Below, one piece after another: positions 1 to 64,000 of a DNA stretch of 64,000 bases; within the stretch, counting starts at the first letter, position 1; each line of letters begins with the position of its first letter. This DNA is from Pseudoalteromonas tunicata. Lineage in GTDB: Bacteria; Pseudomonadota; Gammaproteobacteria; Enterobacterales; Alteromonadaceae. The stretch spans positions 124,001-188,000 of the forward strand of contig NZ_CP011033.1 in assembly GCF_002310815.1 (NCBI RefSeq). The letters run 5' to 3'. A program made the translations under genes and the position numbers. The notes beneath the pieces are model-generated. The model was not told the DNA's origin. It saw only the letters and a program-made list of their open reading frames with translations, and searched no databases.

Positions 1-117
1 GGTCTTTACTCGTTTTGATTGCTTGCAATAGACATGCTTTTTTAGCTAAAACTTAAAGCATTCCAATCTAATGAGGGACTTGCTTCGTAATGCAGGGTAA
101 ACATCGGAGTTTATCTC

Positions 118-654
118 ATGACTAAGCAACAACGTTCACTGTGCAGCGCATTGTTATTGGCTGCTGCACCATCCTATGGGATTGATTTAGCAAAGCTTGA
201 ATGGAGCGTAGTTAACGATACTGTGATGGGCGGACGTTCAGGTAGCACAATACGTTTAGTTGATAACATTGTAACCTTTAGTGGTGAGCTGACTTTAGCT
301 AATAATGGTGGTTTTGCTTCGGTGCGAGCGCCATATTCGATGAGCAATAGCGCTCCTAATAAACTATATTTATCGGTTATGGGCGATGGCAAGTTGTATC
401 AATTGCGTTTGCGAGTTGACCAGTATCTTGACGGGCCAGCATTTGTATATCAGTTTCAAACAAAAGCCAATCAGCAACAAACCTTCACCCTTTCGCCGCA
501 CGATTTTAGCTTACAATATCGTGGCCGTATGATTGAATCGCGCTACCAATTACAGTTTTCGGATGTACGGGCGCTGGGCTTTTTAATTAGCGCCAAACAA
601 GCGGGTGAATTTAAATTGGCAATTCATGAACTTTTAATGATGAACGCAACGTAA
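118..654 (+). CDS. CIA30-family secreted protein
   Basis: 178 residues. The body starts with a pattern typical of the CIA30 (NADH:ubiquinone oxidoreductase intermediate-associated protein 30) family: a Trp, then NDTVMGG and a Gly/Ser-rich turn, then NNGGFASVRAP, in a beta-sandwich resembling a carbohydrate-binding jelly roll. The N-terminal 22 residues (short basic start, hydrophobic LCSALLLAAA, then small residues) look like a signal peptide, so the protein is probably periplasmic. In bacteria the family has no settled function; the link to complex I comes from eukaryotic homologues and should not be carried over. The start is supported by GGAG about 8 bases upstream. It is convergent with the giant protein gene, with a shared terminator hairpin between them. 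Confidence 0.8.
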   Translation: MTKQQRSLCSALLLAAAPSYGIDLAKLEWSVVNDTVMGGRSGSTIRLVDNIVTFSGELTLANNGGFASVRAPYSMSNSAPNKLYLSVMGDGKLYQLRLRVDQYLDGPAFVYQFQTKANQQQTFTLSPHDFSLQYRGRMIESRYQLQFSDVRALGFLISAKQAGEFKLAIHELLMMNAT

Positions 655-715
655 AGGCGATTAAATCGGGTAGCTAAGATACTTTAAGTCTTGTTATACA
701 GCGTTTTGCAAATGA

Positions 716-735
716 AAAGCGCCATTGGGCGCTTT
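716..735. terminator. Bidirectional intrinsic terminator
   Basis: AAAGCGCC, a 4-base loop, then GGCGCTTT, followed by T-rich sequence on the plus strand and flanked by A-rich sequence for the minus strand. It lies between two convergent genes (CIA30 and the giant Ig protein) and can serve both. Confidence 0.75.
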
Positions 736-763
736 ATTGTTTTACCTTATAACGGATGAGACT

Positions 764-3700
764 TTAAAACCTATAGCCTAAACTTAACGACAAGCTATTG
801 GTATTATTAGCATTAATGAAATACCGAGAGACACTTAAACCAGTTTGCCAATCAGGGGTTATCAGGTAACTAATCCCAAATGAGAGAAAAGGATCTACCG
901 CTTTTTCAGTATGTGTGATTGTTTTGGTTGCGCTTTGGCTTTTTAATTCACTTTGCCAAATGTACGCGCCAACAGTGTAATTAAGTTGCCAGTCTTGGTG
1001 CACATCCATGATATATGAACTCGATAGCGTGATGCCTTGCGTAAATAAAGGCATCGATGTACTCATTAATTTTATATAGGGTTCGGGTTCTAACTGCTCA
1101 CTGGTAATGATGGTCGTGCTTTGGCCTAAATCTAAATAACCTAAAGAAAACGCCCAGTTATTAGCAAACTTGTAGCTAAGATTAAGTCCTGTTTGAGTAC
1201 CTGTATTATCACTTTTTAGCTCAGTGCTATTGTCTGTATCGGTATTGAGGTTTGTTTCTACTTTTGATTGACCAATGCTCAGTGCAATCAACCAAGGAGC
1301 ACTGTTTGCAAAAGCGTTTATTGGGTTAATAAAAGCAGCTAGCAGTAATGGTACGGCTAGCCATTTCGCTTTTTGTCGTATGGCGATAATCGATGTTAAC
1401 AAAACAATGAATAAAGCACTCAATCCACCTCCAGATTTATTCGTAACAATGACGTCTTTATACGCTTTAATTGTAATAGATACGGTACTTGTTGCGGCTA
1501 GCTGACCATCTGAGATGGTATAAGAAATGGCATCGATACCATCAAACCCGCGCTTAGGTGTATAGCGGATACTTTGATCTGAATTTATCACAGCAGTTCC
1601 TTGTTGGGTACTTACTGAAGTGATGCTAAGTGTCTGGTTTTCAGGATCGACATCATTATCTAAAACGTAAATTGTGATGACGGTTTTATCATCCGTATTG
1701 GCCACGTCAGGGTGTGCTATTGGGGCAAAATTGGCGTTAATTCCTACCAAAACAGTGGTGGAACTGGTGCCGCCATTACTATCAGAGATACTATATTGAA
1801 TGGTTGCAGTACCATAAAAATCTTTGGCTGCTTGATAATAAAGCCAATTATCAACAATGGTGACTTGGCCAAAATCAGCGCTGGCGGCACTGAGGATTAA
1901 AGGATCGTCATTTTCGTCTGTATCATTGGCGAGCACATCAATCATGACATTACTATTCCAATTGATTTCTATTTTATCAGGACTGGCGATAGGTTGTTTA
2001 TTATCGCTATGATAAACAGCCACGCCACTTGGGTCGACTATTGTTCCATTAACAATACCGTCAGCATCATTTTTTCCGCCATCTTGTATTGTTAGCTGAA
2101 CGCACCAAGCCCCTTCTATTAACCCTTCTTGCCATTCAGAGTCTCCTGGTGTTGGGCAATAACCTGGTTCGCCGGCTGTTGAGTGAATGCTATTGAACTC
2201 ATCAATAACAAAATCAGTCCACTGACTGTTGATTAGTTTTCTATAGGTAGCATTGGCTGGGATCGCATTTATTTGTGGTAATACAAGGCGATAGGAGCCG
2301 CCTGGTTTTGGTAATCCCTCAAGAATGAAGTCAAAGATCCCGCCTAAATTATCAGCTGCCATATCGGCAGGTAACTCATTACTTAATAGTTCAATGCCTC
2401 CGGTTTTACTATTGGCAATGGTTGAGCCTTTTCGCATGCATATGCCTGGCTCACTTTCTACCAGATATGAATTTGCCTGCAACGCTTGCTCTTGCATGAC
2501 ATTACATTCACTTATGGCATCAAGGTAATCAGGTACGCCATCTTGGTCTGAGTCTTTAAAACCTTCTAAATTATCTGGAATTAAATCACCATCACTATCG
2601 CGTTGAGTCAGTACGGCGAGCTCAGTGGTAACTTCAAGATAAATAGTCTTTTTACTGGTTAAAGGAGAATCTGCATTGTCGGTGGCGATTAATTCGATTG
2701 AGTAAATCCCTGGTAATAAATTCTCTGGGTTAAATGTAAACACATCCCCTTGTTCGGAGGTGTTGATAATCTCAGTTGAATTGGCCTGCCAGCGAAGTGT
2801 TACAATATCAAACGGGTTGAGGTCTGTAACGTGGCTATCAATGTTGACAATATCATTGTTGTTCACGATTAGATTACGCTGCTGATTTGCTTGCGTTACC
2901 TTAAAATCAATATGAGGAGGCAGATTTTGTTCAACAATAGTTATGGTTTGTTGATAGTTACTGCTTACATTTTGATTATCATCAAGAGTGATTATGACCG
3001 TTTCGCTTTCTTCTGCGATGGCATCTTCAAAAGTCTCTAATGTTAAATAAGCCGTAGGACTTTGGTTAAACAATACCTCACCATCAAATAAAGTGTGATC
3101 GGAACTTGATGCAGTGCCGCCGATTTTGTATGAAACCGAGAATGGGTAACTAGAGGGCTTGCCGTTTAAATGCAGCGCTATTTGATGAGAAGTACCTTCG
3201 GTGATTGTAATATCTTTATCAATAGAGATCAGAGGATTAACCGTGATTTTCTGCTCAACAATTGTTTGTCTATTTTGACTATCTATTGCTTGCCAAAAAG
3301 CGGAATGTATCCCTGGCTTGAAATGGGTATTACCTTTAATCAGTGATACCGCGATAGGGTTACCTTCGCTATCAGTAGCAGTTGCAACGCCTAAGTCAAC
3401 TTTGGTTAAGAGTCCAGTTGCATTCACAATTACATCGGCAGGGGCGGACAAAATAGGGGAAGTATTATTTTGCTCATCTTCAATTGTGAGTAAAACGTTA
3501 GCCATTGAAATTTGTTTTTCGGTATCTGTAATACTGTATTTAATGTTAATTTGATTTGGAGTGCCCGTTAATGCACGATAGATGATTTTGTTCTCTTCTA
3601 TAGATACATTACCAATATCACTGATAACACTTGCGAGGGTTAGCAAATCGCCATCCACATCGATATCGTTTGGCACGACATCTAATTCGTAACGGGCTAA

Positions 3701-6472
3701 CGCGTTTGATTGCATAGAAATAGTGTCGTCAGTTGCAATTGGTGCATCGTTAATCGGATTAACCTTAATGGTGATAGTTGAATCATCAGATGCAGTTTCG
3801 TTATCTAATGCGTGGTAAATAATACTATCAAGGCCATGAAAGTCTTTGTTTGGAGTATAAATCCACTGCTGGGCTGTATGAATCAAGGTGCCATACAAAG
3901 GTTGTTGAATGACCTCAAAAGTCAGTGAGTCTTTATCGACGTCATTTCCTATAGGTGTAAATGTGACACTTTGATCTTCATCAACGGTTATCGATAAATC
4001 TTCAGAAGTCGGTTTGTCATTCACATTGTTTACGGTCAGCGAAAATAAAGGTAAACGCGCGGTTTCAATACTATCACTTACGCTAATAGCAATATCGATC
4101 GTGGTCGCAACATCTTCATTCGTTGGTGTACCAAACAGTTGGCCAGTTTTACTATCAAACTGCGCCCAGTTTGGTTTGTTGGTAATTGAAAAGGTGAGCA
4201 CATCGCCAATATCGTCATCGTATGCAGAGGGGGTAAATTGATAGCCACTATCTTCATTTACCGAAGTACTCGGCGTGCCCGAAATCGTTGGCGCATCGTT
4301 AATATTGCTAACCGTAATGGCAAATACCGGTAAGGATGCAGATGAGCTTGCGTCATTGGCTGAAATAATGATGTTGTTATAAGTTCCAACGTCTTTATTA
4401 AGAGGCGTGCCGTATAACTCACCTGTTAATGAATTAAAACTAGCCCAATTTGGTTTATTGGTAATTGAAAACGTTAATGAATCGCCCGCATCTTCATCAA
4501 AAGCTGAAGGGATAAATTGATAGCCACTATCTTCATTTACCGAAGTACTCGGCGTGCCAGAAATCGTTGGCGCATCGTTAACATTGCTAACCGTAATGGC
4601 AAATACCGGTAAGGATGCAGATGAGCTTGCGTCATTGGCTGAAATAATGATGTTGTTATAAGTTCCAACGTCTTTATTAAGAGGCGTGCCGTATAACTCA
4701 CCTGTTAATGAATTAAAACTAGCCCAATTTGGTTTATTGGTAATTGAAAACGTTAATGAATCGCCCACATCTTCATCAAAAGCTGAAGGCGTAAATTGAT
4801 AATAGCTATCTTCGTTTATTTGTGTGCTTGGCTGGCCAAAAATACTTGGCGCATCATTAGTATTGCTTACCGTTATACTAAATGCAGGCAGTTGATCGGA
4901 GAGTTGCCCGTCTGTTACAGCAATAATAATATTGTCGGTAAAGCCAACATGATTATTTATCGGTGTGCCACTTAACTGGCCATTTGCAGTATTAAATGTT
5001 GCCCATGCAGGCTTATTTGAAATACTAAATGTCAAAGTATCGCCCGAATCCACATCACTCGCATCAGGAATAAACTGGTAGTTATTATCTTCTAAAATAC
5101 TGGTAACTGGTGTGCCAGAAATAGCTGGGGCGTCGTTAACATTGACGACAGTAATAGTAAACCCTCCCGTGCTGGTTGAAGCGCCATTATTATCGGTAAC
5201 GGTAATTTCGATATTATTGTAACTTCCTACATGAGCATTTGCTGGAGTGCCACTGAGTAAGCCCGTATTTGAAAAGGTCGCCCAACTTGGTTTATTTGTG
5301 ATTGAAAACGTATGGGTATCACCTGCATCTGGGTCTGTAATTGTGGTTTGGTAAGAATAAGCGTTATTTTGTAGCACCGAAGTTGCTGGTGTATTTTGAA
5401 TCACAGGGGGTTGATTTACTTGAGTCGTTGTAAACTGACGCGTGACGCTCCAAAGTTCGCCTTCAGCATTTATGGCTTGGAGGTTCCAATGATAAGTTTG
5501 GTTTGCTTGAAGTGTATTGCCCGAGGGTAAAGTAAAGCTGGTTAGTGCGCCATCAATTGCGTTGTTTTGATACACAATCGTATTTAAGTTTATATCTGAT
5601 GCGACCACTAACTTATAGGTGGCGACATTCTCTGAAGCGCTCCAAGAAAATGTAGGTAGTATTGCTTGCGCTGTAGCATCTGCAGCTGGAGCGGTGAGTG
5701 AAAAAGGGCCTGGAGGAGGCGAACTCACATATAAAACACCATTATAAATAATACCTGGGTTTGGGCCGACAGCATCGTAATTGTTGCCATTTGGGGTGTA
5801 CTTAATGTTCTGTAAGCGATTTAAAATAGATGAGTTGTGAGATGTTTGCACAAACTCAGTGCCCCCCGTCATACCTATCGTTGCTTGGCTTGCTTTACTG
5901 CGCTCATTAGGCAAGTCGACATAGTTGTAATATATTTCGTTAGTTTGGCTCACAAGCACCACTTGGATGGTCCCTAAGCCTAATGTTTGTCCAAAAAAAC
6001 CATAATTAGAATATTGAATGGTTAAAATATCAGTACCAAATACATTACTTGGGTCATCATGTGGCACAAGTAATGAGGTTACGTGTTGCTTGGCATCTTT
6101 TGATACTAAATCATCCCAAAAAACGTAAAGATTGTAACTATCTTGACCACTTCCAGTAAGACTTAATTGCGATAAAGGTACGTTATCATAATAGTCGTTC
6201 ACCATTGCAATATCGGCCCCTGGTGCGCCTATCGCTCCTTTTCTAAGGCCTATTACCCCGTTTGAGGTTAGGGTGAAATGGTCGACGGTTTTACCAAAAA
6301 ACTGAAAGTCAAAACCAATAGGCGTTCTAATGTTCTCAGCAACATCGTCAATAGGTGTGCCACTGGCAGTGACTAGTTGATGTAAATAAGCTTGTAAATA
6401 AAATGTTTCTGCTTCAGCGCGATTAATAAGCACCAATAAGAATAGGTGTGCAAGTATGAATAGTTGTTTCAT
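764..6472 (-). CDS. Giant multi-Ig/cadherin-like surface protein with internal GlyGly-CTERM and C-terminal beta-barrel
   Basis: 1902 residues with a signal peptide at 1-21. Rough order: an N-terminal globular region (25-245), a fibronectin-like segment (260-350), five He_PIG-type putative Ig repeats of about 93 residues (353-816), cadherin-like repeats (816-1010), a HYR-like segment, a Calx-beta-like segment (about 1085-1190), a PKD-like segment, Ca-binding TSP3-type DSDGD/DSDQDG repeats (about 1290), a choice-of-anchor U-like domain (1315-1480) and two more cadherin-like repeats. At 1680 comes SGGGL followed by a hydrophobic helix and RQKAK, a good GlyGly-CTERM (rhombosortase) signal. The chain does not stop there: a second hydrophobic segment ending NAFA precedes about 175 residues of OmpA-like beta-strands ending in Phe. 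A large adhesin or surface structural protein is likely. The start has ATG and a good signal peptide. Confidence 0.8.
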   Translation of the reverse strand: MKQLFILAHLFLLVLINRAEAETFYLQAYLHQLVTASGTPIDDVAENIRTPIGFDFQFFGKTVDHFTLTSNGVIGLRKGAIGAPGADIAMVNDYYDNVPLSQLSLTGSGQDSYNLYVFWDDLVSKDAKQHVTSLLVPHDDPSNVFGTDILTIQYSNYGFFGQTLGLGTIQVVLVSQTNEIYYNYVDLPNERSKASQATIGMTGGTEFVQTSHNSSILNRLQNIKYTPNGNNYDAVGPNPGIIYNGVLYVSSPPPGPFSLTAPAADATAQAILPTFSWSASENVATYKLVVASDINLNTIVYQNNAIDGALTSFTLPSGNTLQANQTYHWNLQAINAEGELWSVTRQFTTTQVNQPPVIQNTPATSVLQNNAYSYQTTITDPDAGDTHTFSITNKPSWATFSNTGLLSGTPANAHVGSYNNIEITVTDNNGASTSTGGFTITVVNVNDAPAISGTPVTSILEDNNYQFIPDASDVDSGDTLTFSISNKPAWATFNTANGQLSGTPINNHVGFTDNIIIAVTDGQLSDQLPAFSITVSNTNDAPSIFGQPSTQINEDSYYQFTPSAFDEDVGDSLTFSITNKPNWASFNSLTGELYGTPLNKDVGTYNNIIISANDASSSASLPVFAITVSNVNDAPTISGTPSTSVNEDSGYQFIPSAFDEDAGDSLTFSITNKPNWASFNSLTGELYGTPLNKDVGTYNNIIISANDASSSASLPVFAITVSNINDAPTISGTPSTSVNEDSGYQFTPSAYDDDIGDVLTFSITNKPNWAQFDSKTGQLFGTPTNEDVATTIDIAISVSDSIETARLPLFSLTVNNVNDKPTSEDLSITVDEDQSVTFTPIGNDVDKDSLTFEVIQQPLYGTLIHTAQQWIYTPNKDFHGLDSIIYHALDNETASDDSTITIKVNPINDAPIATDDTISMQSNALARYELDVVPNDIDVDGDLLTLASVISDIGNVSIEENKIIYRALTGTPNQINIKYSITDTEKQISMANVLLTIEDEQNNTSPILSAPADVIVNATGLLTKVDLGVATATDSEGNPIAVSLIKGNTHFKPGIHSAFWQAIDSQNRQTIVEQKITVNPLISIDKDITITEGTSHQIALHLNGKPSSYPFSVSYKIGGTASSSDHTLFDGEVLFNQSPTAYLTLETFEDAIAEESETVIITLDDNQNVSSNYQQTITIVEQNLPPHIDFKVTQANQQRNLIVNNNDIVNIDSHVTDLNPFDIVTLRWQANSTEIINTSEQGDVFTFNPENLLPGIYSIELIATDNADSPLTSKKTIYLEVTTELAVLTQRDSDGDLIPDNLEGFKDSDQDGVPDYLDAISECNVMQEQALQANSYLVESEPGICMRKGSTIANSKTGGIELLSNELPADMAADNLGGIFDFILEGLPKPGGSYRLVLPQINAIPANATYRKLINSQWTDFVIDEFNSIHSTAGEPGYCPTPGDSEWQEGLIEGAWCVQLTIQDGGKNDADGIVNGTIVDPSGVAVYHSDNKQPIASPDKIEINWNSNVMIDVLANDTDENDDPLILSAASADFGQVTIVDNWLYYQAAKDFYGTATIQYSISDSNGGTSSTTVLVGINANFAPIAHPDVANTDDKTVITIYVLDNDVDPENQTLSITSVSTQQGTAVINSDQSIRYTPKRGFDGIDAISYTISDGQLAATSTVSITIKAYKDVIVTNKSGGGLSALFIVLLTSIIAIRQKAKWLAVPLLLAAFINPINAFANSAPWLIALSIGQSKVETNLNTDTDNSTELKSDNTGTQTGLNLSYKFANNWAFSLGYLDLGQSTTIITSEQLEPEPYIKLMSTSMPLFTQGITLSSSYIMDVHQDWQLNYTVGAYIWQSELKSQSATKTITHTEKAVDPFLSFGISYLITPDWQTGLSVSRYFINANNTNSLSLSLGYRF
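4231..4788 (-). repeat. Two near-identical 279-bp in-frame tandem repeats
   Basis: Inside the giant protein, two neighbouring He_PIG units are almost identical at the DNA level over 279 bases (93 codons), with only a few substitutions. Corresponding points lie at 4312 and 4591. The other He_PIG units are clearly diverged, so this pair reflects a recent duplication or gene conversion. Confidence 0.85.
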
Positions 6473-6661
6473 GAATGCTCTTGTAATATATAAGTTTTTG
6501 AAAATAAATAACTTTGGGTTGCCAAGGATACACTGTCCCTAGATTTAAGGTAGGTACAAAGATCAGAAATACTATTACACTGTATTACATAAGGTGTTTG
6601 GTGTGTTTAGGCTTGAAAAAAGTTTATTGATAATTAAATAAATGACGTGTTCGATTGAAGC

Positions 6662-6693
6662 TTTAAAGCCCCTTAGCGCTGATGGGCTTTAAA
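6662..6693 (-). terminator. Terminator of the GSCFA gene
   Basis: TTTAAAGCCC and GGGCTTTAAA form a perfect 10-bp stem just past the stop codon of the minus-strand GSCFA gene. The following T-run is weak, so it could also act mainly as a 3'-end stabiliser. Confidence 0.55.
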
Positions 6694-6702
6694 TTCCAAT
6701 TG

Positions 6703-8778
6703 TTACTTACCCACCACAAACATCTTTTCAAATAAGTTCATCACTTGGCTCACGGCCTCAGGTTTTACATGACGTAAATCACTTAACCACGGATCTTGGA
6801 TACACTCAGTGACCATTTCAAAACTTGGGAAATAATAAGCATCAGCATGTGATGAAGTGAACTGCTCAGCAGCGACACGCAGTACTGCTTTTGAATGGGT
6901 ATTGGCTGAAATTACATGGTGAGTTTCGCCTCGGCCAGTTGCTAAAAATGGCACGGGAGAGACGCTGACAATAATTTTTATATTGGGATTATATTCTTTC
7001 AAAATGGCGTAGAAGGTTTCTAAATATTGAACATTTTCGTCTACCGTTAATACTCTGTGCTGCAATAAATGATAGGAGTTCGCCTTGGGATTGCGCGAGG
7101 CAAAGGTACCATCTCTAAATTGCCACGCCTCGTTTAAGCCTAATGTGATAATAAATACTTCGGTTTGTAAAAATGCCTGGCGTACAGCTTCAACATGTTT
7201 TGGATAGTCATCATAAAATGCTTCAGGTGAGCTAAAATCAACTCCTTCACGATAGGGATCATACAGGCGGTTCAGTTCAGGATTCCAAATTAATCGTTTT
7301 TTAAACACACGCTTATTAAATGCCTTTTGGGCTAATTGTGTAAAGCTTGGGGTATTAAATAAAATACCGTATTGCGCCGAATACGCTGAAAATGGATCAA
7401 ACGCTGAAAAAATATCATACATCACCCCTGTATATTCTTGAGGGATCCATTCAGTAACCACATAGTTAAAGTTATTTTTTTGAAAATATTTAGCTATCTC
7501 TACTGCAAAGCAACTGCCTGCACTGCCAACAGCCGTCTGAGGGGTAATGAATTTATGACTGGTTACAAAAGGAAAAGTACCATAAATATCTCTGGGGTAT
7601 TTAGCGTGACCGGGATTAGGCCAAAATATTTTTGTATTATCGATGCGATATTTTTGAGTCGAGATTTGACTGGCTTCTTTAAATTGCGCCAATTCCCACA
7701 ACGCTTTATAAATTGAGCTTTGAAACTGCGTATTGTTGATTTCTAATTTTAATAAATCATCAATAAAACCAAGAAACTGAAATTGGTCTGGGATCTGATT
7801 TTTAGCTAATAAGGTTGATAAATTTTTTGCTAAATAACTGATTACTTTTGGATCTGAAAAAATCTCATGCAATTCAAAATCAAGTTGTGCAGTTGTTTGA
7901 ATGGCATTGGTTTTATCTATTAAACACACTTCTGGCTGATGAATAAGATGCGAATATTGGCTTGCGACAAAATCATATAGCCCATTAACGAGTATTTGAT
8001 TTATCGGTGGTTTACAAAGTTGATATATTTCATGCCATTGGATTGGTGAAGGTAATAAAGACAAGCATAAAATGGTATCCGATTGGTTGAGTGAAAACTT
8101 AATACAGGCATCATGAATATTGAGTGCAATCATCTCACCAAAGCATAATTCAAGCTTGGTGATAGTCGGTTTTTTATCATAGTAATTGAGTACCTCACAA
8201 ATATCGTCAACTTTGTTATTAATGTCGTTATCGAATAAATAGCCATGATATTTTAATAAGTCGACATTATCGCGATCTAAATAGCTGAGGAGTGTCGGGT
8301 TAACATCGTCTTGATTGTTACTGGTTTGGTGAGGAATTTTTAAATATAAATTGAGTGAATTTTGCGGTAAAGATTGATTGCTCCACAGCTGGTCTTGTGC
8401 ACTTTGTTGGGTGATATACCTAAAACCAGCAACAAAAAAACGACTGCCAAAATGCGCCTCAATGATATTAACTAAAAATGGCTGTAATAAACTCTCAAGC
8501 GTTTGAAAAGAAATAGCATGGTTATCAGCATCTTTGACTAAAAAAGGAGTGGTTTGCGCAAGTAGCTGCTGATCAAGCCCTTTTAAAATCGATGGTTCAT
8601 AAGGTAATGCTTGCTGCCTACCTGAGTATAATTTTCTCGCCACACTGTACACTATGCCTAAACTTAATTTGTGTTCAAAATGATAATCATCGTAGAGGTA
8701 TTTTTTGGCCCTTAAGCTAATTGTTTTACCATTTTTGAGTGTTATTTCAGCTAAATCATCAATGTGTTTAAAGTCCAT
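6703..8778 (-). CDS. GSCFA domain protein
   Basis: 691 residues. The C-terminal half holds the family signature GSAGSCFA (GSCFA at residues 421-425), followed by TEWIPQEYTGVMYDI, LGLNEAW and SVSPVPFLAT, all typical of the GSCFA family (an SGNH-hydrolase-like fold). The family is usually associated with surface polysaccharide or acyl-transfer chemistry, but substrates are unknown. The N-terminal 390 residues are not recognised; they are rich in Asn, Gln and Leu with no signal peptide, so the protein is probably cytoplasmic. GGGGA sits 5-6 bases before the ATG. It stands alone, with the giant surface protein downstream on the same strand but separated by 230 bases and a hairpin. Confidence 0.75.
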   Translation of the reverse strand: MDFKHIDDLAEITLKNGKTISLRAKKYLYDDYHFEHKLSLGIVYSVARKLYSGRQQALPYEPSILKGLDQQLLAQTTPFLVKDADNHAISFQTLESLLQPFLVNIIEAHFGSRFFVAGFRYITQQSAQDQLWSNQSLPQNSLNLYLKIPHQTSNNQDDVNPTLLSYLDRDNVDLLKYHGYLFDNDINNKVDDICEVLNYYDKKPTITKLELCFGEMIALNIHDACIKFSLNQSDTILCLSLLPSPIQWHEIYQLCKPPINQILVNGLYDFVASQYSHLIHQPEVCLIDKTNAIQTTAQLDFELHEIFSDPKVISYLAKNLSTLLAKNQIPDQFQFLGFIDDLLKLEINNTQFQSSIYKALWELAQFKEASQISTQKYRIDNTKIFWPNPGHAKYPRDIYGTFPFVTSHKFITPQTAVGSAGSCFAVEIAKYFQKNNFNYVVTEWIPQEYTGVMYDIFSAFDPFSAYSAQYGILFNTPSFTQLAQKAFNKRVFKKRLIWNPELNRLYDPYREGVDFSSPEAFYDDYPKHVEAVRQAFLQTEVFIITLGLNEAWQFRDGTFASRNPKANSYHLLQHRVLTVDENVQYLETFYAILKEYNPNIKIIVSVSPVPFLATGRGETHHVISANTHSKAVLRVAAEQFTSSHADAYYFPSFEMVTECIQDPWLSDLRHVKPEAVSQVMNLFEKMFVVGK

Positions 8779-9003
8779 TTAATTCCCCAGTTATTTAATG
8801 CTGTTGATCTAATTTTTATAGTGATTGTTTTTTATTATGTTTTGTACAATTTATTGGCACAAAGCGCGTAAAAAACAAACTAAGCAAGAAATAGTCCGCT
8901 TTTTTAATAGAGCATTTTTTAGTTAAGGCATGCGTTAGTTACAGAGTATTTTAAGGAGTAAAGTTACTTCTCTTTTGCAGGGTAGGCGCACAAAATTAAT
9001 CAA

Positions 9004-9663
9004 TTAAAGGCGTGCGTGTAAGCGTTGCAAATAAGCTTTATTGGCTATGAGAGCGTTCAGTTCGCCTTCAAAGCTATAGATTTTTTTCATGTTTGGCAAC
9101 GTCAGCCGACCGGTTAAAAATGACAACGAACAGGTTAAATTCACGAAATTAAAATACAAAATTAATTGCTGAATAACATCAGTTTGGCAAACATGTAAAC
9201 CAAGTTTTTTGGCTGTGCGGGGATTTAAAATATAACTGGTAGCATGAATTCGAATTGCAGTTGGTTTGCCATGTTCATGCTCAGCAATCAGTATTAATAA
9301 GCCGTCAATAAGGGCACTTAATACCTGCTTTTTTCGCTCAGGCGCTGTCTGATTAAAATCGAGGGTAAAATAGTAATCAAACAAGCTGCCACCGTGGAGT
9401 ACTAAACGATTATTTTTGATTTTTTCGCCAATCAGTAGGGTGGAGTAATAGCGCAAGCTACCACTTTTTACCCCACTTGGCACATCGACAAAGGGGGCAA
9501 ATACCGACAGCGAAATCGCAAAAATAAACAAGCTTAAAAATACTAAGCCGCAAAAATACAGCAAGGTGCCAAGCACTAAATTTAGTAAAATAAACAGGGC
9601 TGCGAGCTTTAAAACAAACGCCGCTTGCTCGGTATTCGAAAGCGAATAAAAGGAATGCTTCAT
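9004..9663 (-). CDS. Unknown protein with two N-terminal membrane segments
   Basis: 219 residues, not recognised. Residues 18-60 form a hydrophobic hairpin (LAALFILLNLVLGTLLYF, then LVFLSLFIFAISLSVFAPF), followed by a soluble domain of about 150 residues with mixed alpha/beta character (RLVLHGGSLFDYYFTLDF, IRIHATSYILNPRTAKKLGL). The topology suggests an inner-membrane protein with a cytoplasmic C-terminal domain. It is divergent from the DsbA-like gene, with about 200 bases between, and nothing around it suggests a function. A GNAT-like reading of the soluble part was considered, but no acetyl-CoA motif is visible. Confidence 0.6.
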   Translation of the reverse strand: MKHSFYSLSNTEQAAFVLKLAALFILLNLVLGTLLYFCGLVFLSLFIFAISLSVFAPFVDVPSGVKSGSLRYYSTLLIGEKIKNNRLVLHGGSLFDYYFTLDFNQTAPERKKQVLSALIDGLLILIAEHEHGKPTAIRIHATSYILNPRTAKKLGLHVCQTDVIQQLILYFNFVNLTCSLSFLTGRLTLPNMKKIYSFEGELNALIANKAYLQRLHARL

Positions 9664-9865
9664 GGTTTGTCCGCCATGTTTATTGATTTTATGAGCACTA
9701 TAACATTGCTCACCGTTAAGAGTATTTTAAATACAATATGTGCAAAAATAGCGAGCTTGAATAAATTCGATGTTATTTTTGTGATAGGAAACTTGTGCCT
9801 TACTTGATTTTTAATAGCATCACCTGCATATCGATACCCTAACCTGATTAGATAAAGCGTAAACC

Positions 9866-10513
9866 ATGAAAAAGCTCAAAATTGAAATAGTGTCAGATAT
9901 CATGTGCCCTTGGTGCATCATCGGATATAAAAACTTAGCTGCGGCCCTTGATCAATTAGAGGGTGAAATCGAAGCTGAGATTAGCTGGAAACCATTTGAA
10001 CTTAATCCCAATATGCCGGTCGAAGGGCAAGATTTGGCTGAGCATTTGGCGCAAAAATATGGTCTGAGCGAAGCGCAAGGGATTGAAAATCGTAACCGTA
10101 TTTTAGACATGGGCGAACGTGCAGGCTTTAGCTTTAATTTTAGTGGTAAACGTATCATGATCAACAGTTTAGATTGCCACCGATTACTGACTTGGGCGGC
10201 CACTGAGGGTAAACAAACTGAGCTGAAATTGGCAATGTTTAAAGCCCACTTTACTGATGGTGTGTATTTAAACCAACAGGAAGCTTTACTTGACGTGGTA
10301 GCAAGTGTTGGCCTTGATATTGAGCGAGCTAAAGCGATTTTAGCGGGTGGTGAGTTTTTTCAACAAGTACGCAGTGAGCAACACGCATTACAGCAAATGG
10401 GGATAACTTCGGTACCTACGTTTATTATCAACGAGCAATACGCCATTACTGGCGGTCAGCCAAGCGATGCCTTTGTGCAAGCCTTAAAACAAATTAGTGA
10501 GCAAGAGGCCTAA
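9866..10513 (+). CDS. DsbA-family oxidoreductase, FrnE-like
   Basis: 215 residues. The N-terminal thioredoxin fold has the active-site CPWC (C14-C17) after the strand KIEIVSDIM, then the FELNPNMP segment and a long helical insertion, and ends with the cis-Pro strand SVPTFII and a GGQPS loop. This is the FrnE/2-hydroxychromene-2-carboxylate isomerase branch of the DsbA superfamily, which works as a cytoplasmic thiol-disulfide oxidoreductase. No signal peptide is present, consistent with the cytosol. The family's length is usually 210-240 residues. It is followed by almost 400 non-coding bases before the cold-shock gene, so it is probably a single-gene unit. Confidence 0.88.
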   Translation: MKKLKIEIVSDIMCPWCIIGYKNLAAALDQLEGEIEAEISWKPFELNPNMPVEGQDLAEHLAQKYGLSEAQGIENRNRILDMGERAGFSFNFSGKRIMINSLDCHRLLTWAATEGKQTELKLAMFKAHFTDGVYLNQQEALLDVVASVGLDIERAKAILAGGEFFQQVRSEQHALQQMGITSVPTFIINEQYAITGGQPSDAFVQALKQISEQEA

Positions 10514-10906
10514 GCACTTTTTACGCGCAACAGCTTGAGTGCTCTTGAGGGTAATCAAAAAGTTAAGAAACAAAACTTAAATTGGATTTTAAAACGTTCA
10601 GCTTAAATTATTGATTTGTAGTATTTTTGTGTGGTGTAACGTTGTTTGCAAGCACGTTTTACACAGTGCAACATAGCCGAACATCACGCTACAAATTTAT
10701 TTTCGTATATTTATAAATAAAGCTTGCTGTTGTGATGAGCTTACTGTTACATTGCTCATGTCGGCTGATAGCAAGCCTTGTTTATTTGTAAGTACCACGT
10801 TGTTTTAGTAATAATCCTTCGCGATATCCTCAGTTAAATATTTGTTCTCCCCCCGGCTCAATTGCCTTATTTTTGGCACACTTTTATTATTTTTAGGATA
10901 TTGATT
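10514..10906 (+). promoter_or_regulatory. Intergenic region with long cold-shock leader (copy 1)
   Basis: 393 bases without a gene. The distal part, from about 10779 to the start codon, is strongly conserved with the region before the second csp gene (including GTACCACGTTGTTTTAGTAA and the stretch just after it). That points to a long 5' UTR of the cspA type, which in relatives folds differently at low temperature. I cannot place the transcription start. Confidence 0.55.
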
Positions 10907-11116
10907 ATGTCTACTACAACAACTGGTTCAGTTAAATGGTTCAACGAAGCAAAAGGTTTTGGTTTTATTGAACAAGCGTCAGGCCCTGACGTATTTGCAC
11001 ATTTCAGTGCCATTTCAGGTGATGGTTTTAAAACTTTAGCTGAAGGTCAACGTGTACAGTTTACTGTATCGCAAGGCCAAAAAGGCCCGCAAGCTGATAA
11101 CATCGTTTGCATCTAA
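10907..11116 (+). CDS. Cold-shock protein, copy 1
   Basis: 69 residues, CspA family. It is a complete cold-shock domain with RNP1 (KGFGFIE) and RNP2 (DVFAHFS), and binds single-stranded RNA/DNA as a chaperone. The start is the ATG preceded by AGGA at 8 bases and giving [17 protein letters not shown]; an upstream in-frame ATG at 10862 would add 15 unrelated residues and lies in the conserved leader, so I rejected it. It differs from copy 2 by a single residue (Thr instead of Ser in QFTVS). Two hairpins follow the stop. Confidence 0.95.
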
Positions 11117-11125
11117 GTTTGATGT

Positions 11126-11178
11126 GATGGGTATTATAACCCATCATAAAATACCTAAGTGCGATTAAGCACTTAGGT
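11126..11178 (+). terminator. Two hairpins after csp copy 1
   Basis: GATGGGT/ACCCATC (11126-11145) and ACCTAAGTGC/GCACTTAGGT (11153-11178) are perfect stems of 7 and 10 bp. No T-run follows, so they may protect or attenuate the transcript rather than terminate cleanly. Confidence 0.5.
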
Positions 11179-11199
11179 GTAAAGTTTGAAAGAAGTTCT

Positions 11200-11322
11200 G
11201 TTTATTTGTTCGTACCACGTTGTTTTAGTAATAATCCTTCGCGTTATCCTCAGCTAAATATTCATTTTTCCAGCTCAATTGCCTAACTCAGGCACACTTT
11301 TATTATTTTTAGGATATTGATT
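11200..11322 (+). promoter_or_regulatory. Conserved cold-shock leader (copy 2)
   Basis: It repeats the copy 1 leader with few changes: GTACCACGTTGTTTTAGTAA, ATCCTTCGCG, ATCCTCAG, GCTCAATTGCCT, then TTTTAGGATATTGATT before the ATG. Conservation of non-coding sequence equal to that of the coding sequence shows that the duplication included the leader, and suggests a functional UTR. Confidence 0.6.
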
Positions 11323-11532
11323 ATGTCTACTACAACAACTGGTTCAGTTAAATGGTTCAACGAAGCAAAAGGTTTTGGTTTTATTGAACAAGCGTCAGGC
11401 CCTGACGTATTTGCACATTTCAGTGCCATTTCAGGTGATGGTTTTAAAACTTTAGCTGAAGGTCAACGTGTACAGTTTTCTGTATCACAAGGCCAAAAAG
11501 GCCCGCAAGCTGATAACATCGTTTGCATTTAA
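11323..11532 (+). CDS. Cold-shock protein, copy 2
   Basis: 69 residues, CspA family, almost identical in protein and DNA to copy 1 about 416 bases upstream. RNP1 KGFGFIE and RNP2 DVFAHFS are intact. The start ATG has AGGA at 8 bases; a further ATG two codons upstream falls in the conserved leader and is less likely. It is followed by an RNase R-family gene in the same direction, 240 bases away. Cold-shock proteins and RNase R both deal with structured RNA in the cold. Confidence 0.95.
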
Positions 11533-11771
11533 TTTGTATTAATCGGTTTTAATAATCGATTAACCACTTGCTCATCTACCTATGATGAGTGAGGTGCACC
11601 GCGCACATCCCCATTTGAGTCGCTCTGTTAGTGGCTCAATGTATAGGACTCATTACTGAGTCTGTCTCGCCTTATGCTTTATTTCATTTTATCTTTGCCA
11701 ATATTGAGAGTAATCCGATCCTGAATTTGAAGATACACCGAAAAGCGCTGGGCGATTTTTAAGAGAAAATT

Positions 11772-14003
11772 ATGAACTTAAACTCAACCGCATCACCATC
11801 AGCCCTTTATGATAATCCCATTCCTGGTCGTGAATTTATCCTCAGTTTGTTTGGTCAAATGAAACAAACCCTTAACCGTGAGCAAATTGCTTATGCGTTA
11901 AAATTAAATAATGCTGCACAAAAAGAAGCGCTTAGACGACGCTTGCGCGCGATGGAACGCGACGGGCAACTGTTGTTTAATCAACGCAAAGGTTATCAAA
12001 TAATTGATCAAACCTTGCTTGTACAAGGTGTCTGCCGTTTACATCATGATGGCTTTGGGTTTGTAAAATTCAGCGCCACCGAAAAAGATTTGTTTTTACC
12101 TAAAAATCAATTAAATCATGTGCTTGATGGTGATGAGGTGCAAATATTACTTGAGCCAAATAACCATAAACGCGCTGTACATAAGTTAATTAAAATTATT
12201 GAGCGCCGCACAACTCACATTACTGGCATAGTACATCGTGAAGGTAATGAATATCTATTAACGCCAAATTGCAGCAAGATGCCACACGCTATACCCATTC
12301 AAAGCAATAGCGTGACCGATGCCTGTATCGGGCAATATGTAAATGCTCAAATCACTCATTATCCGAGTTTTCGTCAAAGCCTTGTGGTCACAGTGAGTGA
12401 AGTGTTGGGCAAGCCAAATGCAGCCGGCATTGAAACCAAACTTGCGTTACGTCGTTATGGGATCAGTGAAACCTGGCCTCGTGCGTTACTTAAACAGGCT
12501 AGTTTGTTAGGTGATACGGTGAGTGAAAGCGATAAAGTTGATCGCGTTGATTATCGCACACTTCCTTTTGTGACCATTGATGGTGCCGATGCAAAAGACT
12601 TTGATGACGCAGTTTATTGTGAACAGATGCCCTTAGGTGAGTGGCGTTTATTGGTCGCCATTGCGGATGTATCACATTATGTAACACCTGGCGATGCATT
12701 AGACCTTGAAGCAAAGCAAAGAGGCACGTCAATTTATTGTCCTGATCAGGTCATTCCAATGCTACCTGAAACATTATCAAATGGATTATGCTCGTTAAAT
12801 CCTCTGCAAGACCGTTTGGTTTTAGTATGCGACATGACAATAAACAGCAAAGGCAAAGTACTCAATGCAACCTTTAATGAAGGGGTGATCCACTCCCATG
12901 CTCGCCTTACTTACGACGACGCTTATGCGGTTGTTGCAAATCCTGATTCTGCCAAAGCTAAAAAGGTAATTGCTAATACGGCTGATATTGCTGTTCATCT
13001 TAATAACTTACATATTTTATATTCAGCGTTAATAGCAGCAAGGCAGCAACGTGGTGCAATCGAATTTGATGCGCAAGAATATGGGCTAAAACTCAATTTG
13101 GAACAGAAAATTGAGAGCATTGAACCAATCATTCGCCATGATGCACATCGCATGATTGAAGAATTTATGCTGTGTGCCAATGTAGCGACCGCTGATTTTT
13201 TAAAGCGTCATAAAATTGCCGGATTGTTTCGTATTCACAGTGGACCTACGCAAAAAAAACTAAACGCTTTGCGCAGCTTGTTATTAGAAAAAGGCTTAAC
13301 CTTAGGTGGAGGCGATACGCCAACAACGCATGATTATAATGCGTTATTAAACAGTATTGGTGATAGAGCCGATGCTAGCGCGATTCGAACTTTATTGCTT
13401 CGCTCACAAAGCCAGGCAGAGTATTCAGCAACTAACCAAGGTCATTTTGGTTTGGCTTATGATGCCTATGCCCACTTTACTTCGCCAATACGCCGTTATC
13501 CTGATTTGATGACACACCGTGCCATCAAAGCGAAAATTCGCCACCAACAAACCAGTGTATTGCACAAATGTTTAAGCGTATTGCGCTTGGATAAAGTGAT
13601 TCATATTCCATTGTCGAAAAAATCATACCCGTATCTTGGCGCAGATATTAATACGTTAAGCAGCCATTGCTCGATAATGTCACGCCAAGCGGACGACATT
13701 AGCCGAGAAGCGACTAGTGCGTTGAAGTGTCAATATATGACGCAGTTTATTGGTCAATCATTTGAGGCAACAATTTCGGGCACGGCTCAATATGGCTTTT
13801 TTATTGAACTAGATAACACCGCGATTGAAGGTTTAGTGCCAGAGAGCCACTTTGGTCAAGGCGATTTTTTATATGATAAAACAAAACAACACTGGCGCGC
13901 TAAAACACAATGCTTTTCAGTCGGTGATGCTATAAAAGTGATTTTACACAGTGTGGATATACGCGAGCGCAAAATGCAATTTACTGTCGCAAAGGCTAAT
14001 TAA
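11772..14003 (+). CDS. rnr: RNase R-family 3'-5' exoribonuclease
   Basis: 743 residues. Order: N-terminal winged helix (20-80), two cold-shock OB domains (80-230), RNB catalytic domain (about 255-600) and C-terminal S1 domain (about 660-740). The catalytic Asp cluster DGADAKDFDD is complete (D270, D276, D278, D279), as is SPIRRYPDLM. It degrades structured RNA processively. Compared with E. coli RNase R (813 residues) it lacks the basic C-terminal tail. It is not next to rlmB, the usual neighbour, so it may be a second, diverged RNase R rather than the main copy. Genomic context would decide; the family call is secure. Confidence 0.88.
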   Translation: MNLNSTASPSALYDNPIPGREFILSLFGQMKQTLNREQIAYALKLNNAAQKEALRRRLRAMERDGQLLFNQRKGYQIIDQTLLVQGVCRLHHDGFGFVKFSATEKDLFLPKNQLNHVLDGDEVQILLEPNNHKRAVHKLIKIIERRTTHITGIVHREGNEYLLTPNCSKMPHAIPIQSNSVTDACIGQYVNAQITHYPSFRQSLVVTVSEVLGKPNAAGIETKLALRRYGISETWPRALLKQASLLGDTVSESDKVDRVDYRTLPFVTIDGADAKDFDDAVYCEQMPLGEWRLLVAIADVSHYVTPGDALDLEAKQRGTSIYCPDQVIPMLPETLSNGLCSLNPLQDRLVLVCDMTINSKGKVLNATFNEGVIHSHARLTYDDAYAVVANPDSAKAKKVIANTADIAVHLNNLHILYSALIAARQQRGAIEFDAQEYGLKLNLEQKIESIEPIIRHDAHRMIEEFMLCANVATADFLKRHKIAGLFRIHSGPTQKKLNALRSLLLEKGLTLGGGDTPTTHDYNALLNSIGDRADASAIRTLLLRSQSQAEYSATNQGHFGLAYDAYAHFTSPIRRYPDLMTHRAIKAKIRHQQTSVLHKCLSVLRLDKVIHIPLSKKSYPYLGADINTLSSHCSIMSRQADDISREATSALKCQYMTQFIGQSFEATISGTAQYGFFIELDNTAIEGLVPESHFGQGDFLYDKTKQHWRAKTQCFSVGDAIKVILHSVDIRERKMQFTVAKAN

Positions 14004-14004
14004 G

Positions 14005-14177
14005 CTCAAGACTGAATCGTAAATCACTCTTAAGCGGCTATTTTCAACGCTAACAGCGGCTCGCTATCAACGCCTACATCCCCCTTGCTAGCCTTGAAAA
14101 TATCGGGTTAGCGATGAATAACTTGATATTTCCTTTTAATTCAATGTATTGATAAATCTCTCTTATTCAGTCTTGAG
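14005..14177. repeat. 173-bp TIR-bounded dispersed repeat element (copy A)
   Basis: It is bounded by a perfect 13-bp inverted repeat, CTCAAGACTGAAT (14005-14017) and ATTCAGTCTTGAG (14165-14177). A second inner inverted repeat pairs GCTATTTTCAACGCTAAC with TTGAAAATA...GTTAGCG. Related copies lie at about 31265-31455 and 43793-43960. No coding capacity; it resembles a MITE or other non-autonomous hairpin element. Confidence 0.75.
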
Positions 14178-14189
14178 GCTAACTAATTT

Positions 14190-14260
14190 CAATACTGAAT
14201 AATAAATCACTCTCTGGCAGCTGTTTTTGCTGCTAGCAGTGTACTCGCTCTTGATGCTGT
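14190..14260. repeat. Partial second copy of the TIR element
   Basis: ATACTGAATAATAAATCACTCT followed by CAGCTGTTTTTGCTGCTAGC matches the left part of the 173-bp element just upstream, then the similarity fades. It is a truncated or decayed tandem copy. Confidence 0.5.
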
Positions 14261-14589
14261 AATCGGCCTACGCAATATTGTGCACCACTCTACGAGACTC
14301 CATTATCCATAACTATTTTTGGTTATTCATTAATACTGCATCAAAAACCTCTGATTAACACCATTCGTGCAATAATGTTTACATTTAAGTTAAATTTATG
14401 TTAATTGCGATTTGGAATATCCATTTTAGGTACTACCTTTTTATGGTGTTTCAAAAACCCAAAACAGATACAGATGTATTTTAATCCTTCGAGTGAGGTT
14501 AGGGAGTATTGCTTTTGGGATTGTGCACCTGACTTAGGTGCAGTTTTTGGAATGCATTTTCTCTTAAATTTATTAAAAAGGATTAAACA

Positions 14590-16443
14590 ATGCGTAAATT
14601 AAGTACTCTAACATTTGCTGTAATTGCCGGTTTGTCAGCTCAATATGTTAGTGCGGCACAACTTATGTCTGTTGATGATAGTCGTGCCATTGAAGGTAAA
14701 TATATCGTTGTATTTAAAACGCCTTCTGTTTTAGATATTCATAGTCATGATGCCATTTCAAACTTTGCAAGCTTACAAGCCAAAAGTTTGGTAAATCTTT
14801 ACAATATTGAAATTGCACAAGAATTTGGCAATGTATTAAATGGGGTTTTGGTTAACGCCTCAAGTAAACAAATAAAGCAAATGTTGAGCGACCCAAATAT
14901 AGAATACATTGAACAAGATCAAATCATGTCGATTAGCCCATTAGCAAGTACGAATGAAAATCAAGCAAATGCGGTTTGGGGATTAGACCGAATTGACCAG
15001 CAAGACCTGCCTTTAAACGGTAATTACAGTTATGAATATGATGGCTCTGGAGTAACCGCTTATGTTATCGATACAGGGGTAAGGGTTACTCATAATGAAT
15101 TTGGCAATCGAGCTTCACATGGGTATGACTTTATTGATAATGACAATGATGCAACAGATTGTAACGGCCATGGTACACACGTTGCGGGCACCATAGGCGG
15201 TGGCACATATGGTGTTGCTAAAAACGTTAATATTGTGGGTGTGCGAGTATTGGGTTGTAGTGGTTCGGGTTCAAACTCAGGTGTGATAGCTGGGATTAAC
15301 TGGGTTAAAAATAATGCATCGGGTCCGTCTGTTGCCAACATGAGTTTAGGCGGAGGAGTATCGCAAGCAACTGATGATGCGGTAAATAATGCGGTTGCTT
15401 CTGGGGTCAATTTTATTGTTGCAGCTGGCAACGACAACAGCAATGCGTGTAATTATTCACCAGCGCGCGCAGCAAATGCGATTACAGTAGGGTCTACAAC
15501 CAGTAACGATGGCCGTTCTAGCTTTTCAAACTATGGCAATTGTTTAGATATTTATGCACCAGGTTCGAACATTAAATCGGCTTGGTATAACTCAGATTCT
15601 GCAACAAATAGTATCAGTGGTACGTCGATGGCATCTCCTCATGTGGCTGGCGCCGTTGCGTTATACCTTGATCAAAATCCATCGCTTAGTACTTCACAAA
15701 TTGAAAGTTTATTAAGCCAACGTAGTTCAAAAAATAAAGTATCGGATGCTAAATCAGGCTCGCCTAATGAGTTATTACACACATTAGAAGGTATTATAGT
15801 GCCGCCACCAAAAGATAAAGAACTCATTAATGGTCAAGGTGTTACAGCATCTGGTACACAAGGTTCAAATACTTTTTATAAATTAGTTGTGCCTGCAGGC
15901 TCTTCATCTTTATCTTTTAATACCAGCGGTGGCTCTGGTGATGTTGATTTGTATGTACAAGTGGGGCAAAAACCATCAATAAATAATTATAACTGCCGAC
16001 CTTTCCAAAATGGTAATGTCGAAAGTTGCACCTTTAATAATCCACAAGCTGGAGATTGGTGGGTAATGCTCAACGGTTACAGCCAATACAATGGCGTTAA
16101 TTTAGTCGGTAATTATGAAGCTGACGGGGGCTGTGGTAGCAACTGCTTAACAAATGGTGTGCCTGCAACAAATATTGCAGGTGCAAGTGGCCAAGAGGTT
16201 GTTTATACCATTGATGTACCTGCCAATGTTGCTTTAAATGTAGCTATGTCTGGTGGTTCAGGTGATGCTGACTTATATGTTCGCCGAGGGGCTAAAGCCA
16301 CGACCAGTACGTACGATTGTCGTCCCTTCTTAAATGGTAATAATGAAAGCTGTAACGTTAATTCAGGCCAAGGTGGTAAATATTACATTACGCTTAGAGG
16401 TTACAACTCATTTTCTGGAGTGAGTGTTGTAGCGTCATATTAA
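14590..16443 (+). CDS. Secreted S8 subtilisin-like protease with two PPC domains
   Basis: 617 residues. Signal peptide 1-22 (ending VSA), inhibitor I9 propeptide (about 35-115, with GKYIVVFK and IEYIEQDQ), then a proteinase K-type catalytic domain with D161 (VIDTG), H194 (NGHGTHVAG) and S346 (GTSMASPHVAG). Two PPC (bacterial pre-peptidase C-terminal) domains follow, at about 410-505 and 515-615, each with a GGSGD(V/A)DLYV core. This is an extracellular endoprotease, very probably exported by the type II system and matured by loss of propeptide and possibly PPC domains. AAGG lies 8-9 bases before the ATG. It has its own terminator and is transcribed alone. Confidence 0.95.
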   Translation: MRKLSTLTFAVIAGLSAQYVSAAQLMSVDDSRAIEGKYIVVFKTPSVLDIHSHDAISNFASLQAKSLVNLYNIEIAQEFGNVLNGVLVNASSKQIKQMLSDPNIEYIEQDQIMSISPLASTNENQANAVWGLDRIDQQDLPLNGNYSYEYDGSGVTAYVIDTGVRVTHNEFGNRASHGYDFIDNDNDATDCNGHGTHVAGTIGGGTYGVAKNVNIVGVRVLGCSGSGSNSGVIAGINWVKNNASGPSVANMSLGGGVSQATDDAVNNAVASGVNFIVAAGNDNSNACNYSPARAANAITVGSTTSNDGRSSFSNYGNCLDIYAPGSNIKSAWYNSDSATNSISGTSMASPHVAGAVALYLDQNPSLSTSQIESLLSQRSSKNKVSDAKSGSPNELLHTLEGIIVPPPKDKELINGQGVTASGTQGSNTFYKLVVPAGSSSLSFNTSGGSGDVDLYVQVGQKPSINNYNCRPFQNGNVESCTFNNPQAGDWWVMLNGYSQYNGVNLVGNYEADGGCGSNCLTNGVPATNIAGASGQEVVYTIDVPANVALNVAMSGGSGDADLYVRRGAKATTSTYDCRPFLNGNNESCNVNSGQGGKYYITLRGYNSFSGVSVVASY

Positions 16444-16508
16444 TTAATCCCTGTTGGGTTAACAGCAGAATAAGCCCACATTAAACTGATTTGGGCATAA
16501 TAATATAG

Positions 16509-16569
16509 AGCTCCAAGGTGTGTGGTGATGCTGATTTGAACATCCCACATGATTAGGAGCTTTATTTTT
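16509..16569 (+). terminator. Terminator of the S8 protease gene
   Basis: AGCTCC pairs with GGAGCT, and inside it GTGTGTGGTGATG pairs imperfectly with CATCCCACATG. TTTATTTTT follows. It lies 65 bases past the protease stop codon. Confidence 0.65.
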
Positions 16570-16586
16570 AACATAAGCAGTATTAT

Positions 16587-17045
16587 TTATTGTTTAGTGT
16601 CGTTGCTACCTGGAGGTTTAATCACAAAGCCTTTTTCAATGCCACTTTTAAAGCCTACTTTTTCATATACTCGATGCGCGCCAATTAACTGTTCACCCGA
16701 TAACAACATTACTTTGTAGCATTGTTGTTGCCACGCAAGCTCAATTGCATAAGTTAAAACTTGCTGACTAAGCCCTTGTTGGCGAAATTTAGCCGCGGTA
16801 ATGACATGTTCAATAATGCCAAAAGGCCGAGCGCCATTGGCTATGCTTTTGTTCATTGTCAGGGCGCAGGTTGCTGCTAGTTGGCCGTCACGTTCAGCCA
16901 CTACAATAAAGCTACTTGAGTCGTTAATTAAGTCAGCCCAGGCTTTTTCTGCATGCTTTTGGCTTAAAATCGGATCATGAGGTCGCAATTCTTGATAAAG
17001 GGCTTGCACGGCCACGCGATCGGATAAAGTGGCTAAGCGGATCAT
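16587..17045 (-). CDS. GNAT-family N-acetyltransferase
   Basis: 152 residues, one GNAT domain. It begins with the strand MIRLATLSDRVAVQALY and has the acetyl-CoA loop FRQQGLSQQVL (a variant of RxxGxG/A) after the strand IIEHVITA; it ends with AHRVYEKVGFKSG. The substrate is unknown; it could be a small molecule or a protein N-terminus. It lies 19 bases downstream of the MreB-like gene on the same strand with its own AAGGA, so the two probably form an operon. That pairing is the only hint about its job. Confidence 0.85.
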   Translation of the reverse strand: MIRLATLSDRVAVQALYQELRPHDPILSQKHAEKAWADLINDSSSFIVVAERDGQLAATCALTMNKSIANGARPFGIIEHVITAAKFRQQGLSQQVLTYAIELAWQQQCYKVMLLSGEQLIGAHRVYEKVGFKSGIEKGFVIKPPGSNDTKQ

Positions 17046-17064
17046 CTAGGTTATTCCTTTTTAG

Positions 17065-17556
17065 TTAACAGACTGAAACCCTAAACTTAATAGCGTCAAA
17101 ACTATCAACTTTAGGATTGATTTTATCACCCAAATAGATGACGACTTCCCTTGCTCCAGCACCAAGAGCAAGCTCACGTAAAATACGATCCTCTATGCTC
17201 GTTAAGCCGCCTTCAGTTTTTTCAAGTTGATGCATGATAATTCTAGGTGCAGGTCTAATCCTAGATTTATGGATTTCAAATACGCCATGCTGAATAATTT
17301 TTTCAGCGAGAAGAAAATCTCCGACAAAAGATCGTGTATGTTGAAATGGGTTTGTCACTGCAATATTGCCAGAGGTTTCTTGTTTTGCAATCTTCCCTAT
17401 TGCTTTAACAACTTCACCTTTTTTAGTTTTTTCTATTGCAATATAAGGCTCATCTTCATATTTAATATCTGAAGAAAAAACCTGGATTGATATTTTATTT
17501 TGGCTTAACTCAACAAGTAAATCGTTTGAGAAAAGACCTCTCAGAAAGGTTAACAA
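17065..17556 (-). CDS. Miniature MreB-like protein lacking the nucleotide-binding core
   Basis: 163 residues from a TTG start at 17556, chosen because a perfect AGGAGG sits 6 bases upstream and the product then begins MLTFLRGLFSND, matching the membrane-binding N-terminus of MreB (MLKKFRGMFSND in E. coli). A GTG 18 bases further out is the alternative. The alignment continues through GNIAVTNP, GDFLLAEKIIQH, RPAPRIIM and ALGAGAREV, i.e. subdomain IA, and stops about where MreB would enter the second phosphate-binding half. The first phosphate loop DLGTANT is replaced by ELSQNKI, so ATP binding is not expected. It could be an MreB interactor or regulator, or a decaying paralogue. It is the first gene of an operon with a GNAT enzyme. 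Confidence 0.7.
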   Translation of the reverse strand: MLTFLRGLFSNDLLVELSQNKISIQVFSSDIKYEDEPYIAIEKTKKGEVVKAIGKIAKQETSGNIAVTNPFQHTRSFVGDFLLAEKIIQHGVFEIHKSRIRPAPRIIMHQLEKTEGGLTSIEDRILRELALGAGAREVVIYLGDKINPKVDSFDAIKFRVSVC

Positions 17557-17674
17557 TACAGGCCTCCTAGCCACATTTGTGAAGGTGAAGGAACAGGCCT
17601 ATTTTTTCTTTTTAACGTCAAAGGCAAAAGGCGACCTATTCTATTACTTTTTACAGAGTATCGAATTGGCTCTT

Positions 17675-17699
17675 AAAGGCCACCTAAAATTTGGTGGCC
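17675..17699 (-). terminator. Terminator of the S9 peptidase gene
   Basis: On the minus strand GGCCACC and GGTGGCC form a 7-bp GC-rich stem around an AT-rich loop, followed by TTTAAG. It is 18 bases past the stop codon. Confidence 0.65.
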
Positions 17700-17716
17700 T
17701 GTTGAAGATGAGCTGA

Positions 17717-19738
17717 CTATTTCTTGTATTTTTCAAACCATGCAATCGAATGTTCAATTTTGCTGATCATCCGAGAGGGTCTTCCTGCAATACCGTGTGG
17801 TGCACCTGGAATTTTAACCAATACGGCATCTATTTTTCGTAGTTTAAGCGCTTGATAAAACTGTTCAGTTTCAGCCATTGGTGTACGCTTATCTTCTTCA
17901 CCCGTCATCAGCATGGTCGGTGTTGTTACATTACCCACCAATGAAAGCGGTGAGCGCTGCCAGTAGTGATCAACATGCTCCCATGGCATACCAGGGAATT
18001 GAGTTGGAATTTGCGTTAAACCGCTGTCAGCCGTAAGTACTTTACTCAACCAGTTGATAACCGGTTTTACCACCACCGCGGCGTTAAATCTATCTGTTAA
18101 GCCGATTGCATACGCCGTTGCAATACCGCCTGCCGAACCGCCGGCAATAAAGAGGTTTTTCTCGTCGATAAAGCCTTTTGCTATCACCGCATCGATGCCT
18201 GAATTGTGGTCGGCAAAATCTTCTTTAGAGCTGTACTTGTACTTCAATAGCATCGCAAAACGCTCACCGTATGAGCTGCTACCGCGATGGTTATCGTAAA
18301 ATACCACGTAACCTTCGGCTGCATATCGTTGTAACTCAGCAGAAAAATGTGGGCCATAGGCTAAATGTGGACCCCCATGAATTTCTAACAATAATGGATA
18401 TTTTTTGTTGGGATCGAAGTTAGGTGGCGTGATATACCAACCTTGAATTGTTTCGCCATCAAACGACGATTGATAGCTAATTTCATGTACTTGGCCAAGT
18501 GTTTTATGGTCGAGTAAATCATCATTAAGGTGAGTGAGTTGTTTCACTTTACCGCTGGTTGTTGCCACTGCAACATCTGACGGGCGAAGCGCCGTACCAT
18601 GAGTAAAAGCAATGTTACCCGAGTAATTAGCGCTAAATTCACCACTGATATAAGGACGCCCAAGCGTTGTGCCCGACAACGTATCGGTTAAATCGGTAAT
18701 TTTACCTTTGGTGGTGATGGTCGCAAGTTTGCGTTTACCAAAGTCATCATAACTGATGGCCAATGTATTGCTTGAAAGCCATGTCGGATCTGCAATAGAG
18801 CGGTCAAAATCCGCAGCAATCAACTTTGATTCTTTACTCGACCACGCCATGATGGCGAGCTTATGGTTACGGTATGGGTTAAGTTCATTTGATGCACTCA
18901 AATAGGCCAGTTGTTTGCCATCTTTAGAAAACTCAGGAGAATGTTCGCTCCCCGGGGCGTCGGTTAACTGCGTAAGTTTACCGCTAAAATCGATTTCAAA
19001 TAAGTCGCTTTCAAGGCGCTTGTATTCCCAATCGTCGAAGCGATTGGCTGAAAATACCAGCGCTTTTGAGTCGCTGCGCCAAGCAAGTTTGCCACTGTGG
19101 TGATAATTGCCATAAGTTAGTTGGCGCGGTGTGCCGCCTTCGCTTGGCATCACAAACACATGTCGATAGCCTGGTTTTACGAGCCCTTGACCATCGGCTT
19201 GATAATACGCCTTATCAATAACAATTGCAGGCTCAGACCATTTTGCGCCTTTTGGTTTAGCGGGCATTTTTGCAATTACGGCTGGTTTTTCTGCCACTAA
19301 CTGGCTAAAAGCAAGCCATTTACCATCGGGCGACCAGGTTAACCCGCTGACGCCAGACTCTAATTGCGATAACAACGCTGTGCGATTTTCTGTTAAATAA
19401 TGCACATGAATTTGCGTGCTGCCCGATGCATTGCTTAAAAATGCCACCTTTGAACCATCAGGTGACCAGCGCGGGCTCATATATTGGTTTTCATCAGAAA
19501 ATAGCGGTGATTGCACACCTGTTTTAGTATCGACCAACCACAAGTTGCGGCGAGTGCTGTCCTTCATTACGTCGTTGCTATTACGAATATAAACGACCTG
19601 TTGACCAGACGGTGACAGTTGCACGTCTGAGGCATATTCAAGCGAAAAAATATCATTAGCAGAAAATAGGGTGTTTGCCAGTGCGACAGTTGGGAAGCAC
19701 AAGCAGGCAACTAACGTCCGTTTGAGGTTGATTGACAT
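17717..19738 (-). CDS. Secreted S9 family prolyl oligopeptidase-like peptidase
   Basis: 673 residues with a signal peptide (1-21, ending VALA). The N-terminal part is a seven-bladed beta-propeller with WD40-like PD40 repeats (SPRWSPDGSKVAFLS, LTWSPDGKWLAFSQ). The C-terminal alpha/beta-hydrolase domain (about 420-673) has the nucleophile S535 in GGSAGG, D616 (EEDKRTP) and H648 (APHG), plus HGGPH forming the oxyanion hole. It resembles the acylaminoacyl/dipeptidyl peptidase branch of S9 and would trim small peptides in the periplasm or outside the cell, downstream of the secreted endoproteases found nearby. A single gene with its own terminator; the long region upstream is non-coding. Confidence 0.92.
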   Translation of the reverse strand: MSINLKRTLVACLCFPTVALANTLFSANDIFSLEYASDVQLSPSGQQVVYIRNSNDVMKDSTRRNLWLVDTKTGVQSPLFSDENQYMSPRWSPDGSKVAFLSNASGSTQIHVHYLTENRTALLSQLESGVSGLTWSPDGKWLAFSQLVAEKPAVIAKMPAKPKGAKWSEPAIVIDKAYYQADGQGLVKPGYRHVFVMPSEGGTPRQLTYGNYHHSGKLAWRSDSKALVFSANRFDDWEYKRLESDLFEIDFSGKLTQLTDAPGSEHSPEFSKDGKQLAYLSASNELNPYRNHKLAIMAWSSKESKLIAADFDRSIADPTWLSSNTLAISYDDFGKRKLATITTKGKITDLTDTLSGTTLGRPYISGEFSANYSGNIAFTHGTALRPSDVAVATTSGKVKQLTHLNDDLLDHKTLGQVHEISYQSSFDGETIQGWYITPPNFDPNKKYPLLLEIHGGPHLAYGPHFSAELQRYAAEGYVVFYDNHRGSSSYGERFAMLLKYKYSSKEDFADHNSGIDAVIAKGFIDEKNLFIAGGSAGGIATAYAIGLTDRFNAAVVVKPVINWLSKVLTADSGLTQIPTQFPGMPWEHVDHYWQRSPLSLVGNVTTPTMLMTGEEDKRTPMAETEQFYQALKLRKIDAVLVKIPGAPHGIAGRPSRMISKIEHSIAWFEKYKK

Positions 19739-20294
19739 AAGGTTTCCGAATCAAAAATAAAAGTAGAATGTGATTGTTGACCAGTAAATTGTGGCCGTCA
19801 CCTGTTTGGCGATAAACGTACAGCTTAAAGAGGGGAATGACAGGTTATTCAAAAGGTTGCTAAATTTTAAGCGCGTTGCGGAAAAAATTGCACCACCGAG
19901 CGCATCGAGGCGCTACGCTTCACCGAGGTTAAAACATGTGTGGTTATAACCGTGAATAGCTCAACCGATTGAAATGCATTTTGAGATAAAAACCGCTCAT
20001 GCTTGCAAAGTGGGTTGTGTCCATATATGCCATATGTTTTTTCATCATTTCGACACGTTAAAGCAACGTCTTAGTTACTTTTTTTACATCGCATTAAAAG
20101 TCCACTCAGTATAAGATGTATTTGCCGTACCTTTATCGGGTATGGTGTTTTACAGTTGAACAGTAACATTTAGAAATTTTTAAAAAATAAGGAAATTTCA
20201 TATGAATATTGTATACGAAGCGATCTCTACATTAGGCGATTTTGATGTTCAAATATTTTTTTGAGTAGCAATGACACAGCAAAGGAGTTTGTCA
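19739..20294. other. Non-coding region with repeat fragment and possible leader peptide
   Basis: 556 bases. At about 19892-19935 is an ACCACCGAG...CACCGAGG fragment also seen near 21400 and 63600. A 20-codon reading frame (20202-20264) with AAGGA 8 bases upstream precedes the lipoprotein gene. I see nothing else of note. Confidence 0.5.
20202..20264 (+). CDS. Possible 20-residue leader peptide
   Basis: A short frame starting MNIVYEAIST with AAGGA 8 bases upstream, ending 30 bases before the lipoprotein gene start. It may be a leader peptide, the remnant of a lost gene, or chance. There is no run of a single amino acid that would suggest attenuation. Confidence 0.25.
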   Translation: MNIVYEAISTLGDFDVQIFF

Positions 20295-20990
20295 ATGAAA
20301 TCCTCTTTAAGATTTAGATTTCTCTATGTAGTGATAATACTAAGTACATTGAGCGGCTGCAGTTTTACGGGAAAATTTAATGAATCAATCGTGAGTGCAG
20401 GGGCCGCCAGCTGGAAAATACAACCATTAGCGGTTCGGCAATCTTATCCTGAGTGGTTTCAAAGCGTGTATCTTACCGCTGAAATGCAAACATCAGAGAT
20501 AAAAAGTTGGCAGCTCTATGTCTTAAGTGACGAAACCTTAAACGATATTGCTCACTTGGCCTATGCAGAAATTCGCTACCGAGAAGGAAAAGAAACCAAG
20601 GTGCATGAGTTTCCATTGTATCTTGTACAAACACAACTCCCTGATGATGAACACAAAGGCTATCGCTATACTTATCAGTTTGGCAATGAAACGGATGGGT
20701 TTTATAGTAATTACTTAACTCGGCGTTTTTCTTATCAAGTTTCTCCAATAGATGTTCATTATTTGCAGCCATATTTTCGTTCTGATCAGATTAAAACCAA
20801 TACTATAAGTGTTGAATATGGAATATTACCCGAGTATGGACCTAAAACAGTAGGTGAGTTGATGCGCTCTATGTTTCACCTACGACAAAAAGATTGGCAG
20901 AAGTTCTGTCAGGATCCAGTTTATATCTATAGTAAATCAACCGCTTGTGGAGATGTGAAAATCACTGAAATGGATAATAGGATTTTTTAG
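20295..20990 (+). CDS. Unrecognised lipoprotein
   Basis: 231 residues from the ATG at 20295, preceded by AAAGGAG at 7 bases; an in-frame ATG at 20271 has no such site and would bury the Shine-Dalgarno. The N-terminus has basic residues, then VVIILSTLSGC, a good lipobox with Cys near residue 21. The mature protein is rich in Tyr and Trp (WQLYVLSD, GYRYTYQFGNETDGFYSNYL), suggesting beta structure. I recognise no family. It lies in the accessory stretch with two more unknown lipoproteins, but 1.8 kb and a decayed gene separate them, so co-transcription is not shown. Confidence 0.65.
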   Translation: MKSSLRFRFLYVVIILSTLSGCSFTGKFNESIVSAGAASWKIQPLAVRQSYPEWFQSVYLTAEMQTSEIKSWQLYVLSDETLNDIAHLAYAEIRYREGKETKVHEFPLYLVQTQLPDDEHKGYRYTYQFGNETDGFYSNYLTRRFSYQVSPIDVHYLQPYFRSDQIKTNTISVEYGILPEYGPKTVGELMRSMFHLRQKDWQKFCQDPVYIYSKSTACGDVKITEMDNRIF

Positions 20991-21257
20991 CCAGCGTTCA
21001 AAATTCTTTACCCTACAATATAGTAACTTCGCAGGCCAACCGAGTGCGCTTAGGCAAACTGAACCAATGGGGTCGTCTTTCTTTTTTGCCTTTGATCATA
21101 AAAAGTAAAACTTAACTTCAACCCCTATTTCACATTTTTAAATGCAATAATCAGCAAGGTTACTGATAAACTTCATAATAGACAATAAGATACAAGTTTA
21201 TTTTCCTTACAACTTATTACAAGCAAGCTATTTTATACCGATGAAAAAGCGTTGCTT

Positions 21258-21283
21258 GCCTTCGCAAGCAGGCTTGCAGCTAC
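21258..21283 (-). repeat. Partial REP-like element
   Basis: GCCTTCGCAAGCAGGCTTGC followed by AGCTAC. This is the core palindrome (GCAAGC/GCTTGC) shared with the fuller copies at 21454, 24031 and 63519, without the second palindrome. Confidence 0.6.
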
Positions 21284-21453
21284 GCCAATCTCAAAACATA
21301 CGTCGATACCAACAACTCCCCCGTTATCACGCCCTGAAAATGAACATTAATTTTAAATCAATTTTTACGACAAAAACCCAGCCTTTAACTCAAAAGCTCG
21401 GTGTAGCGCAGCGCCTCGGAGTTCTCTGTGGTGAAAAATCACAATTCAACAAT

Positions 21454-21522
21454 GTAGCTCCTAAAGCCCGACCTACAAGGCGGCCGAGCTGCGCTCGCCT
21501 TCGCAAGCAGGCTTGCACCTAC
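21454..21522 (-). repeat. REP-like element
   Basis: Read on the minus strand it begins GTAGGTGCAAGCCTGCTTGC, continues GAAGGCGAGCGCAGCTCGGC, and ends in GGTCGGGCTTTAGGAGCTAC. Two stems and a 5' GTAG tetranucleotide are the hallmarks of RAYT-associated REP sequences. It is virtually identical to the copy at 24031-24100 and sits just past the 3' end of the decayed deacetylase copy, as that one does past the intact gene. Confidence 0.75.
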
Positions 21523-21557
21523 AAAAAACCGTTTTTACTTTGAAATCTGCTGTCGGG

Positions 21558-22255
21558 CTAATGGCTGATGATTTTATCCAGCGCGGCGACGCTATTGCTG
21601 CGGTTTCCGCCGCCATCGTGCATTAAAATCACCGCTTCGGGGTGGCTGTAGTGGCTGGCGTCAAATTCAATATCTTGTTGATTCACCACTTGAGTGTGCC
21701 AATCACGGGTATCAATTGACCAATTTATAATGCGCATACCCCGCTTGGTTAAGTAGTCGATTTGATCGCCCCGAATGCGGCCATAAGGCGGGCGAAACAG
21801 CCTTGGCACATAGCCAATGAGGTTGTGAATGATGTCGTTGGTATTGGCTATTTCGTTTTGCCATAACAGGGCGTTGTCGCTAATGGTACTGCTGTCGGTA
21901 TGGCGGTAGCTGTGGTTGGTGCATTTCGCTCGCAGGGACTTGGTCGTATTCACTGATATCGGGTGCGCGCAGGCGCACATCGCTAACTTGCGGTAGTAGA
22001 TTGGGCTCTTTTGTTAAAAACGGTAAAAAAGAATCAAGTGGTAAAGTTGATATACTGACCAAGTCACTGCCAGGGTAATTTTTAATGGTATGTAATAATG
22101 CGTGTTGCATCAAAGCAATGCCTGAGCCTTGGGCGAGCGTTGTATCGCCGATTAACCGGCGAGATTGCGGGTCAAAGGGGGCACTCGATGGTTTATTTAG
22201 CTCTGCCGCCAAGTCGGTAAAATTGTTTTACGTGGTTGCAAGGTTAAAGTATCGA
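21558..22255 (-). pseudogene. Decayed partial copy of the polysaccharide deacetylase gene
   Basis: About 85-95% identical by eye to parts of the intact gene at 24169-25680, in the same orientation. It lacks the first half of the gene (lipobox and N-terminal domain). An internal deletion joins MHQ directly to the HSYRHTD segment with a frame change, removing the catalytic SFDDGP motif, and the C-terminal codons are lost, so the frame ends after DKIISH. Motifs LFRPPYG, NWSIDTRDW and ILMHDGGG remain readable in two overlapping frames. No active enzyme can result. Confidence 0.85.
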
Positions 22256-22359
22256 AAGAAATATAATGTAAATTTAGTTTGCTTTTTGTGTTTATTGCCA
22301 CTAGCTTAAAACCTTAATTGGGTACATTCGGGTTTTCAATTGTCCCAAATTAACTAATT

Positions 22360-22379
22360 AGTACCACTTGATTGGTACT
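22360..22379. promoter_or_regulatory. Inverted repeat, possible operator
   Basis: AGTACCA, a 6-base spacer, TGGTACT: a perfect 7-bp inverted repeat 14 bases before AAAGGAG (22393-22399), at the head of the decayed gene and two lipoprotein genes. It could be a repressor site or a short hairpin in the leader. Confidence 0.3.
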
Positions 22380-22404
22380 CTTAACTTACTTTAAAGGAGA
22401 TTAT

Positions 22405-22820
22405 CAAAGGATTTATTACCAGTTGTTAGTGAGTCTTTAGAAAGCTTGAACTTGGAGGCCTCGAAATGTTTTACACAGTCCAGAAATTACTCAGAGAGCT
22501 GCTTGAGAAATACAAAAATAAACGAGAGACATCGTTGAGTTTAATGGCACAAACCCAATTGCTGGGGGGGAATTTTGGAGAGATTTTAGTTAGCGCCTGG
22601 TAAGGTTGTATATTTCAGAGCAGGTAAGGATCTTCATTTACAATATCCCCCTGAGCATCTAAGTCTTAGCTTAAATATAATGTATCCACCAACAGAAAAG
22701 CGTCAGATAAAAGTGGATCTAGATTCTAGACGAGTAGTCGAACATGTCGGTCGCCCAACAAAAATGCGGCAAGGATTTATCCATCAACAAATTGAAAGAC
22801 TTAAAAAAGAGGTCTTATGA
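22405..22820 (+). pseudogene. Frame-disrupted unknown gene upstream of two lipoproteins
   Basis: Protein-like sequence runs across this region in different frames: LLPVVSESLESLNLEAS, then from the ATG at 22466 FYTVQKLLRELLEKYKNK and on to GNFGEILV, then in another frame APGKVVYFRAGKDLHLQYPP, ending QQIERLKKEVL. The last frame ends in TGA at 22818-22820, overlapping the ATG of the next gene by 4 bases, as in translationally coupled operons. Frame changes fall near 22465 and 22600; a run of seven G lies at 22564-22570. An ATG at 22680 could still give a 46-residue C-terminal product. The ancestral protein is not recognised. Assembly error is the alternative to real decay. Confidence 0.45.
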
Positions 22821-23323
22821 AACACATACAAAAGTCCTTTATTGTATTTTTAGTAGCGCTTTTTACAGGTTGTCAAACATTGCCTGCAGCGGTCATTCCA
22901 ATTTCAGCGTCAGCTTCGGTAGAGATAATTGAAGCACCTGCGCAGATAGCTTGTGGTCCAAAAGATCTCCTTCATCAATACACTATTACCATAGGAGGCA
23001 ACGGCGCAGATTATTTTGCGCTTAAAAACTGTAGCCCGCAAGAATGCATGGGGCAAGCCAAAATTACCGACATCACATTTCAAAGAACGGAAGATAGGGA
23101 AAGTGAAGGGTTTTGGTTGTCGCTAAATCACCAATTTGAGATGGTTGCAGACATTGAGCTTGCTGTTGCTGGGAAAGTTCACCACTCTAAGGTTACGCAT
23201 CAGTTTCGTTCGTCTGCAATAGTGGATTACATCTGTCGGAATGTGGCTTATCAAATGCCTCGATTAAAACAGAAGATAGATAAGGAACTAAAAAATGCAG
23301 TTTTACAATATACCCTTCTTTAA
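22817..23323 (+). CDS. Unrecognised lipoprotein
   Basis: 168 residues. The signal KSFIVFLVALFTGCQ gives a lipobox with Cys19. The mature part has four further Cys (ACGPKD, NCSPQEC, YICRN), likely forming disulfides, and a beta-rich central region. No family recognised. The start overlaps the stop of the decayed upstream gene (ATGA), and its 3' end overlaps the next lipoprotein gene by 29 bases, so it belongs to an operon. The two products are probably partners at a periplasmic membrane face. Confidence 0.65.
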   Translation: MKHIQKSFIVFLVALFTGCQTLPAAVIPISASASVEIIEAPAQIACGPKDLLHQYTITIGGNGADYFALKNCSPQECMGQAKITDITFQRTEDRESEGFWLSLNHQFEMVADIELAVAGKVHHSKVTHQFRSSAIVDYICRNVAYQMPRLKQKIDKELKNAVLQYTLL

Positions 23324-23741
23324 GGCACTGTTTCTACTGTTTTTCCTGAGCAGCTGTAGTTATCATGTTGCTTTGCCTGAGAATATATCGGCTTATACGC
23401 CGGCCTTGAAACTGCAGGTAGCAGAGCCACTTCCTGTGTTGTCCTGTCGGTTAATACATTCTGTGCACTTAGAGCAACTAAAAGTCCGATCAGGTGATAA
23501 CAATACGTCATCAGTGGGCGTTTTACGTCTGGAAAACATTAAATTAGATTCAGGTTTTCGGCCTGCTTGGGATTTGAGTGCTACTTTATTGCAGCCGGAT
23601 GGCAAAACGGTGAAAATTACGGAGCACGCTGAATTTAATTGGCATTGGAAGCGAGACGTGATGTGCCATCATGCAGCACTGCATTTTCCGGTAGCGCTAG
23701 CAGCTTTGGAGATAAAAGCCGTGCAACAACTTCTACATTAG
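23295..23741 (+). CDS. Unrecognised lipoprotein
   Basis: 148 residues. The signal ALFLLFFLSSC gives a lipobox at about Cys21, followed by SYHVALPENIS. The mature part has two further Cys (LSCRLIH, DVMCHHA). No family recognised. It overlaps the previous gene by 29 bases in another frame; no strong Shine-Dalgarno is visible beyond AAGGAA 10 or more bases upstream within that gene, consistent with coupled translation. Confidence 0.65.
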   Translation: MQFYNIPFFKALFLLFFLSSCSYHVALPENISAYTPALKLQVAEPLPVLSCRLIHSVHLEQLKVRSGDNNTSSVGVLRLENIKLDSGFRPAWDLSATLLQPDGKTVKITEHAEFNWHWKRDVMCHHAALHFPVALAALEIKAVQQLLH

Positions 23742-24168
23742 TCTCCGAGTATATTGCGCAGAAGTGATTCGTCAGGGGCCGGTTCTAGTCATCACCACAA
23801 TTTTATCCAAGCTAAAAGCACTCACGACAAGCTTGTTTAATTGCCAAAGTACTTCTGAAAAGAGTTTCAACTTTATTTTTTAGCCTAATTTTTTAACCGA
23901 CTAGCAAAAAACCACACCTACTTTTTAACATTCCTGGGTAACAGGCTGTCGATATCGGGTTCTGGTTGGCACAACTCACTAAGACAAGCCATGATGTAAT
24001 CAAATGCGATTAGGGCATTGGTTTCGAAAATGTAGCTCCTAAAGCCCGACCTACAAGGCGGCCGAGCTGCGCTCGCCTTCGCAAGCAGGCTTGCACCTAC
24101 AAAAAACCGTTTTTACTTTGAAATCTGCTGTCGGGCTAATGGCTGACTTGTTGGCAAACAAAGCCACA
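23742..24168. other. Non-coding region with REP-like element
   Basis: 427 bases between two convergent units. The first 280 bases show nothing I can name. From 24029 it matches 21452-21567 almost exactly: a REP-like element and the 3' flank of the deacetylase gene. Confidence 0.6.
24031..24100 (-). repeat. REP-like element
   Basis: Same sequence as 21454-21522. On the minus strand it starts GTAGGTGCAAGCCTGC and contains the two palindromes. Its position right after the deacetylase gene shows that the gene and REP were duplicated together. Confidence 0.75.
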
Positions 24169-25680
24169 CTACCTTGCTCTTCCAATGCCAAACAATACAT
24201 CTAAAGTAACAAAACGATACCCTTCGTTTTGATAATGGCTGATGATTTTATCAAGCGCAGCGACGCTATTGCTGCGATTGCCGCCGCCATCGTGCATTAA
24301 AATCACCGCTTCGGGGTGGCTGTAGTGGCTGGCGGCAAATTCAATATCTTGTTGATTCACGACTTGGGTGTGCCAATCGCGGGTATCAATTGACCAATTT
24401 ATAGTGCGCATACCCCGCTTGGTTAAGTAGTCGATTTGATCGCCCCGAATGCGGCCATAAGGCGGGCGAAACAGCCTTGGCGCATAGCCAATGAGGTTGT
24501 AAATGATGTCGTTGGTATTGGCGATTTCGTTTTGCCATAACAGGGCGTTGTCGCTAATTGTACTGCTGTCGGTATGGCGGTAGCTGTGGTTACCAATAAG
24601 GTGGCCTTGTTGGTCAATGGCGATTAAGTCGGCATTACGGTTTTGAATATTTTGCCCAAGTACAAAAAAGGTGGCGTGTATTTGGTGTTTTGCCAACACT
24701 TCTAGCACCTGAGCTGTGTAGGCCGATGGGCCATCGTCAAAACTCAGTGCGACTTCTTTTTTAGTATGTAAGCCATGTAAATAGTAACTGCTGTGGGCTT
24801 GCTGTAGTTGGTGCATTTCGCTCGCGGGGACTTGGTCGTATTCACTGATATCGGGTGTGCGCAGGCGCACATCGCTAACTTGCGGTAGTAGATTGGGCTC
24901 TTTTGTTAAAAACGGTAAAAAAGAATCAAGTGGTAAGGTGGATATACTGACCAAGTCACTGCCAGGGTAATTTTTAATGGTATGTAACAATGCGTGTTGC
25001 ATCAAAGCAATGCCTGAGCCTTGGGCGAGCGTTGTATCGCCGATTAACCAACGCGAGTCTGGATTAAAAGCGGTGCTTGATGGCTCGGTTAGTTCTGCCT
25101 TTAAATCGGTAAAATGGTCTTGCGTGGTTGAGAAGCTTTGGTATTGATTATCAAGGTCAAAGTATTGTTCGGCAATTAAATGGGCGAGCGCTTGGCTTAT
25201 TAGTACATCACTTAATTGCAATGGTGTATTGCTAGTTTGCAGCTGTTGGCGCTTGGTTAACATTAATTGGCTTAAGAGCTGGGTTTGACGTTCGCTGTCA
25301 TTAGTATTGCTGTTGATTGGTAAATACAGATAACCGTCTTTGGTGGTAATCGTTGGGCTGTTTTCGCTTAAGTGAATAAGCCAAGGTTGCAGGTGTACTG
25401 CAAAAGGTTCACTCAGTGCTTTAATATCGCTTATTAAAGCCTGCATTACAGGGTTGTCGGCAGGCGCGAGACTTTGATCAGAGATATAAACAGTTAACTC
25501 GCTATGTGACCAAGTGCTATAGGTAATGTCATCGATTACGAATGGCGCAGGCTCATTGATAATGGGGGGGTTATCAATGGGGGTGTCGCTTGAACCAGAT
25601 CCACCGCAACCGGTAAGCAAAAAAGTGATGAATAATGTGGTTAAATAAAAACGGGCGTGGGGTTTAGTCATGAGCGCCAT
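24169..25680 (-). CDS. Polysaccharide deacetylase lipoprotein (NodB/CE4 type)
   Basis: 503 residues from the ATG at 25680 (AAGGA 8 bases upstream); a further-out ATG lacks a site. LFITFLLTGC is a lipobox. The N-terminal 290 residues are not recognised. The C-terminal NodB domain has all motifs: SFDDGP, HxxxH in NHSYRHT, LFRPPYG, NWSIDTRDW and ILMHDGGG. It would remove N-acetyl groups from a GlcNAc polymer (peptidoglycan, chitin oligomers or a biofilm polysaccharide) on a membrane surface. A decayed partial copy lies 2 kb downstream. A chitinase and a chitin-binding protease lie upstream, so chitin processing is possible but not shown. Confidence 0.88.
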   Translation of the reverse strand: MALMTKPHARFYLTTLFITFLLTGCGGSGSSDTPIDNPPIINEPAPFVIDDITYSTWSHSELTVYISDQSLAPADNPVMQALISDIKALSEPFAVHLQPWLIHLSENSPTITTKDGYLYLPINSNTNDSERQTQLLSQLMLTKRQQLQTSNTPLQLSDVLISQALAHLIAEQYFDLDNQYQSFSTTQDHFTDLKAELTEPSSTAFNPDSRWLIGDTTLAQGSGIALMQHALLHTIKNYPGSDLVSISTLPLDSFLPFLTKEPNLLPQVSDVRLRTPDISEYDQVPASEMHQLQQAHSSYYLHGLHTKKEVALSFDDGPSAYTAQVLEVLAKHQIHATFFVLGQNIQNRNADLIAIDQQGHLIGNHSYRHTDSSTISDNALLWQNEIANTNDIIYNLIGYAPRLFRPPYGRIRGDQIDYLTKRGMRTINWSIDTRDWHTQVVNQQDIEFAASHYSHPEAVILMHDGGGNRSNSVAALDKIISHYQNEGYRFVTLDVLFGIGRAR

Positions 25681-25954
25681 GGTCAATCCTTGATTATGAG
25701 TCCTTTGCACTAACCTTACTGGTTATTGCCTTGTTTAGCATATGAAAAATTCTAATATTGAGCGTGCGATTAACTCGCGGCAAAGTGGTCGCTTTTAATA
25801 CACTTTTTATGATGTGAAATAGGCAAGGATTTGAACAGTTAGCTAAACGATTTTTAGTGACATTGTAATGATGGCGCTTGAGAATTATCGCCATTAAATA
25901 GCAGACATCATCACAGAAAGATTCGTTTTTAACCTAAGGGAGTGTGCCTGCATG

Positions 25955-27169
25955 CTAATTTATTGTTTGGTGTTCGAAATAAATGCGGTAAGTCGATGAC
26001 CAAATGGGATAATCAACCTCCATTAAATAACAGACAAACTGCTCTTTATTCAGCTGTGAAAATGTAAAGATAAAGTCCACGTATTGCTGAATGTTGATCC
26101 CCGCAATTGCTTGTAAACTAGGGGCATTTAAATTAACAATCCGCAACTCTGGGTAGTCGGGCAGTTTTTCTGTCCACATGTCTTTGGCACTGAGTTTACC
26201 CTCTTCGACCTTTTGATTACCTTGATAACAGCCAACATTAACTGAGCTTTTTATATCTATTTTTTTATCTAAAAAGACCATCATCACCAATTTTTCGGTT
26301 GGGTTTTTAATCGAAATACTGGTGGAACTGCAATGGTTATTATGATGCAGTGGGTTGGCGAGTTCGTCTGGGTTACTAAATAAAAAAGTGGCATCAAACG
26401 GTGCTGGGTCGGCCAAGGCGTTAAAAACAATACCGGAGTTGCTGGCGGAGTAACTTTGATAGGCATCGAGTAAGCCGGGTGTTGAAAATGATTCGATCAC
26501 GCCTATTTGAAATTGCTGATGATCAATGCGGCTTTTGCCATCAATCGCCAGTGGTTGCGTAAAACCCTCAGGGTGAGGGTGGGTATAAAATTGTACAAAC
26601 GGCGGCGCATTGGGTGCTCGATGAATTCCGTGTTTGGCAATGATTGCGACTTCTTGTAAGAACTCTGCGTTTTTTTTGCTCTCACTGAGTACATAGGCAC
26701 TAAATAATGTATTGACCGATGAACCCATAATACTTTTTGAGGTGGTATAGTGGAGTTTGCGGATATCGTTTTTTTCAGCAGTGTGGCCACAGGCTAGAGT
26801 ATCACTTAGCGCCCGTTTAAGTTGAGCATGGCTTTTTGAAAATTGCTTAATCACTGACTCAAATTGCAAGGTGATCTGTTGAGCTTGAACAAACCATTGT
26901 TGGGCGACATTATGCTTTTTAATGCATAGATTAAAATCTTTTAAGCCACTGCAACCGGGCATCTGAATAATAACTTGATGGCCATTATCACTTTTATTGA
27001 CCGCATTAAGAATACGCTGAGCGTTTGAGCGGTTATAGCCTAAAAAGTGTGTTAGGCCACTGAGCGTTTGTGCTGAGTGTGGCAAAGCCTGAATAATATT
27101 GCTATAGACGTATTTTAACTCATCTCCAGTGCGAGATAAGGCTTCTAAGGCGTGTTCTGATAAAACCAT
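25955..27169 (-). CDS. Unknown protein with N-terminal winged-helix-like region
   Basis: 404 residues from the ATG at 27169 (a TTG three codons upstream is possible; neither has a clear Shine-Dalgarno). Residues 15-65 (DELKYVYSNIIQALPHSAQTL and LGYNRSNAQRILNAVNKS) look like a helix-turn-helix, comparable to regulators that screen for a small molecule. The remaining 330 residues are not recognised; they contain LHHNNHCSSTSISI and VMMVFLDKKIDI. No signal peptide or membrane segment, so it is probably cytoplasmic. A transcription factor controlling the neighbouring secreted enzymes is a guess. Confidence 0.55.
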   Translation of the reverse strand: MVLSEHALEALSRTGDELKYVYSNIIQALPHSAQTLSGLTHFLGYNRSNAQRILNAVNKSDNGHQVIIQMPGCSGLKDFNLCIKKHNVAQQWFVQAQQITLQFESVIKQFSKSHAQLKRALSDTLACGHTAEKNDIRKLHYTTSKSIMGSSVNTLFSAYVLSESKKNAEFLQEVAIIAKHGIHRAPNAPPFVQFYTHPHPEGFTQPLAIDGKSRIDHQQFQIGVIESFSTPGLLDAYQSYSASNSGIVFNALADPAPFDATFLFSNPDELANPLHHNNHCSSTSISIKNPTEKLVMMVFLDKKIDIKSSVNVGCYQGNQKVEEGKLSAKDMWTEKLPDYPELRIVNLNAPSLQAIAGINIQQYVDFIFTFSQLNKEQFVCYLMEVDYPIWSSTYRIYFEHQTIN

Positions 27170-27236
27170 GGCATGCAAATATAGTTAAGTTATCGTTAAG
27201 ATATCATGGGGATAGTCAAAAGAGTAGCGCATAAGA

Positions 27237-27255
27237 AAGGGAGCTGCGCTCCCTT
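27237..27255 (-). terminator. Terminator of the trypsin-like protease gene
   Basis: AAGGGAGC, a 3-base loop, GCTCCCTT: a perfect 8-bp stem, followed on the minus strand by TTCTTAT. It lies 30 bases past the stop. Confidence 0.7.
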
Positions 27256-27284
27256 AGATTACTTAAAATATTGGTTATTGGTGC

Positions 27285-28943
27285 TTAGTTACATTGACCG
27301 ACCATAGACCACGGGCCCCATTGGCCTGAGCTTTCAGGGTTTAGTCCCTGCACCCACCAATTGGCTTGATAAACTTTGTTGTTTAGTTGTACTTTTGAGC
27401 CACTTAGGTAAATTTTTGTCGGATCCCATGTTGCAATACCGCTACAACCACCGGTATCACCTGATGAAACACTGACTTGTTGGCTCGTTTGCGAGGTTAA
27501 ACCTTGAGCATCTGAAACCGTTAAGGTCACTTGATAACTGCCGGCCGCGACAAATGTATGCGTAGGTGAGTTGGCATTAGAGTATGTGCCATCACCGAAG
27601 TCCCAGCTAGAAGACGTTACGGCTTTGTCATCTGTAGAGCTATTACTAAAATTAACGCTCAGCCCATTTTTGCTAATACTAAAGCTGGCTTTTGGTGGCT
27701 GGTTGCTATCGCCACCTGAGCATGTTCCTTTGTTTGCCCAGACATTATTATAAATCGATGGAATTGCCCCAGTTGACCACCAAATTGCTTCATATTTATT
27801 GCCTTGATAGCTAACTTGATCGCCCAGCGCATAACTGATACTGGCACTCCAAGCATTAAGTCCATCACACCCTGGAGGAGTGGTATCGTCATTGACCGTA
27901 ACCGTTTTGGAGATTGAAGTTTGTTGCTGAGCTGTGTCGGTGACAGTTAAAACTGCGGTGTAGCTACCTGGAGAATAACTATGGCTTGGATTGGTTTCAT
28001 TGCTCTGTTGGCCATCGCCAAATTGCCAGTAATGACTAACAATACCTTTATCGTCGGTTGAGGTACTTGAAAACGTCACCACACTATCATTAACGGTATA
28101 ACTGAAATTCGCCATTGGTTTTTCGTCGGTAGGAACATCTGTACCTATGCCTGTTTTTTGTTGGATCCAGTTTAGGTAGCTTGTGGTGCGAGTAAATGCG
28201 GTCGCGCCCCGACAGCCTTGACCCCAACTAACAGTTCCGATGCTATAAAATTGGCCATTGGCTTCAATTGCAAAAGGGCCACCGCTATCGCCATTACAGG
28301 CCGATACGCCACCGGCTCCACCACCACAAATTACTGAGCCAGGAAGGTTAAAGTTGAGTTCACTACTACAGCTTTGATTTGAAATAACGGGTAAATCGAC
28401 TTCACGTAAGCGATCGCTCGGGCGTCCTTGGTTTGATGTCAACCCCCAACCCGATACAGTAACATTTCTGCCAATACTGGCATACGTTTGTTCTATTTGC
28501 TGAGTCGGAAGTTTCGCTGGGGTGTACTCACCACTCGCAGGGCTTGCTAAGCGCAATAAACCAATGTCGTACCCTGAGCGAATACCATTAGCTCCACGCC
28601 AATTTTCATGAGTAATAATTTGAGACACCGCTAGGGTTTGCCCATCATTTTGGCTCAAGCTATGTGCACCCACTCTTACGCTAAGTGAGTTTGTTGAGGC
28701 ATTGTCTAAACAATGTGCCGCTGTTAATACCCATCTGTCGCTGATTAATGTTCCCCCACAACCTTGTTGACCATTCATTAATAGCGCCACTTGATAAAGG
28801 CGAGAATAAGGTTGGCTTTCTTTGCCGCCGACTATTTGTGGCGTGACATCAAAATCTTGACTAATTGCGGCACCGCTATAGAGCAAGGGTGTTGCTAAAA
28901 GACCTGCGACTAATAGATTGAGCTGTTTTGTTGTTGTTTTCAT
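27285..28943 (-). CDS. Secreted chymotrypsin-like (S1) protease with two PKD and two CBM5/12 modules
   Basis: 552 residues. Signal peptide 1-28, short propeptide, and the mature N-terminus IVGGKES at 37. The triad is H77 (LTAAHC), D126 (DIGLL) and S220 (GDSGG). The specificity pocket residue six before the Ser is S214 (SACNGDSGG), which points to chymotrypsin-like rather than trypsin-like preference. Then come PKD 1 (YWQFGDG), chitin-binding CBM5/12 1 (AWSASISYALGDQVSY, then IWWSTG), PKD 2 (SWDFGDG) and CBM5/12 2 (WDPTKIYLSG, NWWVQG). It would digest protein bound in chitin matrices, clearing access for chitinases such as the GH19 gene upstream on the same strand. Confidence 0.92.
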   Translation of the reverse strand: MKTTTKQLNLLVAGLLATPLLYSGAAISQDFDVTPQIVGGKESQPYSRLYQVALLMNGQQGCGGTLISDRWVLTAAHCLDNASTNSLSVRVGAHSLSQNDGQTLAVSQIITHENWRGANGIRSGYDIGLLRLASPASGEYTPAKLPTQQIEQTYASIGRNVTVSGWGLTSNQGRPSDRLREVDLPVISNQSCSSELNFNLPGSVICGGGAGGVSACNGDSGGPFAIEANGQFYSIGTVSWGQGCRGATAFTRTTSYLNWIQQKTGIGTDVPTDEKPMANFSYTVNDSVVTFSSTSTDDKGIVSHYWQFGDGQQSNETNPSHSYSPGSYTAVLTVTDTAQQQTSISKTVTVNDDTTPPGCDGLNAWSASISYALGDQVSYQGNKYEAIWWSTGAIPSIYNNVWANKGTCSGGDSNQPPKASFSISKNGLSVNFSNSSTDDKAVTSSSWDFGDGTYSNANSPTHTFVAAGSYQVTLTVSDAQGLTSQTSQQVSVSSGDTGGCSGIATWDPTKIYLSGSKVQLNNKVYQANWWVQGLNPESSGQWGPWSMVGQCN

Positions 28944-29640
28944 TTTTAAATACCTGTTGTTTTTAGATACACCAATATTGGTTTCTAAGATCTACTCTCA
29001 GATATTTCAATGGTCAAATAACAAGCAAATATATAAACTCATCTGACCTGTCAGGTGAAAATAGCCTAATTTTTATAATTGGTTGAATTTAAACAACAAT
29101 GATTAGTAACATAATAATTACAATTGAACGTTTTATGCTCGCCCAACCTTGACTTAATAATGATATTGAGATGACAAAAAAGAGAAGTTTGCATGATATT
29201 TCGTGCTTAAAAAACAAGCTAACGCTTAGCGTCATTGAGCTGCGGCCCAGTGAGATGATTGTTTTTTTTCAGGCCAAAAAACCCCAAAAAGCGATTATTT
29301 ATTGGTGAGTTAAGCTTGTTGTTTTTTTTAGAAACTAAATAATAGTGTAAATTTGAATATACAGTTAAAAGCAATGCTTAAACGCCAGAGGGTATTTATT
29401 AATATACTGTTTTAAATGATTTTTTGTGTGGTACTTGTTTATTTTGTTAGCGATTTTTTAACAAGGTGATCAAAGCCATATTGTTGCATTTTAAATCAGA
29501 GTTACAGTGGCTGCTCTTAGGTCTGACATATTTAGTCTTACGGTACTTCTGGCAATTAATAATTGTTTTGTGTTCCTTAAAAATAAAAAAACCGCAGCGA
29601 GGCTGCGGTTTTGGCTCAACTCATCTTAGGGATGAAATTT
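28944..29640. other. Non-coding region between chitinase and protease genes
   Basis: 697 bases, very AT-rich. It must hold the protease promoter and, at its right end, the chitinase terminator. I see no gene; an 83-codon plus-strand frame starting at 29466 runs through the terminator hairpin into the antisense of the chitinase. Confidence 0.6.
29590..29610 (-). terminator. Terminator of the GH19 chitinase gene
   Basis: AACCGCAGC, GAG loop region, GCTGCGGTT: a strong GC-rich stem, followed on the minus strand by TTTTTTATTT. A textbook intrinsic terminator 30 bases past the stop codon. Confidence 0.85.
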
Positions 29641-31092
29641 TTACGGGATTTGCTTCCATGGGCCGCCATTGGCTGGTGCATCACCTTGGGTCCACCATTT
29701 TGCTTCGAAGTGAGTAGTCGTGCCATTAACTGTCACACTGGCTTTATCACCTTTTACATACACTTTGGTCGCAATCCATGGTGCAATACCCCCGACAGGA
29801 GGTGTTTCAACTGGGGGTGGGGTTAAATCTTCATCAACCACACGAATGGTTGGCCAACTGGCGTGTGAGCCGTAAAAGTTGGTGACACATTTTCCGTAGT
29901 CGCCTGGCACTAAAGCAGAATAGGCAGTTTGAAAACCCACTAATTCACATTCAAATGAGAAACCGCCTGGGCGATCGGCATAGTATTTCCAGTTGCCATC
30001 CCAGTTGGTGTAAAGCACGTCGGTAGCGCCATTTAAATTGAGACTGCCATAAGGAGTTTGTTGCCAACAGGTGTTTTCTTCATCTGTTTCAACGGGCACA
30101 TTATAAAAGTGTGCCAGCCCTTCCCAGTAACGAATACGATTAACTGGTTGACCTTTCGTTTTATTTTGTGCACCACACTCAATGCCACCATTAATGACAT
30201 TAATTGTGGTACCAAAGCCGTAACCAATGCCTGCATCTTGTTCACGTTGTGAAGGCACCCAAGTGCGATCTATCACATGGAGCATGGCCGGTTTCGGCGC
30301 TTGTGGGGTTAAGAAAAACCAAATTGCAGACGCTAAATTGAGCCATGAATCGGCAACAAGACCCGGGTTGTTTAATAACACTGTGGCATCGCCATCAAAC
30401 ATGACTTCTGAAAACATGCCGTAGTTGAAATGATACGAAAGCTGTTTTGCCCCGCGGCCAAAATAACCCTGATTTTGCGCACAAGGCCAACGTTTATTTT
30501 GCCAATCGTTTTGGCCACAGCCAGTGGTGTAGCCTGGTTGCCCTTCAGACCAGCCCATTTCACGCACATGCACCAGTGCTTGCTGCCACTCTTCTAAGCC
30601 ATTTGGATTATCGGATGTATTAGTTTTTGCAATGTGGCCACCGGTTTCTTGCGAGAAGTGTGCAAACGCGGTGACAATTGATTTTTTACAAATGGCATCG
30701 GCGTTGCGGCCATCGGTATAATCACCACAAAAGGCCGAAAACTTACCAATAGCTTGTAAAAAACGAGTGTATGTATATTCAGGCGCCGCCATTTGGGTTA
30801 AAAAGTTCCACTCTGATTGTGGAAAAACACGCTCAACACGCTGAACGTTAGCTGGGTTTGTGGTTGCACCTGGCGAAATGGCTTCAACTATGTTATTTGC
30901 ACGTGTTTCAAGGGCTTTGGCCCAAATGTCATACATTGGATTTGGGGTTTTTGCGTCTTGCGCAGCATTTATTTGGCCACGGGAAACAATATAACCATTG
31001 GGATTATCAGGGTCGATTTGAGCTGTCATGGCTAAACAATTGGCTGAAACCAAAGAGCCGATAAGTACGCTAACAAGCTTGAGTTTAAACAT
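29641..31092 (-). CDS. Secreted GH19 chitinase with C-terminal CBM5/12
   Basis: 483 residues from the ATG at 31092 (AAGGAA 8 bases upstream); a longer frame adds 12 residues before the signal peptide and is rejected. Signal peptide 1-21 (ending CLA). The GH19 domain (about 85-350) has the catalytic Glu149 in FAHFSQETGGH, YFGRGAKQLSYHFNYG, and INGGIECG. A linker rich in Pro and Thr leads to a CBM5/12 chitin-binding module (about 430-483; IATKVYVKGDKASV, KWWTQGDAP). It hydrolyses chitin with inversion of configuration outside the cell. It shares strand and module type with the protease downstream, which supports joint work on chitinous material. Confidence 0.92.
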   Translation of the reverse strand: MFKLKLVSVLIGSLVSANCLAMTAQIDPDNPNGYIVSRGQINAAQDAKTPNPMYDIWAKALETRANNIVEAISPGATTNPANVQRVERVFPQSEWNFLTQMAAPEYTYTRFLQAIGKFSAFCGDYTDGRNADAICKKSIVTAFAHFSQETGGHIAKTNTSDNPNGLEEWQQALVHVREMGWSEGQPGYTTGCGQNDWQNKRWPCAQNQGYFGRGAKQLSYHFNYGMFSEVMFDGDATVLLNNPGLVADSWLNLASAIWFFLTPQAPKPAMLHVIDRTWVPSQREQDAGIGYGFGTTINVINGGIECGAQNKTKGQPVNRIRYWEGLAHFYNVPVETDEENTCWQQTPYGSLNLNGATDVLYTNWDGNWKYYADRPGGFSFECELVGFQTAYSALVPGDYGKCVTNFYGSHASWPTIRVVDEDLTPPPVETPPVGGIAPWIATKVYVKGDKASVTVNGTTTHFEAKWWTQGDAPANGGPWKQIP

Positions 31093-31623
31093 GACGCTTT
31101 TCCTTATGATTACCATTGCAATAAACAAAAATATACCCAGCTAAGTTTATATTTTGTGTAACTTGTAAATATAATGTTTACTTTTGACATCGCTGTCAAT
31201 ACCTGTTTTAGGGATTGCTTGCTGCTTTGGAATTATTTATAGGTGAGAACGTGCTGGTGATAAGTAACTTTAAGACTGGATAATAAATCTATCTAAGGTT
31301 GCTATTTTAACGTTAACAGCGATGGAACCACGTGATCTAAGCTCGCTATTAACGAGCCAATCGAGCTTGTTCACCATGAGAATCTCTGGCTAGAGATAAG
31401 TAACTTAGGTATTTACGTTTAATCCAATGCGCTGGTAAATCGCTTTTCGCTGCATTTGATCGTTTACCTCTGTTTATCTCTGTGTTTTGGCTGGTTAGCT
31501 TTCTCTTTATTGAGCGCATTTAGTCATAAAATTCGCTCAGAAAATACTGGGTTCGAGGGCGTAAAACTATGTCTCTGGGAGCAAAAAAGTTTTAAAATTT
31601 TAGATTGGTAGCGCGTTTTTTTG
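31093..31623. other. Non-coding region with repeat copy B
   Basis: 531 bases. It contains the chitinase promoter region at the left, a decayed copy of the dispersed TIR element (about 31265-31455), and nothing else I can name. Confidence 0.5.
31265..31455. repeat. Dispersed TIR element, copy B
   Basis: AAGACTGGATAATAAATC, then GCTATTTTAACGTTAACAGC, and at the right GGCTAGAGATAAGTAACTTA and TTTAATCCAATGCGCTGGTA match the 173-bp element at 14005. The centre carries a different stem (AAGCTCG...CGAGCTT). The outer inverted repeats are eroded. Confidence 0.6.
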
Positions 31624-32889
31624 TCACTTTAGCATGCTAGCACAGCGTGGATTGCGAAGAAGATCTGTCAATATTTGCCAACGTAAACCAATTACCTGCA
31701 AAGGTGTGGCGTTAGCTGGGAGTACCTGTGCCAGCTGGTTTTCAACATAGGCTTTGGTCAGATCTTGGCCTAAGTTGTAATTGAGCACGTAGCTGCGATT
31801 TTGCTCAATAAATTTAAGGCGCTGTTGGGATTTTTTTTCGTCACTTAAGGCGTATTTCATCAATAACTCAATGGCTTGTGCATGAGTGATTTCAGCATCA
31901 AGATAACGGCGTGCCACCATGTTATCAACATAGCTTAGCTTGTGCAGCACGGCTAATACTTGGTAATAAAGCTCAACTTGTGAGCTATCTAGTTCTGCCA
32001 GCGGAAATAAGACATTTTGTTCGAATGTCATGCGGTCTTTTTTATCAAATACAACTTCAATCCCATAATTGGCGCTGCCTTCGGCCAGTAATGATAACGG
32101 CGAAAAAAGCGGATAAACACAATACTCGACCCAGCCATTTTTAAAGTACAAGTTTTCTTCAATCAGGCTGTTAAATACATGATGGCCGGGATAGCCTTCG
32201 TGGCAAGCTAGGTCAACAGCGCGGTCAATATAGATTGGGAAGTCAGTGTTTACTTCTATTAAACTGTAGCTATTTCCTTTAAACCAGTTATAGGCGCTCC
32301 ACACTTGGTTGGTGACGAGTGCCACATTAAAGTTCTCGTGGACAGGTAAGGAAATATGCTTGGCGGTCAGTTCGCGTGCTTTTTCAATTGCTGCGTTAAA
32401 CACCTTAGCAATGTGTTGTTTAGGAATAATAAATTGGCTGCGAAAATCGTTAAGGCGTTGGTTTAAAGTTGCAGAACTTCCAAAGGTAACACTGCTCGGT
32501 AACAAGGTATCGAGCTGGCCAAGTAGGGTATCAAAATCGGCTTCGCCATAATGAGGTGAAACGGCGTCGTAAAGAGCCAGTGATTCTTGATCAAAGCTAA
32601 GCGTATGGCCTTGTAAATGAGCAATAAAGGTTTTGGCCGCACGCAAGTTAGCTTCAAGTGAGTGGAGTCGCAGTTGCCATGTTTGGCTGGTTGTGTGGTT
32701 TTTGGCGGCAAGTTCAGTGATTTGTTGATAAAGCCGCTCGGCTTCAATTGCAAGTTTAGTCAGTGGTAATTTTGTGAGCCCTTGTTGCCATTCTTTTGGC
32801 CCATAATAGGCATCAACATAGCCTGTATGATGCTCATTTATATTAAGTGTGAGTTGAACATAGGCTGTGGCAAGTTGGTTCAGTGGCAT
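31624..32889 (-). CDS. Putative zinc metallopeptidase, DUF885-like
   Basis: 421 residues from the ATG at 32889; an alternative ATG 54 bases upstream has no ribosome site, and this one has a weak AAAGAAG. The key motif is CHEGYPGHHVFN, an HExxxH-type zinc site like HEAIPGHH of DUF885 proteins, followed about 45 residues later by AEGSANYGIEVVF, whose Glu would be the third ligand. The N-terminal part is helical with repeated Leu/Ala. No signal peptide, so it is cytoplasmic. Peptidase activity is inferred from the motif; the substrate is unknown. It is a monocistronic unit. Confidence 0.65.
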   Translation of the reverse strand: MPLNQLATAYVQLTLNINEHHTGYVDAYYGPKEWQQGLTKLPLTKLAIEAERLYQQITELAAKNHTTSQTWQLRLHSLEANLRAAKTFIAHLQGHTLSFDQESLALYDAVSPHYGEADFDTLLGQLDTLLPSSVTFGSSATLNQRLNDFRSQFIIPKQHIAKVFNAAIEKARELTAKHISLPVHENFNVALVTNQVWSAYNWFKGNSYSLIEVNTDFPIYIDRAVDLACHEGYPGHHVFNSLIEENLYFKNGWVEYCVYPLFSPLSLLAEGSANYGIEVVFDKKDRMTFEQNVLFPLAELDSSQVELYYQVLAVLHKLSYVDNMVARRYLDAEITHAQAIELLMKYALSDEKKSQQRLKFIEQNRSYVLNYNLGQDLTKAYVENQLAQVLPANATPLQVIGLRWQILTDLLRNPRCASMLK

Positions 32890-33071
32890 GGTGCTTCTTT
32901 GCTTTAATAAATAAAACTCATTATACGTATCGTAATTTTGCATACAATAGCCATCAATTTAAAGCGGTACTTTCTTACATACTTAGGTAAAATTATAGCG
33001 GTAAAAGATGTTGTTTTTGTTAGCATCTTGGCATAAACACATAAAAAATTTCAACGAATACAGCGAGCGTT

Positions 33072-33518
33072 ATGAACAGTAACAGTATTACTATATTAGA
33101 AGGTAGCATTACACACATGCTTGAAATTGAGCTGGCTATCCCGGAGTTCACAGCGCCAAAAACAGCGAACGACCTCGCTCGAAAATTAAACAATAGGCAA
33201 AGTTTGTTATTAATTGCATATGATCAAGCAAAACCTGTAGCTTATAAATTGGGCTATCAACTTAATGAGAATACCTTTTATAGCTGGCTTGGGGCTGTAT
33301 TGCCGGAATTTCGAGGTCAGGGTATTGCTAAACAATTATTATTAGCACAAGAATCATGGGTTAAAGCGCAGGGATTTATGGCAATTGAAGTTAAATCAAT
33401 GAATCGCTTTAAAACCATGTTGCAAATGTTAATTGCCCATGATTATCACATTATTAGCTGTAAACCTGCGCAGCAAAGTACTGAGGTTAAAATTCGATTT
33501 CGTAAGCAATTGGGTTAA
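33072..33518 (+). CDS. GNAT-family N-acetyltransferase
   Basis: 148 residues. The acetyl-CoA loop is FRGQGIAKQLLLAQE after the strand TFYSWLGAVLPE, followed by FMAIEVKSMNRFKTMLQML. Substrate unknown. Its stop codon directly abuts the stop of the DUF418 gene on the other strand, with no base between, so terminators must lie inside the opposing genes. Confidence 0.85.
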   Translation: MNSNSITILEGSITHMLEIELAIPEFTAPKTANDLARKLNNRQSLLLIAYDQAKPVAYKLGYQLNENTFYSWLGAVLPEFRGQGIAKQLLLAQESWVKAQGFMAIEVKSMNRFKTMLQMLIAHDYHIISCKPAQQSTEVKIRFRKQLG

Positions 33519-34598
33519 CTAATTCGCTACTTTTTTAAACAGCCATTCGCATGGCCCTAATTTGAAAAAGTGTAGCCACACGACACTAAACACGGTCGCG
33601 CTAACACAATAAATAAGCGCACTTAATAGGGCCGTTTCTATTGCTTGAGCGTTTAATAAATTAAAGGCTTCTAACGTACCCATGCCAATCAAGACATGGG
33701 CAATATATAAAGTCAGAGATACTTGCCCCGTGCGATACAGCCATTGTGCTAACCAAAGTTGTTGGCAGTGCTGCCCAAACCATAAACATGCCATTAAAAT
33801 TAAGACCGCAGAGCTTGCAGCAGACACCATATATTGCGGCAAAGGTGGAATAATACTGCTGGTGAGGAGTTGCTGGGTGACTTCTGGTGATATATGTAAA
33901 TGCTCAACAGCAAGGTAACGCATTAAAAAAAGGCCAGTTTCAACACCAACAAGCACAATAAAAGCTGTTTTTGCTAGTTGTTTTTGCATGCTCGGTTGGG
34001 TGAGCGGCTGGCGACCTAACCACATACCAAACAGTAAAAATGCACACCAAGGAAATACCGGATGAAAGCCGTTAAAGACCAAATGACGCATCATACCTTG
34101 CCATGTCCATAAATCGGTATAGGTTAGGGTACTCCACTGCCAGCCTTTGTCGTAATCGAGCGTGAGCAGTAGCCCGAAAAAACCAACAATAAAGCTGAGG
34201 CTCGCAAAAAGTAATGTGCGATTTGAGCTAAAACACAGGGCTGTGGCAATCACAAAATAGACCCCGTAAAAATGTAAAATATCGGCAGGCCAAATCGGGG
34301 TGTAGGCAATACCAACAATAAATAAAAGCGCCGCGCGTTTGAGTAAGCGTATGCGGGTTGATGTTATTGCTTCTGAAGTCGGTGCAAGTCGGGTATGGGC
34401 ACTCATTAAGCTAATCCCGATGCCGGCCAGTATGACAAATAAAGCAGAAGCGCGCCCTTCAAATAAGCTAGCAAAGCCTAACCAAAATGCTGAACCAGTC
34501 TCTGCCGCCATTGCTATTTTGAAATTAACAATAACCATGCCAAAAATAGCGAGCGAACGAGCGATATCAAAACCAATAACGCGTGTCTGAGCTGACAT
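33519..34598 (-). CDS. DUF418/YeiB-like membrane protein
   Basis: 359 residues with about nine membrane helices. It begins VIGFDIARSLAIFGMVIVNF, the N-terminal signature of the DUF1624/DUF418 group (heparan-alpha-glucosaminide acetyltransferase-like), and ends GPCEWLFKKV, matching the family's GPLEWLWR end. Members are thought to move acyl groups or other substrates across the inner membrane; none of this is visible here. At 359 residues it is slightly shorter than YeiB (385). It is read alone. Confidence 0.75.
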   Translation of the reverse strand: MSAQTRVIGFDIARSLAIFGMVIVNFKIAMAAETGSAFWLGFASLFEGRASALFVILAGIGISLMSAHTRLAPTSEAITSTRIRLLKRAALLFIVGIAYTPIWPADILHFYGVYFVIATALCFSSNRTLLFASLSFIVGFFGLLLTLDYDKGWQWSTLTYTDLWTWQGMMRHLVFNGFHPVFPWCAFLLFGMWLGRQPLTQPSMQKQLAKTAFIVLVGVETGLFLMRYLAVEHLHISPEVTQQLLTSSIIPPLPQYMVSAASSAVLILMACLWFGQHCQQLWLAQWLYRTGQVSLTLYIAHVLIGMGTLEAFNLLNAQAIETALLSALIYCVSATVFSVVWLHFFKLGPCEWLFKKVAN

Positions 34599-34713
34599 AA
34601 AATGTTCCTTATTTGGTCAAAAATCGCAAAAAGAATAGCAGAAATATTAACCACAAAATGTAAGGAAATGTTTGATATGAATGACTTGCTATTCCCGTTT
34701 TGCTAGAACGGCA

Positions 34714-35409
34714 TTATTGATGGCATTGCTCGGTTTGCAGCTGCATGTAATGTTGCAAACTACAATGTTGATGGAGCGAAAAAGTACAGGTTAAGGTGGT
34801 TAGTTGCGTGATGCGATCAAGACGAAATAAGCGATAATCACTGCGTTTTTCACACCAAGCGACTAAAGTCCATGCGCGGCCCCAAAAAATCAATCCCAAT
34901 GGTAATACGGTGCGCTCGCTGAGGTTGAGTTTTTCATCTTGATAAATTAATGCCAGTTTAAGGTGTTGTTTTATTGCCAAACGAATGAGATCAGAATATT
35001 GCGTTGCTTCTTTTAAATGCCAATTAGGTACTAGTAAACGTTCGTCTTGTTGTACGATTTGGCGATGTAATTGCTCGGGTAATACGCTGTGAATCTTATT
35101 TAATGCCGATGCTGCACTTTTGGCCAGTTGTTCACTGCCAAAACCCTGCACCATACGTGCGCCCAGTAATAGGGCGTCGAGTTCATCGGGATTAAACATT
35201 AATGCAGGCACATCAAATTTTGGCTGCAATCGATAGCCAATACCCGCTTCCGATTCTATCGGCATGCCACTTAATATCAATGCTTGAATATCGCGATATA
35301 CCGTACGTTCAGAAACTTCAAGTTGTTGCGCAATTTGTTTGGCGGTAATCACCGTACGCCGCCCACGCAGCAAGGTAATAATTTGAAATAAGCGCTCGGC
35401 TTTTCTCAT
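34714..35409 (-). CDS. YafY-type HTH/WYL-domain transcriptional regulator
   Basis: 231 residues from the ATG at 35409, giving MRKAERLFQIITLLRG; ten more codons upstream would run into the terminator of the previous gene. The N-terminal winged helix has ITAKQIAQQLEVSERTVYRD, then GIGYRL. The WYL domain follows (about 130-220; LIFWGRAWTLVAWCEKR, YRLFRLDRI). It is a sequence-specific regulator likely sensing a ligand through the WYL domain. The gene for a small ABM-like protein directly upstream is the nearest candidate target. Confidence 0.88.
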   Translation of the reverse strand: MRKAERLFQIITLLRGRRTVITAKQIAQQLEVSERTVYRDIQALILSGMPIESEAGIGYRLQPKFDVPALMFNPDELDALLLGARMVQGFGSEQLAKSAASALNKIHSVLPEQLHRQIVQQDERLLVPNWHLKEATQYSDLIRLAIKQHLKLALIYQDEKLNLSERTVLPLGLIFWGRAWTLVAWCEKRSDYRLFRLDRITQLTTLTCTFSLHQHCSLQHYMQLQTEQCHQ

Positions 35410-35427
35410 AGTTAAATTCTCGAAAAA

Positions 35428-35455
35428 GCCCCCAAACAAAAACGATTTCGGGGGC
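35428..35455 (-). terminator. Terminator between the ABM-like gene and the WYL regulator
   Basis: On the minus strand GCCCCC...GGGGGC with an extending AAA/TTT pair is followed by TTTTTC. It ends the ABM-like transcript 6-30 bases past its stop; the WYL gene starts 19 bases beyond, so it must have read-through or its own promoter inside this stretch. Confidence 0.7.
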
Positions 35456-35461
35456 GTGATG

Positions 35462-35776
35462 TTAAGCCGATTGGCTACATGAACTTGATAATAGCGCCAT
35501 CTGGCGCATTTCTACACTGTGTTCGTCACATAATGCAATTAATGCTTGGCCGGCTGGGTGAGCAATAAAGGCATCACCAGCACGTTTTGCACTTTGTTCA
35601 TCTTGCCAATATACCACGTCAAAAATAACCGCTTTATCATCTGCACTGCATGAGCGATAGATAAAGCCAGGTTGCTGTAATAAAAAGTCGTTTACGGCAT
35701 TGTTTACAGTGGCAAGATCGGTTGGTAAAACTTGGTTTTTTAAGGTGTAGCTTACTAATTCAAGTGTTGTAGTCAT
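35462..35776 (-). CDS. ABM-like small protein (dimeric alpha/beta barrel)
   Basis: 104 residues. The strand-helix pattern ELVSYTLK, AVNDFLLQQPGFIYRS, VIFDVVYWQDEQSAKRAGDAF and a C-terminal strand fits the antibiotic-biosynthesis-monooxygenase-like ferredoxin fold. The function is unknown; members are monooxygenases or small-molecule binders. AAGGAAAT precedes the ATG. It lies directly upstream of the WYL regulator, with a terminator between. Confidence 0.6.
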   Translation of the reverse strand: MTTTLELVSYTLKNQVLPTDLATVNNAVNDFLLQQPGFIYRSCSADDKAVIFDVVYWQDEQSAKRAGDAFIAHPAGQALIALCDEHSVEMRQMALLSSSCSQSA

Positions 35777-35891
35777 GTTTTATTTCCTTATTAAAAGCTC
35801 ACCAAAGGGGTGGTGAGAACAAAACAGACTATAAAACAGGGCTACTGACAGCATGGTGTCAGTAGAGAAACAGGATTAGGTAAATAAAAAC

Positions 35892-36440
35892 TTAGGAGCA
35901 TTCATTGGTGAGGGTGGCGATGATTTCGTCTTCGTTACAACTGACGCATTTTATTTCTTTAGCAAAAAAAAGCGTAGTAATACTGGCAATGCGTTGTAAA
36001 GCAACAATATCTTGTTCTTGCCATTCAATTGGCTCATCGAGGTGTTCGCAACAAATAATGCCGACAGGGGCAAAATTATGGTGAAAGATTAAATCGAGTA
36101 AAGAGTAAATATTCAGCGGTTCAAAATAGCGAGTGGTAAAGCAAGATGTCACCGGATGGTTACGTGCATCGCTGGCATTGAGCACGCGATCATTTAAGAT
36201 AAAATTAAAATAAGGTGCAAAATCAGTTTTGTGAAGTTGCTGGCCAAATTGAAATTTTAAGCTGTTGTCTTGACTCATTAAACAAAAAATCTTATCAAAA
36301 GAATCATTAAACGCCCATAAACTGACACGATTAGCATTGGGTACAACGTATTTGATGGTGCGACAAATGGCTTTTAATTTATCACTGATTGATAAATTTG
36401 GGTTACTGAGTTTTATAGTCAAAGTGGCAATATTATCCAT
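35892..36440 (-). CDS. GAF domain protein
   Basis: 182 residues with a single GAF domain (about 15-165): helix SDKLKAICRTIKYV, strand RVSLWAFNDSFDKIFCL, SLLDLIFHHNFAPVGIICCEH, and a final helix DIVALQRIASITTLFF. This is the GAF arrangement seen at the N-terminus of many sensor kinases and cyclases, but here it stands alone. The short tail has CVSC. It could be a free redox or small-ligand sensor. It lies 141 bases downstream of apbE on the same strand, but co-transcription is not certain. Confidence 0.75.
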   Translation of the reverse strand: MDNIATLTIKLSNPNLSISDKLKAICRTIKYVVPNANRVSLWAFNDSFDKIFCLMSQDNSLKFQFGQQLHKTDFAPYFNFILNDRVLNASDARNHPVTSCFTTRYFEPLNIYSLLDLIFHHNFAPVGIICCEHLDEPIEWQEQDIVALQRIASITTLFFAKEIKCVSCNEDEIIATLTNECS

Positions 36441-36581
36441 ATTGTCTTGTTCTCATTTTTATAAAAAATATTTTTAAAATAAGCTTAGAACACTCTACAA
36501 ATTAAATGTAAAAAAATCCAAATTTAGTAACTAATACAGCTAAATGGGAATGTTAATCATGAGGATTATCAGGTTACTTTA

Positions 36582-37493
36582 TTAACGAATAAGCCAATAT
36601 TTAAGTGGTTGATTGGCTATGGTTTGTTCGGCTAAAAAGGATTCGGTGTCACTGCCCTGTAATAAGGCTAGGGTAGCCAGTAATCCCGCTTGGGTACATT
36701 GTGGTGCAGCAACGGTGACAGAGCGTGCCGCATTAGTCATTGGCCTGCCAGTTTTGGCATTTAAAATATGACTATAACGGATCCCATCGCGTAATAAAAA
36801 GCGTTTTGCATCACCACTTGTGGCAAGCGCACCTTGTTGCAGTGAGACAATTAATTGATTGTTAAATGCATCAAGACCTGGGTGTTCAATGCCTACTAGC
36901 CAATTTTGCTGATGCTGACGTGGTCCCGTGGCGGCTAAATCCCCCCCTAAATTCACTAACGTAGCGGTAGGGGTGAGGTGTTTTATTAATAAAATGACAC
37001 GGTCGACGGCATATTCTTTTCCAATACCACCAAAATCAAGCTCCATACCACTTGGCAGCGTAATCGAGTTGGCATCAAATGATACTTTTTGCCAATCAAC
37101 TAAGGGGAGTAGTGCATCAATTTGGCTTTGCTTGGCAATATGGTCACTGCCATCAAAACGCCATGCCCGGCGAAGCACACCTGCGGTTAAGTCAAATAAG
37201 CCATCACTGAGTTGGTAACATTGATTGGCAAACTGCAAAAGTTGAAAGGTTTCGAGGTCAATGTCAACCGATAGGCCTTGGCTTTGATTAATTTGAGCGC
37301 AGAGTCCGTGATTGTTGTAGCGACTAAATTTATCTTCGATACGCCACACTTCCTGACACGCAAGTGTGGCTATTTTTTGTGCCAAAGTAACATCGTGACT
37401 ATCGAGTAATATTTCACAAGGACTTGCCATTGCATCAAACGTAATGCTTAGGCCATCTCCAGTTGAATTAATTCGATAATCACGCTTGGTCAC
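36582..37493 (-). CDS. apbE: ApbE-family FAD:protein FMN transferase
   Basis: 303 residues. Recognised by MASPCEI, EDKFSRYN, DLTAGVLRRAWRF, the metal/FAD region DFGGIGKEYAVDRV, NLGGDLAATG, SGDAKR and YSHILNAKTGRP. ApbE splits FAD and attaches FMN by a phosphodiester bond to a Ser/Thr of a target protein. No signal peptide or lipobox is visible in the N-terminus, unlike many periplasmic ApbEs. The start is GTG at 37493 with AAAGGG 8 bases upstream. It is 12 bases downstream of the DUF3570 gene, the last of a four-gene operon whose barrel carries a target-like motif. Confidence 0.92.
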   Translation of the reverse strand: MTKRDYRINSTGDGLSITFDAMASPCEILLDSHDVTLAQKIATLACQEVWRIEDKFSRYNNHGLCAQINQSQGLSVDIDLETFQLLQFANQCYQLSDGLFDLTAGVLRRAWRFDGSDHIAKQSQIDALLPLVDWQKVSFDANSITLPSGMELDFGGIGKEYAVDRVILLIKHLTPTATLVNLGGDLAATGPRQHQQNWLVGIEHPGLDAFNNQLIVSLQQGALATSGDAKRFLLRDGIRYSHILNAKTGRPMTNAARSVTVAAPQCTQAGLLATLALLQGSDTESFLAEQTIANQPLKYWLIR

Positions 37494-37505
37494 TAAACGA
37501 GCCCT

Positions 37506-38822
37506 TTAAAATGAATAACTAAATTGCAAAATTAATGCATCGATACTTGGGTATAAGTCTTGGTTGGCCAAAGCACCTGGTGCACTAAAGCCTGCATCGG
37601 TTGGGTTTTGGCTATAGTACTCGACTCTCACTGCAAAATCATTACCGTCGCTTAAGCGTAGGCCGTATTTTAGCCCCAAGGTGTAAGCGTTCATTTCACC
37701 AATGCGGTAATCGGCACTGGCAAATTCAGGCAGAGCTTGGTTTTGGTTTAAAAACGGTTGATAAAATTCAGCAGCCGATTGTTGATAATAACGAACGTGC
37801 GGCTCTAAGTAGCTATTATCGCTAAATAAAAAGCGGTACCGTGTATCAACCGTATGTGACTTAATGTTCCAATCGTCCCACATATAACGGTACGATAAAT
37901 CCATAATGCTGTTATCAAAATGGTATTTTGATTGCCAATAAACGCTTTGTTTGGTGCGCTGATCGGGTCTATTTTCATATAGCTGCGCTTGGCTTAACCC
38001 TTGCTCGTCGACTAAACTCAGCACTTTAAATGGGTCGGTTAAATAGCCATCAACAACTGAATGAGAATAATTAAGTTGCATCAACATTCTGCGATTAATG
38101 ACTTGCGTTAAGCCAATCAAAAAGTCGGTTGTCGTTTTTGTTTCTGAATCACCAATACGGGTATTTGCAAATGACTGATCCCATGTTGGGCTTTCACTGT
38201 CGCCAATTAGCATTGCTGCGTAAGGTTTAGGTAAGCCACCTTCTGGGGTGAAGGTATCTTGAAAGTGACTTAATCCTAACGATAGGGTGGTATTTTTTTG
38301 GTTAAAATCGATTGCTAAATTACCGTTTATCCCAAGCGATAAATAATCATACTCTTTTGATAAATGAACCCCAGCACTTGCGGTGTAATTTGGGGCTAGC
38401 GGTTGTGTCCACTGCGCATTGAGCTGCACGCGGGTATCATGAAAGGTATTATCAAGAGGCGTATCATTGGCATTGATTTGATACTGACCTTTGCCTGATG
38501 GGCGCGTAAATGTTTGTACATAAGGCTGGGCAACGGCCCCATTGGCTGACGCACCCGTTAAGGTATCGAGTGTGAGTCTTACATTAAGTACTTGCTCGTC
38601 GGCAAATTCTTTTTTTGCATTAACCATGGCTTCGGCAGCCATAACCCGCTCGATCTCACCATAGAATAAAAAGGCAGAGTCAAATTGCCAGTCTTGCTCA
38701 GTTGCATTGACATCGGTGCCAAGCAGGGCACACGTTGCAAGCGCAAGTGCACCCGCTATATTTTTTTTATTGTCGGCTTTTTGCTGATTGACTAAGGTAT
38801 CTTTTGTTTGAGTTAATTGCAT
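37506..38822 (-). CDS. DUF3570 outer-membrane beta-barrel with ApbE-target-like motif
   Basis: 438 residues from the ATG at 38822; the Shine-Dalgarno GGAGG lies inside the last codons of the DUF4266 gene, which overlaps by 10 bases. The N-terminus has a hydrophobic stretch (NIAGALALATCALLG) followed by NATEQ, a plausible signal peptide. The rest is alternating beta-strands ending in LILQFSYSF, as expected of an outer-membrane barrel. Near the N-terminus is LTLDTLTGASANGA: DTLTGAS (D88-S94) fits the DxxTGA(S/T) motif in which ApbE attaches FMN in NqrC/RnfG-type proteins. This suggests a covalently flavinylated barrel, for electron transfer at the outer membrane. That role is inference. Confidence 0.82.
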   Translation of the reverse strand: MQLTQTKDTLVNQQKADNKKNIAGALALATCALLGTDVNATEQDWQFDSAFLFYGEIERVMAAEAMVNAKKEFADEQVLNVRLTLDTLTGASANGAVAQPYVQTFTRPSGKGQYQINANDTPLDNTFHDTRVQLNAQWTQPLAPNYTASAGVHLSKEYDYLSLGINGNLAIDFNQKNTTLSLGLSHFQDTFTPEGGLPKPYAAMLIGDSESPTWDQSFANTRIGDSETKTTTDFLIGLTQVINRRMLMQLNYSHSVVDGYLTDPFKVLSLVDEQGLSQAQLYENRPDQRTKQSVYWQSKYHFDNSIMDLSYRYMWDDWNIKSHTVDTRYRFLFSDNSYLEPHVRYYQQSAAEFYQPFLNQNQALPEFASADYRIGEMNAYTLGLKYGLRLSDGNDFAVRVEYYSQNPTDAGFSAPGALANQDLYPSIDALILQFSYSF

Positions 38823-39034
38823 CCGCAACCTCCGCCGCCAAAACTACGGCCGCCACTTGAGGCCTCTTTACTAAAATAAACATGGTCATCAACTGAGGCA
38901 TCAATGCCATCAACCAAAGCCATTTCTTTTTTTGCTAATAAGTCCCGCTCCCACGGCTCAACACCGAGCGAAGCGCAACCACCTAATGTTGTGAGCAGCA
39001 CTAGCAGTGCCAAGGGTTTAGCTAAATTTTTCAT
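38813..39034 (-). CDS. DUF4266 small lipoprotein with GGGGCGCN tail
   Basis: 73 residues. Lipobox LGGC at Cys20, then ASLGVEPWERDLLAKKEM, a segment typical of DUF4266 proteins, and a Gly-rich tail ending SFGGGGCGCN. The paired Cys of CGC could bind a metal or form a redox pair. Shine-Dalgarno AAGG, 7 bases from the ATG. It is the second gene in the TlpA-DUF4266-DUF3570-apbE set: 11 bases after the TlpA gene, overlapping the DUF3570 gene by 10. The function is unknown; the invariant-looking tail suggests a partner of the barrel. Confidence 0.82.
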   Translation of the reverse strand: MKNLAKPLALLVLLTTLGGCASLGVEPWERDLLAKKEMALVDGIDASVDDHVYFSKEASSGGRSFGGGGCGCN

Positions 39035-39045
39035 GACATTACCTT

Positions 39046-39531
39046 CTAGTGTTTAATGACTGATTGTTGCAGCAATAATTGAATTTCTTGCTCATAAGTG
39101 GGTATTTGTTTATTGATAAAACCAGCGTGGCTACGTTTAATTTCGCCATCTTTGCCAATGAGATAGCTGCTTGGCATACCGACTAATTTATACTGCTTGG
39201 CTAATATGCCCTCAGGGTCGTATACAACAGGAAAGTTAGCTGGGTGAGTCGCTAAAAATTCATTAGCAAGCAGTGCCTCTTTATCAAGATTGACTGTGAT
39301 GACGGTAAAACCATCGGGCGCATATCGAGTTTGCATCTCATTCATCCAAGGAAAAGACTTTTTACACGGCCCGCACCACGATGCCCAAAAATCGAGGTAT
39401 ATCACTTTGCCCTGGTGCTCTTGTAACAGTGTATTGAGCTGCTCCGAAGGATCATTTGTACTTGCAACACTGTTCATTGCATACGTTAGGCTTAATAACA
39501 AACAGGTAGTAAAGATTATTTTTTTTAACAT
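39046..39531 (-). CDS. TlpA/ResA-like thioredoxin-fold protein
   Basis: 161 residues. Signal peptide 1-24, then a thioredoxin fold with the active site WCGPC (C53, C56) and cis-Pro in VGMPSSYLIG. It is a periplasmic thiol reductase or oxidase of the TlpA/ResA type. First gene of the four-gene set and 11 bases before the DUF4266 gene. A role in keeping the CGC pair of DUF4266 reduced, or loading its metal, is inference from proximity. Confidence 0.88.
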   Translation of the reverse strand: MLKKIIFTTCLLLSLTYAMNSVASTNDPSEQLNTLLQEHQGKVIYLDFWASWCGPCKKSFPWMNEMQTRYAPDGFTVITVNLDKEALLANEFLATHPANFPVVYDPEGILAKQYKLVGMPSSYLIGKDGEIKRSHAGFINKQIPTYEQEIQLLLQQSVIKH

Positions 39532-39808
39532 AATGGACTCAAGTGATGCTGATAATGAAATGTTAACAAGGCTTTCTTAAGGTTTGCTTAAGAAAATTAA
39601 ATCATAGAAAAAAGAACCCTATTGTCGCTACTAGACCCCACATAATGGCTGTTTTAATGAATTAATTGACTTTATAACGTTCATTTTAATAGCTAGAAGT
39701 ATAGTGGTTATTCATTTTTAGAATAAAAAACAAACAAGCTAAACTGATCTCAACCAAGAAAACGGCGTATCTATTAATGATTTTTTTACATAATGGATAG
39801 GCAAAAAA

Positions 39809-41176
39809 ATGAAAAAGATAGTTAGAACTCTCAGCCTGATCGCTTTAGCAACAACGTTAGTTGCATGTAATGATGATGACGATAAAAAGGTTGAAATAGA
39901 AACACCTCCTCCCGCGCCGGTTGTTAAAACTTATTTACGGGTTTTGCATGCTTCTGCAGATGCACCTCTGGTCAATGTAAAAGTTAACAACAATATTGTG
40001 GTTGAAGGTGCCGATTACAGTGTTGGTTCAACATTTTTTGAGCTGGATGCCGCAAGCTATAGTGTGGCTGTTGATGCAATCTTGCCAGATGAAACTGCGA
40101 CAGTAATAGGACCGGTCGATCTAGATTTAATGGGCAATAAGCAATACTCGGTTGTTGCGCTTGGTACGGTTGCCAAATCAACACTTGAGCCTTTGATTAT
40201 CAGCCGTGATGTAACAGAGCTTGCCAGCGGTAATGTTCGATTGCAAGTGCTTCATGGTGCGCCAGATGTGCCACAAGTGGATGTTTACGTTACTCCCCCT
40301 GATGTTGCTTTAAGTAATGAAAACCCACTGCTTAGTAATGTTGCTTATAAAACCTACAGCGATGCACTTGATGTACCTGTAGGTGATTACCAAGTTCGTA
40401 TTACCTTAACCGGTCAAAAAGACGTGGTTTATGATTCGGGTACTTTAGCATTAGGTGAAGGAACTGATTTATTGGTGGTTGCAGTGCCTAATACCAAAAC
40501 AGGCACATCTCCGGTGATGTTGCTTGCCCAAGGTAAAGAATCGACCAATGTTATTGCTGATAAAAATGCGCCAAGTCATGTCCGAGCCATTCATGCTGTC
40601 GCAGATGCACCCGCGGTTAATTTAGTGGTGGATGATACTATTACTGCTTTGACTGATGTGCCATTTAAAGCGGTCAGTGACTATCTACCACTTAGCCCGA
40701 CAAGTCATAATTTTAAAGTAGAGCCAAGTGCAGCAGTCGGTACTTATGTGGTTGATGCTGATGTTACATTAGATAAAAGTGTGCATTATTCGGTTTTTGT
40801 TGCTGGGCAATTAGCTGACAATAGCCAAGCGTCTTGGCCGGTGGTTGATATGCCAAGACGGGTTGCAACTGAAGCAAAAGTACGTATTTTTCATGCGGCC
40901 CCTAATGCACCGCAAGTTGATTTATACGTTACATCCGACAACGATATCAGCGACGATACCGCAGCCTTTAGCAATGTGCCTTTTAAAGCTGAGACTGGTT
41001 ATGTTAGCTTGAAGCCTGGTACCTATTATGTAACAGCCACAGTTGCAGGTACAAAAGATGCCGCGATTGGCCCGGTAATGCTAACATTCGAAGGCGGTAA
41101 AATTTACAGTGCCGCAGCCGTTGAATCTGTGGGCGGTGGCTTACCGCTTAGCTTGATAACAATGGATGATTTTTAA
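39809..41176 (+). CDS. DUF4397 repeat lipoprotein
   Basis: 455 residues. Lipobox LVAC at Cys20 followed by the acidic run NDDDDKK. It has four DUF4397-type repeats of about 100 residues, starting near 43, 144, 257 and 352, each opening with a variant of VRVLHA(S/A)xxAPxVxxYV. The family occurs in anti-sigma-like and surface proteins but has no defined activity. It is divergent from the ApbE cluster with 277 bases between, so both could share control. AAAA-rich sequence precedes the ATG, and the ribosome site is weak. Confidence 0.85.
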   Translation: MKKIVRTLSLIALATTLVACNDDDDKKVEIETPPPAPVVKTYLRVLHASADAPLVNVKVNNNIVVEGADYSVGSTFFELDAASYSVAVDAILPDETATVIGPVDLDLMGNKQYSVVALGTVAKSTLEPLIISRDVTELASGNVRLQVLHGAPDVPQVDVYVTPPDVALSNENPLLSNVAYKTYSDALDVPVGDYQVRITLTGQKDVVYDSGTLALGEGTDLLVVAVPNTKTGTSPVMLLAQGKESTNVIADKNAPSHVRAIHAVADAPAVNLVVDDTITALTDVPFKAVSDYLPLSPTSHNFKVEPSAAVGTYVVDADVTLDKSVHYSVFVAGQLADNSQASWPVVDMPRRVATEAKVRIFHAAPNAPQVDLYVTSDNDISDDTAAFSNVPFKAETGYVSLKPGTYYVTATVAGTKDAAIGPVMLTFEGGKIYSAAAVESVGGGLPLSLITMDDF

Positions 41177-41191
41177 GTTTTAATCCCTTTT

Positions 41192-41231
41192 AAAGGCAGG
41201 TGGTGCAGCGGAGTCTGATCACCTGCTTTTA
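41192..41231 (+). terminator. Terminator of the DUF4397 gene
   Basis: GCAGGTG (41196-41202) pairs with CACCTGC (41220-41226), followed by TTTTATTT. It lies 16 bases past the stop codon. Confidence 0.75.
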
Positions 41232-41286
41232 TTTATCTGCGTTATTCTGTAGCATCGTGGCACTTTGAATAAATTGAGCATTCACC

Positions 41287-41883
41287 TTGGCCCAGCTGTA
41301 TTTTTATTATTCTGCGATGAACGCAGGAAAATCGACGACTTTATTACAATCTTCATTTAATTATCAAGAACGGGGTATGAATCCACTCATTTATACTGCT
41401 GCGATTGATACCCGCTATGGTCAAGGCCAAGTTAGTTCTCGCATCGGCTTAAGTGCAAAAGCGCAGTTATTTGCGCCACAAACGAATATGTTTTTGGCGA
41501 TAGAAACACTGCATAATACTCGAAAAATAGACTGTGTTTTAATTGATGAAAGCCAGTTTTTAACCAAAGCACAAGTGAACGAACTCACTGATGTGGTTGA
41601 TAAGCTTAATATTCCTGTTTTATGTTATGGCCTGCGCACTGACTTTAGAGGCGAGCTTTTTGTTGGTGCACAATACCTGCTGGCATGGGCTGATAAACTC
41701 ATTGAACTTAAAACTGTTTGCCATTGCGGTCGTAAAGCCAATATGGTGCTGCGTACCGATGAACATGGCATCGCGATTGCCGATGGTGAGCAAGTTGAAA
41801 TTGGTGGCAATGAGCGGTATGTCTCGGTTTGCCGCACCCATTATAAAGAAGCGCTCGAGCATGCCATACCAGTAAAAGGTTAA
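41287..41883 (+). CDS. tdk: Thymidine kinase
   Basis: 198 residues, matching E. coli Tdk from the first residue ([16 protein letters not shown]). The P-loop is [15 protein letters not shown] is the Walker B/lid region, and CHCGRKA and VCRTHY supply the zinc Cys ligands. It phosphorylates thymidine to TMP in the salvage pathway. The start is TTG, required to give the full family N-terminus, and the ribosome site (TTGAGC) is weak. A separate downstream unit begins 68 bases later. Confidence 0.93.
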
Positions 41884-41950
41884 TTTAGCTAAGTTGCGCT
41901 TTTAAATAAACATTCCATACTTCTGCTATTCGATAGAAAAGGAAATAGGT

Positions 41951-42634
41951 GTGGCATTGTTTAAACTGGGTGTAATGGTGTTAGGCTTAATGTGGAGTTC
42001 GGCTTGTATGAGTCAAACAACCTTAATACTAAGTGTTGCGCCCGAAATAAAACACATTTTCCCAATGCTTGAAACTAATGTCGCCCAAGCGTTTAAAGAG
42101 CTCGACATTGAAGTCTCATTTTTAGAAATACCAACAGCTCGCGCAACACGAGAAGCCAACTCGGGAAGAGTTGATGGCGATTTATTACGCACCGATGAAT
42201 ATCAAGATTATGTTCCGAACTATATGCCAGTCTTAGAACCCCTCGGTGCGATAAAAATAAAAGCCTATACGCTTAAATCTAAAAAGCTTGATACCTATGA
42301 AGAGTTAATTGAGTCTACTGTAGCAACGGTGCGAGGAGCTAAATTAGTGGCTGATTTACAAAAAATTTATCCGTTTAAAACAGTTGAGCTGCTTAGTTGG
42401 GAAAAATGTTTTATTTTAGTTTCTAAACGAAAAGTAGACGTAGCGCTCTCGACTCCACACTACGCCGCATTGCTGATGAAAAAGCATAATATTGCAAATT
42501 TAGAAGAGAAATCACTTGAGCTCGGGGAGGTGAAGTTTTATCTTTGGTTGAAAAAAGAACACCATCACATTGCTGAACAATTAAATGATATTTTCATAAA
42601 AATGAAAGCGGATGGTCAATTAGGGTTATTTTAG
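41951..42634 (+). CDS. Periplasmic solute-binding protein, SBP_bac_3-like
   Basis: 227 residues. It starts at a GTG (41951) with AAAAGGA 8-10 bases upstream. The signal peptide (LGVMVLGLMWSSACMS) is followed by TLILSVAPEIKHIFP and a two-lobe bacterial extracellular solute-binding fold with FLEIPTARATREANSGRVDGD. It lacks the transporter partners that would make it part of an ABC system, and family members of this type often serve as orphan sensors. Its stop TAG overlaps the GTG of the next gene by one base, so the two are an operon. Confidence 0.75.
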   Translation: MALFKLGVMVLGLMWSSACMSQTTLILSVAPEIKHIFPMLETNVAQAFKELDIEVSFLEIPTARATREANSGRVDGDLLRTDEYQDYVPNYMPVLEPLGAIKIKAYTLKSKKLDTYEELIESTVATVRGAKLVADLQKIYPFKTVELLSWEKCFILVSKRKVDVALSTPHYAALLMKKHNIANLEEKSLELGEVKFYLWLKKEHHHIAEQLNDIFIKMKADGQLGLF

Positions 42635-43794
42635 TGTCCTACCGTTATGTTATTTTTCTATTAATTGTTTTACTGTTTTCTCCCTATTTGAGAGCTGCGT
42701 CAGTGCCAGAGGATATGTCGTTATTTCAAGTGCAAAAGCAATCCCTTATTCAATCACTTCAATTTAAGTCTGAACAACCAGTAGGGCGAAGCTACCATAC
42801 TCGTATTAATGAGGTGGGCGTTAAATTTTATTATGCCCTTGATGTCCCCAAAGACTATCAAATTAAAAAAGCTTATCCACTTCATATCTTCTTACATGGG
42901 CTGGTCAGTCGGGCCAAAGGGCGAAAAAAACAAGCCCTCGACGCCTCTTTGGCTGATTTTTCTTTGCCCGATAGCATTAATGTTTTTCCAATGGGTTGGA
43001 AACAAGCAATGTGGTGGACATCAACGCAAGTTGATAATATTCATCAGATTATCGAGGACTTAAAAACACAGTACCATATTGATACCAATCGGGTTTTTTT
43101 ACACGGTGTGTCAGATGGCGGCCACGGTGTTTATTATCTAGGCGCACATACTCCAACCCCATTTGCTGGATTTATTCCAATCATTGCTTCTCCTTTTGTG
43201 CTTGCGCCGCAAAATGGTGCAGAACACCCCACTTTTTTAAGTAATTTGATTAATAAACCTTGGCTTATCATCAACACATCGCGCGACCAACTTTACCCGA
43301 GCAAAAATATTGCGCCGTTCGTGTCGCATTTACGCAAAGCGGGGGCGACGGTTGAGTTCATTTCAATAGAAGGAGCCAAACATAGCGTGGCATGGTATGA
43401 AAATTACCGTCAAAACATTATTGATTTTGTTAATAGTAATCAGCGAAATCCTTATCCAGAACGACTATATTGGGAAGTCGATGCACAATTGAGCTACCCA
43501 CGCTACCATTGGCTTGTTATCGATGACGTTTTGCCTACCGAAGACCCAAAGTTTGTATCGCTATTACAACAGGGCAATAGCATTACAATAAATAGTCAGC
43601 ATATTAGTAAGTTGACTTTGTTGCTTTCGCCAGAGCAGTTTGATTTTAGCCAAGAGATCAGCATTGAAAATAACAACGAATTGATTTTTAAAGGTAAAGT
43701 GAGATTTGATAACGCGATTTTAAACAAGTGGTATCAAGTTGATCATGATATTGCTCAGTTGTATGGCGCTCAACTTCAGCTGAATTTGCACTAG
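42634..43794 (+). CDS. Secreted alpha/beta hydrolase, esterase-like
   Basis: 386 residues from a GTG that overlaps the previous stop by one base. Signal peptide about 1-22. The domain resembles PHB-depolymerase/feruloyl-esterase-type hydrolases: LHIFLHGL forms the oxyanion hole, the nucleophile is in FLHGVSDGGHG, and HSVAWYEN supplies the His. The C-terminal 100 residues look like a beta-rich extra domain. The substrate is unknown. Translational coupling to a solute-binding protein suggests the two act on one compound in the periplasm. Confidence 0.82.
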   Translation: MSYRYVIFLLIVLLFSPYLRAASVPEDMSLFQVQKQSLIQSLQFKSEQPVGRSYHTRINEVGVKFYYALDVPKDYQIKKAYPLHIFLHGLVSRAKGRKKQALDASLADFSLPDSINVFPMGWKQAMWWTSTQVDNIHQIIEDLKTQYHIDTNRVFLHGVSDGGHGVYYLGAHTPTPFAGFIPIIASPFVLAPQNGAEHPTFLSNLINKPWLIINTSRDQLYPSKNIAPFVSHLRKAGATVEFISIEGAKHSVAWYENYRQNIIDFVNSNQRNPYPERLYWEVDAQLSYPRYHWLVIDDVLPTEDPKFVSLLQQGNSITINSQHISKLTLLLSPEQFDFSQEISIENNNELIFKGKVRFDNAILNKWYQVDHDIAQLYGAQLQLNLH

Positions 43795-43960
43795 GTAGCT
43801 ATTTTCAACGCTAACAGTTTGGATTTGTTTGCAATAGACCTGTTATTGATGGGCAAACCCGCCTTGTTGCCTTTGAAAATCCCAGGCTAGGATAAACAAC
43901 TTAGATAGTCACTGTTAATTTAATATGTTGGTAAATCGATTATCCAGAACTGAGCTTAGT
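43793..43960. repeat. Dispersed TIR element, copy C
   Basis: GTAGCTATTTTCAACGCTAA, a central stem (GTTTGCAATA...TATTGATGGGCAAAC), then CTTTGAAAATCCCAGGCTAG, GATAAACAACTTAGATA and TTTAATATGTTGGTAAATCG. It matches the 173-bp element at 14005 and copy B. Its left end overlaps the hydrolase stop codon. Confidence 0.6.
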
Positions 43961-43971
43961 TTAAGTCTTTG

Positions 43972-44355
43972 TTATTTTTCGTATAGTTCTAATGGCAGGC
44001 CATCCGGATCGGCAAAAAAAGTAAAGCGTTTAGCGGTATATTCATCGATGCGAATTGGCTCAACCGCTACCTGATGACGTGTTAAATGTGCAACAACCTC
44101 ATCAATATCATCGACTAAAAAAGCCAAGTGACGTAAACCACATGCTTCTGGGTAACTTGGTCGTTTTGGCGGATTGGCAAATGAAAAAAGCTCAATTTGG
44201 CTGCCGTTTGGGAGCGCTAAATCTAACTTATACGATTGCCTGTTACTGCGAAAATGCTCTGCGATGACGTTTAACTGTAAAATTTCGCAGTAAAAATATT
44301 TCGATTTCGCATAATCACTGCAAATAATCGCAGCATGGTGAATGGCTTGTAACAT
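43972..44355 (-). CDS. yaeR: VOC-family protein YaeR (GloA2-like)
   Basis: 127 residues, matching E. coli YaeR along its length: IHHAAIICSDYAKSKYFYC, ELFSFANPPKRPSYPEACGL, RHLAFLVDDID, FTFFADPDGLPLELYE. This is a vicinal-oxygen-chelate fold with the conserved metal-binding His and Glu. It resembles glyoxalase I, but the activity of YaeR is not established. The gene starts 3 bases after rlmF ends, in the same direction, so they form an operon. Confidence 0.9.
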   Translation of the reverse strand: MLQAIHHAAIICSDYAKSKYFYCEILQLNVIAEHFRSNRQSYKLDLALPNGSQIELFSFANPPKRPSYPEACGLRHLAFLVDDIDEVVAHLTRHQVAVEPIRIDEYTAKRFTFFADPDGLPLELYEK

Positions 44356-44358
44356 GGT

Positions 44359-45294
44359 TTAAGCCATCTCTGTCAGTATGTCGTTGCGCTCTTCGCTATT
44401 AAAATAACTCCAGGCAATAAAACGACTCACTTTTTGCCCTTGTGCCATTTCAACAACTTTAACTTCAGCTACAGGGTAGCGTGCTAAATGTTTTTGCAAT
44501 GGTGCCACATGCTCTTTTTTTGATACGAGTGAGCTAAACCATACAACTTGGTCTTGGTAATCGGCACTTTCCGACATCATGGTTTTGATAAAGGCTAATT
44601 CGCCCCCTTCGCACCATAATTCGGCATTCTGGCCACCAAAATTTAAGTTGTTTTTAGCTGTATGCCCTAAGTTTTGCCATTTTCGCTGTGTACCTTGTAG
44701 GGCTTGCACGGGTGATGAATGAAACGGAGGATTACACAAGGTTAAGCAAAATAAATCTTTTTCGTTTATCACCGAGTGAAAAATATTATTAGCACTTTTT
44801 TGCGCCCGTAACTTAATGGGTAACTTATTAAATTGGCTAATTTGTTTGGCAACCTTGAGTGATACGGGGTCGATATCTGAGCCGATAAATTGCCAGCCAT
44901 ATTCACTTTGGCCGGTGAGGGGATACACTAAGTTTGCCCCAGTGCCAATATCCAGTACAGAGACCTTTTTACCTGTGGGAATAATACCGTTATTGTCGAG
45001 TGCCAATAAGTCGGCCAAATAATGCAGATAATCAACACGTCCGGGGATCGGAGGGCATAAATAGGTCTCAGGAATATCCCAAAATTCAATACCATAGTGA
45101 TGCATTAAGAGTGCTTTATTAAGCATTTTTACTGCCTGAGGATCACTAAAGTCAATGGTATCTTGTTGGTGAGGATTTTTGCTCACAAAGGCACTTAACG
45201 GCCCTAAAGTTTGCACCAATGCTGGGAAATCATAGCCATTATTATGCAGATTGCGTGGATGTAAGTTGGCTTTTAATGGTTGAGATTTAGACAT
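44359..45294 (-). CDS. rlmF: 23S rRNA (adenine-1618-N6)-methyltransferase
   Basis: 311 residues from the ATG at 45294, giving MSKSQPLKANLHPRNLHN, which matches RlmF; a TTG ten codons upstream is not needed. LDIGTGANLVYPLTG is the SAM-binding motif I and LCNPPFHSS is the catalytic NPPF motif IV of N6-adenine methyltransferases. It methylates A1618 of 23S rRNA. No clear Shine-Dalgarno is visible. yaeR follows after 3 bases. Confidence 0.92.
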   Translation of the reverse strand: MSKSQPLKANLHPRNLHNNGYDFPALVQTLGPLSAFVSKNPHQQDTIDFSDPQAVKMLNKALLMHHYGIEFWDIPETYLCPPIPGRVDYLHYLADLLALDNNGIIPTGKKVSVLDIGTGANLVYPLTGQSEYGWQFIGSDIDPVSLKVAKQISQFNKLPIKLRAQKSANNIFHSVINEKDLFCLTLCNPPFHSSPVQALQGTQRKWQNLGHTAKNNLNFGGQNAELWCEGGELAFIKTMMSESADYQDQVVWFSSLVSKKEHVAPLQKHLARYPVAEVKVVEMAQGQKVSRFIAWSYFNSEERNDILTEMA

Positions 45295-45570
45295 AATAAA
45301 CTGTATTGCAAACAAGTTGGCCAATTATACACGCAAGGTTGGGTTATTTCGATAAAAGTAGGTAAACATTACGCCATGGTGTCAGGATGTGTGAGTATTG
45401 GAAACGTGCGGCATAAATAAGCGCACCCTAATTATTTGTTCAGCTTAATCATTTTTTAAAAAACTTAGCATTGTATTCGTTGAGTGATTTATTTTAATTG
45501 GGAACAAAAAAATAGTTAGCATTTTTAATGTTGGCTGGTACGATGTGTTTAAAAAATAAAGATAATCAGC

Positions 45571-46476
45571 ATGGAAAACGTTCAACAACAATCACTTTTT
45601 ATCGAACTTGGTGAAAAGCAGCAATTGCATCTTCGCTATATTTATAATCCTAACAAGCGTGGCCCAGCCGTTTTTTTTATGCATGGTGCTGTGGAAAATG
45701 GCAAAATTTTTTATACCCACTCAAACAAAGGGTTAGCTCCTTTTTTGGCTTCTCATGGCTATCAATGTTATGTCGCAGATTTACGTGGTCGTGGAGAAAG
45801 CCTTCCGGCAATTAGTAAAGGCGCTCGTTATGGCCAAACTGAGGCTATTTTAGAAGATATACCTGCATTTTTAGCTCAGATTGAACGTCATTGTGGACAG
45901 TCTGCTGAATATTGGGTTGCACATTCGTGGGGCGGGGTATTAATGAATAGCTATTTTGCAAGGCAGCCTGCAATGATCAACAAGGTAAAAGCATGTGCGT
46001 ACTTTGGTTCAAAACGTTCGTTATATAACAAACACCCAAGCAAGTTATTGCAAGCCAACTTATTGTGGTATGGCTTAGCCCCATGGATTGCCAAGCGAAA
46101 TGGCTATTTACCTGCCAAACGTTTGGGATGGGGATCTGATAATGAAAGTATTAAATCTCATTGGCAAAGCATGCAATGGGCAAAAGTATCGCCTTGGATT
46201 GATAGTGATGATCAATTTGATTATGCCACTACGCTCAGTGAGATTGCCTTACCACCGATTTTGCATATTGGTGCAGTGAAAGATAAAGCACTGGCCCAAG
46301 CGATTGATATTGAAAAATTTATGCAAGAGTCAGGTTTAGGGATCCAGCAGCTAAATATGTACGGCAAGCGCCATGGTCATCATCATGATTATGATCACAT
46401 TAATATGCTGACTCATCCTAAAGCACAGCACGACCAGTTTGCTGATTTACTCTCTTGGTTTGAGCGCTACGCTTAA
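45571..46476 (+). CDS. Alpha/beta hydrolase
   Basis: 301 residues with no signal peptide. VFFMHGAVENGK is the oxyanion region, YVADLRGRGES a typical alpha/beta-hydrolase strand, VAHSWGGVLMNSYF the nucleophile elbow and GKRHGHHHDYDHI the His region. Probably a cytoplasmic esterase or lipase-like hydrolase; the substrate is unknown. Its stop overlaps the stop of the convergent TPR-sulfotransferase gene by 4 bases. Confidence 0.82.
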   Translation: MENVQQQSLFIELGEKQQLHLRYIYNPNKRGPAVFFMHGAVENGKIFYTHSNKGLAPFLASHGYQCYVADLRGRGESLPAISKGARYGQTEAILEDIPAFLAQIERHCGQSAEYWVAHSWGGVLMNSYFARQPAMINKVKACAYFGSKRSLYNKHPSKLLQANLLWYGLAPWIAKRNGYLPAKRLGWGSDNESIKSHWQSMQWAKVSPWIDSDDQFDYATTLSEIALPPILHIGAVKDKALAQAIDIEKFMQESGLGIQQLNMYGKRHGHHHDYDHINMLTHPKAQHDQFADLLSWFERYA

Positions 46477-47909
46477 AGAGCCGAAAATTGTGCCAATTTA
46501 GGTAAAAAGGGCGCCAGAGCCAATGCGCGATCAATTGATTTATGGTGCAATTGCGAGCGAACTTGTGTGGCGCTTAATGTATGCACCGTTAACTTTTGTT
46601 GGTAAAACGCTAAACAATTTTCTTCAAAGCTTAAGTTTAGTTGTTGCAATATTGTACTAAGTTGTACTTTTGCGTTTGTCACTAGAGCCTCGTAATGCAC
46701 TTGCACAATGCCTTGGTCATAGAGCTTGGTAAAATGTGTCATAGTGCGCTGATAAAAGCCAATATAATGCGCTAACTCATCTAAATCACAAAAATACGGT
46801 TCACTTTGGGCGAAATAGTTTTGGTAAATCGACAAAGCAACGTCACAGTTGTTTCGGCGTAAATCAATAATGAGCGCAGTTGGGAACAATAGCTTAATTG
46901 CTGCAATTGATTGAAAATTAGCGGGAAGTTTATCAATCACATAGTTTTTTTTATGACTAAAGCGCTGCATATTAGCAAGGTAATAAGCTGCTCCTTGCTC
47001 AATCAGTTTTGGTGTTAAAGAAGCTAAACATTCTGGATACGGTTTAGTGGTACGCTGACACAAGCGTGTAACGGTTTGGGCTAAAAAGGGCTGCTCACCT
47101 GCATTGGCAATCTGGCTATGACTTGCCAACATTTGAGCCAATAAGCTTGAGCCTGTGCGTGGTAATCCGACAATAAAAATTGGTTTTAGGCTATCGCGAG
47201 AGTCGTCTCTTGGAGCCATTGCTGCGGGTTTTAACTCTGATAAAGTATTAAAAAAGGGAGCTAGATCTTGGGTTTTAAATTCACAAGTTTGCAATTGCAA
47301 CTGATTTGCTTGGGCTAAATGCATTGCAAATTCTTTCATCTTGTCGAGGTTAAAATAACACTGCGCTAAGGTGTATTCCAGCACACAAGCTTGTTCTTGA
47401 TTTTGAATATCTGGCTGTAATTCAAAAGCTAAACTAAGGTAATTGTTTGATTTATGGCTTTGTATTTTAGCTAACTCAAACAGAGCATAGAGTTTAAGAC
47501 TCATATTGCCTTGCGTTAATAAGGTTTCAAAAAGAGGGATGGCTTGAGCTATATCACCAGTAACAAGATTATAGCGCGCCAATTCGTAAAGTACTTCGGG
47601 TGGTTGATTAAAGCGCTTAAGTGCATAATTGAGTACTGTTTTATGGTCAACATCAGAGCCCACAGCACTAAAAGCCTGACCGAGATCTAATAATGGCTGA
47701 AGCTCATTCGGGCATTGCTGACAGACGTGTTGCAGCAGCGAAATCGCATCATCATACTGATGCTGTGCTAGGGCGATGGTCGCTAAACCATAAAGTGCAC
47801 CAGAATGTGAGGGTTGTTGTTGTAATACTTGCTGATATAAAGTGCTGGCGGTCTGAAATTGGTGTTGCTGCATCAGTTCAAATGCGCGTTTTATAAGGCT
47901 ATCTAACAT
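46473..47909 (-). CDS. TPR protein with C-terminal sulfotransferase domain
   Basis: 478 residues. About five tetratricopeptide repeats fill residues 1-210 (ALYGLATIALAQHQYDDAIS and so on). The C-terminal sulfotransferase domain (about 235-470) has the PAPS-binding 5' loop FIVGLPRTGSSLLAQML and a conserved Arg-rich segment IIDLRRNNCDVALSIYQNYF. No signal peptide. Such TPR-sulfotransferases are common in marine bacteria, and targets such as surface glycans are suspected only. The head lies 88 bases from the TonB receptor's end, with a terminator between. Confidence 0.87.
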   Translation of the reverse strand: MLDSLIKRAFELMQQHQFQTASTLYQQVLQQQPSHSGALYGLATIALAQHQYDDAISLLQHVCQQCPNELQPLLDLGQAFSAVGSDVDHKTVLNYALKRFNQPPEVLYELARYNLVTGDIAQAIPLFETLLTQGNMSLKLYALFELAKIQSHKSNNYLSLAFELQPDIQNQEQACVLEYTLAQCYFNLDKMKEFAMHLAQANQLQLQTCEFKTQDLAPFFNTLSELKPAAMAPRDDSRDSLKPIFIVGLPRTGSSLLAQMLASHSQIANAGEQPFLAQTVTRLCQRTTKPYPECLASLTPKLIEQGAAYYLANMQRFSHKKNYVIDKLPANFQSIAAIKLLFPTALIIDLRRNNCDVALSIYQNYFAQSEPYFCDLDELAHYIGFYQRTMTHFTKLYDQGIVQVHYEALVTNAKVQLSTILQQLNLSFEENCLAFYQQKLTVHTLSATQVRSQLHHKSIDRALALAPFLPKLAQFSAL

Positions 47910-47959
47910 ACATTAAATTCATAATTGGTTATACGTAAAGAAATGATTATGCAATAAAA

Positions 47960-47979
47960 AAGAGCCTAAGTAGGCTCTT
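47960..47979. terminator. Terminator of the TonB-dependent receptor gene
   Basis: AAGAGCCTA and TAGGCTCTT form a 9-bp stem flanked by A-run and T-run, giving a bidirectional terminator about 20 bases past the receptor's stop. Confidence 0.85.
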
Positions 47980-47997
47980 TTTTAACGATAACTTGGT

Positions 47998-50649
47998 TTA
48001 GAAGTTATACGTTGCTTTTAAGTAGTAGAAACCACCGTTAAAGCCATATGGTGAGGTTTCGTAGTATTTACCACCCCAGTTGTTATTTGGAATACCACCC
48101 GATTGCTGCGTGAAGTTCAGTTTTTCAGCTTCTTGATCGAAGATATTTTGAGCACCCAGTGATAAGGTGATTGATTCAGTCACAAAGTAGCTCACTTCAG
48201 CATCGACTGTCACAGTGGTATCAGCCATGATAGCCGTTGCATCATAATCTACGTGCACACCTTGGTATTCACCGTAGTAGTTAACACGGGTAAACATGGC
48301 AAATTTTTCCCAATCTTGTGCCCAGGTCAGTGTTGCACGGTGTTTTGGTAAATCATTTTCTAAACGAGCAACTTTAAAATCACCTGTGATATCAGACCAT
48401 TTAGTTACCGTAGTTTCGTTCCAGTTGTATGCCAAGCTAAATGTTGAGCTACCACCTAATAATTCATCAGTGTAGTTCGCAACAATATCAACACCTTCAG
48501 TCGTGGTATTAAAGTCATTGGTAAAGAAACTTACTTGCGCAAGGCCATCTACGTTTGGAACACCTGCGGCTTTTAAGGTCGCTTTATCTGCATCAGATAA
48601 TTCAATTTTATCCGATTGGCTAATACGGTCATCAACTTCAATGTGGTAGTAATCTGCTGTAAAGAAGAAGTTGTCGAAGCTATAAACTGCACCAAAGGTG
48701 TAGCTGCTTGATTCTTCAGGTTGTAACTCTTTACCGCCTAATTGCACTGAAATTGGGTTGGTAGGTGGTAATAATGCAGAGTCAACGAGTACACCGCTGC
48801 TTAAGTTAGTTTGTACATTACTAACATTGGCTTGGCCTACTGTTGGCGCACGGAAACCTGTACTGACAGAACCTCGAAGTGATAAGTCTTCAGTTGCATT
48901 GTACTGCGCTGTGATTTTGTAATTAGTTGTTGAACCAAATGTATCGTAATCTTCAAAACGAAGCGCAAAGCCCATTAAGAAGTCTTCAGTAAATGGTGCT
49001 TCAATATCAACATAAGCCGCGTAGTTACGACGAGTGTACTCACCTGCTGCTGATGGTTGGAAACCTGGAAAACCATTTGAACCAATACCAAAACCTTGGT
49101 CAGTCAATGGACCAGCCTTGAATGATGCTTCGTCACCAGCGATAACTTCAAATGTTTCTTCATGCCACTCTAGACCACCTGCAACATTTACATCGCTGTA
49201 GTAACCTGCATCAAAGCCTTTAGATAAATCAACATTGAAATTTTTCTCAAGTTGAATGTATTTACCTGGGCTAAAATCACGAGGCGAATCAGGACCAAGA
49301 GAAGCATTCAGTGTGTTGTAAATGAAGAAACGCGATTCACTGCGACCCACATTACCACTTAAATCGTAGTAAACGCCTTTAAAGGTTCCATCAGTAATTT
49401 CACCTTTGGTACCAATGGTCAATGAAGTATCGGTAATGTTACCGCCAAAATTTGGCGTGAAACCACCAGGGATAGCTTGATTGAATGCAAAGCAATTAGC
49501 AGCTGTCAGAGAGTTCAATGCACTTTGATCTGGAATACCGTTTTGTATTTCAACTAATGGACAATTTAACTGTTGATCATATCCATCTAAAGAGCCAACT
49601 AAAATTGTTGGTGTTGCAGCATCCCATGCGGCTTGACCTGCAGGGTCATCATCATTAGGACGATACGTGTTAGTACCATTTACATTACGGATATTTCCAC
49701 CGTATACGCCTGGACGTGTATTAGGATTACGATAGTAGAAGCCACCACGCACATCACGCTCAGAATAGTTACCAAACATATAAAATTCAGAATCGGAAGT
49801 TAAATCTAAACCAACATTACCAAATAAACTGATATCGTCATTTATTTCTGGTGAGCCCCAAACTTGTGCAGGATCACCTACACCTGTAACACCTGCATCA
49901 ATAAATGCTTGTGCATCAGGACGTTGTGTACTTCTGCTTGTCGCATCAGCATTTTTGTATTGAAAACTTAAATTGACAAAGCCATCATCAGTGAAAGGTA
50001 AACCAATGTTACCAGCCACTTCAGTTGAAGTGCCATCGCCTTCATAGTATTCGCCATGGCGAACAATTAAAGAGCCGCCTTCAGAGGCATCTTTTAAAAC
50101 AAAGTTCATTACACCGGCAATCGCATCAGAACCGTATTGCGCTGCAGCACCATCACGAAGTACTTCAACTTGTTTCATTGCAATGCTTGGAATAACAGAA
50201 ATATCTGGACCTTGTGCACCATCATTAATACCACCGCCTAAGAATGCGATAACAGATGCACGATGACGGCGCTTACCATTTAATAAAATAAGCGTACTGT
50301 CAGAAGGTAAACCACGTAAGTTAGCCGGACGAACTAAAGAAGCGGCATCACTAATCGGGTTAGTATGTACGTTAAGAGAAGGCACTGAGCCTTTTAAAAT
50401 TTCTAGCATGTCAGTATTACCTGACTTACCTAATTCTTCGCCACCGATGATATCAATCGGTACTGGTGATTCACCAATCGAACGTGGTGCAGCACGAGAA
50501 CCAACTACGGCAATTTTTTCTACGTTTTTATCCACTACGGTTTTTTCTGCTTCTTCAGCATACACACCTTGTGAAAGTAAAAGACCAGCTGTTGCTGTTG
50601 ATGTTAGAGCTAGTTTTACTGCTCTATGTAGCGCGTTATATTTTTTCAT
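47998..50649 (-). CDS. TonB-dependent outer-membrane receptor
   Basis: 883 residues from the ATG at 50649 (GGGGA about 6 bases upstream). Signal peptide 1-32, TonB-box-like EKIAVVGSRA, plug domain (about 50-180; PVPIDIIGGEELGKSGNTDM, LRGLPSDSTLILLNGKR, VEVLRDGAAAQYGSDAIAG), then a 22-strand barrel ending YYLKATYNF. The length and the absence of a Ser/Asp siderophore-type signature place it near the nutrient receptors of marine gammaproteobacteria, for carbohydrates or peptides; the ligand is unknown. No sigma/anti-sigma pair adjoins it, and there is no SusD-type partner. Confidence 0.93.
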   Translation of the reverse strand: MKKYNALHRAVKLALTSTATAGLLLSQGVYAEEAEKTVVDKNVEKIAVVGSRAAPRSIGESPVPIDIIGGEELGKSGNTDMLEILKGSVPSLNVHTNPISDAASLVRPANLRGLPSDSTLILLNGKRRHRASVIAFLGGGINDGAQGPDISVIPSIAMKQVEVLRDGAAAQYGSDAIAGVMNFVLKDASEGGSLIVRHGEYYEGDGTSTEVAGNIGLPFTDDGFVNLSFQYKNADATSRSTQRPDAQAFIDAGVTGVGDPAQVWGSPEINDDISLFGNVGLDLTSDSEFYMFGNYSERDVRGGFYYRNPNTRPGVYGGNIRNVNGTNTYRPNDDDPAGQAAWDAATPTILVGSLDGYDQQLNCPLVEIQNGIPDQSALNSLTAANCFAFNQAIPGGFTPNFGGNITDTSLTIGTKGEITDGTFKGVYYDLSGNVGRSESRFFIYNTLNASLGPDSPRDFSPGKYIQLEKNFNVDLSKGFDAGYYSDVNVAGGLEWHEETFEVIAGDEASFKAGPLTDQGFGIGSNGFPGFQPSAAGEYTRRNYAAYVDIEAPFTEDFLMGFALRFEDYDTFGSTTNYKITAQYNATEDLSLRGSVSTGFRAPTVGQANVSNVQTNLSSGVLVDSALLPPTNPISVQLGGKELQPEESSSYTFGAVYSFDNFFFTADYYHIEVDDRISQSDKIELSDADKATLKAAGVPNVDGLAQVSFFTNDFNTTTEGVDIVANYTDELLGGSSTFSLAYNWNETTVTKWSDITGDFKVARLENDLPKHRATLTWAQDWEKFAMFTRVNYYGEYQGVHVDYDATAIMADTTVTVDAEVSYFVTESITLSLGAQNIFDQEAEKLNFTQQSGGIPNNNWGGKYYETSPYGFNGGFYYLKATYNF

Positions 50650-50952
50650 TCCAATCCCCAATCAGAATTATAATAAGATCCTTTTTGCATGATAAATCAG
50701 TAAAAAGGATTAGCCGTTATATTTGGCTTAACCTAGTTTATACATACAGTTAACATTGGTTGCAATATGTAAATAACAAATATGTTTAGCTGTTATATAA
50801 ATGTTCCGAATTAGTATAGAAGATATTTTGAACTTTTTTGGAAAACGCTAACCTTTTCATTATTAAATTTTTAATGGCGAGTTTTGCTTTTGCGCAGTCT
50901 GATTTGAGTTGATCTAATTACCATGGGGACTAAGAGTAAACAGAGGAGGTGG
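50650..50952. other. Receptor upstream region
   Basis: 303 bases, very AT-rich, presumably with the receptor promoter. I cannot place a convincing promoter or operator. Confidence 0.4.
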
Positions 50953-51108
50953 CTATTGAGGTGGTGAGTTTTCCAATTCTTTGTTTTTCCATTCTTTTAA
51001 CGCTTGACGATATTCATCCCAGACACAAGGGCAGCAACTTCCTCCGCCACAGCAATCGCCTGGTTTTGGTTTTTCGGGGGCATTTAAAATCGGAATAATT
51101 AAGTTCAT
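50953..51108 (-). CDS. Small Cys-rich protein with oxidoreductase-like domain
   Basis: 51 residues, easily overlooked. The sequence reads MNLIIPILNAPEKPKPGDCC, then GGGSCCPCVWDEYRQALKEW. The PEKPxPGDCCGxxCCPCVWD pattern is that of the small oxidoreductase-like (PF09791-type) N-terminal domain, with five Cys able to bind metal or form disulfides. The function is unknown. The GGA before the ATG is a weak ribosome site. It sits alone between the TonB receptor and the next gene, divergent from the latter. Confidence 0.72.
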   Translation of the reverse strand: MNLIIPILNAPEKPKPGDCCGGGSCCPCVWDEYRQALKEWKNKELENSPPQ

Positions 51109-51269
51109 TGTCCAAGTCTCAGCGTGCTTTAGATATACATATTGTCTTACAAAATTCGTTCAGTGCCTATTAAAAAAGTCTTGTTAGACTTTGGTCGCTG
51201 TTTACTGATATTTACAGAAAATTACTATTTAATCTTAGTGCTTTATTTGACTCTATGTGACAATGACGT

Positions 51270-51659
51270 ATGCGAATTATCCTACTGTTTCATCGCGCCC
51301 CAGTTCGGGTCACTAAAATTACAATTGTACGAAGTAAATTAAAACTGCGTCGTAGTATGCTGCAATTAAAACAGGCTTTATCGCAAGAAAAAGCAGAAAC
51401 AAAACAAATGCTGGTCATTTATAAAAAGTACACTAAACGCCAAGCAACCGTTGAAGAAATTAAATTTGCTAATAGCCAACTATTTGATTTATTAAAAGGT
51501 TTAGGTTTAAGTGTCTTTGCTGTTTTACCCTTTGCCCCGATAACCATTCCTATCTTAGTGAAGCTTGGCAAGCTTGTTGGGGTGGATGTTTTACCAAGCT
51601 CATTTAATAAACCATTGCCAAAACCTGAACAACCACCATTTAACAATGATGTGAACTAG
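51270..51659 (+). CDS. Small membrane-associated protein, LETM1-like segment
   Basis: 129 residues. A helical Lys/Gln-rich part (about 30-75) is followed by DLLKGLGLSVFAVLPFAPITIPILVKL and GKLVGVDVLPSSF, which resembles the short LETM1-like segment seen in some bacterial proteins. One hydrophobic segment. The start is unsure: no Shine-Dalgarno at 51270, and an in-frame ATG at 51357 would give 100 residues. Confidence 0.5.
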   Translation: MRIILLFHRAPVRVTKITIVRSKLKLRRSMLQLKQALSQEKAETKQMLVIYKKYTKRQATVEEIKFANSQLFDLLKGLGLSVFAVLPFAPITIPILVKLGKLVGVDVLPSSFNKPLPKPEQPPFNNDVN

Positions 51660-51798
51660 CGTCTATTGCGTTTTGCTGTAAATCATTCCTGTCTTTATTT
51701 TCAAATTCGACGCATTGCTAGATTTAACTGACAAGCTATACCTTTGTGGCAATGAAATTGGTATGCTCAAACGAGTTGAGTAACAATTTGAGTTAAAT

Positions 51799-53160
51799 AT
51801 GAAACAAGCATTAATTTTTGGCCAAAACGGCACACCTCTTGAAATTTTAGCGTCTGCTGATTACCAACAATGGCAAAGTCAGCAATCGAGTTATGTACAA
51901 AACTGGTTAAATGCAACGGGCTTTAGTGGTGAAGGTGTCGTATTGGTGCCACAAACAACGGGCCAGTTACAGCAAGTTGTTTATTTTGTTAAAGACCTTA
52001 ATTCTTATTGGTTATGTGGTGATTTAGTGAGTCAGCTTCCAGTTGGTCAATACTTGCTGACCAATACCGATGCCGCCCTTCGTAAACAAATCGCCTTTAG
52101 TTGGGCGCTGGGTCATTACAGCTTTGATAATTATAAAACAGTCGTTAAAGACAAAGCTCAATTGGTGATTAATAACCAAGATGAACTACAGCAATATCAG
52201 CATTTAGTAAAAGGTACGTCGTTAGTACGAGATTTAGTCAATACCCCAGCAGCAGATATGATGCCGCAGCATTTGGCTGAGGTGATGCAAGACTTAGCAC
52301 AGCAATTTGATGGTCAGTTTAGTGAAATTGTCGGCGATGAATTATTAGAACAAAACTATCCAACAATCCACATGGTTGGTCGTGCAAGCGAAAATAAACC
52401 ACGTCTGATTGAACTCAATTGGGGTTTAGAATCTGCACCTAAGTTAACCCTTGTTGGCAAAGGCGTGTGTTTTGATTCAGGTGGCTTAGATTTAAAACCA
52501 GGCGCAGGTATGCGCTACATGAAAAAAGACATGGGCGGCGCGGCGCATGTTATTGGTCTTGCCTATTTAGTCATGGCGTTCAAATTACCAGTGCGTTTAA
52601 GAGTGTTAGTACCTGCGGTTGAAAATGCAGTGTCTAGTAATGCATTTCGCCCAGGTGATGTGGTGCAAACTCGTAAAGGGTTAACCGTTGAAATTGATAA
52701 TACCGATGCCGAAGGGCGTTTAGTTTTATGTGATGCATTGGCCGAAGCACAAAGCCAAAATCCCGATTTAATTGTTGATTTTGCAACATTAACCGGTGCG
52801 TGTCGTATTGCGCTAGGTACTGAGTTACCGGGGTTTTTTACCGATCATTATGATATTGCAACAGGGCTAATTGCCGCGGGTCAAAAAGTAGATGATGCGG
52901 TATGGCACTTGCCTTTATACAAACCATACAAAGATTTGATCAAAAGCGATATTGCCGATTTATCTAATTGCGCGCCAAGCCCATTTGGCGGCGCTATTAC
53001 TGCCGCGCTTTATTTACAAGCCTTTGTTGAGCCAAGCACACCTTGGGTACATTTTGACATTATGGCGTGGAATAACCGTAAATTACCGGGTCGCCCAATT
53101 GGTGGCGAAGCATTTGGTGTACGGGCGGCATTTGAGTTTTTAGCTACTCGCTACCAATAA
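51799..53160 (+). CDS. M17 leucyl aminopeptidase family protein
   Basis: 453 residues. The N-terminal domain (about 1-160) is less conserved. The C-terminal catalytic domain has VGKGVCFDSGGLDLKP, MKKDMGGAA and NTDAEGRLVLCDALAEA, the family signature with the two-metal ligands Lys, Asp, Asp, Asp and Glu, and FATLTGACRIALG. It is a cytosolic aminopeptidase that removes N-terminal residues from peptides, fitting the peptide diet suggested by the secreted proteases. The bicarbonate-site Arg lies in the AEGRL loop. ybjQ follows after 34 bases and may be co-transcribed. Confidence 0.93.
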   Translation: MKQALIFGQNGTPLEILASADYQQWQSQQSSYVQNWLNATGFSGEGVVLVPQTTGQLQQVVYFVKDLNSYWLCGDLVSQLPVGQYLLTNTDAALRKQIAFSWALGHYSFDNYKTVVKDKAQLVINNQDELQQYQHLVKGTSLVRDLVNTPAADMMPQHLAEVMQDLAQQFDGQFSEIVGDELLEQNYPTIHMVGRASENKPRLIELNWGLESAPKLTLVGKGVCFDSGGLDLKPGAGMRYMKKDMGGAAHVIGLAYLVMAFKLPVRLRVLVPAVENAVSSNAFRPGDVVQTRKGLTVEIDNTDAEGRLVLCDALAEAQSQNPDLIVDFATLTGACRIALGTELPGFFTDHYDIATGLIAAGQKVDDAVWHLPLYKPYKDLIKSDIADLSNCAPSPFGGAITAALYLQAFVEPSTPWVHFDIMAWNNRKLPGRPIGGEAFGVRAAFEFLATRYQ

Positions 53161-53194
53161 AGGTATTCTAATCAGCTAACAGAAGGATTTTTAT

Positions 53195-53512
53195 ATGTTA
53201 TATGTCACAACAGACACAGTTGCAGGGAAAGAAATTGGCGCCGTGCTTGGGGTGGTAACGGGCAATGTGGTGCAATCTAAACACATAGGGCGCGATATTA
53301 TGGCTGGGCTTAAAAGTATCGTAGGCGGCGAGATCCGCGGCTATACCGAAATGCTGACAGAAGCACGTAACATTGCGACTGACCGTATGATTGAACAAGC
53401 GACTATGCTTGGCGCAGATGCCATTGTCGGTGTGCGTTATACTACCAGTGCCATTGTTGACGGTGCTTCGGAGTTATTGGTCTTTGGAACCGCAGTACGT
53501 TTTAGTCGTTAA
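53195..53512 (+). CDS. ybjQ: YbjQ/UPF0145 family protein
   Basis: 105 residues, YbjQ-like along its whole length: TVAGKEIGAVLGVVTGN, GGEIRGYTEML, EARNIATDRMIEQA, GADAIVGVRYTTSAI, GTAVRF. The family forms pentameric rings in structures but has no proven role. AGAAGGA precedes the ATG. A strong terminator follows. Confidence 0.92.
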   Translation: MLYVTTDTVAGKEIGAVLGVVTGNVVQSKHIGRDIMAGLKSIVGGEIRGYTEMLTEARNIATDRMIEQATMLGADAIVGVRYTTSAIVDGASELLVFGTAVRFSR

Positions 53513-53533
53513 TTATCGAGAATAGACGTTGTT

Positions 53534-53571
53534 AAAAAGCCCGCAGTGTTGCATTACATTGCGGGCTTTTT
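53534..53571. terminator. Bidirectional terminator
   Basis: AAAAAGCCCGCA pairs with TGCGGGCTTTTT around a 14-base loop; T- and A-runs lie on both sides. It serves ybjQ and the convergent choice-of-anchor B gene. Confidence 0.85.
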
Positions 53572-53591
53572 TTATTGCTTTGTTAAATCAA

Positions 53592-56345
53592 TTAAACGCG
53601 TTTTTTAATTCTTCGAATACCAATAAACATGGCTAATAGCGAAAATATTGATAACGCACCGCCCGATGAACTTTTCTTTGGTTCTTCTGGAATAACCACT
53701 GGCGGAGGGGGTGGCGGGGTTACAACTTCAGCACCAACAATTTTTAAGGTAACGCTATCGCGAGTGCTGGCTCCGCGCTCATCTGTGACGGTAAGCTCAA
53801 TGACACAATCACCGGCTTCGCTGCCAGTTTTAATATTTAAAACATGATCAACCACTTGCGTTAATGTCACGGTCGGGCCAGAGAGTTGCTTCCAGCTATA
53901 AGTCAGTAAATCGTTTTCAGCATCGTTTACCGAAGCACCGGTATAATCAAAACTGATATTGGTCGATTCTTCAAAATCAGGGCCTGCATCGACACTTGGC
54001 GCTTGGTTATTTTCATCATCTAAAATAGTGACTTGATAGGTATTTTGTTCAATTAGGCTTGGATCACTGTCATGGCTAAGTTGAATTTCTACTATTTCAT
54101 TTTGTTCTGACTCGGTATCATCAATGATATTAAAGCGAATTGTTTTATTACTAATATCGCCATCGGCCCATGTCAATGTGCCTTGTATTGTTTCAATATC
54201 TTGTTGCGACGCTGAAGTCGGTACAACTTTATAATTGATGTTGAGCTCACCTTCGCTGCCACCGGTTCTGATCACTGTTGCGGCGTAATTGCCTTGGTTT
54301 TCTGCAATGGTGTTTTTACTTGGACTAAAGCTTACTTTGCCCGAGTTGAGTTTACCCGCAAGGTTAATACGCAAATAATGATGCTCGCCAAGTGTGGCAC
54401 CATTTTTAGGATCAAATAAGCGAACAAAAAACGATTGTTTTAATGCATTTGGGTTTGCTGCCATAATGGCAATATTAAACGTTTTATCAGCAATGTCATT
54501 GCCATCCCATTCAAGTACACCTTTAACCCCTTGATAATCAACATTGTGCTGCGCACTACCAGGAATGGTTTCATAGCCCACTTTTGTTGCTGTGCCATCG
54601 GTTTTATTGCGACTTACAGCAATGCTCAGAGTGGTGTCGCGTGCACTTGCAATGGTTGCACTTTGGAACGAAAGGCTGCCTTTTGCAACATCACGGGTGT
54701 GCTCTTTTAAAACATATAAACCGCTGTTGATGTCGCTCAAAAGAATTAAACCCGAAGGTAAATAAGGGTAAACGCCCCATGCGCCATGATAAGCGTTGTT
54801 ATCGGAGCTTGGAAATGAGTCGAAAAAACCTACTTCATGAGGGGTGGTGGGGTCGGTGATATCTAAAATGGTTAAACCGCGCTCGTAGTTCGACATATAA
54901 TAACGATTGCCGCGCACAAAACCATTATGATCAATGGCTTTAGTTGGCCCCTGCCACATACCTGCCAGTGTTGGAGTATTTAAATCTTCAATATTTAATA
55001 CTCGTACAGTGGTATTGAGGCCACCGTAGTTTTCATCCCACTCATCATGAACAAATACATATTGTTTATCGTCACTGAACCAACCTGAATGGACATATTG
55101 ATATTCTTTCGCAACATCATCGTAACCAATGCTGCTGAGTTCTTGGGTCTTTTGTGGATTAGTGACATCCCAAAAACGCACTTCATTTTCGTTAAAATCG
55201 ACCATTAAAGTACAGCCAAATGCAGAACCGTTGATACAATCGCGCTGGTTACGTTCATCCTCGATTTGGATTGAGGTGGCATCGTGGGTGTAATTACTGC
55301 GAGATGAAACAGCCGGCGTATAAACGCGAGTAATATTTTTAGCATCGCTTAGTAAATAACTAATAAATGCCCCGCCAAAGGTTTTTGCTCCGACAATTTG
55401 TACCGCAGGTTCAGCATTGGTGAGCTTGCTGTTTAAGGTGTAATCGACATTGCTGATATAAATATTATGAGCAGATCCGACTGAACTATCTCGTTTGGCA
55501 AGGGTAACCGATTGCGGTAAGTTATTTAAATCGATGATTTGAATACCATCACTGCCCTCAGAAGTGACATACGCATAAGCCCGATAGCTGGCAAAGTCTG
55601 TGTCAAAGTATTGATATACTTTAATATCGCGCCAACTGGTTCTTGAACCGCTAATATGACCCACTTCAACAGGGTTTTCGGGGTTGGCCAAGCTAAATAC
55701 TTTTGTGCCATTGCTGTAACCCATAATGGCGTATTCAATGCCTGAGTTTAAATCTACGTGCCCCCAGACATCAGAGCCCGAAACACCGGTCGCCATTGGC
55801 GTATGTGATACTAAATCAACCTTATTACAGGCGAAGTTACCAGCTTGGCCATTGTTACAGCTTAAATTTTGTTGGGTTTGGCTCAGCATTTCAAAATTGG
55901 CCAAACGTTTAGTTAAATCGGCTGAAATATATGCCCCTTTGGTATCGGCCATGACTTTAAAGCCTGCGTCACTTAGGGTTTCGCGCAGTACTTCTGGTAC
56001 GCCAGTGAGCACCGTTTGGTTGACATCAGGGCTTTGTACTTGGAAATGGTCAAATTTATTAAAGCCCCCTTTAACGGGCACCAGCTGGCTTTGTAAATAA
56101 AATAAATCAGATTCGTTGCTCATGGCATAGTGGCCACTGGCAACCAGCACTTTGTCGCCTTTATTAGCTTGTTGCACCGCATAATGAATACTTTGACAAG
56201 GGCGCACAGGGTTGTCACATTTACCTGCATCTTTACCGCTTTGGGCGACGTATCGGGCTTTATCATGCTCAGCATGTGCTAAAACAAGCTGGCTTGAGCA
56301 CAGTAAACTGAGTCCAAGTGGGATGAGAAATGAGTGCTGGTTCAT
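53592..56345 (-). CDS. Choice-of-anchor B protein with GlyGly-CTERM
   Basis: 917 residues. Signal peptide 1-23. An N-terminal Cys-containing DUF1565/pectin-lyase-like strip (KCDNPVRPCQSIHYAVQQAN) is followed by the choice-of-anchor B domain (about 150-560) of LVIVD-like propeller repeats (GVSGSDVWGHVD, DIKVYQYF, GLTILDITDP), then two Calx-beta domains (about 570-790), a PKD-like domain, a Pro-rich linker and the GlyGly-CTERM signal SSSGGALSIFSLLAMFIG with RRIKKRV at 892-917. The helix would be cleaved by rhombosortase and the protein exported by the type II system. AGGAACGC precedes the ATG. It is divergent from mbnP/mbnH with 75 bases between. Confidence 0.88.
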   Translation of the reverse strand: MNQHSFLIPLGLSLLCSSQLVLAHAEHDKARYVAQSGKDAGKCDNPVRPCQSIHYAVQQANKGDKVLVASGHYAMSNESDLFYLQSQLVPVKGGFNKFDHFQVQSPDVNQTVLTGVPEVLRETLSDAGFKVMADTKGAYISADLTKRLANFEMLSQTQQNLSCNNGQAGNFACNKVDLVSHTPMATGVSGSDVWGHVDLNSGIEYAIMGYSNGTKVFSLANPENPVEVGHISGSRTSWRDIKVYQYFDTDFASYRAYAYVTSEGSDGIQIIDLNNLPQSVTLAKRDSSVGSAHNIYISNVDYTLNSKLTNAEPAVQIVGAKTFGGAFISYLLSDAKNITRVYTPAVSSRSNYTHDATSIQIEDERNQRDCINGSAFGCTLMVDFNENEVRFWDVTNPQKTQELSSIGYDDVAKEYQYVHSGWFSDDKQYVFVHDEWDENYGGLNTTVRVLNIEDLNTPTLAGMWQGPTKAIDHNGFVRGNRYYMSNYERGLTILDITDPTTPHEVGFFDSFPSSDNNAYHGAWGVYPYLPSGLILLSDINSGLYVLKEHTRDVAKGSLSFQSATIASARDTTLSIAVSRNKTDGTATKVGYETIPGSAQHNVDYQGVKGVLEWDGNDIADKTFNIAIMAANPNALKQSFFVRLFDPKNGATLGEHHYLRINLAGKLNSGKVSFSPSKNTIAENQGNYAATVIRTGGSEGELNINYKVVPTSASQQDIETIQGTLTWADGDISNKTIRFNIIDDTESEQNEIVEIQLSHDSDPSLIEQNTYQVTILDDENNQAPSVDAGPDFEESTNISFDYTGASVNDAENDLLTYSWKQLSGPTVTLTQVVDHVLNIKTGSEAGDCVIELTVTDERGASTRDSVTLKIVGAEVVTPPPPPPVVIPEEPKKSSSGGALSIFSLLAMFIGIRRIKKRV

Positions 56346-56420
56346 TGTGCGTTCCTGTGTTTATAATCTGTTTTACTTACAGTTTTTTAACAAAATAACG
56401 TTTTATGAGTTGAGGTACAA

Positions 56421-57173
56421 GTGTATTTTTATAAACGATTGGCCTGTGCAGTTGGATGCTTATTATTAGTAGCGTGTCAGCCAGAAACGCCCGTCACGTT
56501 CAAATTTATACCTGTTTATAATGGTGCGCCAATTGAATGTGAAAAAACTTGGCAGCATCAACAGCAGACCGGTTGGCAAATTCGTACCTTGCAATTTTTT
56601 GTTACTAACCTGACTTTAGAAAATGACATGCAAAAACAAGAGTTTAGTTTGCAAACTACCGTCAATAGTAATCCTACAATAGGTTTAGTGGGCGGGCAGT
56701 GCCAACAAAGCGATTATTGGCAGCTTAGTGCGTTATCAGCGCCAGATTTTGAAGAGGGAACGTTAAGCTTTGATTTAGGAGTCCCGTTTGAGCTTAATCA
56801 TAATAATCCGCTTCGCGCCCCTGCGCCTTTAGATCAAGCCGATATGTTTTGGAGTTGGCAAATGGGCCATAAATTTTTACGGCTAGATGTGGCGAATCCA
56901 TCTGATGCCCGTTCGTTTTCCTATCATTTAGGCTCAACGGGCTGTGATGCAGTATCAAGTTTACGCGCGCCAAAAACGCCCTGCCAGCATCCAAATTTAG
57001 TTACCATTACACTCAAAGACTTTAAAGTAAATCAGCCAATTTATCTTGATTTAGCCGTATTGCTCAAAGACGTGACGCTTAATCAAGATAACCGTTGTAT
57101 GAGCGAGCAAAACAACCCCGTTTGCTTGCGTTTATTTGGCCAATTACAGCGCGATAAGGTCTTTTATCAGTGA
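56421..57173 (+). CDS. mbnP: MbnP-family copper-binding lipoprotein
   Basis: 250 residues from a GTG with GAGG 6 bases upstream. Lipobox LVAC at Cys19. The mature protein has the family's Cys pairs C40/C94, C175/C188 and C226/C235, and the motif ADMFWSWQMGHKFLRLD (W144, W146, H150). In characterised MbnP a tryptophan is oxidised to kynurenine by the partner MbnH and helps bind copper; W144 or W146 is the likely counterpart, which is inference. The stop overlaps the mbnH start in GTGA, so the pair is translationally coupled. Confidence 0.88.
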   Translation: MYFYKRLACAVGCLLLVACQPETPVTFKFIPVYNGAPIECEKTWQHQQQTGWQIRTLQFFVTNLTLENDMQKQEFSLQTTVNSNPTIGLVGGQCQQSDYWQLSALSAPDFEEGTLSFDLGVPFELNHNNPLRAPAPLDQADMFWSWQMGHKFLRLDVANPSDARSFSYHLGSTGCDAVSSLRAPKTPCQHPNLVTITLKDFKVNQPIYLDLAVLLKDVTLNQDNRCMSEQNNPVCLRLFGQLQRDKVFYQ

Positions 57174-58324
57174 ACCGACACTTCTTTTTAAGCCTGATTT
57201 TTTTAAGTCTGATTTTTTTAAACTTGTTTGGCTGCGAACAAAAAACGTCAGCGCCAGCATATCAATGGGCTATCCCTGAAGGATTTCCAAAACCACAGGT
57301 ACCCAGTGATAACCCAATGAGCGACGAAAAAGTCGCCCTAGGGCGGTTTTTGTTTTACGACACTAATTTGTCAGCTAATCAAACACAAAGTTGTGCCTCA
57401 TGCCATCAGCAACCCCATGCATTTGCAGAGCCTTTAAAGGTATCGGTAGGTTCTACTGGAGAGCGCCATCGTCGCAATGCCCAAGCTTTGGTCAATATTG
57501 CTTATAATAAAACCCTCACTTGGGCGCATCCGAGTTTAGATTCAATCGAGCTGCAAATGTTGCTGCCACTGTTTGGTGAGACGCCTGTGGAAATGGGCAT
57601 TACAGGTCATGAACAAACAGTACTAGCACGTTTTAATAATGGCCACTATCAAACGTTATTTGTGGCCGCATTTGGTTCAACCGAAGTGAGTTTTAATAAG
57701 ATTAATCAGGCGATTGCCAGTTTTGTTCGCAGTTTAGTATCTTTTACCAGCCCATTTGATCAATACGCTTATGGCCTTGATGATAATGCGCTCAACGAAA
57801 GCCAATTGCGTGGTATGAACTTGTTTTTTTCAGAGCGTTTAGAGTGCCATCATTGCCATGGCGGCTTTAACTTTACTCAATCGACCAGTCATGAAAAGCA
57901 GCTGCTTGACCGTCGCCCTTTTCATAATACGGGGTTATACAATCAGGAAAATTCTTATCCAAACAAGGATATAGGCTTGGCTGAAATGACCTTAGAGCAG
58001 CGCGATAACGGCGCATTTCGAGCGCCAACCCTGCGAAATATCGCAAAAAGTGCGCCCTATATGCACGATGGCAGTGTCGCCACATTAGCTGATGTTGTTG
58101 ATATTTACGCCGCAGGTGGACGCAATGTTACTCAAGGTGATTATATCGGCGACGGCCGCCAAAATAGCCATAAAAGCCCTTTTGTGAAGGGGTTTGAATT
58201 AAGCGAAAGTGAAAAAAACGATTTACTGGCCTTTTTAAACTCGCTAACCGACCAAGCGTTTTTAACCAATGCCGCGTTTAGTAATCCGTTTGTATCTTCC
58301 CAAAATCACCAAGCATTAAAATAG
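57170..58324 (+). CDS. mbnH: MbnH-type di-heme cytochrome peroxidase
   Basis: 384 residues. Its GTG overlaps the mbnP stop by four bases. The N-terminus ends LFGC (Cys22), so it is a lipoprotein or signal-peptide protein. Two c-heme motifs are present: CASCH (C75-H79) and CHHCH (C226-H230). NxAYNKTLTWAH, LFGETPVEMGI and FRAPTLRNIAKSAPYMHDGS are typical of the MauG/MbnH branch of CcpA-type peroxidases. It is expected to oxidise a Trp of MbnP to kynurenine. The signal peptide holds a small in-frame repeat (FLSLIFLSLIFL) at the DNA level. Confidence 0.9.
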   Translation: MNRHFFLSLIFLSLIFLNLFGCEQKTSAPAYQWAIPEGFPKPQVPSDNPMSDEKVALGRFLFYDTNLSANQTQSCASCHQQPHAFAEPLKVSVGSTGERHRRNAQALVNIAYNKTLTWAHPSLDSIELQMLLPLFGETPVEMGITGHEQTVLARFNNGHYQTLFVAAFGSTEVSFNKINQAIASFVRSLVSFTSPFDQYAYGLDDNALNESQLRGMNLFFSERLECHHCHGGFNFTQSTSHEKQLLDRRPFHNTGLYNQENSYPNKDIGLAEMTLEQRDNGAFRAPTLRNIAKSAPYMHDGSVATLADVVDIYAAGGRNVTQGDYIGDGRQNSHKSPFVKGFELSESEKNDLLAFLNSLTDQAFLTNAAFSNPFVSSQNHQALK

Positions 58325-58349
58325 TGATTTTGATTATAAAGTACTTGGT

Positions 58350-58799
58350 TTACAAAGCGCTTTTGGGTGTCCAGAGCATTTCATATTCATGTTCTGTTTC
58401 GCCTACTTGTTTAAATCCTAAACGCAAATATAGGTGCTGCGCGGGATTTGATTTAAATACCGTTAAATAGACATCAGCGTGATCGTGCGCAGCTTGCTCA
58501 AGCAATTGGTTAACAAGGGTGTAGCCGATTCTGCGGTTTTGAAAATCAGGATGCACCTGAATTTGCACTAAAAACCATTGGTTTTTATCGGCTAAAAAGC
58601 AGGTTTTGAATAACCCCGCGGGGTGGTTATCGACCATGATTATTTTGGCATCGTCAAAGCGATAATTAACCCGCTCAAGATAGTCTTCTTTGCTTGTTGG
58701 TAGGCCCATCGCCGCAATATGCGGGCCCATGGTTTGCCCTCGTAATTCTAGTAAAAAGGCAGAGTCTGCTGGTATTGCTTTTCTGAGCTCAATCTTCAT
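58350..58799 (-). CDS. GNAT-family N-acetyltransferase
   Basis: 149 residues from the ATG at 58799, which has AGAGGT about 6 bases upstream; an in-frame ATG 45 bases further out adds residues without a site. GNAT features are VQIQVHPDFQNRRIGYTLVNQLLEQA (acetyl-CoA loop) and AQHLYLRLGFKQVG. Substrate unknown. It is convergent with mbnH. Confidence 0.85.
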   Translation of the reverse strand: MKIELRKAIPADSAFLLELRGQTMGPHIAAMGLPTSKEDYLERVNYRFDDAKIIMVDNHPAGLFKTCFLADKNQWFLVQIQVHPDFQNRRIGYTLVNQLLEQAAHDHADVYLTVFKSNPAQHLYLRLGFKQVGETEHEYEMLWTPKSAL

Positions 58800-59093
58800 T
58801 GTTACCTCTGCTTGGGTTTTTTGATTATCTTGTTTTTTTATCATATGGTTTTATACAACTAAAAACCAAACATTAACCAAGTAGTATTAAAACCGAGAGT
58901 CATTTTCACATGGTTTGCCATGATGACATCCAGTCATTATTTAAAATAATCAATAAGATTATTCAGCTGTACAAATAGTGCCACAAAGGCAATATTTGTA
59001 AATAAAACAGTTAATTAAAATTAGCATAAATTGTTAATTATAATCCACGTATTTTGCCAAGCGTTGGCTAAACAAGTAACGCAGCGTTGTGCC

Positions 59094-62000
59094 TTAAAAG
59101 GTGTCTTTTAATAATCCTAACATGTCATCAACCGATAACTTGGTGGCCATTTCATTACCGGCTAGCAAGGTGTCGGCTAAGTCGCGTTTATGCTGATGCA
59201 TCGCGACAATTTGCTCTTCGATGGTGCCTTTGGCGATAAGCCGATAAACAGTGACAGGGCGTTGTTGACCCATGCGATGGGCGCGGTCGGATGCTTGTTC
59301 TTCCACCGCAGGATTCCACCATGGATCCATATGAATGACATAGTCAGCGGCGGTAAGATTAAGCCCCGAGCCACCGGCTTTTAAACTAATTAAAAATACA
59401 TCACCTTCGCCACGTTGGAAGGCATTGACGCGCTGTTGGCGCTCTTTAGTCGGGGTGCTGCCATCAAGATACTGATAACTAATATCTTGAGCGTCTAAAT
59501 GCTGTTTTATTAAGGCTAAATGCCCAACAAATTGGCTAAAAATCAGAGCTTTGTGGTTATTTTGTTGCAGCTCAATAAGCAAGGTATTTAAAGCGGCTAA
59601 TTTTGAGCTAGTTAATGTGGTATCGGGCATGATGAGTGCAGGGTGGCAACATGCTTGGCGCAGTTTTGTTAGTTCTGCCAACATGCGAATGCGCTGCTCT
59701 GCGGCATTACTGTGGTTGCTAGCCTCGGTTAATTTTGTAATGGCCGTTTGTCTGAGCGCCTCATAAAATGCGTGTTCATCTTCACTTAACGTCACGGTGA
59801 GATTAATGTCGGTGCGCGGTGGCAGCTCGGTCAATACTTGGTGTTTCATGCGTCTGAGCATAAAGGGTTTTATCAGTGTTTTAAGGCCAGCTCTCGCTTT
59901 ATGAGCAGCGGTTGGATCTTGTTTGGCGTTATCAATAGGAATTGAAAACCGCTGGTTAAAGCGTTTTAAATTACCGAGTAATCCAGGATTTATAAACCGA
60001 AATAAGCTCCACAGTTCCGTGAGGTTATTTTCGATTGGCGTCCCGGTGGTAATGATTTTAAAGGGCGCTTTAAGTGCGCAGGCGGCTTGGGTACGTTTTG
60101 CCAGCGGGTTTTTTAATGCTTGGGCTTCATCGGCAACAATGGTATGCCAAGTAAATTGTTGTAATAATTCACTTTCTCTTTGCAGTAAACCATAGCTGAT
60201 TATCATGCAGTCAAAGGGCCCTAAACCGCTTAAGAGCGCTTGGCGCGCCTCGCCTGCGGCGGTGTCTGAAAATAAATGTAAATTAAGCGTGGGAGCAAAC
60301 TTTTTCGCTTCTTGTTGCCAGTTAAAGCACACCGATGTCGGCGCGATGACTAAACTTGGGCCATCTTTTGCCCGGGCTAGTAATAAGGCCAGTGCTTGCA
60401 GTGTTTTGCCCAATCCCATATCGTCAGCTAAACAAGCGCCGGCGCCCCAATGGGCAAGGCGGCTTGCCCAATCAAAGCCTTGGAGCTGGTACTCACGCAA
60501 ACTGGCTTGTAAGGTACTGGGAATGGTTGGGGTAATTGCATTTGCTTGGTGCATTTTTTTGGTTTGTTCATCCCATGCATCAAGGGTTTTCATACGCATG
60601 GGTGTGATGGCTTCTTGCACTTGCAGGCTGGCAAGAGGATGAAATTGCCCTTGGTCGGTGGCTTGATTTAAGCTCACTAGCCGTTGTTTTAATTCATCTG
60701 ACAGCGCAAGAATTTGTTGATTATCTAAGGCAATAAATCGGCCTTGTTGATTATCGATGAGGGCCAGCAGGGCTTTTAACTCAATGACTTTTTCATCATT
60801 GACTTGTAATGATCCGTTTAAGTTAAACCACTGGTTCTTTTTGGTCATTGCCAATTGCATATGTTGGCTTTGCAGGGGTTTACTTAAATGAAATTTTTTA
60901 CCTTTTGGCCAGCGCAGTTTAATGGCAAGCGGGCTGTTAGGATCAGTGCAAGTCAGCTCTAGTTGCTCAAGTGCTTCAAGGGCGCTTTGTAAGTCCGGCA
61001 GCGCTAACTGATTATCATGCATGTTTAAAAAAGCAGGGCAGAGGGTATCAAGCTGATCTAATTGCTGTTGCTCCTTCATTAAATCTCGGGTGGTGGCAAT
61101 ACGAGTCTGATTGATTTCGGTGGTGATTTTTGCACTGCCGATGCTGGGTTTAAATGCGGGGCCTTGCTCACCAAAAGGCATGGTATAGCAATTAAACTCA
61201 AGGCCCTCGTGAAAAGGCTGCACATTAATGTATAAATGCTCATCAGCTAAAACAGTAGCTAAGCCGGTATCGAGTTCGGCCAAGTCTGAGTGAATATTAA
61301 GCAGCGGCGCAATCGCATTAACACTGGCCAGCACTTTGTCTTTGGCAGCAATAGGAATGGCCAAGCCTTCTTCGCCAATAATTTTGGCGATTTTTAAATG
61401 TTGGGCGTCAAAAAGGGTAAATTCATAGTGCCCAGCAGCACTTTCGTAAATTGAAAAAGGTTGTGCGCTTTGACTGTCATCGATACTCGGTACGTTGGCA
61501 ATGCTGAGTATGTAATGGCTGCCTTGCTGGGTGACTAATAATTCAGGCTCTTTTTGGCTTAACGAAATCGGCGCAGCCAAAGCATTTTCTAGATATAAAT
61601 TAGGTGCATTTTTGGCGGCTAATAGGGCTTTGGCACCGCTTAGGTAATACTCTTTTTGATTCGAATACCAACCTTGTGCCACCGAAATAGCATGGCACAA
61701 GGCGCGGTCTTGTTCTGTTAAATAACTAATTTGCTGTGGGTTTTCGCGCAATCGCTTTAAAGAAACAGTCCGCCCTTTACTCCAGCCACTGGCGCTTTGT
61801 TTTTGTTCACGTGCACTAAACGACACCTCATAAGGGTTGAGAGTTATTTCCCAAATGAGGCGTGTTGGTTTTTCTACAACGTTATCAATGGCTTCTGGGT
61901 TCAGTGCAAGTAGTTGCTCAAGCGCAATGTCCCAGCTGTGTTTAGGTTCGATAATACCTGCGATATTAAATAAGAGTGGCTCGTCCACGTCTTGGCTATC

Positions 62001-63302
62001 GATAGCTGGGGTGGCCAGTAATTGTTGAGCAAGGCGTGCGAATAAAAATAGCTCGGCTTGCTTAAAAAAATCAATCGCTTGCATTAACAATACTTGGCTA
62101 GGAGCGCTTATTTGATGGTTAATCCAATGTTGTGATAAGGCATCGAGCCAATTGACAATATGCGCGTAAAAAGGGTGCTGTTCGTTTAAAAAGTCCAAAG
62201 TGTGAGCATGAGAAAAATACTGACAAGCGTGGCTTAGGCTGCGCAAAGTGCCTAACAGAAATTGAGCAACATAAAGGCTGTTATCGAATGGTTTTTTCTC
62301 TTGTAACTCCCCTTCAATGTGAGCACGAGCTTGCTCAAAAATGCTGGCATCGACCGTATTTCCTCTGATGAGTAAGGTCAAAGTATGCAAGATACCGAGC
62401 GGCCCCGATAAATGAGGCTGTTTTCGTTTACCGTATTTCTGCTTTGCAGCCAGCGCTTGGCTAAATAGCTGCTGCGCTTGCTCTGGTTGATTGTTCATTA
62501 AGGCAAGGCTTGCTTGCAGTGCAAGATGATAACAAGTACTTTTTAATGGTGCGAGTAACGCGGCACTTTGTGTTAATTGACCCGCATACAGATATTGCTC
62601 TGCCAACAATAGCGCTAAGAGTTCATGCTCGGGCTGCAATCGCTGTACATTGTTTAATAAATCCAGTGCAAAGTGCGCCGGTTCACCATGTTGGCGAATG
62701 AGATAAAACCAGCTGGCAAATGCTTGATATTGGATATCGGGGGGCAGCGTAACAAAGTGGTTTAAATCAAATTCGATAAAACAACACTCAACTAATACCT
62801 GATTGCGAACATGATTGACTGTTTGCGGGTTTTTATGAAACGCCAGTATTTTTTCAAGATGTTTAAAGTTGCCGATAAAATAAAAGTCGCGTGCCAAACG
62901 CTGTTCATCTTCTTCGGTGCGTTCCCATTCGTACATATTAAGCACCGGCACAACCTGTTCGGCGATGTCTAAAATAGTTAAAAAATGATTGTCTGCCAAG
63001 CTCTCGCGGGTCAGTCGCGCTGCCAAATAAGGTGAAATGTGCATGCCTTTATGACTTGAGCTGATAAAGCCCTCTGCTATCAATTGCTTTTTCATTTCAG
63101 GTTTTAAGCTGATAAACCCTTCAGGCCACTCAAACAAAAAATGTTGTTGATACAAACGCAAAAGCCGATTTATGTTGCCACTTGATACCGGCTTATAAAT
63201 AACCGCAAGAATTTTGAGCAGCCACTGCTCGGGCAGATTAAGGGCTAAATAAGCGTGATAAAGCGCTGCTGTTTTTTGCGACGTTTGGGCATTGATAATC
63301 AT
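59094..63302 (-). CDS. SNF2-family helicase-like ATPase
   Basis: 1402 residues. The N-terminal half (1-880) is unusual: an Ala/Leu/Gln-rich helical region resembling TPR repeats (about 200-440) plus a beta-rich stretch. The C-terminal third is a SNF2 motor: DDMGLGKT (Walker A Lys966), ADEAQAL (motif II, DEAQ), TGTPIENNLTELWSLF (motif III), LIFSQFVGHL, then SDRAHRMGQQRPVTVY (motif VI). It is probably a DNA translocase or protein-DNA remodeller; RapA is a distant comparison. The start ATG has no clear Shine-Dalgarno. It is a single unit, and the region downstream of its stop shows no terminator. Confidence 0.9.
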   Translation of the reverse strand: MIINAQTSQKTAALYHAYLALNLPEQWLLKILAVIYKPVSSGNINRLLRLYQQHFLFEWPEGFISLKPEMKKQLIAEGFISSSHKGMHISPYLAARLTRESLADNHFLTILDIAEQVVPVLNMYEWERTEEDEQRLARDFYFIGNFKHLEKILAFHKNPQTVNHVRNQVLVECCFIEFDLNHFVTLPPDIQYQAFASWFYLIRQHGEPAHFALDLLNNVQRLQPEHELLALLLAEQYLYAGQLTQSAALLAPLKSTCYHLALQASLALMNNQPEQAQQLFSQALAAKQKYGKRKQPHLSGPLGILHTLTLLIRGNTVDASIFEQARAHIEGELQEKKPFDNSLYVAQFLLGTLRSLSHACQYFSHAHTLDFLNEQHPFYAHIVNWLDALSQHWINHQISAPSQVLLMQAIDFFKQAELFLFARLAQQLLATPAIDSQDVDEPLLFNIAGIIEPKHSWDIALEQLLALNPEAIDNVVEKPTRLIWEITLNPYEVSFSAREQKQSASGWSKGRTVSLKRLRENPQQISYLTEQDRALCHAISVAQGWYSNQKEYYLSGAKALLAAKNAPNLYLENALAAPISLSQKEPELLVTQQGSHYILSIANVPSIDDSQSAQPFSIYESAAGHYEFTLFDAQHLKIAKIIGEEGLAIPIAAKDKVLASVNAIAPLLNIHSDLAELDTGLATVLADEHLYINVQPFHEGLEFNCYTMPFGEQGPAFKPSIGSAKITTEINQTRIATTRDLMKEQQQLDQLDTLCPAFLNMHDNQLALPDLQSALEALEQLELTCTDPNSPLAIKLRWPKGKKFHLSKPLQSQHMQLAMTKKNQWFNLNGSLQVNDEKVIELKALLALIDNQQGRFIALDNQQILALSDELKQRLVSLNQATDQGQFHPLASLQVQEAITPMRMKTLDAWDEQTKKMHQANAITPTIPSTLQASLREYQLQGFDWASRLAHWGAGACLADDMGLGKTLQALALLLARAKDGPSLVIAPTSVCFNWQQEAKKFAPTLNLHLFSDTAAGEARQALLSGLGPFDCMIISYGLLQRESELLQQFTWHTIVADEAQALKNPLAKRTQAACALKAPFKIITTGTPIENNLTELWSLFRFINPGLLGNLKRFNQRFSIPIDNAKQDPTAAHKARAGLKTLIKPFMLRRMKHQVLTELPPRTDINLTVTLSEDEHAFYEALRQTAITKLTEASNHSNAAEQRIRMLAELTKLRQACCHPALIMPDTTLTSSKLAALNTLLIELQQNNHKALIFSQFVGHLALIKQHLDAQDISYQYLDGSTPTKERQQRVNAFQRGEGDVFLISLKAGGSGLNLTAADYVIHMDPWWNPAVEEQASDRAHRMGQQRPVTVYRLIAKGTIEEQIVAMHQHKRDLADTLLAGNEMATKLSVDDMLGLLKDTF

Positions 63303-64000
63303 AAGAAAAGCTGTGTTTTTGTTAGTAAAAGTGCAGTGCGGCTACTATAACGCGAGTCGGGATACAAAAACACACAGAATTACTTGCTCGAACTTAATGA
63401 ATTCGACCCTTCGAGATACTTTGGTAACAACGCGGTGCGTTTTTATATCTTAATCATAAATATGATATCCGAGCGCCTGAATTAAAAAGCAGCAAATGCC
63501 CATTGTAGCGTTAAGGGGTCGGTGCAAGCCTGCTTGCGAAGGCGAGCGCAGCTCGGCAGGTTTTTATGGTTGGGCATTAACCTGACGCTACTTTGTTGAA
63601 TTGTGATTTTACCACCGAGTATTTTTTTACCACAGAGTACACCGAAGCTTCGCTCACCGAGAAAAACTAAGTGAGTAAAGCCAACTAATAAATAGCTTTT
63701 TCTTTCCTCTGTGTTTCTCTTAACCTCGGTGGTTAACCTTCTTTTTCACCACCGAAAACTCAGTTGTTAAAATTGTTTCACCACCGCCGAGTATTAAGAG
63801 CCCTGTATTGCTTGGTTCATAATATAGAAAAGCTGCAAAACAGGATGCATTAAGCAGGGGAAACCCTTTTTACACTTAAAAAGGGCTCAAAACCCCCACA
63901 TAAACCGCAAGAAAACCCATCTAAAACCCCGATTTAAAATCTCACCTCAAAACAGCCTAAACGATTGAATCAAAATAGGAACTAAGTTATGGTTTGCTGA
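63303..64000. other. Repeat-rich non-coding region at the window end
   Basis: 698 bases without a gene. It contains a REP-like element (63505-63591) and a block of ACCACCGAG/CTCTGTGG-type palindromic repeats (about 63608-63790). The last 160 bases look unremarkable, and an upstream part of the next gene could begin just beyond the window. Confidence 0.55.
63505..63591 (+). repeat. REP-like element flanked by GTAGCGT/ACGCTAC
   Basis: The core, GGTGCAAGCCTGCTTGCGAA then GGCGAGCGCAGCTCGGC, is the reverse of the copies at 21454 and 24031. It is enclosed by the inverted pair GTAGCGT and ACGCTAC. The right flank (TTGTTGAATTGTGATTTTAC) matches, in reverse, the sequence left of copy 21454. Confidence 0.65.

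Follow-up and report, generated by a model that had tools for sequence, protein, structure and literature searches.

The four-gene cassette

The window, a 64,000-nucleotide stretch of the Pseudoalteromonas tunicata genome, carries four adjoining genes at positions 36582 to 39531, as the first-pass annotation had described; all are on the minus strand and each has profile matches. Read along that strand, the first encodes a TlpA/ResA-like periplasmic thioredoxin of 161 amino acids (39046..39531) with a hydrophobic, signal-peptide-like N-terminus and a WCGPC motif. The second encodes a DUF4266 lipoprotein of 73 amino acids (38813..39034; PF14086, 75.8 bits) with a lipobox-like LGGC and the C-terminal sequence GGGGCGCN. 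The third, a DUF3570 outer-membrane barrel, is 440 amino acids long when read from a TTG start (37506..38828; PF12094, 529.3 bits), with an alternative ATG at 38822. The last is an ApbE flavin transferase without a signal peptide, 303 amino acids from a GTG start (36582..37493; PF02424, 220.2 bits). The intergenic gaps of 11 and 12 bases reported earlier are correct, with ApbE beginning 12 bases downstream of DUF3570; the reported 10-base overlap between DUF4266 and DUF3570 holds when the ATG at 38822 is taken as the DUF3570 start.

Related loci were chosen from ranked match lists, with uneven sampling, and were divided into types A and B, which are labels of this analysis; type B comprises 22 loci (L122-L141, L160, and L161). 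The DUF3570 alignment covered 113 loci and excluded L055-L061 (the same genes as L142-L148), L046 (broken frame), and open reading frames (ORFs) shorter than 300 amino acids; a partial copy, L054, is among the DUF3570 loci. The four genes are a conserved cassette: among the 91 type-A loci examined, 58 have all four genes, and 51 of these have them in the order TlpA-DUF4266-DUF3570-ApbE. The barrel family is also common: of 369 genomes sampled from the class, 95 have a PF12094 match (types A and B together). The unit is not a new system; clusters of ApbE, DUF3570, a thioredoxin-like protein, and DUF4266 were described by Meheust et al. in 2021 (PMC8238504).

The genes that flank these cassettes were surveyed using 107 of 156 ORFs, chosen from 41 of the 113 loci. 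Response regulators accounted for 11 of the 107, MsrP-like molybdopterin domains for three, MsrQ-like ferric-reductase domains for three, and DsbD for two; no consistent extra partner gene was found in this set, among the matches listed. An iron permease beside L042, L079, L142, and L144 was considered, but the L042 ORF that prompted the idea has no Pfam match and only a cupredoxin (L142) was confirmed. Promoter and terminator scans gave scores under the shuffled mean. Elsewhere in the genome there is a single DsbD_TM match, on the other contig (C1:3430041), with none within the cassette, and there are two additional ApbEs, one of which (L001, at C1:3028750) has a signal peptide.

The predicted DUF3570 acceptor and its proposed redox partners

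The motif DTLTGAS lies near the N-terminus of DUF3570, as first noticed, at residues 88 to 94 of the 440-amino-acid frame (38547..38567, minus strand). When the protein is shuffled 200,000 times, the pattern D..[ST]GA[ST] arises in 0.34% of the shuffles, and that rate, together with conservation in relatives, rules out a chance occurrence. In an alignment of 127 sequences including that of the window (A1), the pattern fits 100, and the printed list shows the motif D, the fourth-position S/T, the G, and the last S/T in every one of the 127. The first-pass annotation had asked whether the motif is invariant beside apbE. It is conserved there: the strict form is present at 51 of 67 apbE-linked type-A loci and an S/T occupies the acceptor position at all 67, as it does in 91/91 type-A and 22/22 type-B sequences. 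Because FMN is carried by the final S/T in such motifs (PMC12052999), the predicted acceptor is Ser94 (codon 38547-38549), rather than the motif Thr that had been named initially. The proposal that DUF3570 is the flavin acceptor of ApbE agrees with published work on a homologue, in that ApbE-dependent flavinylation was demonstrated for the DUF3570 protein of Chlorobium luteolum (PMC8238504). The window DUF3570 has one acceptor site, not two, a single-site form that we did not find in the literature; a strict second site between the first site and D-x-R occurs in 15 of the 91 type-A sequences.

The assignment of DUF3570 as an outer-membrane barrel is strongly supported by its predicted fold and by its Foldseek and VIA matches, which are outer-membrane barrels. 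The structure model has 16 strands (pLDDT 95.8), and by our reading, residues 1 to approximately 42 form the signal peptide. A sequence search of the PDB returned no relative (best E 0.036, to unrelated proteins), and a Foldseek comparison with viral proteins yielded nothing beyond generic outer-membrane barrels and weak rows. Outer-membrane barrels have an even number of strands, with turns that are short on the periplasmic side and loops that are long on the outside. DUF3570 has this architecture: links from odd to even strands are 3, 29, 2, 35, 28, 4, 28, and 19 residues long, while those from even to odd strands are all 2 to 5. Reading these lengths by the topology rule makes the motif end of strand 3 extracellular, so the FMN acceptor should, in the model, be at the extracellular end of that strand. 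We found no description in the literature of DUF3570 as a confident 16-strand outer-membrane barrel with the acceptor Ser94 in this position. Of the 40 near-invariant columns, 34 lie on the motif side of the barrel, as do 18 of the 20 that are charged or polar, compared with 260 of all 398 residues (Fisher p 0.005). Mean conservation shows no difference between the two sides (0.58 versus 0.53, p 0.12). Which side of a strand faces inward is read from strand parity rather than from coordinates.

The window thioredoxin matches Redoxin (PF08534, 72.8 bits) and a ResA-like family (NF002854, 99.1 bits, below its cut-off of 170), PF13899 is absent from its profile matches, and WCxxC is present in 89 of 91 cassette TlpA relatives. 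DUF4266 ends in C-x-C-x in 108/108 relatives, an invariance that we did not find reported in the literature, and a PDB sequence search with it returned nothing at E up to 1. TlpA and DUF4266 may pass electrons. CxC is widespread as a metal and redox motif, and the unit might instead handle metal or thiols, with the CxC tail of DUF4266 binding or carrying a metal, or with the flavin oxidizing thiols and sending electrons inward or to oxygen. A cupredoxin gene near one cassette (L142) and the VIT1 iron transporter reported in 25 clusters (PMC8238504) point in that direction; however, no metal transporter appears among the 25 listed of the 122 Pfam families in the 107 neighbour genes of the selected type-A loci, and a CxC that has a thioredoxin and a flavin acceptor as neighbours better suits electron transfer. 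We regard metal or thiol handling as somewhat unlikely.

The cassette ApbE

The lack of a signal peptide on the cassette ApbE is a feature that the first-pass annotation did not mention. Under a home-made hydrophobicity rule, which itself missed 25/113 DUF3570, 7/90 TlpA, and 4/108 DUF4266 proteins, an export-like stretch was found in 4 of the 70 ApbE frames from cassettes, whereas 57 of the 62 further ApbEs encoded by genomes with a DUF3570 have one; reading stop to stop, the counts are 7/70 and 58/62. The 70 frames represent 69 loci, as one gene (L083) contributes two fragments, and the four that scored as export-like are L085 (read from far upstream, with a start that is probably wrong), L154 (only just above the threshold), L123, and L130. 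The 62 controls include L221, which is a cassette copy (its gene is that of L118), and a further three ApbEs without a leader (L003, L219, and L220); they exclude seven further ApbE matches and one inside L112 on the opposite strand. In the window, only 22 codons separate the in-frame stop of DUF3570 from the ApbE core, and they hold no hydrophobic stretch. A signal peptide hidden by a misplaced start was rejected: the frame is closed by a TAA 12 bases before the GTG, and no hydrophobic stretch appears when it is read from stop to stop. The cassette ApbE is thus apparently cytosolic, judging from its sequence, and FMN would therefore be added before export or via another route.

One such route is periplasmic, in which a signal-peptide-bearing ApbE of the same genome modifies the exported DUF3570 and the cassette ApbE has another role or reaches the periplasm by some other route. 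The genome does encode such an enzyme (L001), which could modify DUF3570 in the periplasm and so counts against the explanation we favour; two cassettes (L123 and L130) carry an ApbE with a signal peptide, and characterized ApbEs are mostly periplasmic lipoproteins (PMC12052999). Against this, the cassette enzyme is the sole ApbE found in 3 of the 49 genomes searched, which are a subset of those with a DUF3570 match (G091, G323, and G313), and the leaderless form is kept across gammaproteobacterial loci and six more distant ones, including three from Lentisphaerae and two from Verrucomicrobia. On this evidence, we consider a periplasmic modification unlikely.

The leaderless enzymes also differ at the active site. 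Once four short frames are omitted, 66 cassette ApbEs remain, of which 64 fall in one clade together with one extra row, the cassette copy L221 (SH-aLRT 98). The canonical catalytic residues are Ser241, His257, and Asp285 in Vibrio cholerae ApbE (PMC12052999). The Ser and His are kept in 66/66 cassette enzymes (Ser226 and His242 in the window), but the Mg-binding Asp is replaced by Gly in 64/66 (Gly270 in the window). In FmnB, this Asp coordinates both Mg ions and is among the residues whose replacement by Ala strongly cut or abolished activity (PMC8906456); the Asp-to-Gly change could therefore leave the enzyme altered or inactive. A new Glu (Glu160 in the window) is present in 63/66 of the same cassette enzymes and, among the 62 controls, only in the cassette copy L221, which looks like compensation. 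That Glu160 rescues the lost metal ligand is our guess from these sequences. We did not find this leaderless clade, with its Asp-to-Gly replacement and new Glu, described in the literature. Loss of the ligand that bridges both Mg ions in FmnB could mean that the cassette ApbE only binds or hydrolyzes FAD, with any flavin on DUF3570 coming from elsewhere or being absent, but the intact Ser and His, the apparently compensating Glu, the unvarying acceptor S/T of the partner barrel (91/91), and the activity of the C. luteolum ApbE, whose ApbE type is not assigned here, make such a loss of transferase function quite improbable.

A proposed route for flavin and electrons

Comparison of the cassette with its relatives suggests that the flavin is fixed to the barrel within the cell, ahead of export, and comes to lie at the cell surface. 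We think it somewhat more likely than not that the unit is a one-flavin DUF3570 redox cassette combining cytosolic flavinylation, Sec export, and a relay from TlpA through the CxC tail and FMN to the cell surface. In the scheme that we infer, from the cellular site of flavinylation and the order of export to the threading of the tail, the direction of the electrons, and their final acceptor, cytosolic FAD would supply the FMN that the leaderless ApbE places on Ser94 of the DUF3570 precursor, either ahead of Sec export or in the course of it. Once flavinylated, the precursor would be inserted in the outer membrane as a 16-strand barrel, with FMN inside its extracellular mouth. TlpA, probably re-reduced by the genome's DsbD, whose gene lies outside the cassette, would exchange thiols with the CxC tail of DUF4266 in the periplasm; the glycine-rich tail would reach into the barrel and hand electrons to FMN, which would reduce something at or outside the cell surface. 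Two published observations are compatible with these steps. The C. luteolum DUF3570 substrate was mostly in the insoluble pellet and was purified denatured, yet it was flavinylated by its cognate ApbE (PMC8238504), so modification did not need a correctly inserted barrel. In addition, dye-labelled proOmpA is translocated by SecYEG (PMC3105061).

How FAD is delivered to periplasmic ApbE has been called open or obscure (PMC5655446, PMC12052999). If flavin is attached in the cytosol and exported on the barrel, this supply problem vanishes for the DUF3570 system, and the flavin comes to a place that is beyond a periplasmic enzyme once the barrel is inserted. More tentatively, it is possible that the ApbEs of DUF3570 cassettes are a cytosolic subfamily of their own, in which the acidic metal ligand has been relocated, and that they flavinylate an outer-membrane protein before export. 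This would be a general route for bringing covalent flavin to the cell surface without FAD export, and the barrel with its threaded CxC lipoprotein would be a haem-free electron conduit across the outer membrane.

Comparison with known systems

The closest system is that of Meheust et al., which shares DUF3570, an ApbE within the cluster, a thioredoxin-like protein, and a DUF4266 with a C-terminal CxC. The window cassette has one [ST]GA[ST] site where theirs has two, its thioredoxin is of the Redoxin/TlpA type rather than PF13899, and it lacks an adjacent dsbD; a similar DsbD-fed thioredoxin/flavin hybrid was proposed for some bacteria, and DsbD is an optional member that 316 clusters in that study are without (PMC8238504). 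In the text of that report, "barrel" is absent and "outer membrane" appears once, for siderophore transporters, and the portion available to us does not discuss the missing ApbE signal peptide. For the tail, the RcsF lipoprotein, which threads through outer-membrane barrels, offers by analogy a precedent for a lipoprotein such as DUF4266 in a barrel lumen, but RcsF serves signalling and not redox chemistry (PMC4942254). A cytosolic ApbE of Klebsiella pneumoniae, compared by description only, likewise has no signal peptide; its target is a soluble fumarate reductase, whereas that of the window ApbE would be an exported outer-membrane barrel (PMC12052999).

Canonical periplasmic ApbEs (V. cholerae ApbE and Listeria monocytogenes FmnB) are related to the window enzyme over most of its length and share the catalytic Ser and His, but the window ApbE has no signal peptide or lipobox, has Gly for the metal Asp, and has the new Glu160. 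Erv2-type sulfhydryl oxidases shuttle a disulfide on a flexible tail. Likened by arrangement only, they too line up a thioredoxin fold, a mobile pair of Cys residues, and a flavin, whereas the cassette divides these among three separate proteins and would use covalent FMN. Porin-cytochrome conduits of the MtrCAB type pass electrons through a barrel that holds a multihaem cytochrome. No haem-binding CxxCH occurs in the four translations of the cassette. In the explanation we favour, crossing of the outer membrane through a barrel would be common to both systems, but the carrier here would be FMN and the CxC tail, and a flavin on the outside of the outer membrane would be a possible outward electron path for cells without multihaem cytochromes.

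The cassette and its distribution

The four-gene unit proposed in the first-pass annotation is present on the minus strand at window positions 36582-39531, where transcription runs from a TlpA-like thioredoxin through a DUF4266 lipoprotein and then DUF3570 to ApbE; the proposed spacings also hold, with two gaps (11 and 12 bases) and one overlap of 10 bases, the latter counted from the ATG at 38822. DUF3570 occurs as a single copy in the two-contig genome of 4.96 Mb, and the closest named relative is from Pseudoalteromonas rhizosphaerae (73% identity), which makes Pseudoalteromonas the probable host genus. Among 60 genomes of the genus, 5 contained a PF12094 match of any strength, and the window's own genome alone contained a strong one (529 bits; runner-up, 204). 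Thus, the cassette looks accessory in the genus. At 39809-41176, a gene transcribed away from the cassette encodes a protein matched by DUF4397 in four stretches.

To survey relatives, we searched 369, 60, and 398 genomes and scanned contigs of named genomes; the resulting 113 DUF3570 loci were split by sequence into 91 window-like loci (type A) and 22 more distant ones (type B). Same-strand partners near the type A genes were DUF4266 (86 loci), TlpA (70), and ApbE (67), counts that are lower bounds because contig ends cut some loci (e.g., L077 and L110). All four genes occurred in 58 type A loci, with the window's order in 51, the order DUF3570-ApbE-TlpA-DUF4266 in 6, and another order in 1. 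Type B loci carried DUF4266 in all 22 cases, TlpA in 21, and an adjacent ApbE in merely 2.

Several further features were observed around these genes. Twenty of the 22 type B loci (L122-L141, L160, and L161) have no adjacent ApbE. Six genomes, covered in part (G676, G748, G154, G137, G239, and G044), encode a signal-peptide-bearing ApbE at a distance of ~5 to 18 kb from a weakly scoring PF12094 match. The DUF3570 proteins of L063, L074, and L086 are ~900 amino acids long; in L063, the domain stops near residue 546, and the remaining ~370 residues have no Pfam match. In L064, L083, L088, and L090, the opposite strand carries genes resembling msrP and msrQ directly upstream of the cassette, with Pfam support in three of the four loci and assignment by clustering, rather than scanning, in L090. 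A set of three open reading frames, including a cupredoxin confirmed in L142, recurs near the cassette in L042, L079, L142, and L144.

The predicted flavin acceptor site

The FMN acceptor is the final S/T of D-x-x-[ST]-G-A-[ST], according to a 2025 review (PMC12052999). The window DUF3570 has one such site, and 15 of the 91 type A proteins have a strict second site. Invariance of the motif beside apbE stood for the acceptor position, which is S or T in 91/91 type A and 22/22 type B proteins, but not for the full motif, which is strict in 51 of the 67 ApbE-linked type A proteins; in the other 16, N or E replaces D, S or G replaces A, or position four differs. Since the strict motif is also found in 18 of 24 type A proteins without a linked ApbE, linkage makes no difference to it. 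The type B motif reads S/T-S-A-S, with S in place of the usual G in 17/22.

The study of Meheust et al. 2021 (PMC8238504) describes clusters joining ApbE, DUF3570, a thioredoxin-like protein, and DUF4266 (DUF3570 in 227 with dsbD and 316 without) and already remarks on the CxC of DUF4266. Using gels viewed in ultraviolet light, it also shows that coexpression with its own ApbE leads to flavinylation of the Chlorobium luteolum DUF3570 and that the serines at both of this protein's two sites must be replaced to abolish the modification. Among the papers searched, no other contained the term DUF3570 or DUF4266, further searches listed no additional paper on DUF3570, and the strings 3570 and 4266 are absent from an mSystems 2024 paper (PMC11334425). 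Thus, the main idea of the first-pass annotation, DUF3570 as the flavin acceptor of ApbE, is not new, being already in print for a homologue; the finding itself is real. What is new, and can be tested, is the place and time of flavin attachment and the membrane face that the flavin reaches.

A leaderless ApbE with an altered active site

The window ApbE starts 12 bases past the in-frame DUF3570 stop, and just 22 codons lie between that stop and the ApbE core. Because the TAA stop and GTG start share a frame (window 37494-37508), read-through would yield a DUF3570-ApbE fusion. We scored an export-like stretch as 10 uncharged residues with a mean hydropathy of ≥1.8 ahead of the core, a rule that recovered 83/90 TlpA, 104/108 DUF4266, and 88/113 DUF3570 partners. 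Such a stretch was present in 4/70 cassette ApbE frames, compared to 57/62 other ApbEs of DUF3570-carrying genomes, and stop-to-stop reading gave 7/70 and 58/62, respectively. Two of the four exceptions, L123 and L130 (both type B), have plain signal peptides. The leaderless enzyme is the sole ApbE found in 3 of 49 genomes: G091 and G323 (both listed as 100% complete) and G313 (94%).

In a tree of 128 ApbEs, 64 of the 66 cassette enzymes fell into one clade (SH-aLRT, 98), whose only further member, L221, duplicates the cassette enzyme L118. Ser226 and His242 are conserved in 66/66. At the column of Vibrio cholerae Asp285 and Listeria monocytogenes FmnB Asp301, assigned via alignment and spacing from the Ser and His, 64/66 have Gly (the exceptions are again L123 and L130), and the Gly after a conserved Lys is replaced by Glu in 63/66 (L099 has Lys instead). 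Leaderless ApbEs without DUF3570 linkage (L003, L219, and L220) retain both Gly and Asp, so a missing signal peptide alone does not account for the change. In FmnB, both Mg ions are coordinated by this Asp, and replacing the Mg-binding residues with Ala strongly lowered activity or eliminated it (PMC8906456). We infer that the new Glu takes over the role of the lost Asp.

The L003 enzyme (1474-2283; C1:489141-489860, on the other contig) is a second leaderless ApbE in the window's genome. It lies directly downstream of an FMN_bind protein (922-1470) with a signal-peptide-like N terminus, suggesting that the pairing of a leaderless ApbE with an exported substrate may extend beyond DUF3570. The next feature after this ApbE is a weak match to a cytochrome b561-like domain that scores under the cutoff.

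Proposed flavinylation before export and electron route

The simplest reading joining these facts is that FMN would be attached to the DUF3570 precursor in the cytosol, the site of FAD synthesis. The tested C. luteolum protein apparently lacked a signal peptide, its cloning being described as “a similar cloning strategy” to that used for a truncated DUF2271, and was mostly insoluble but flavinylated nonetheless (PMC8238504). The leaderless bacterial ApbE covered by the 2025 review has a soluble fumarate reductase as its substrate (PMC12052999). Since dye-labeled proOmpA passes through SecYEG (PMC3105061), an adduct the size of a flavin would not necessarily prevent export.

Electrons may then pass in series from NADPH through thioredoxin, DsbD, TlpA, and DUF4266 to FMN and end outside, where iron, oxygen, or another molecule would be the candidate final acceptor. 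This entire chain is an inference that draws on the C-x-C-x at the DUF4266 C terminus, present in 108/108 proteins and preceded by a glycine-rich stretch, and on RcsF, a precedent for a lipoprotein threaded through a barrel (PMC4942254).
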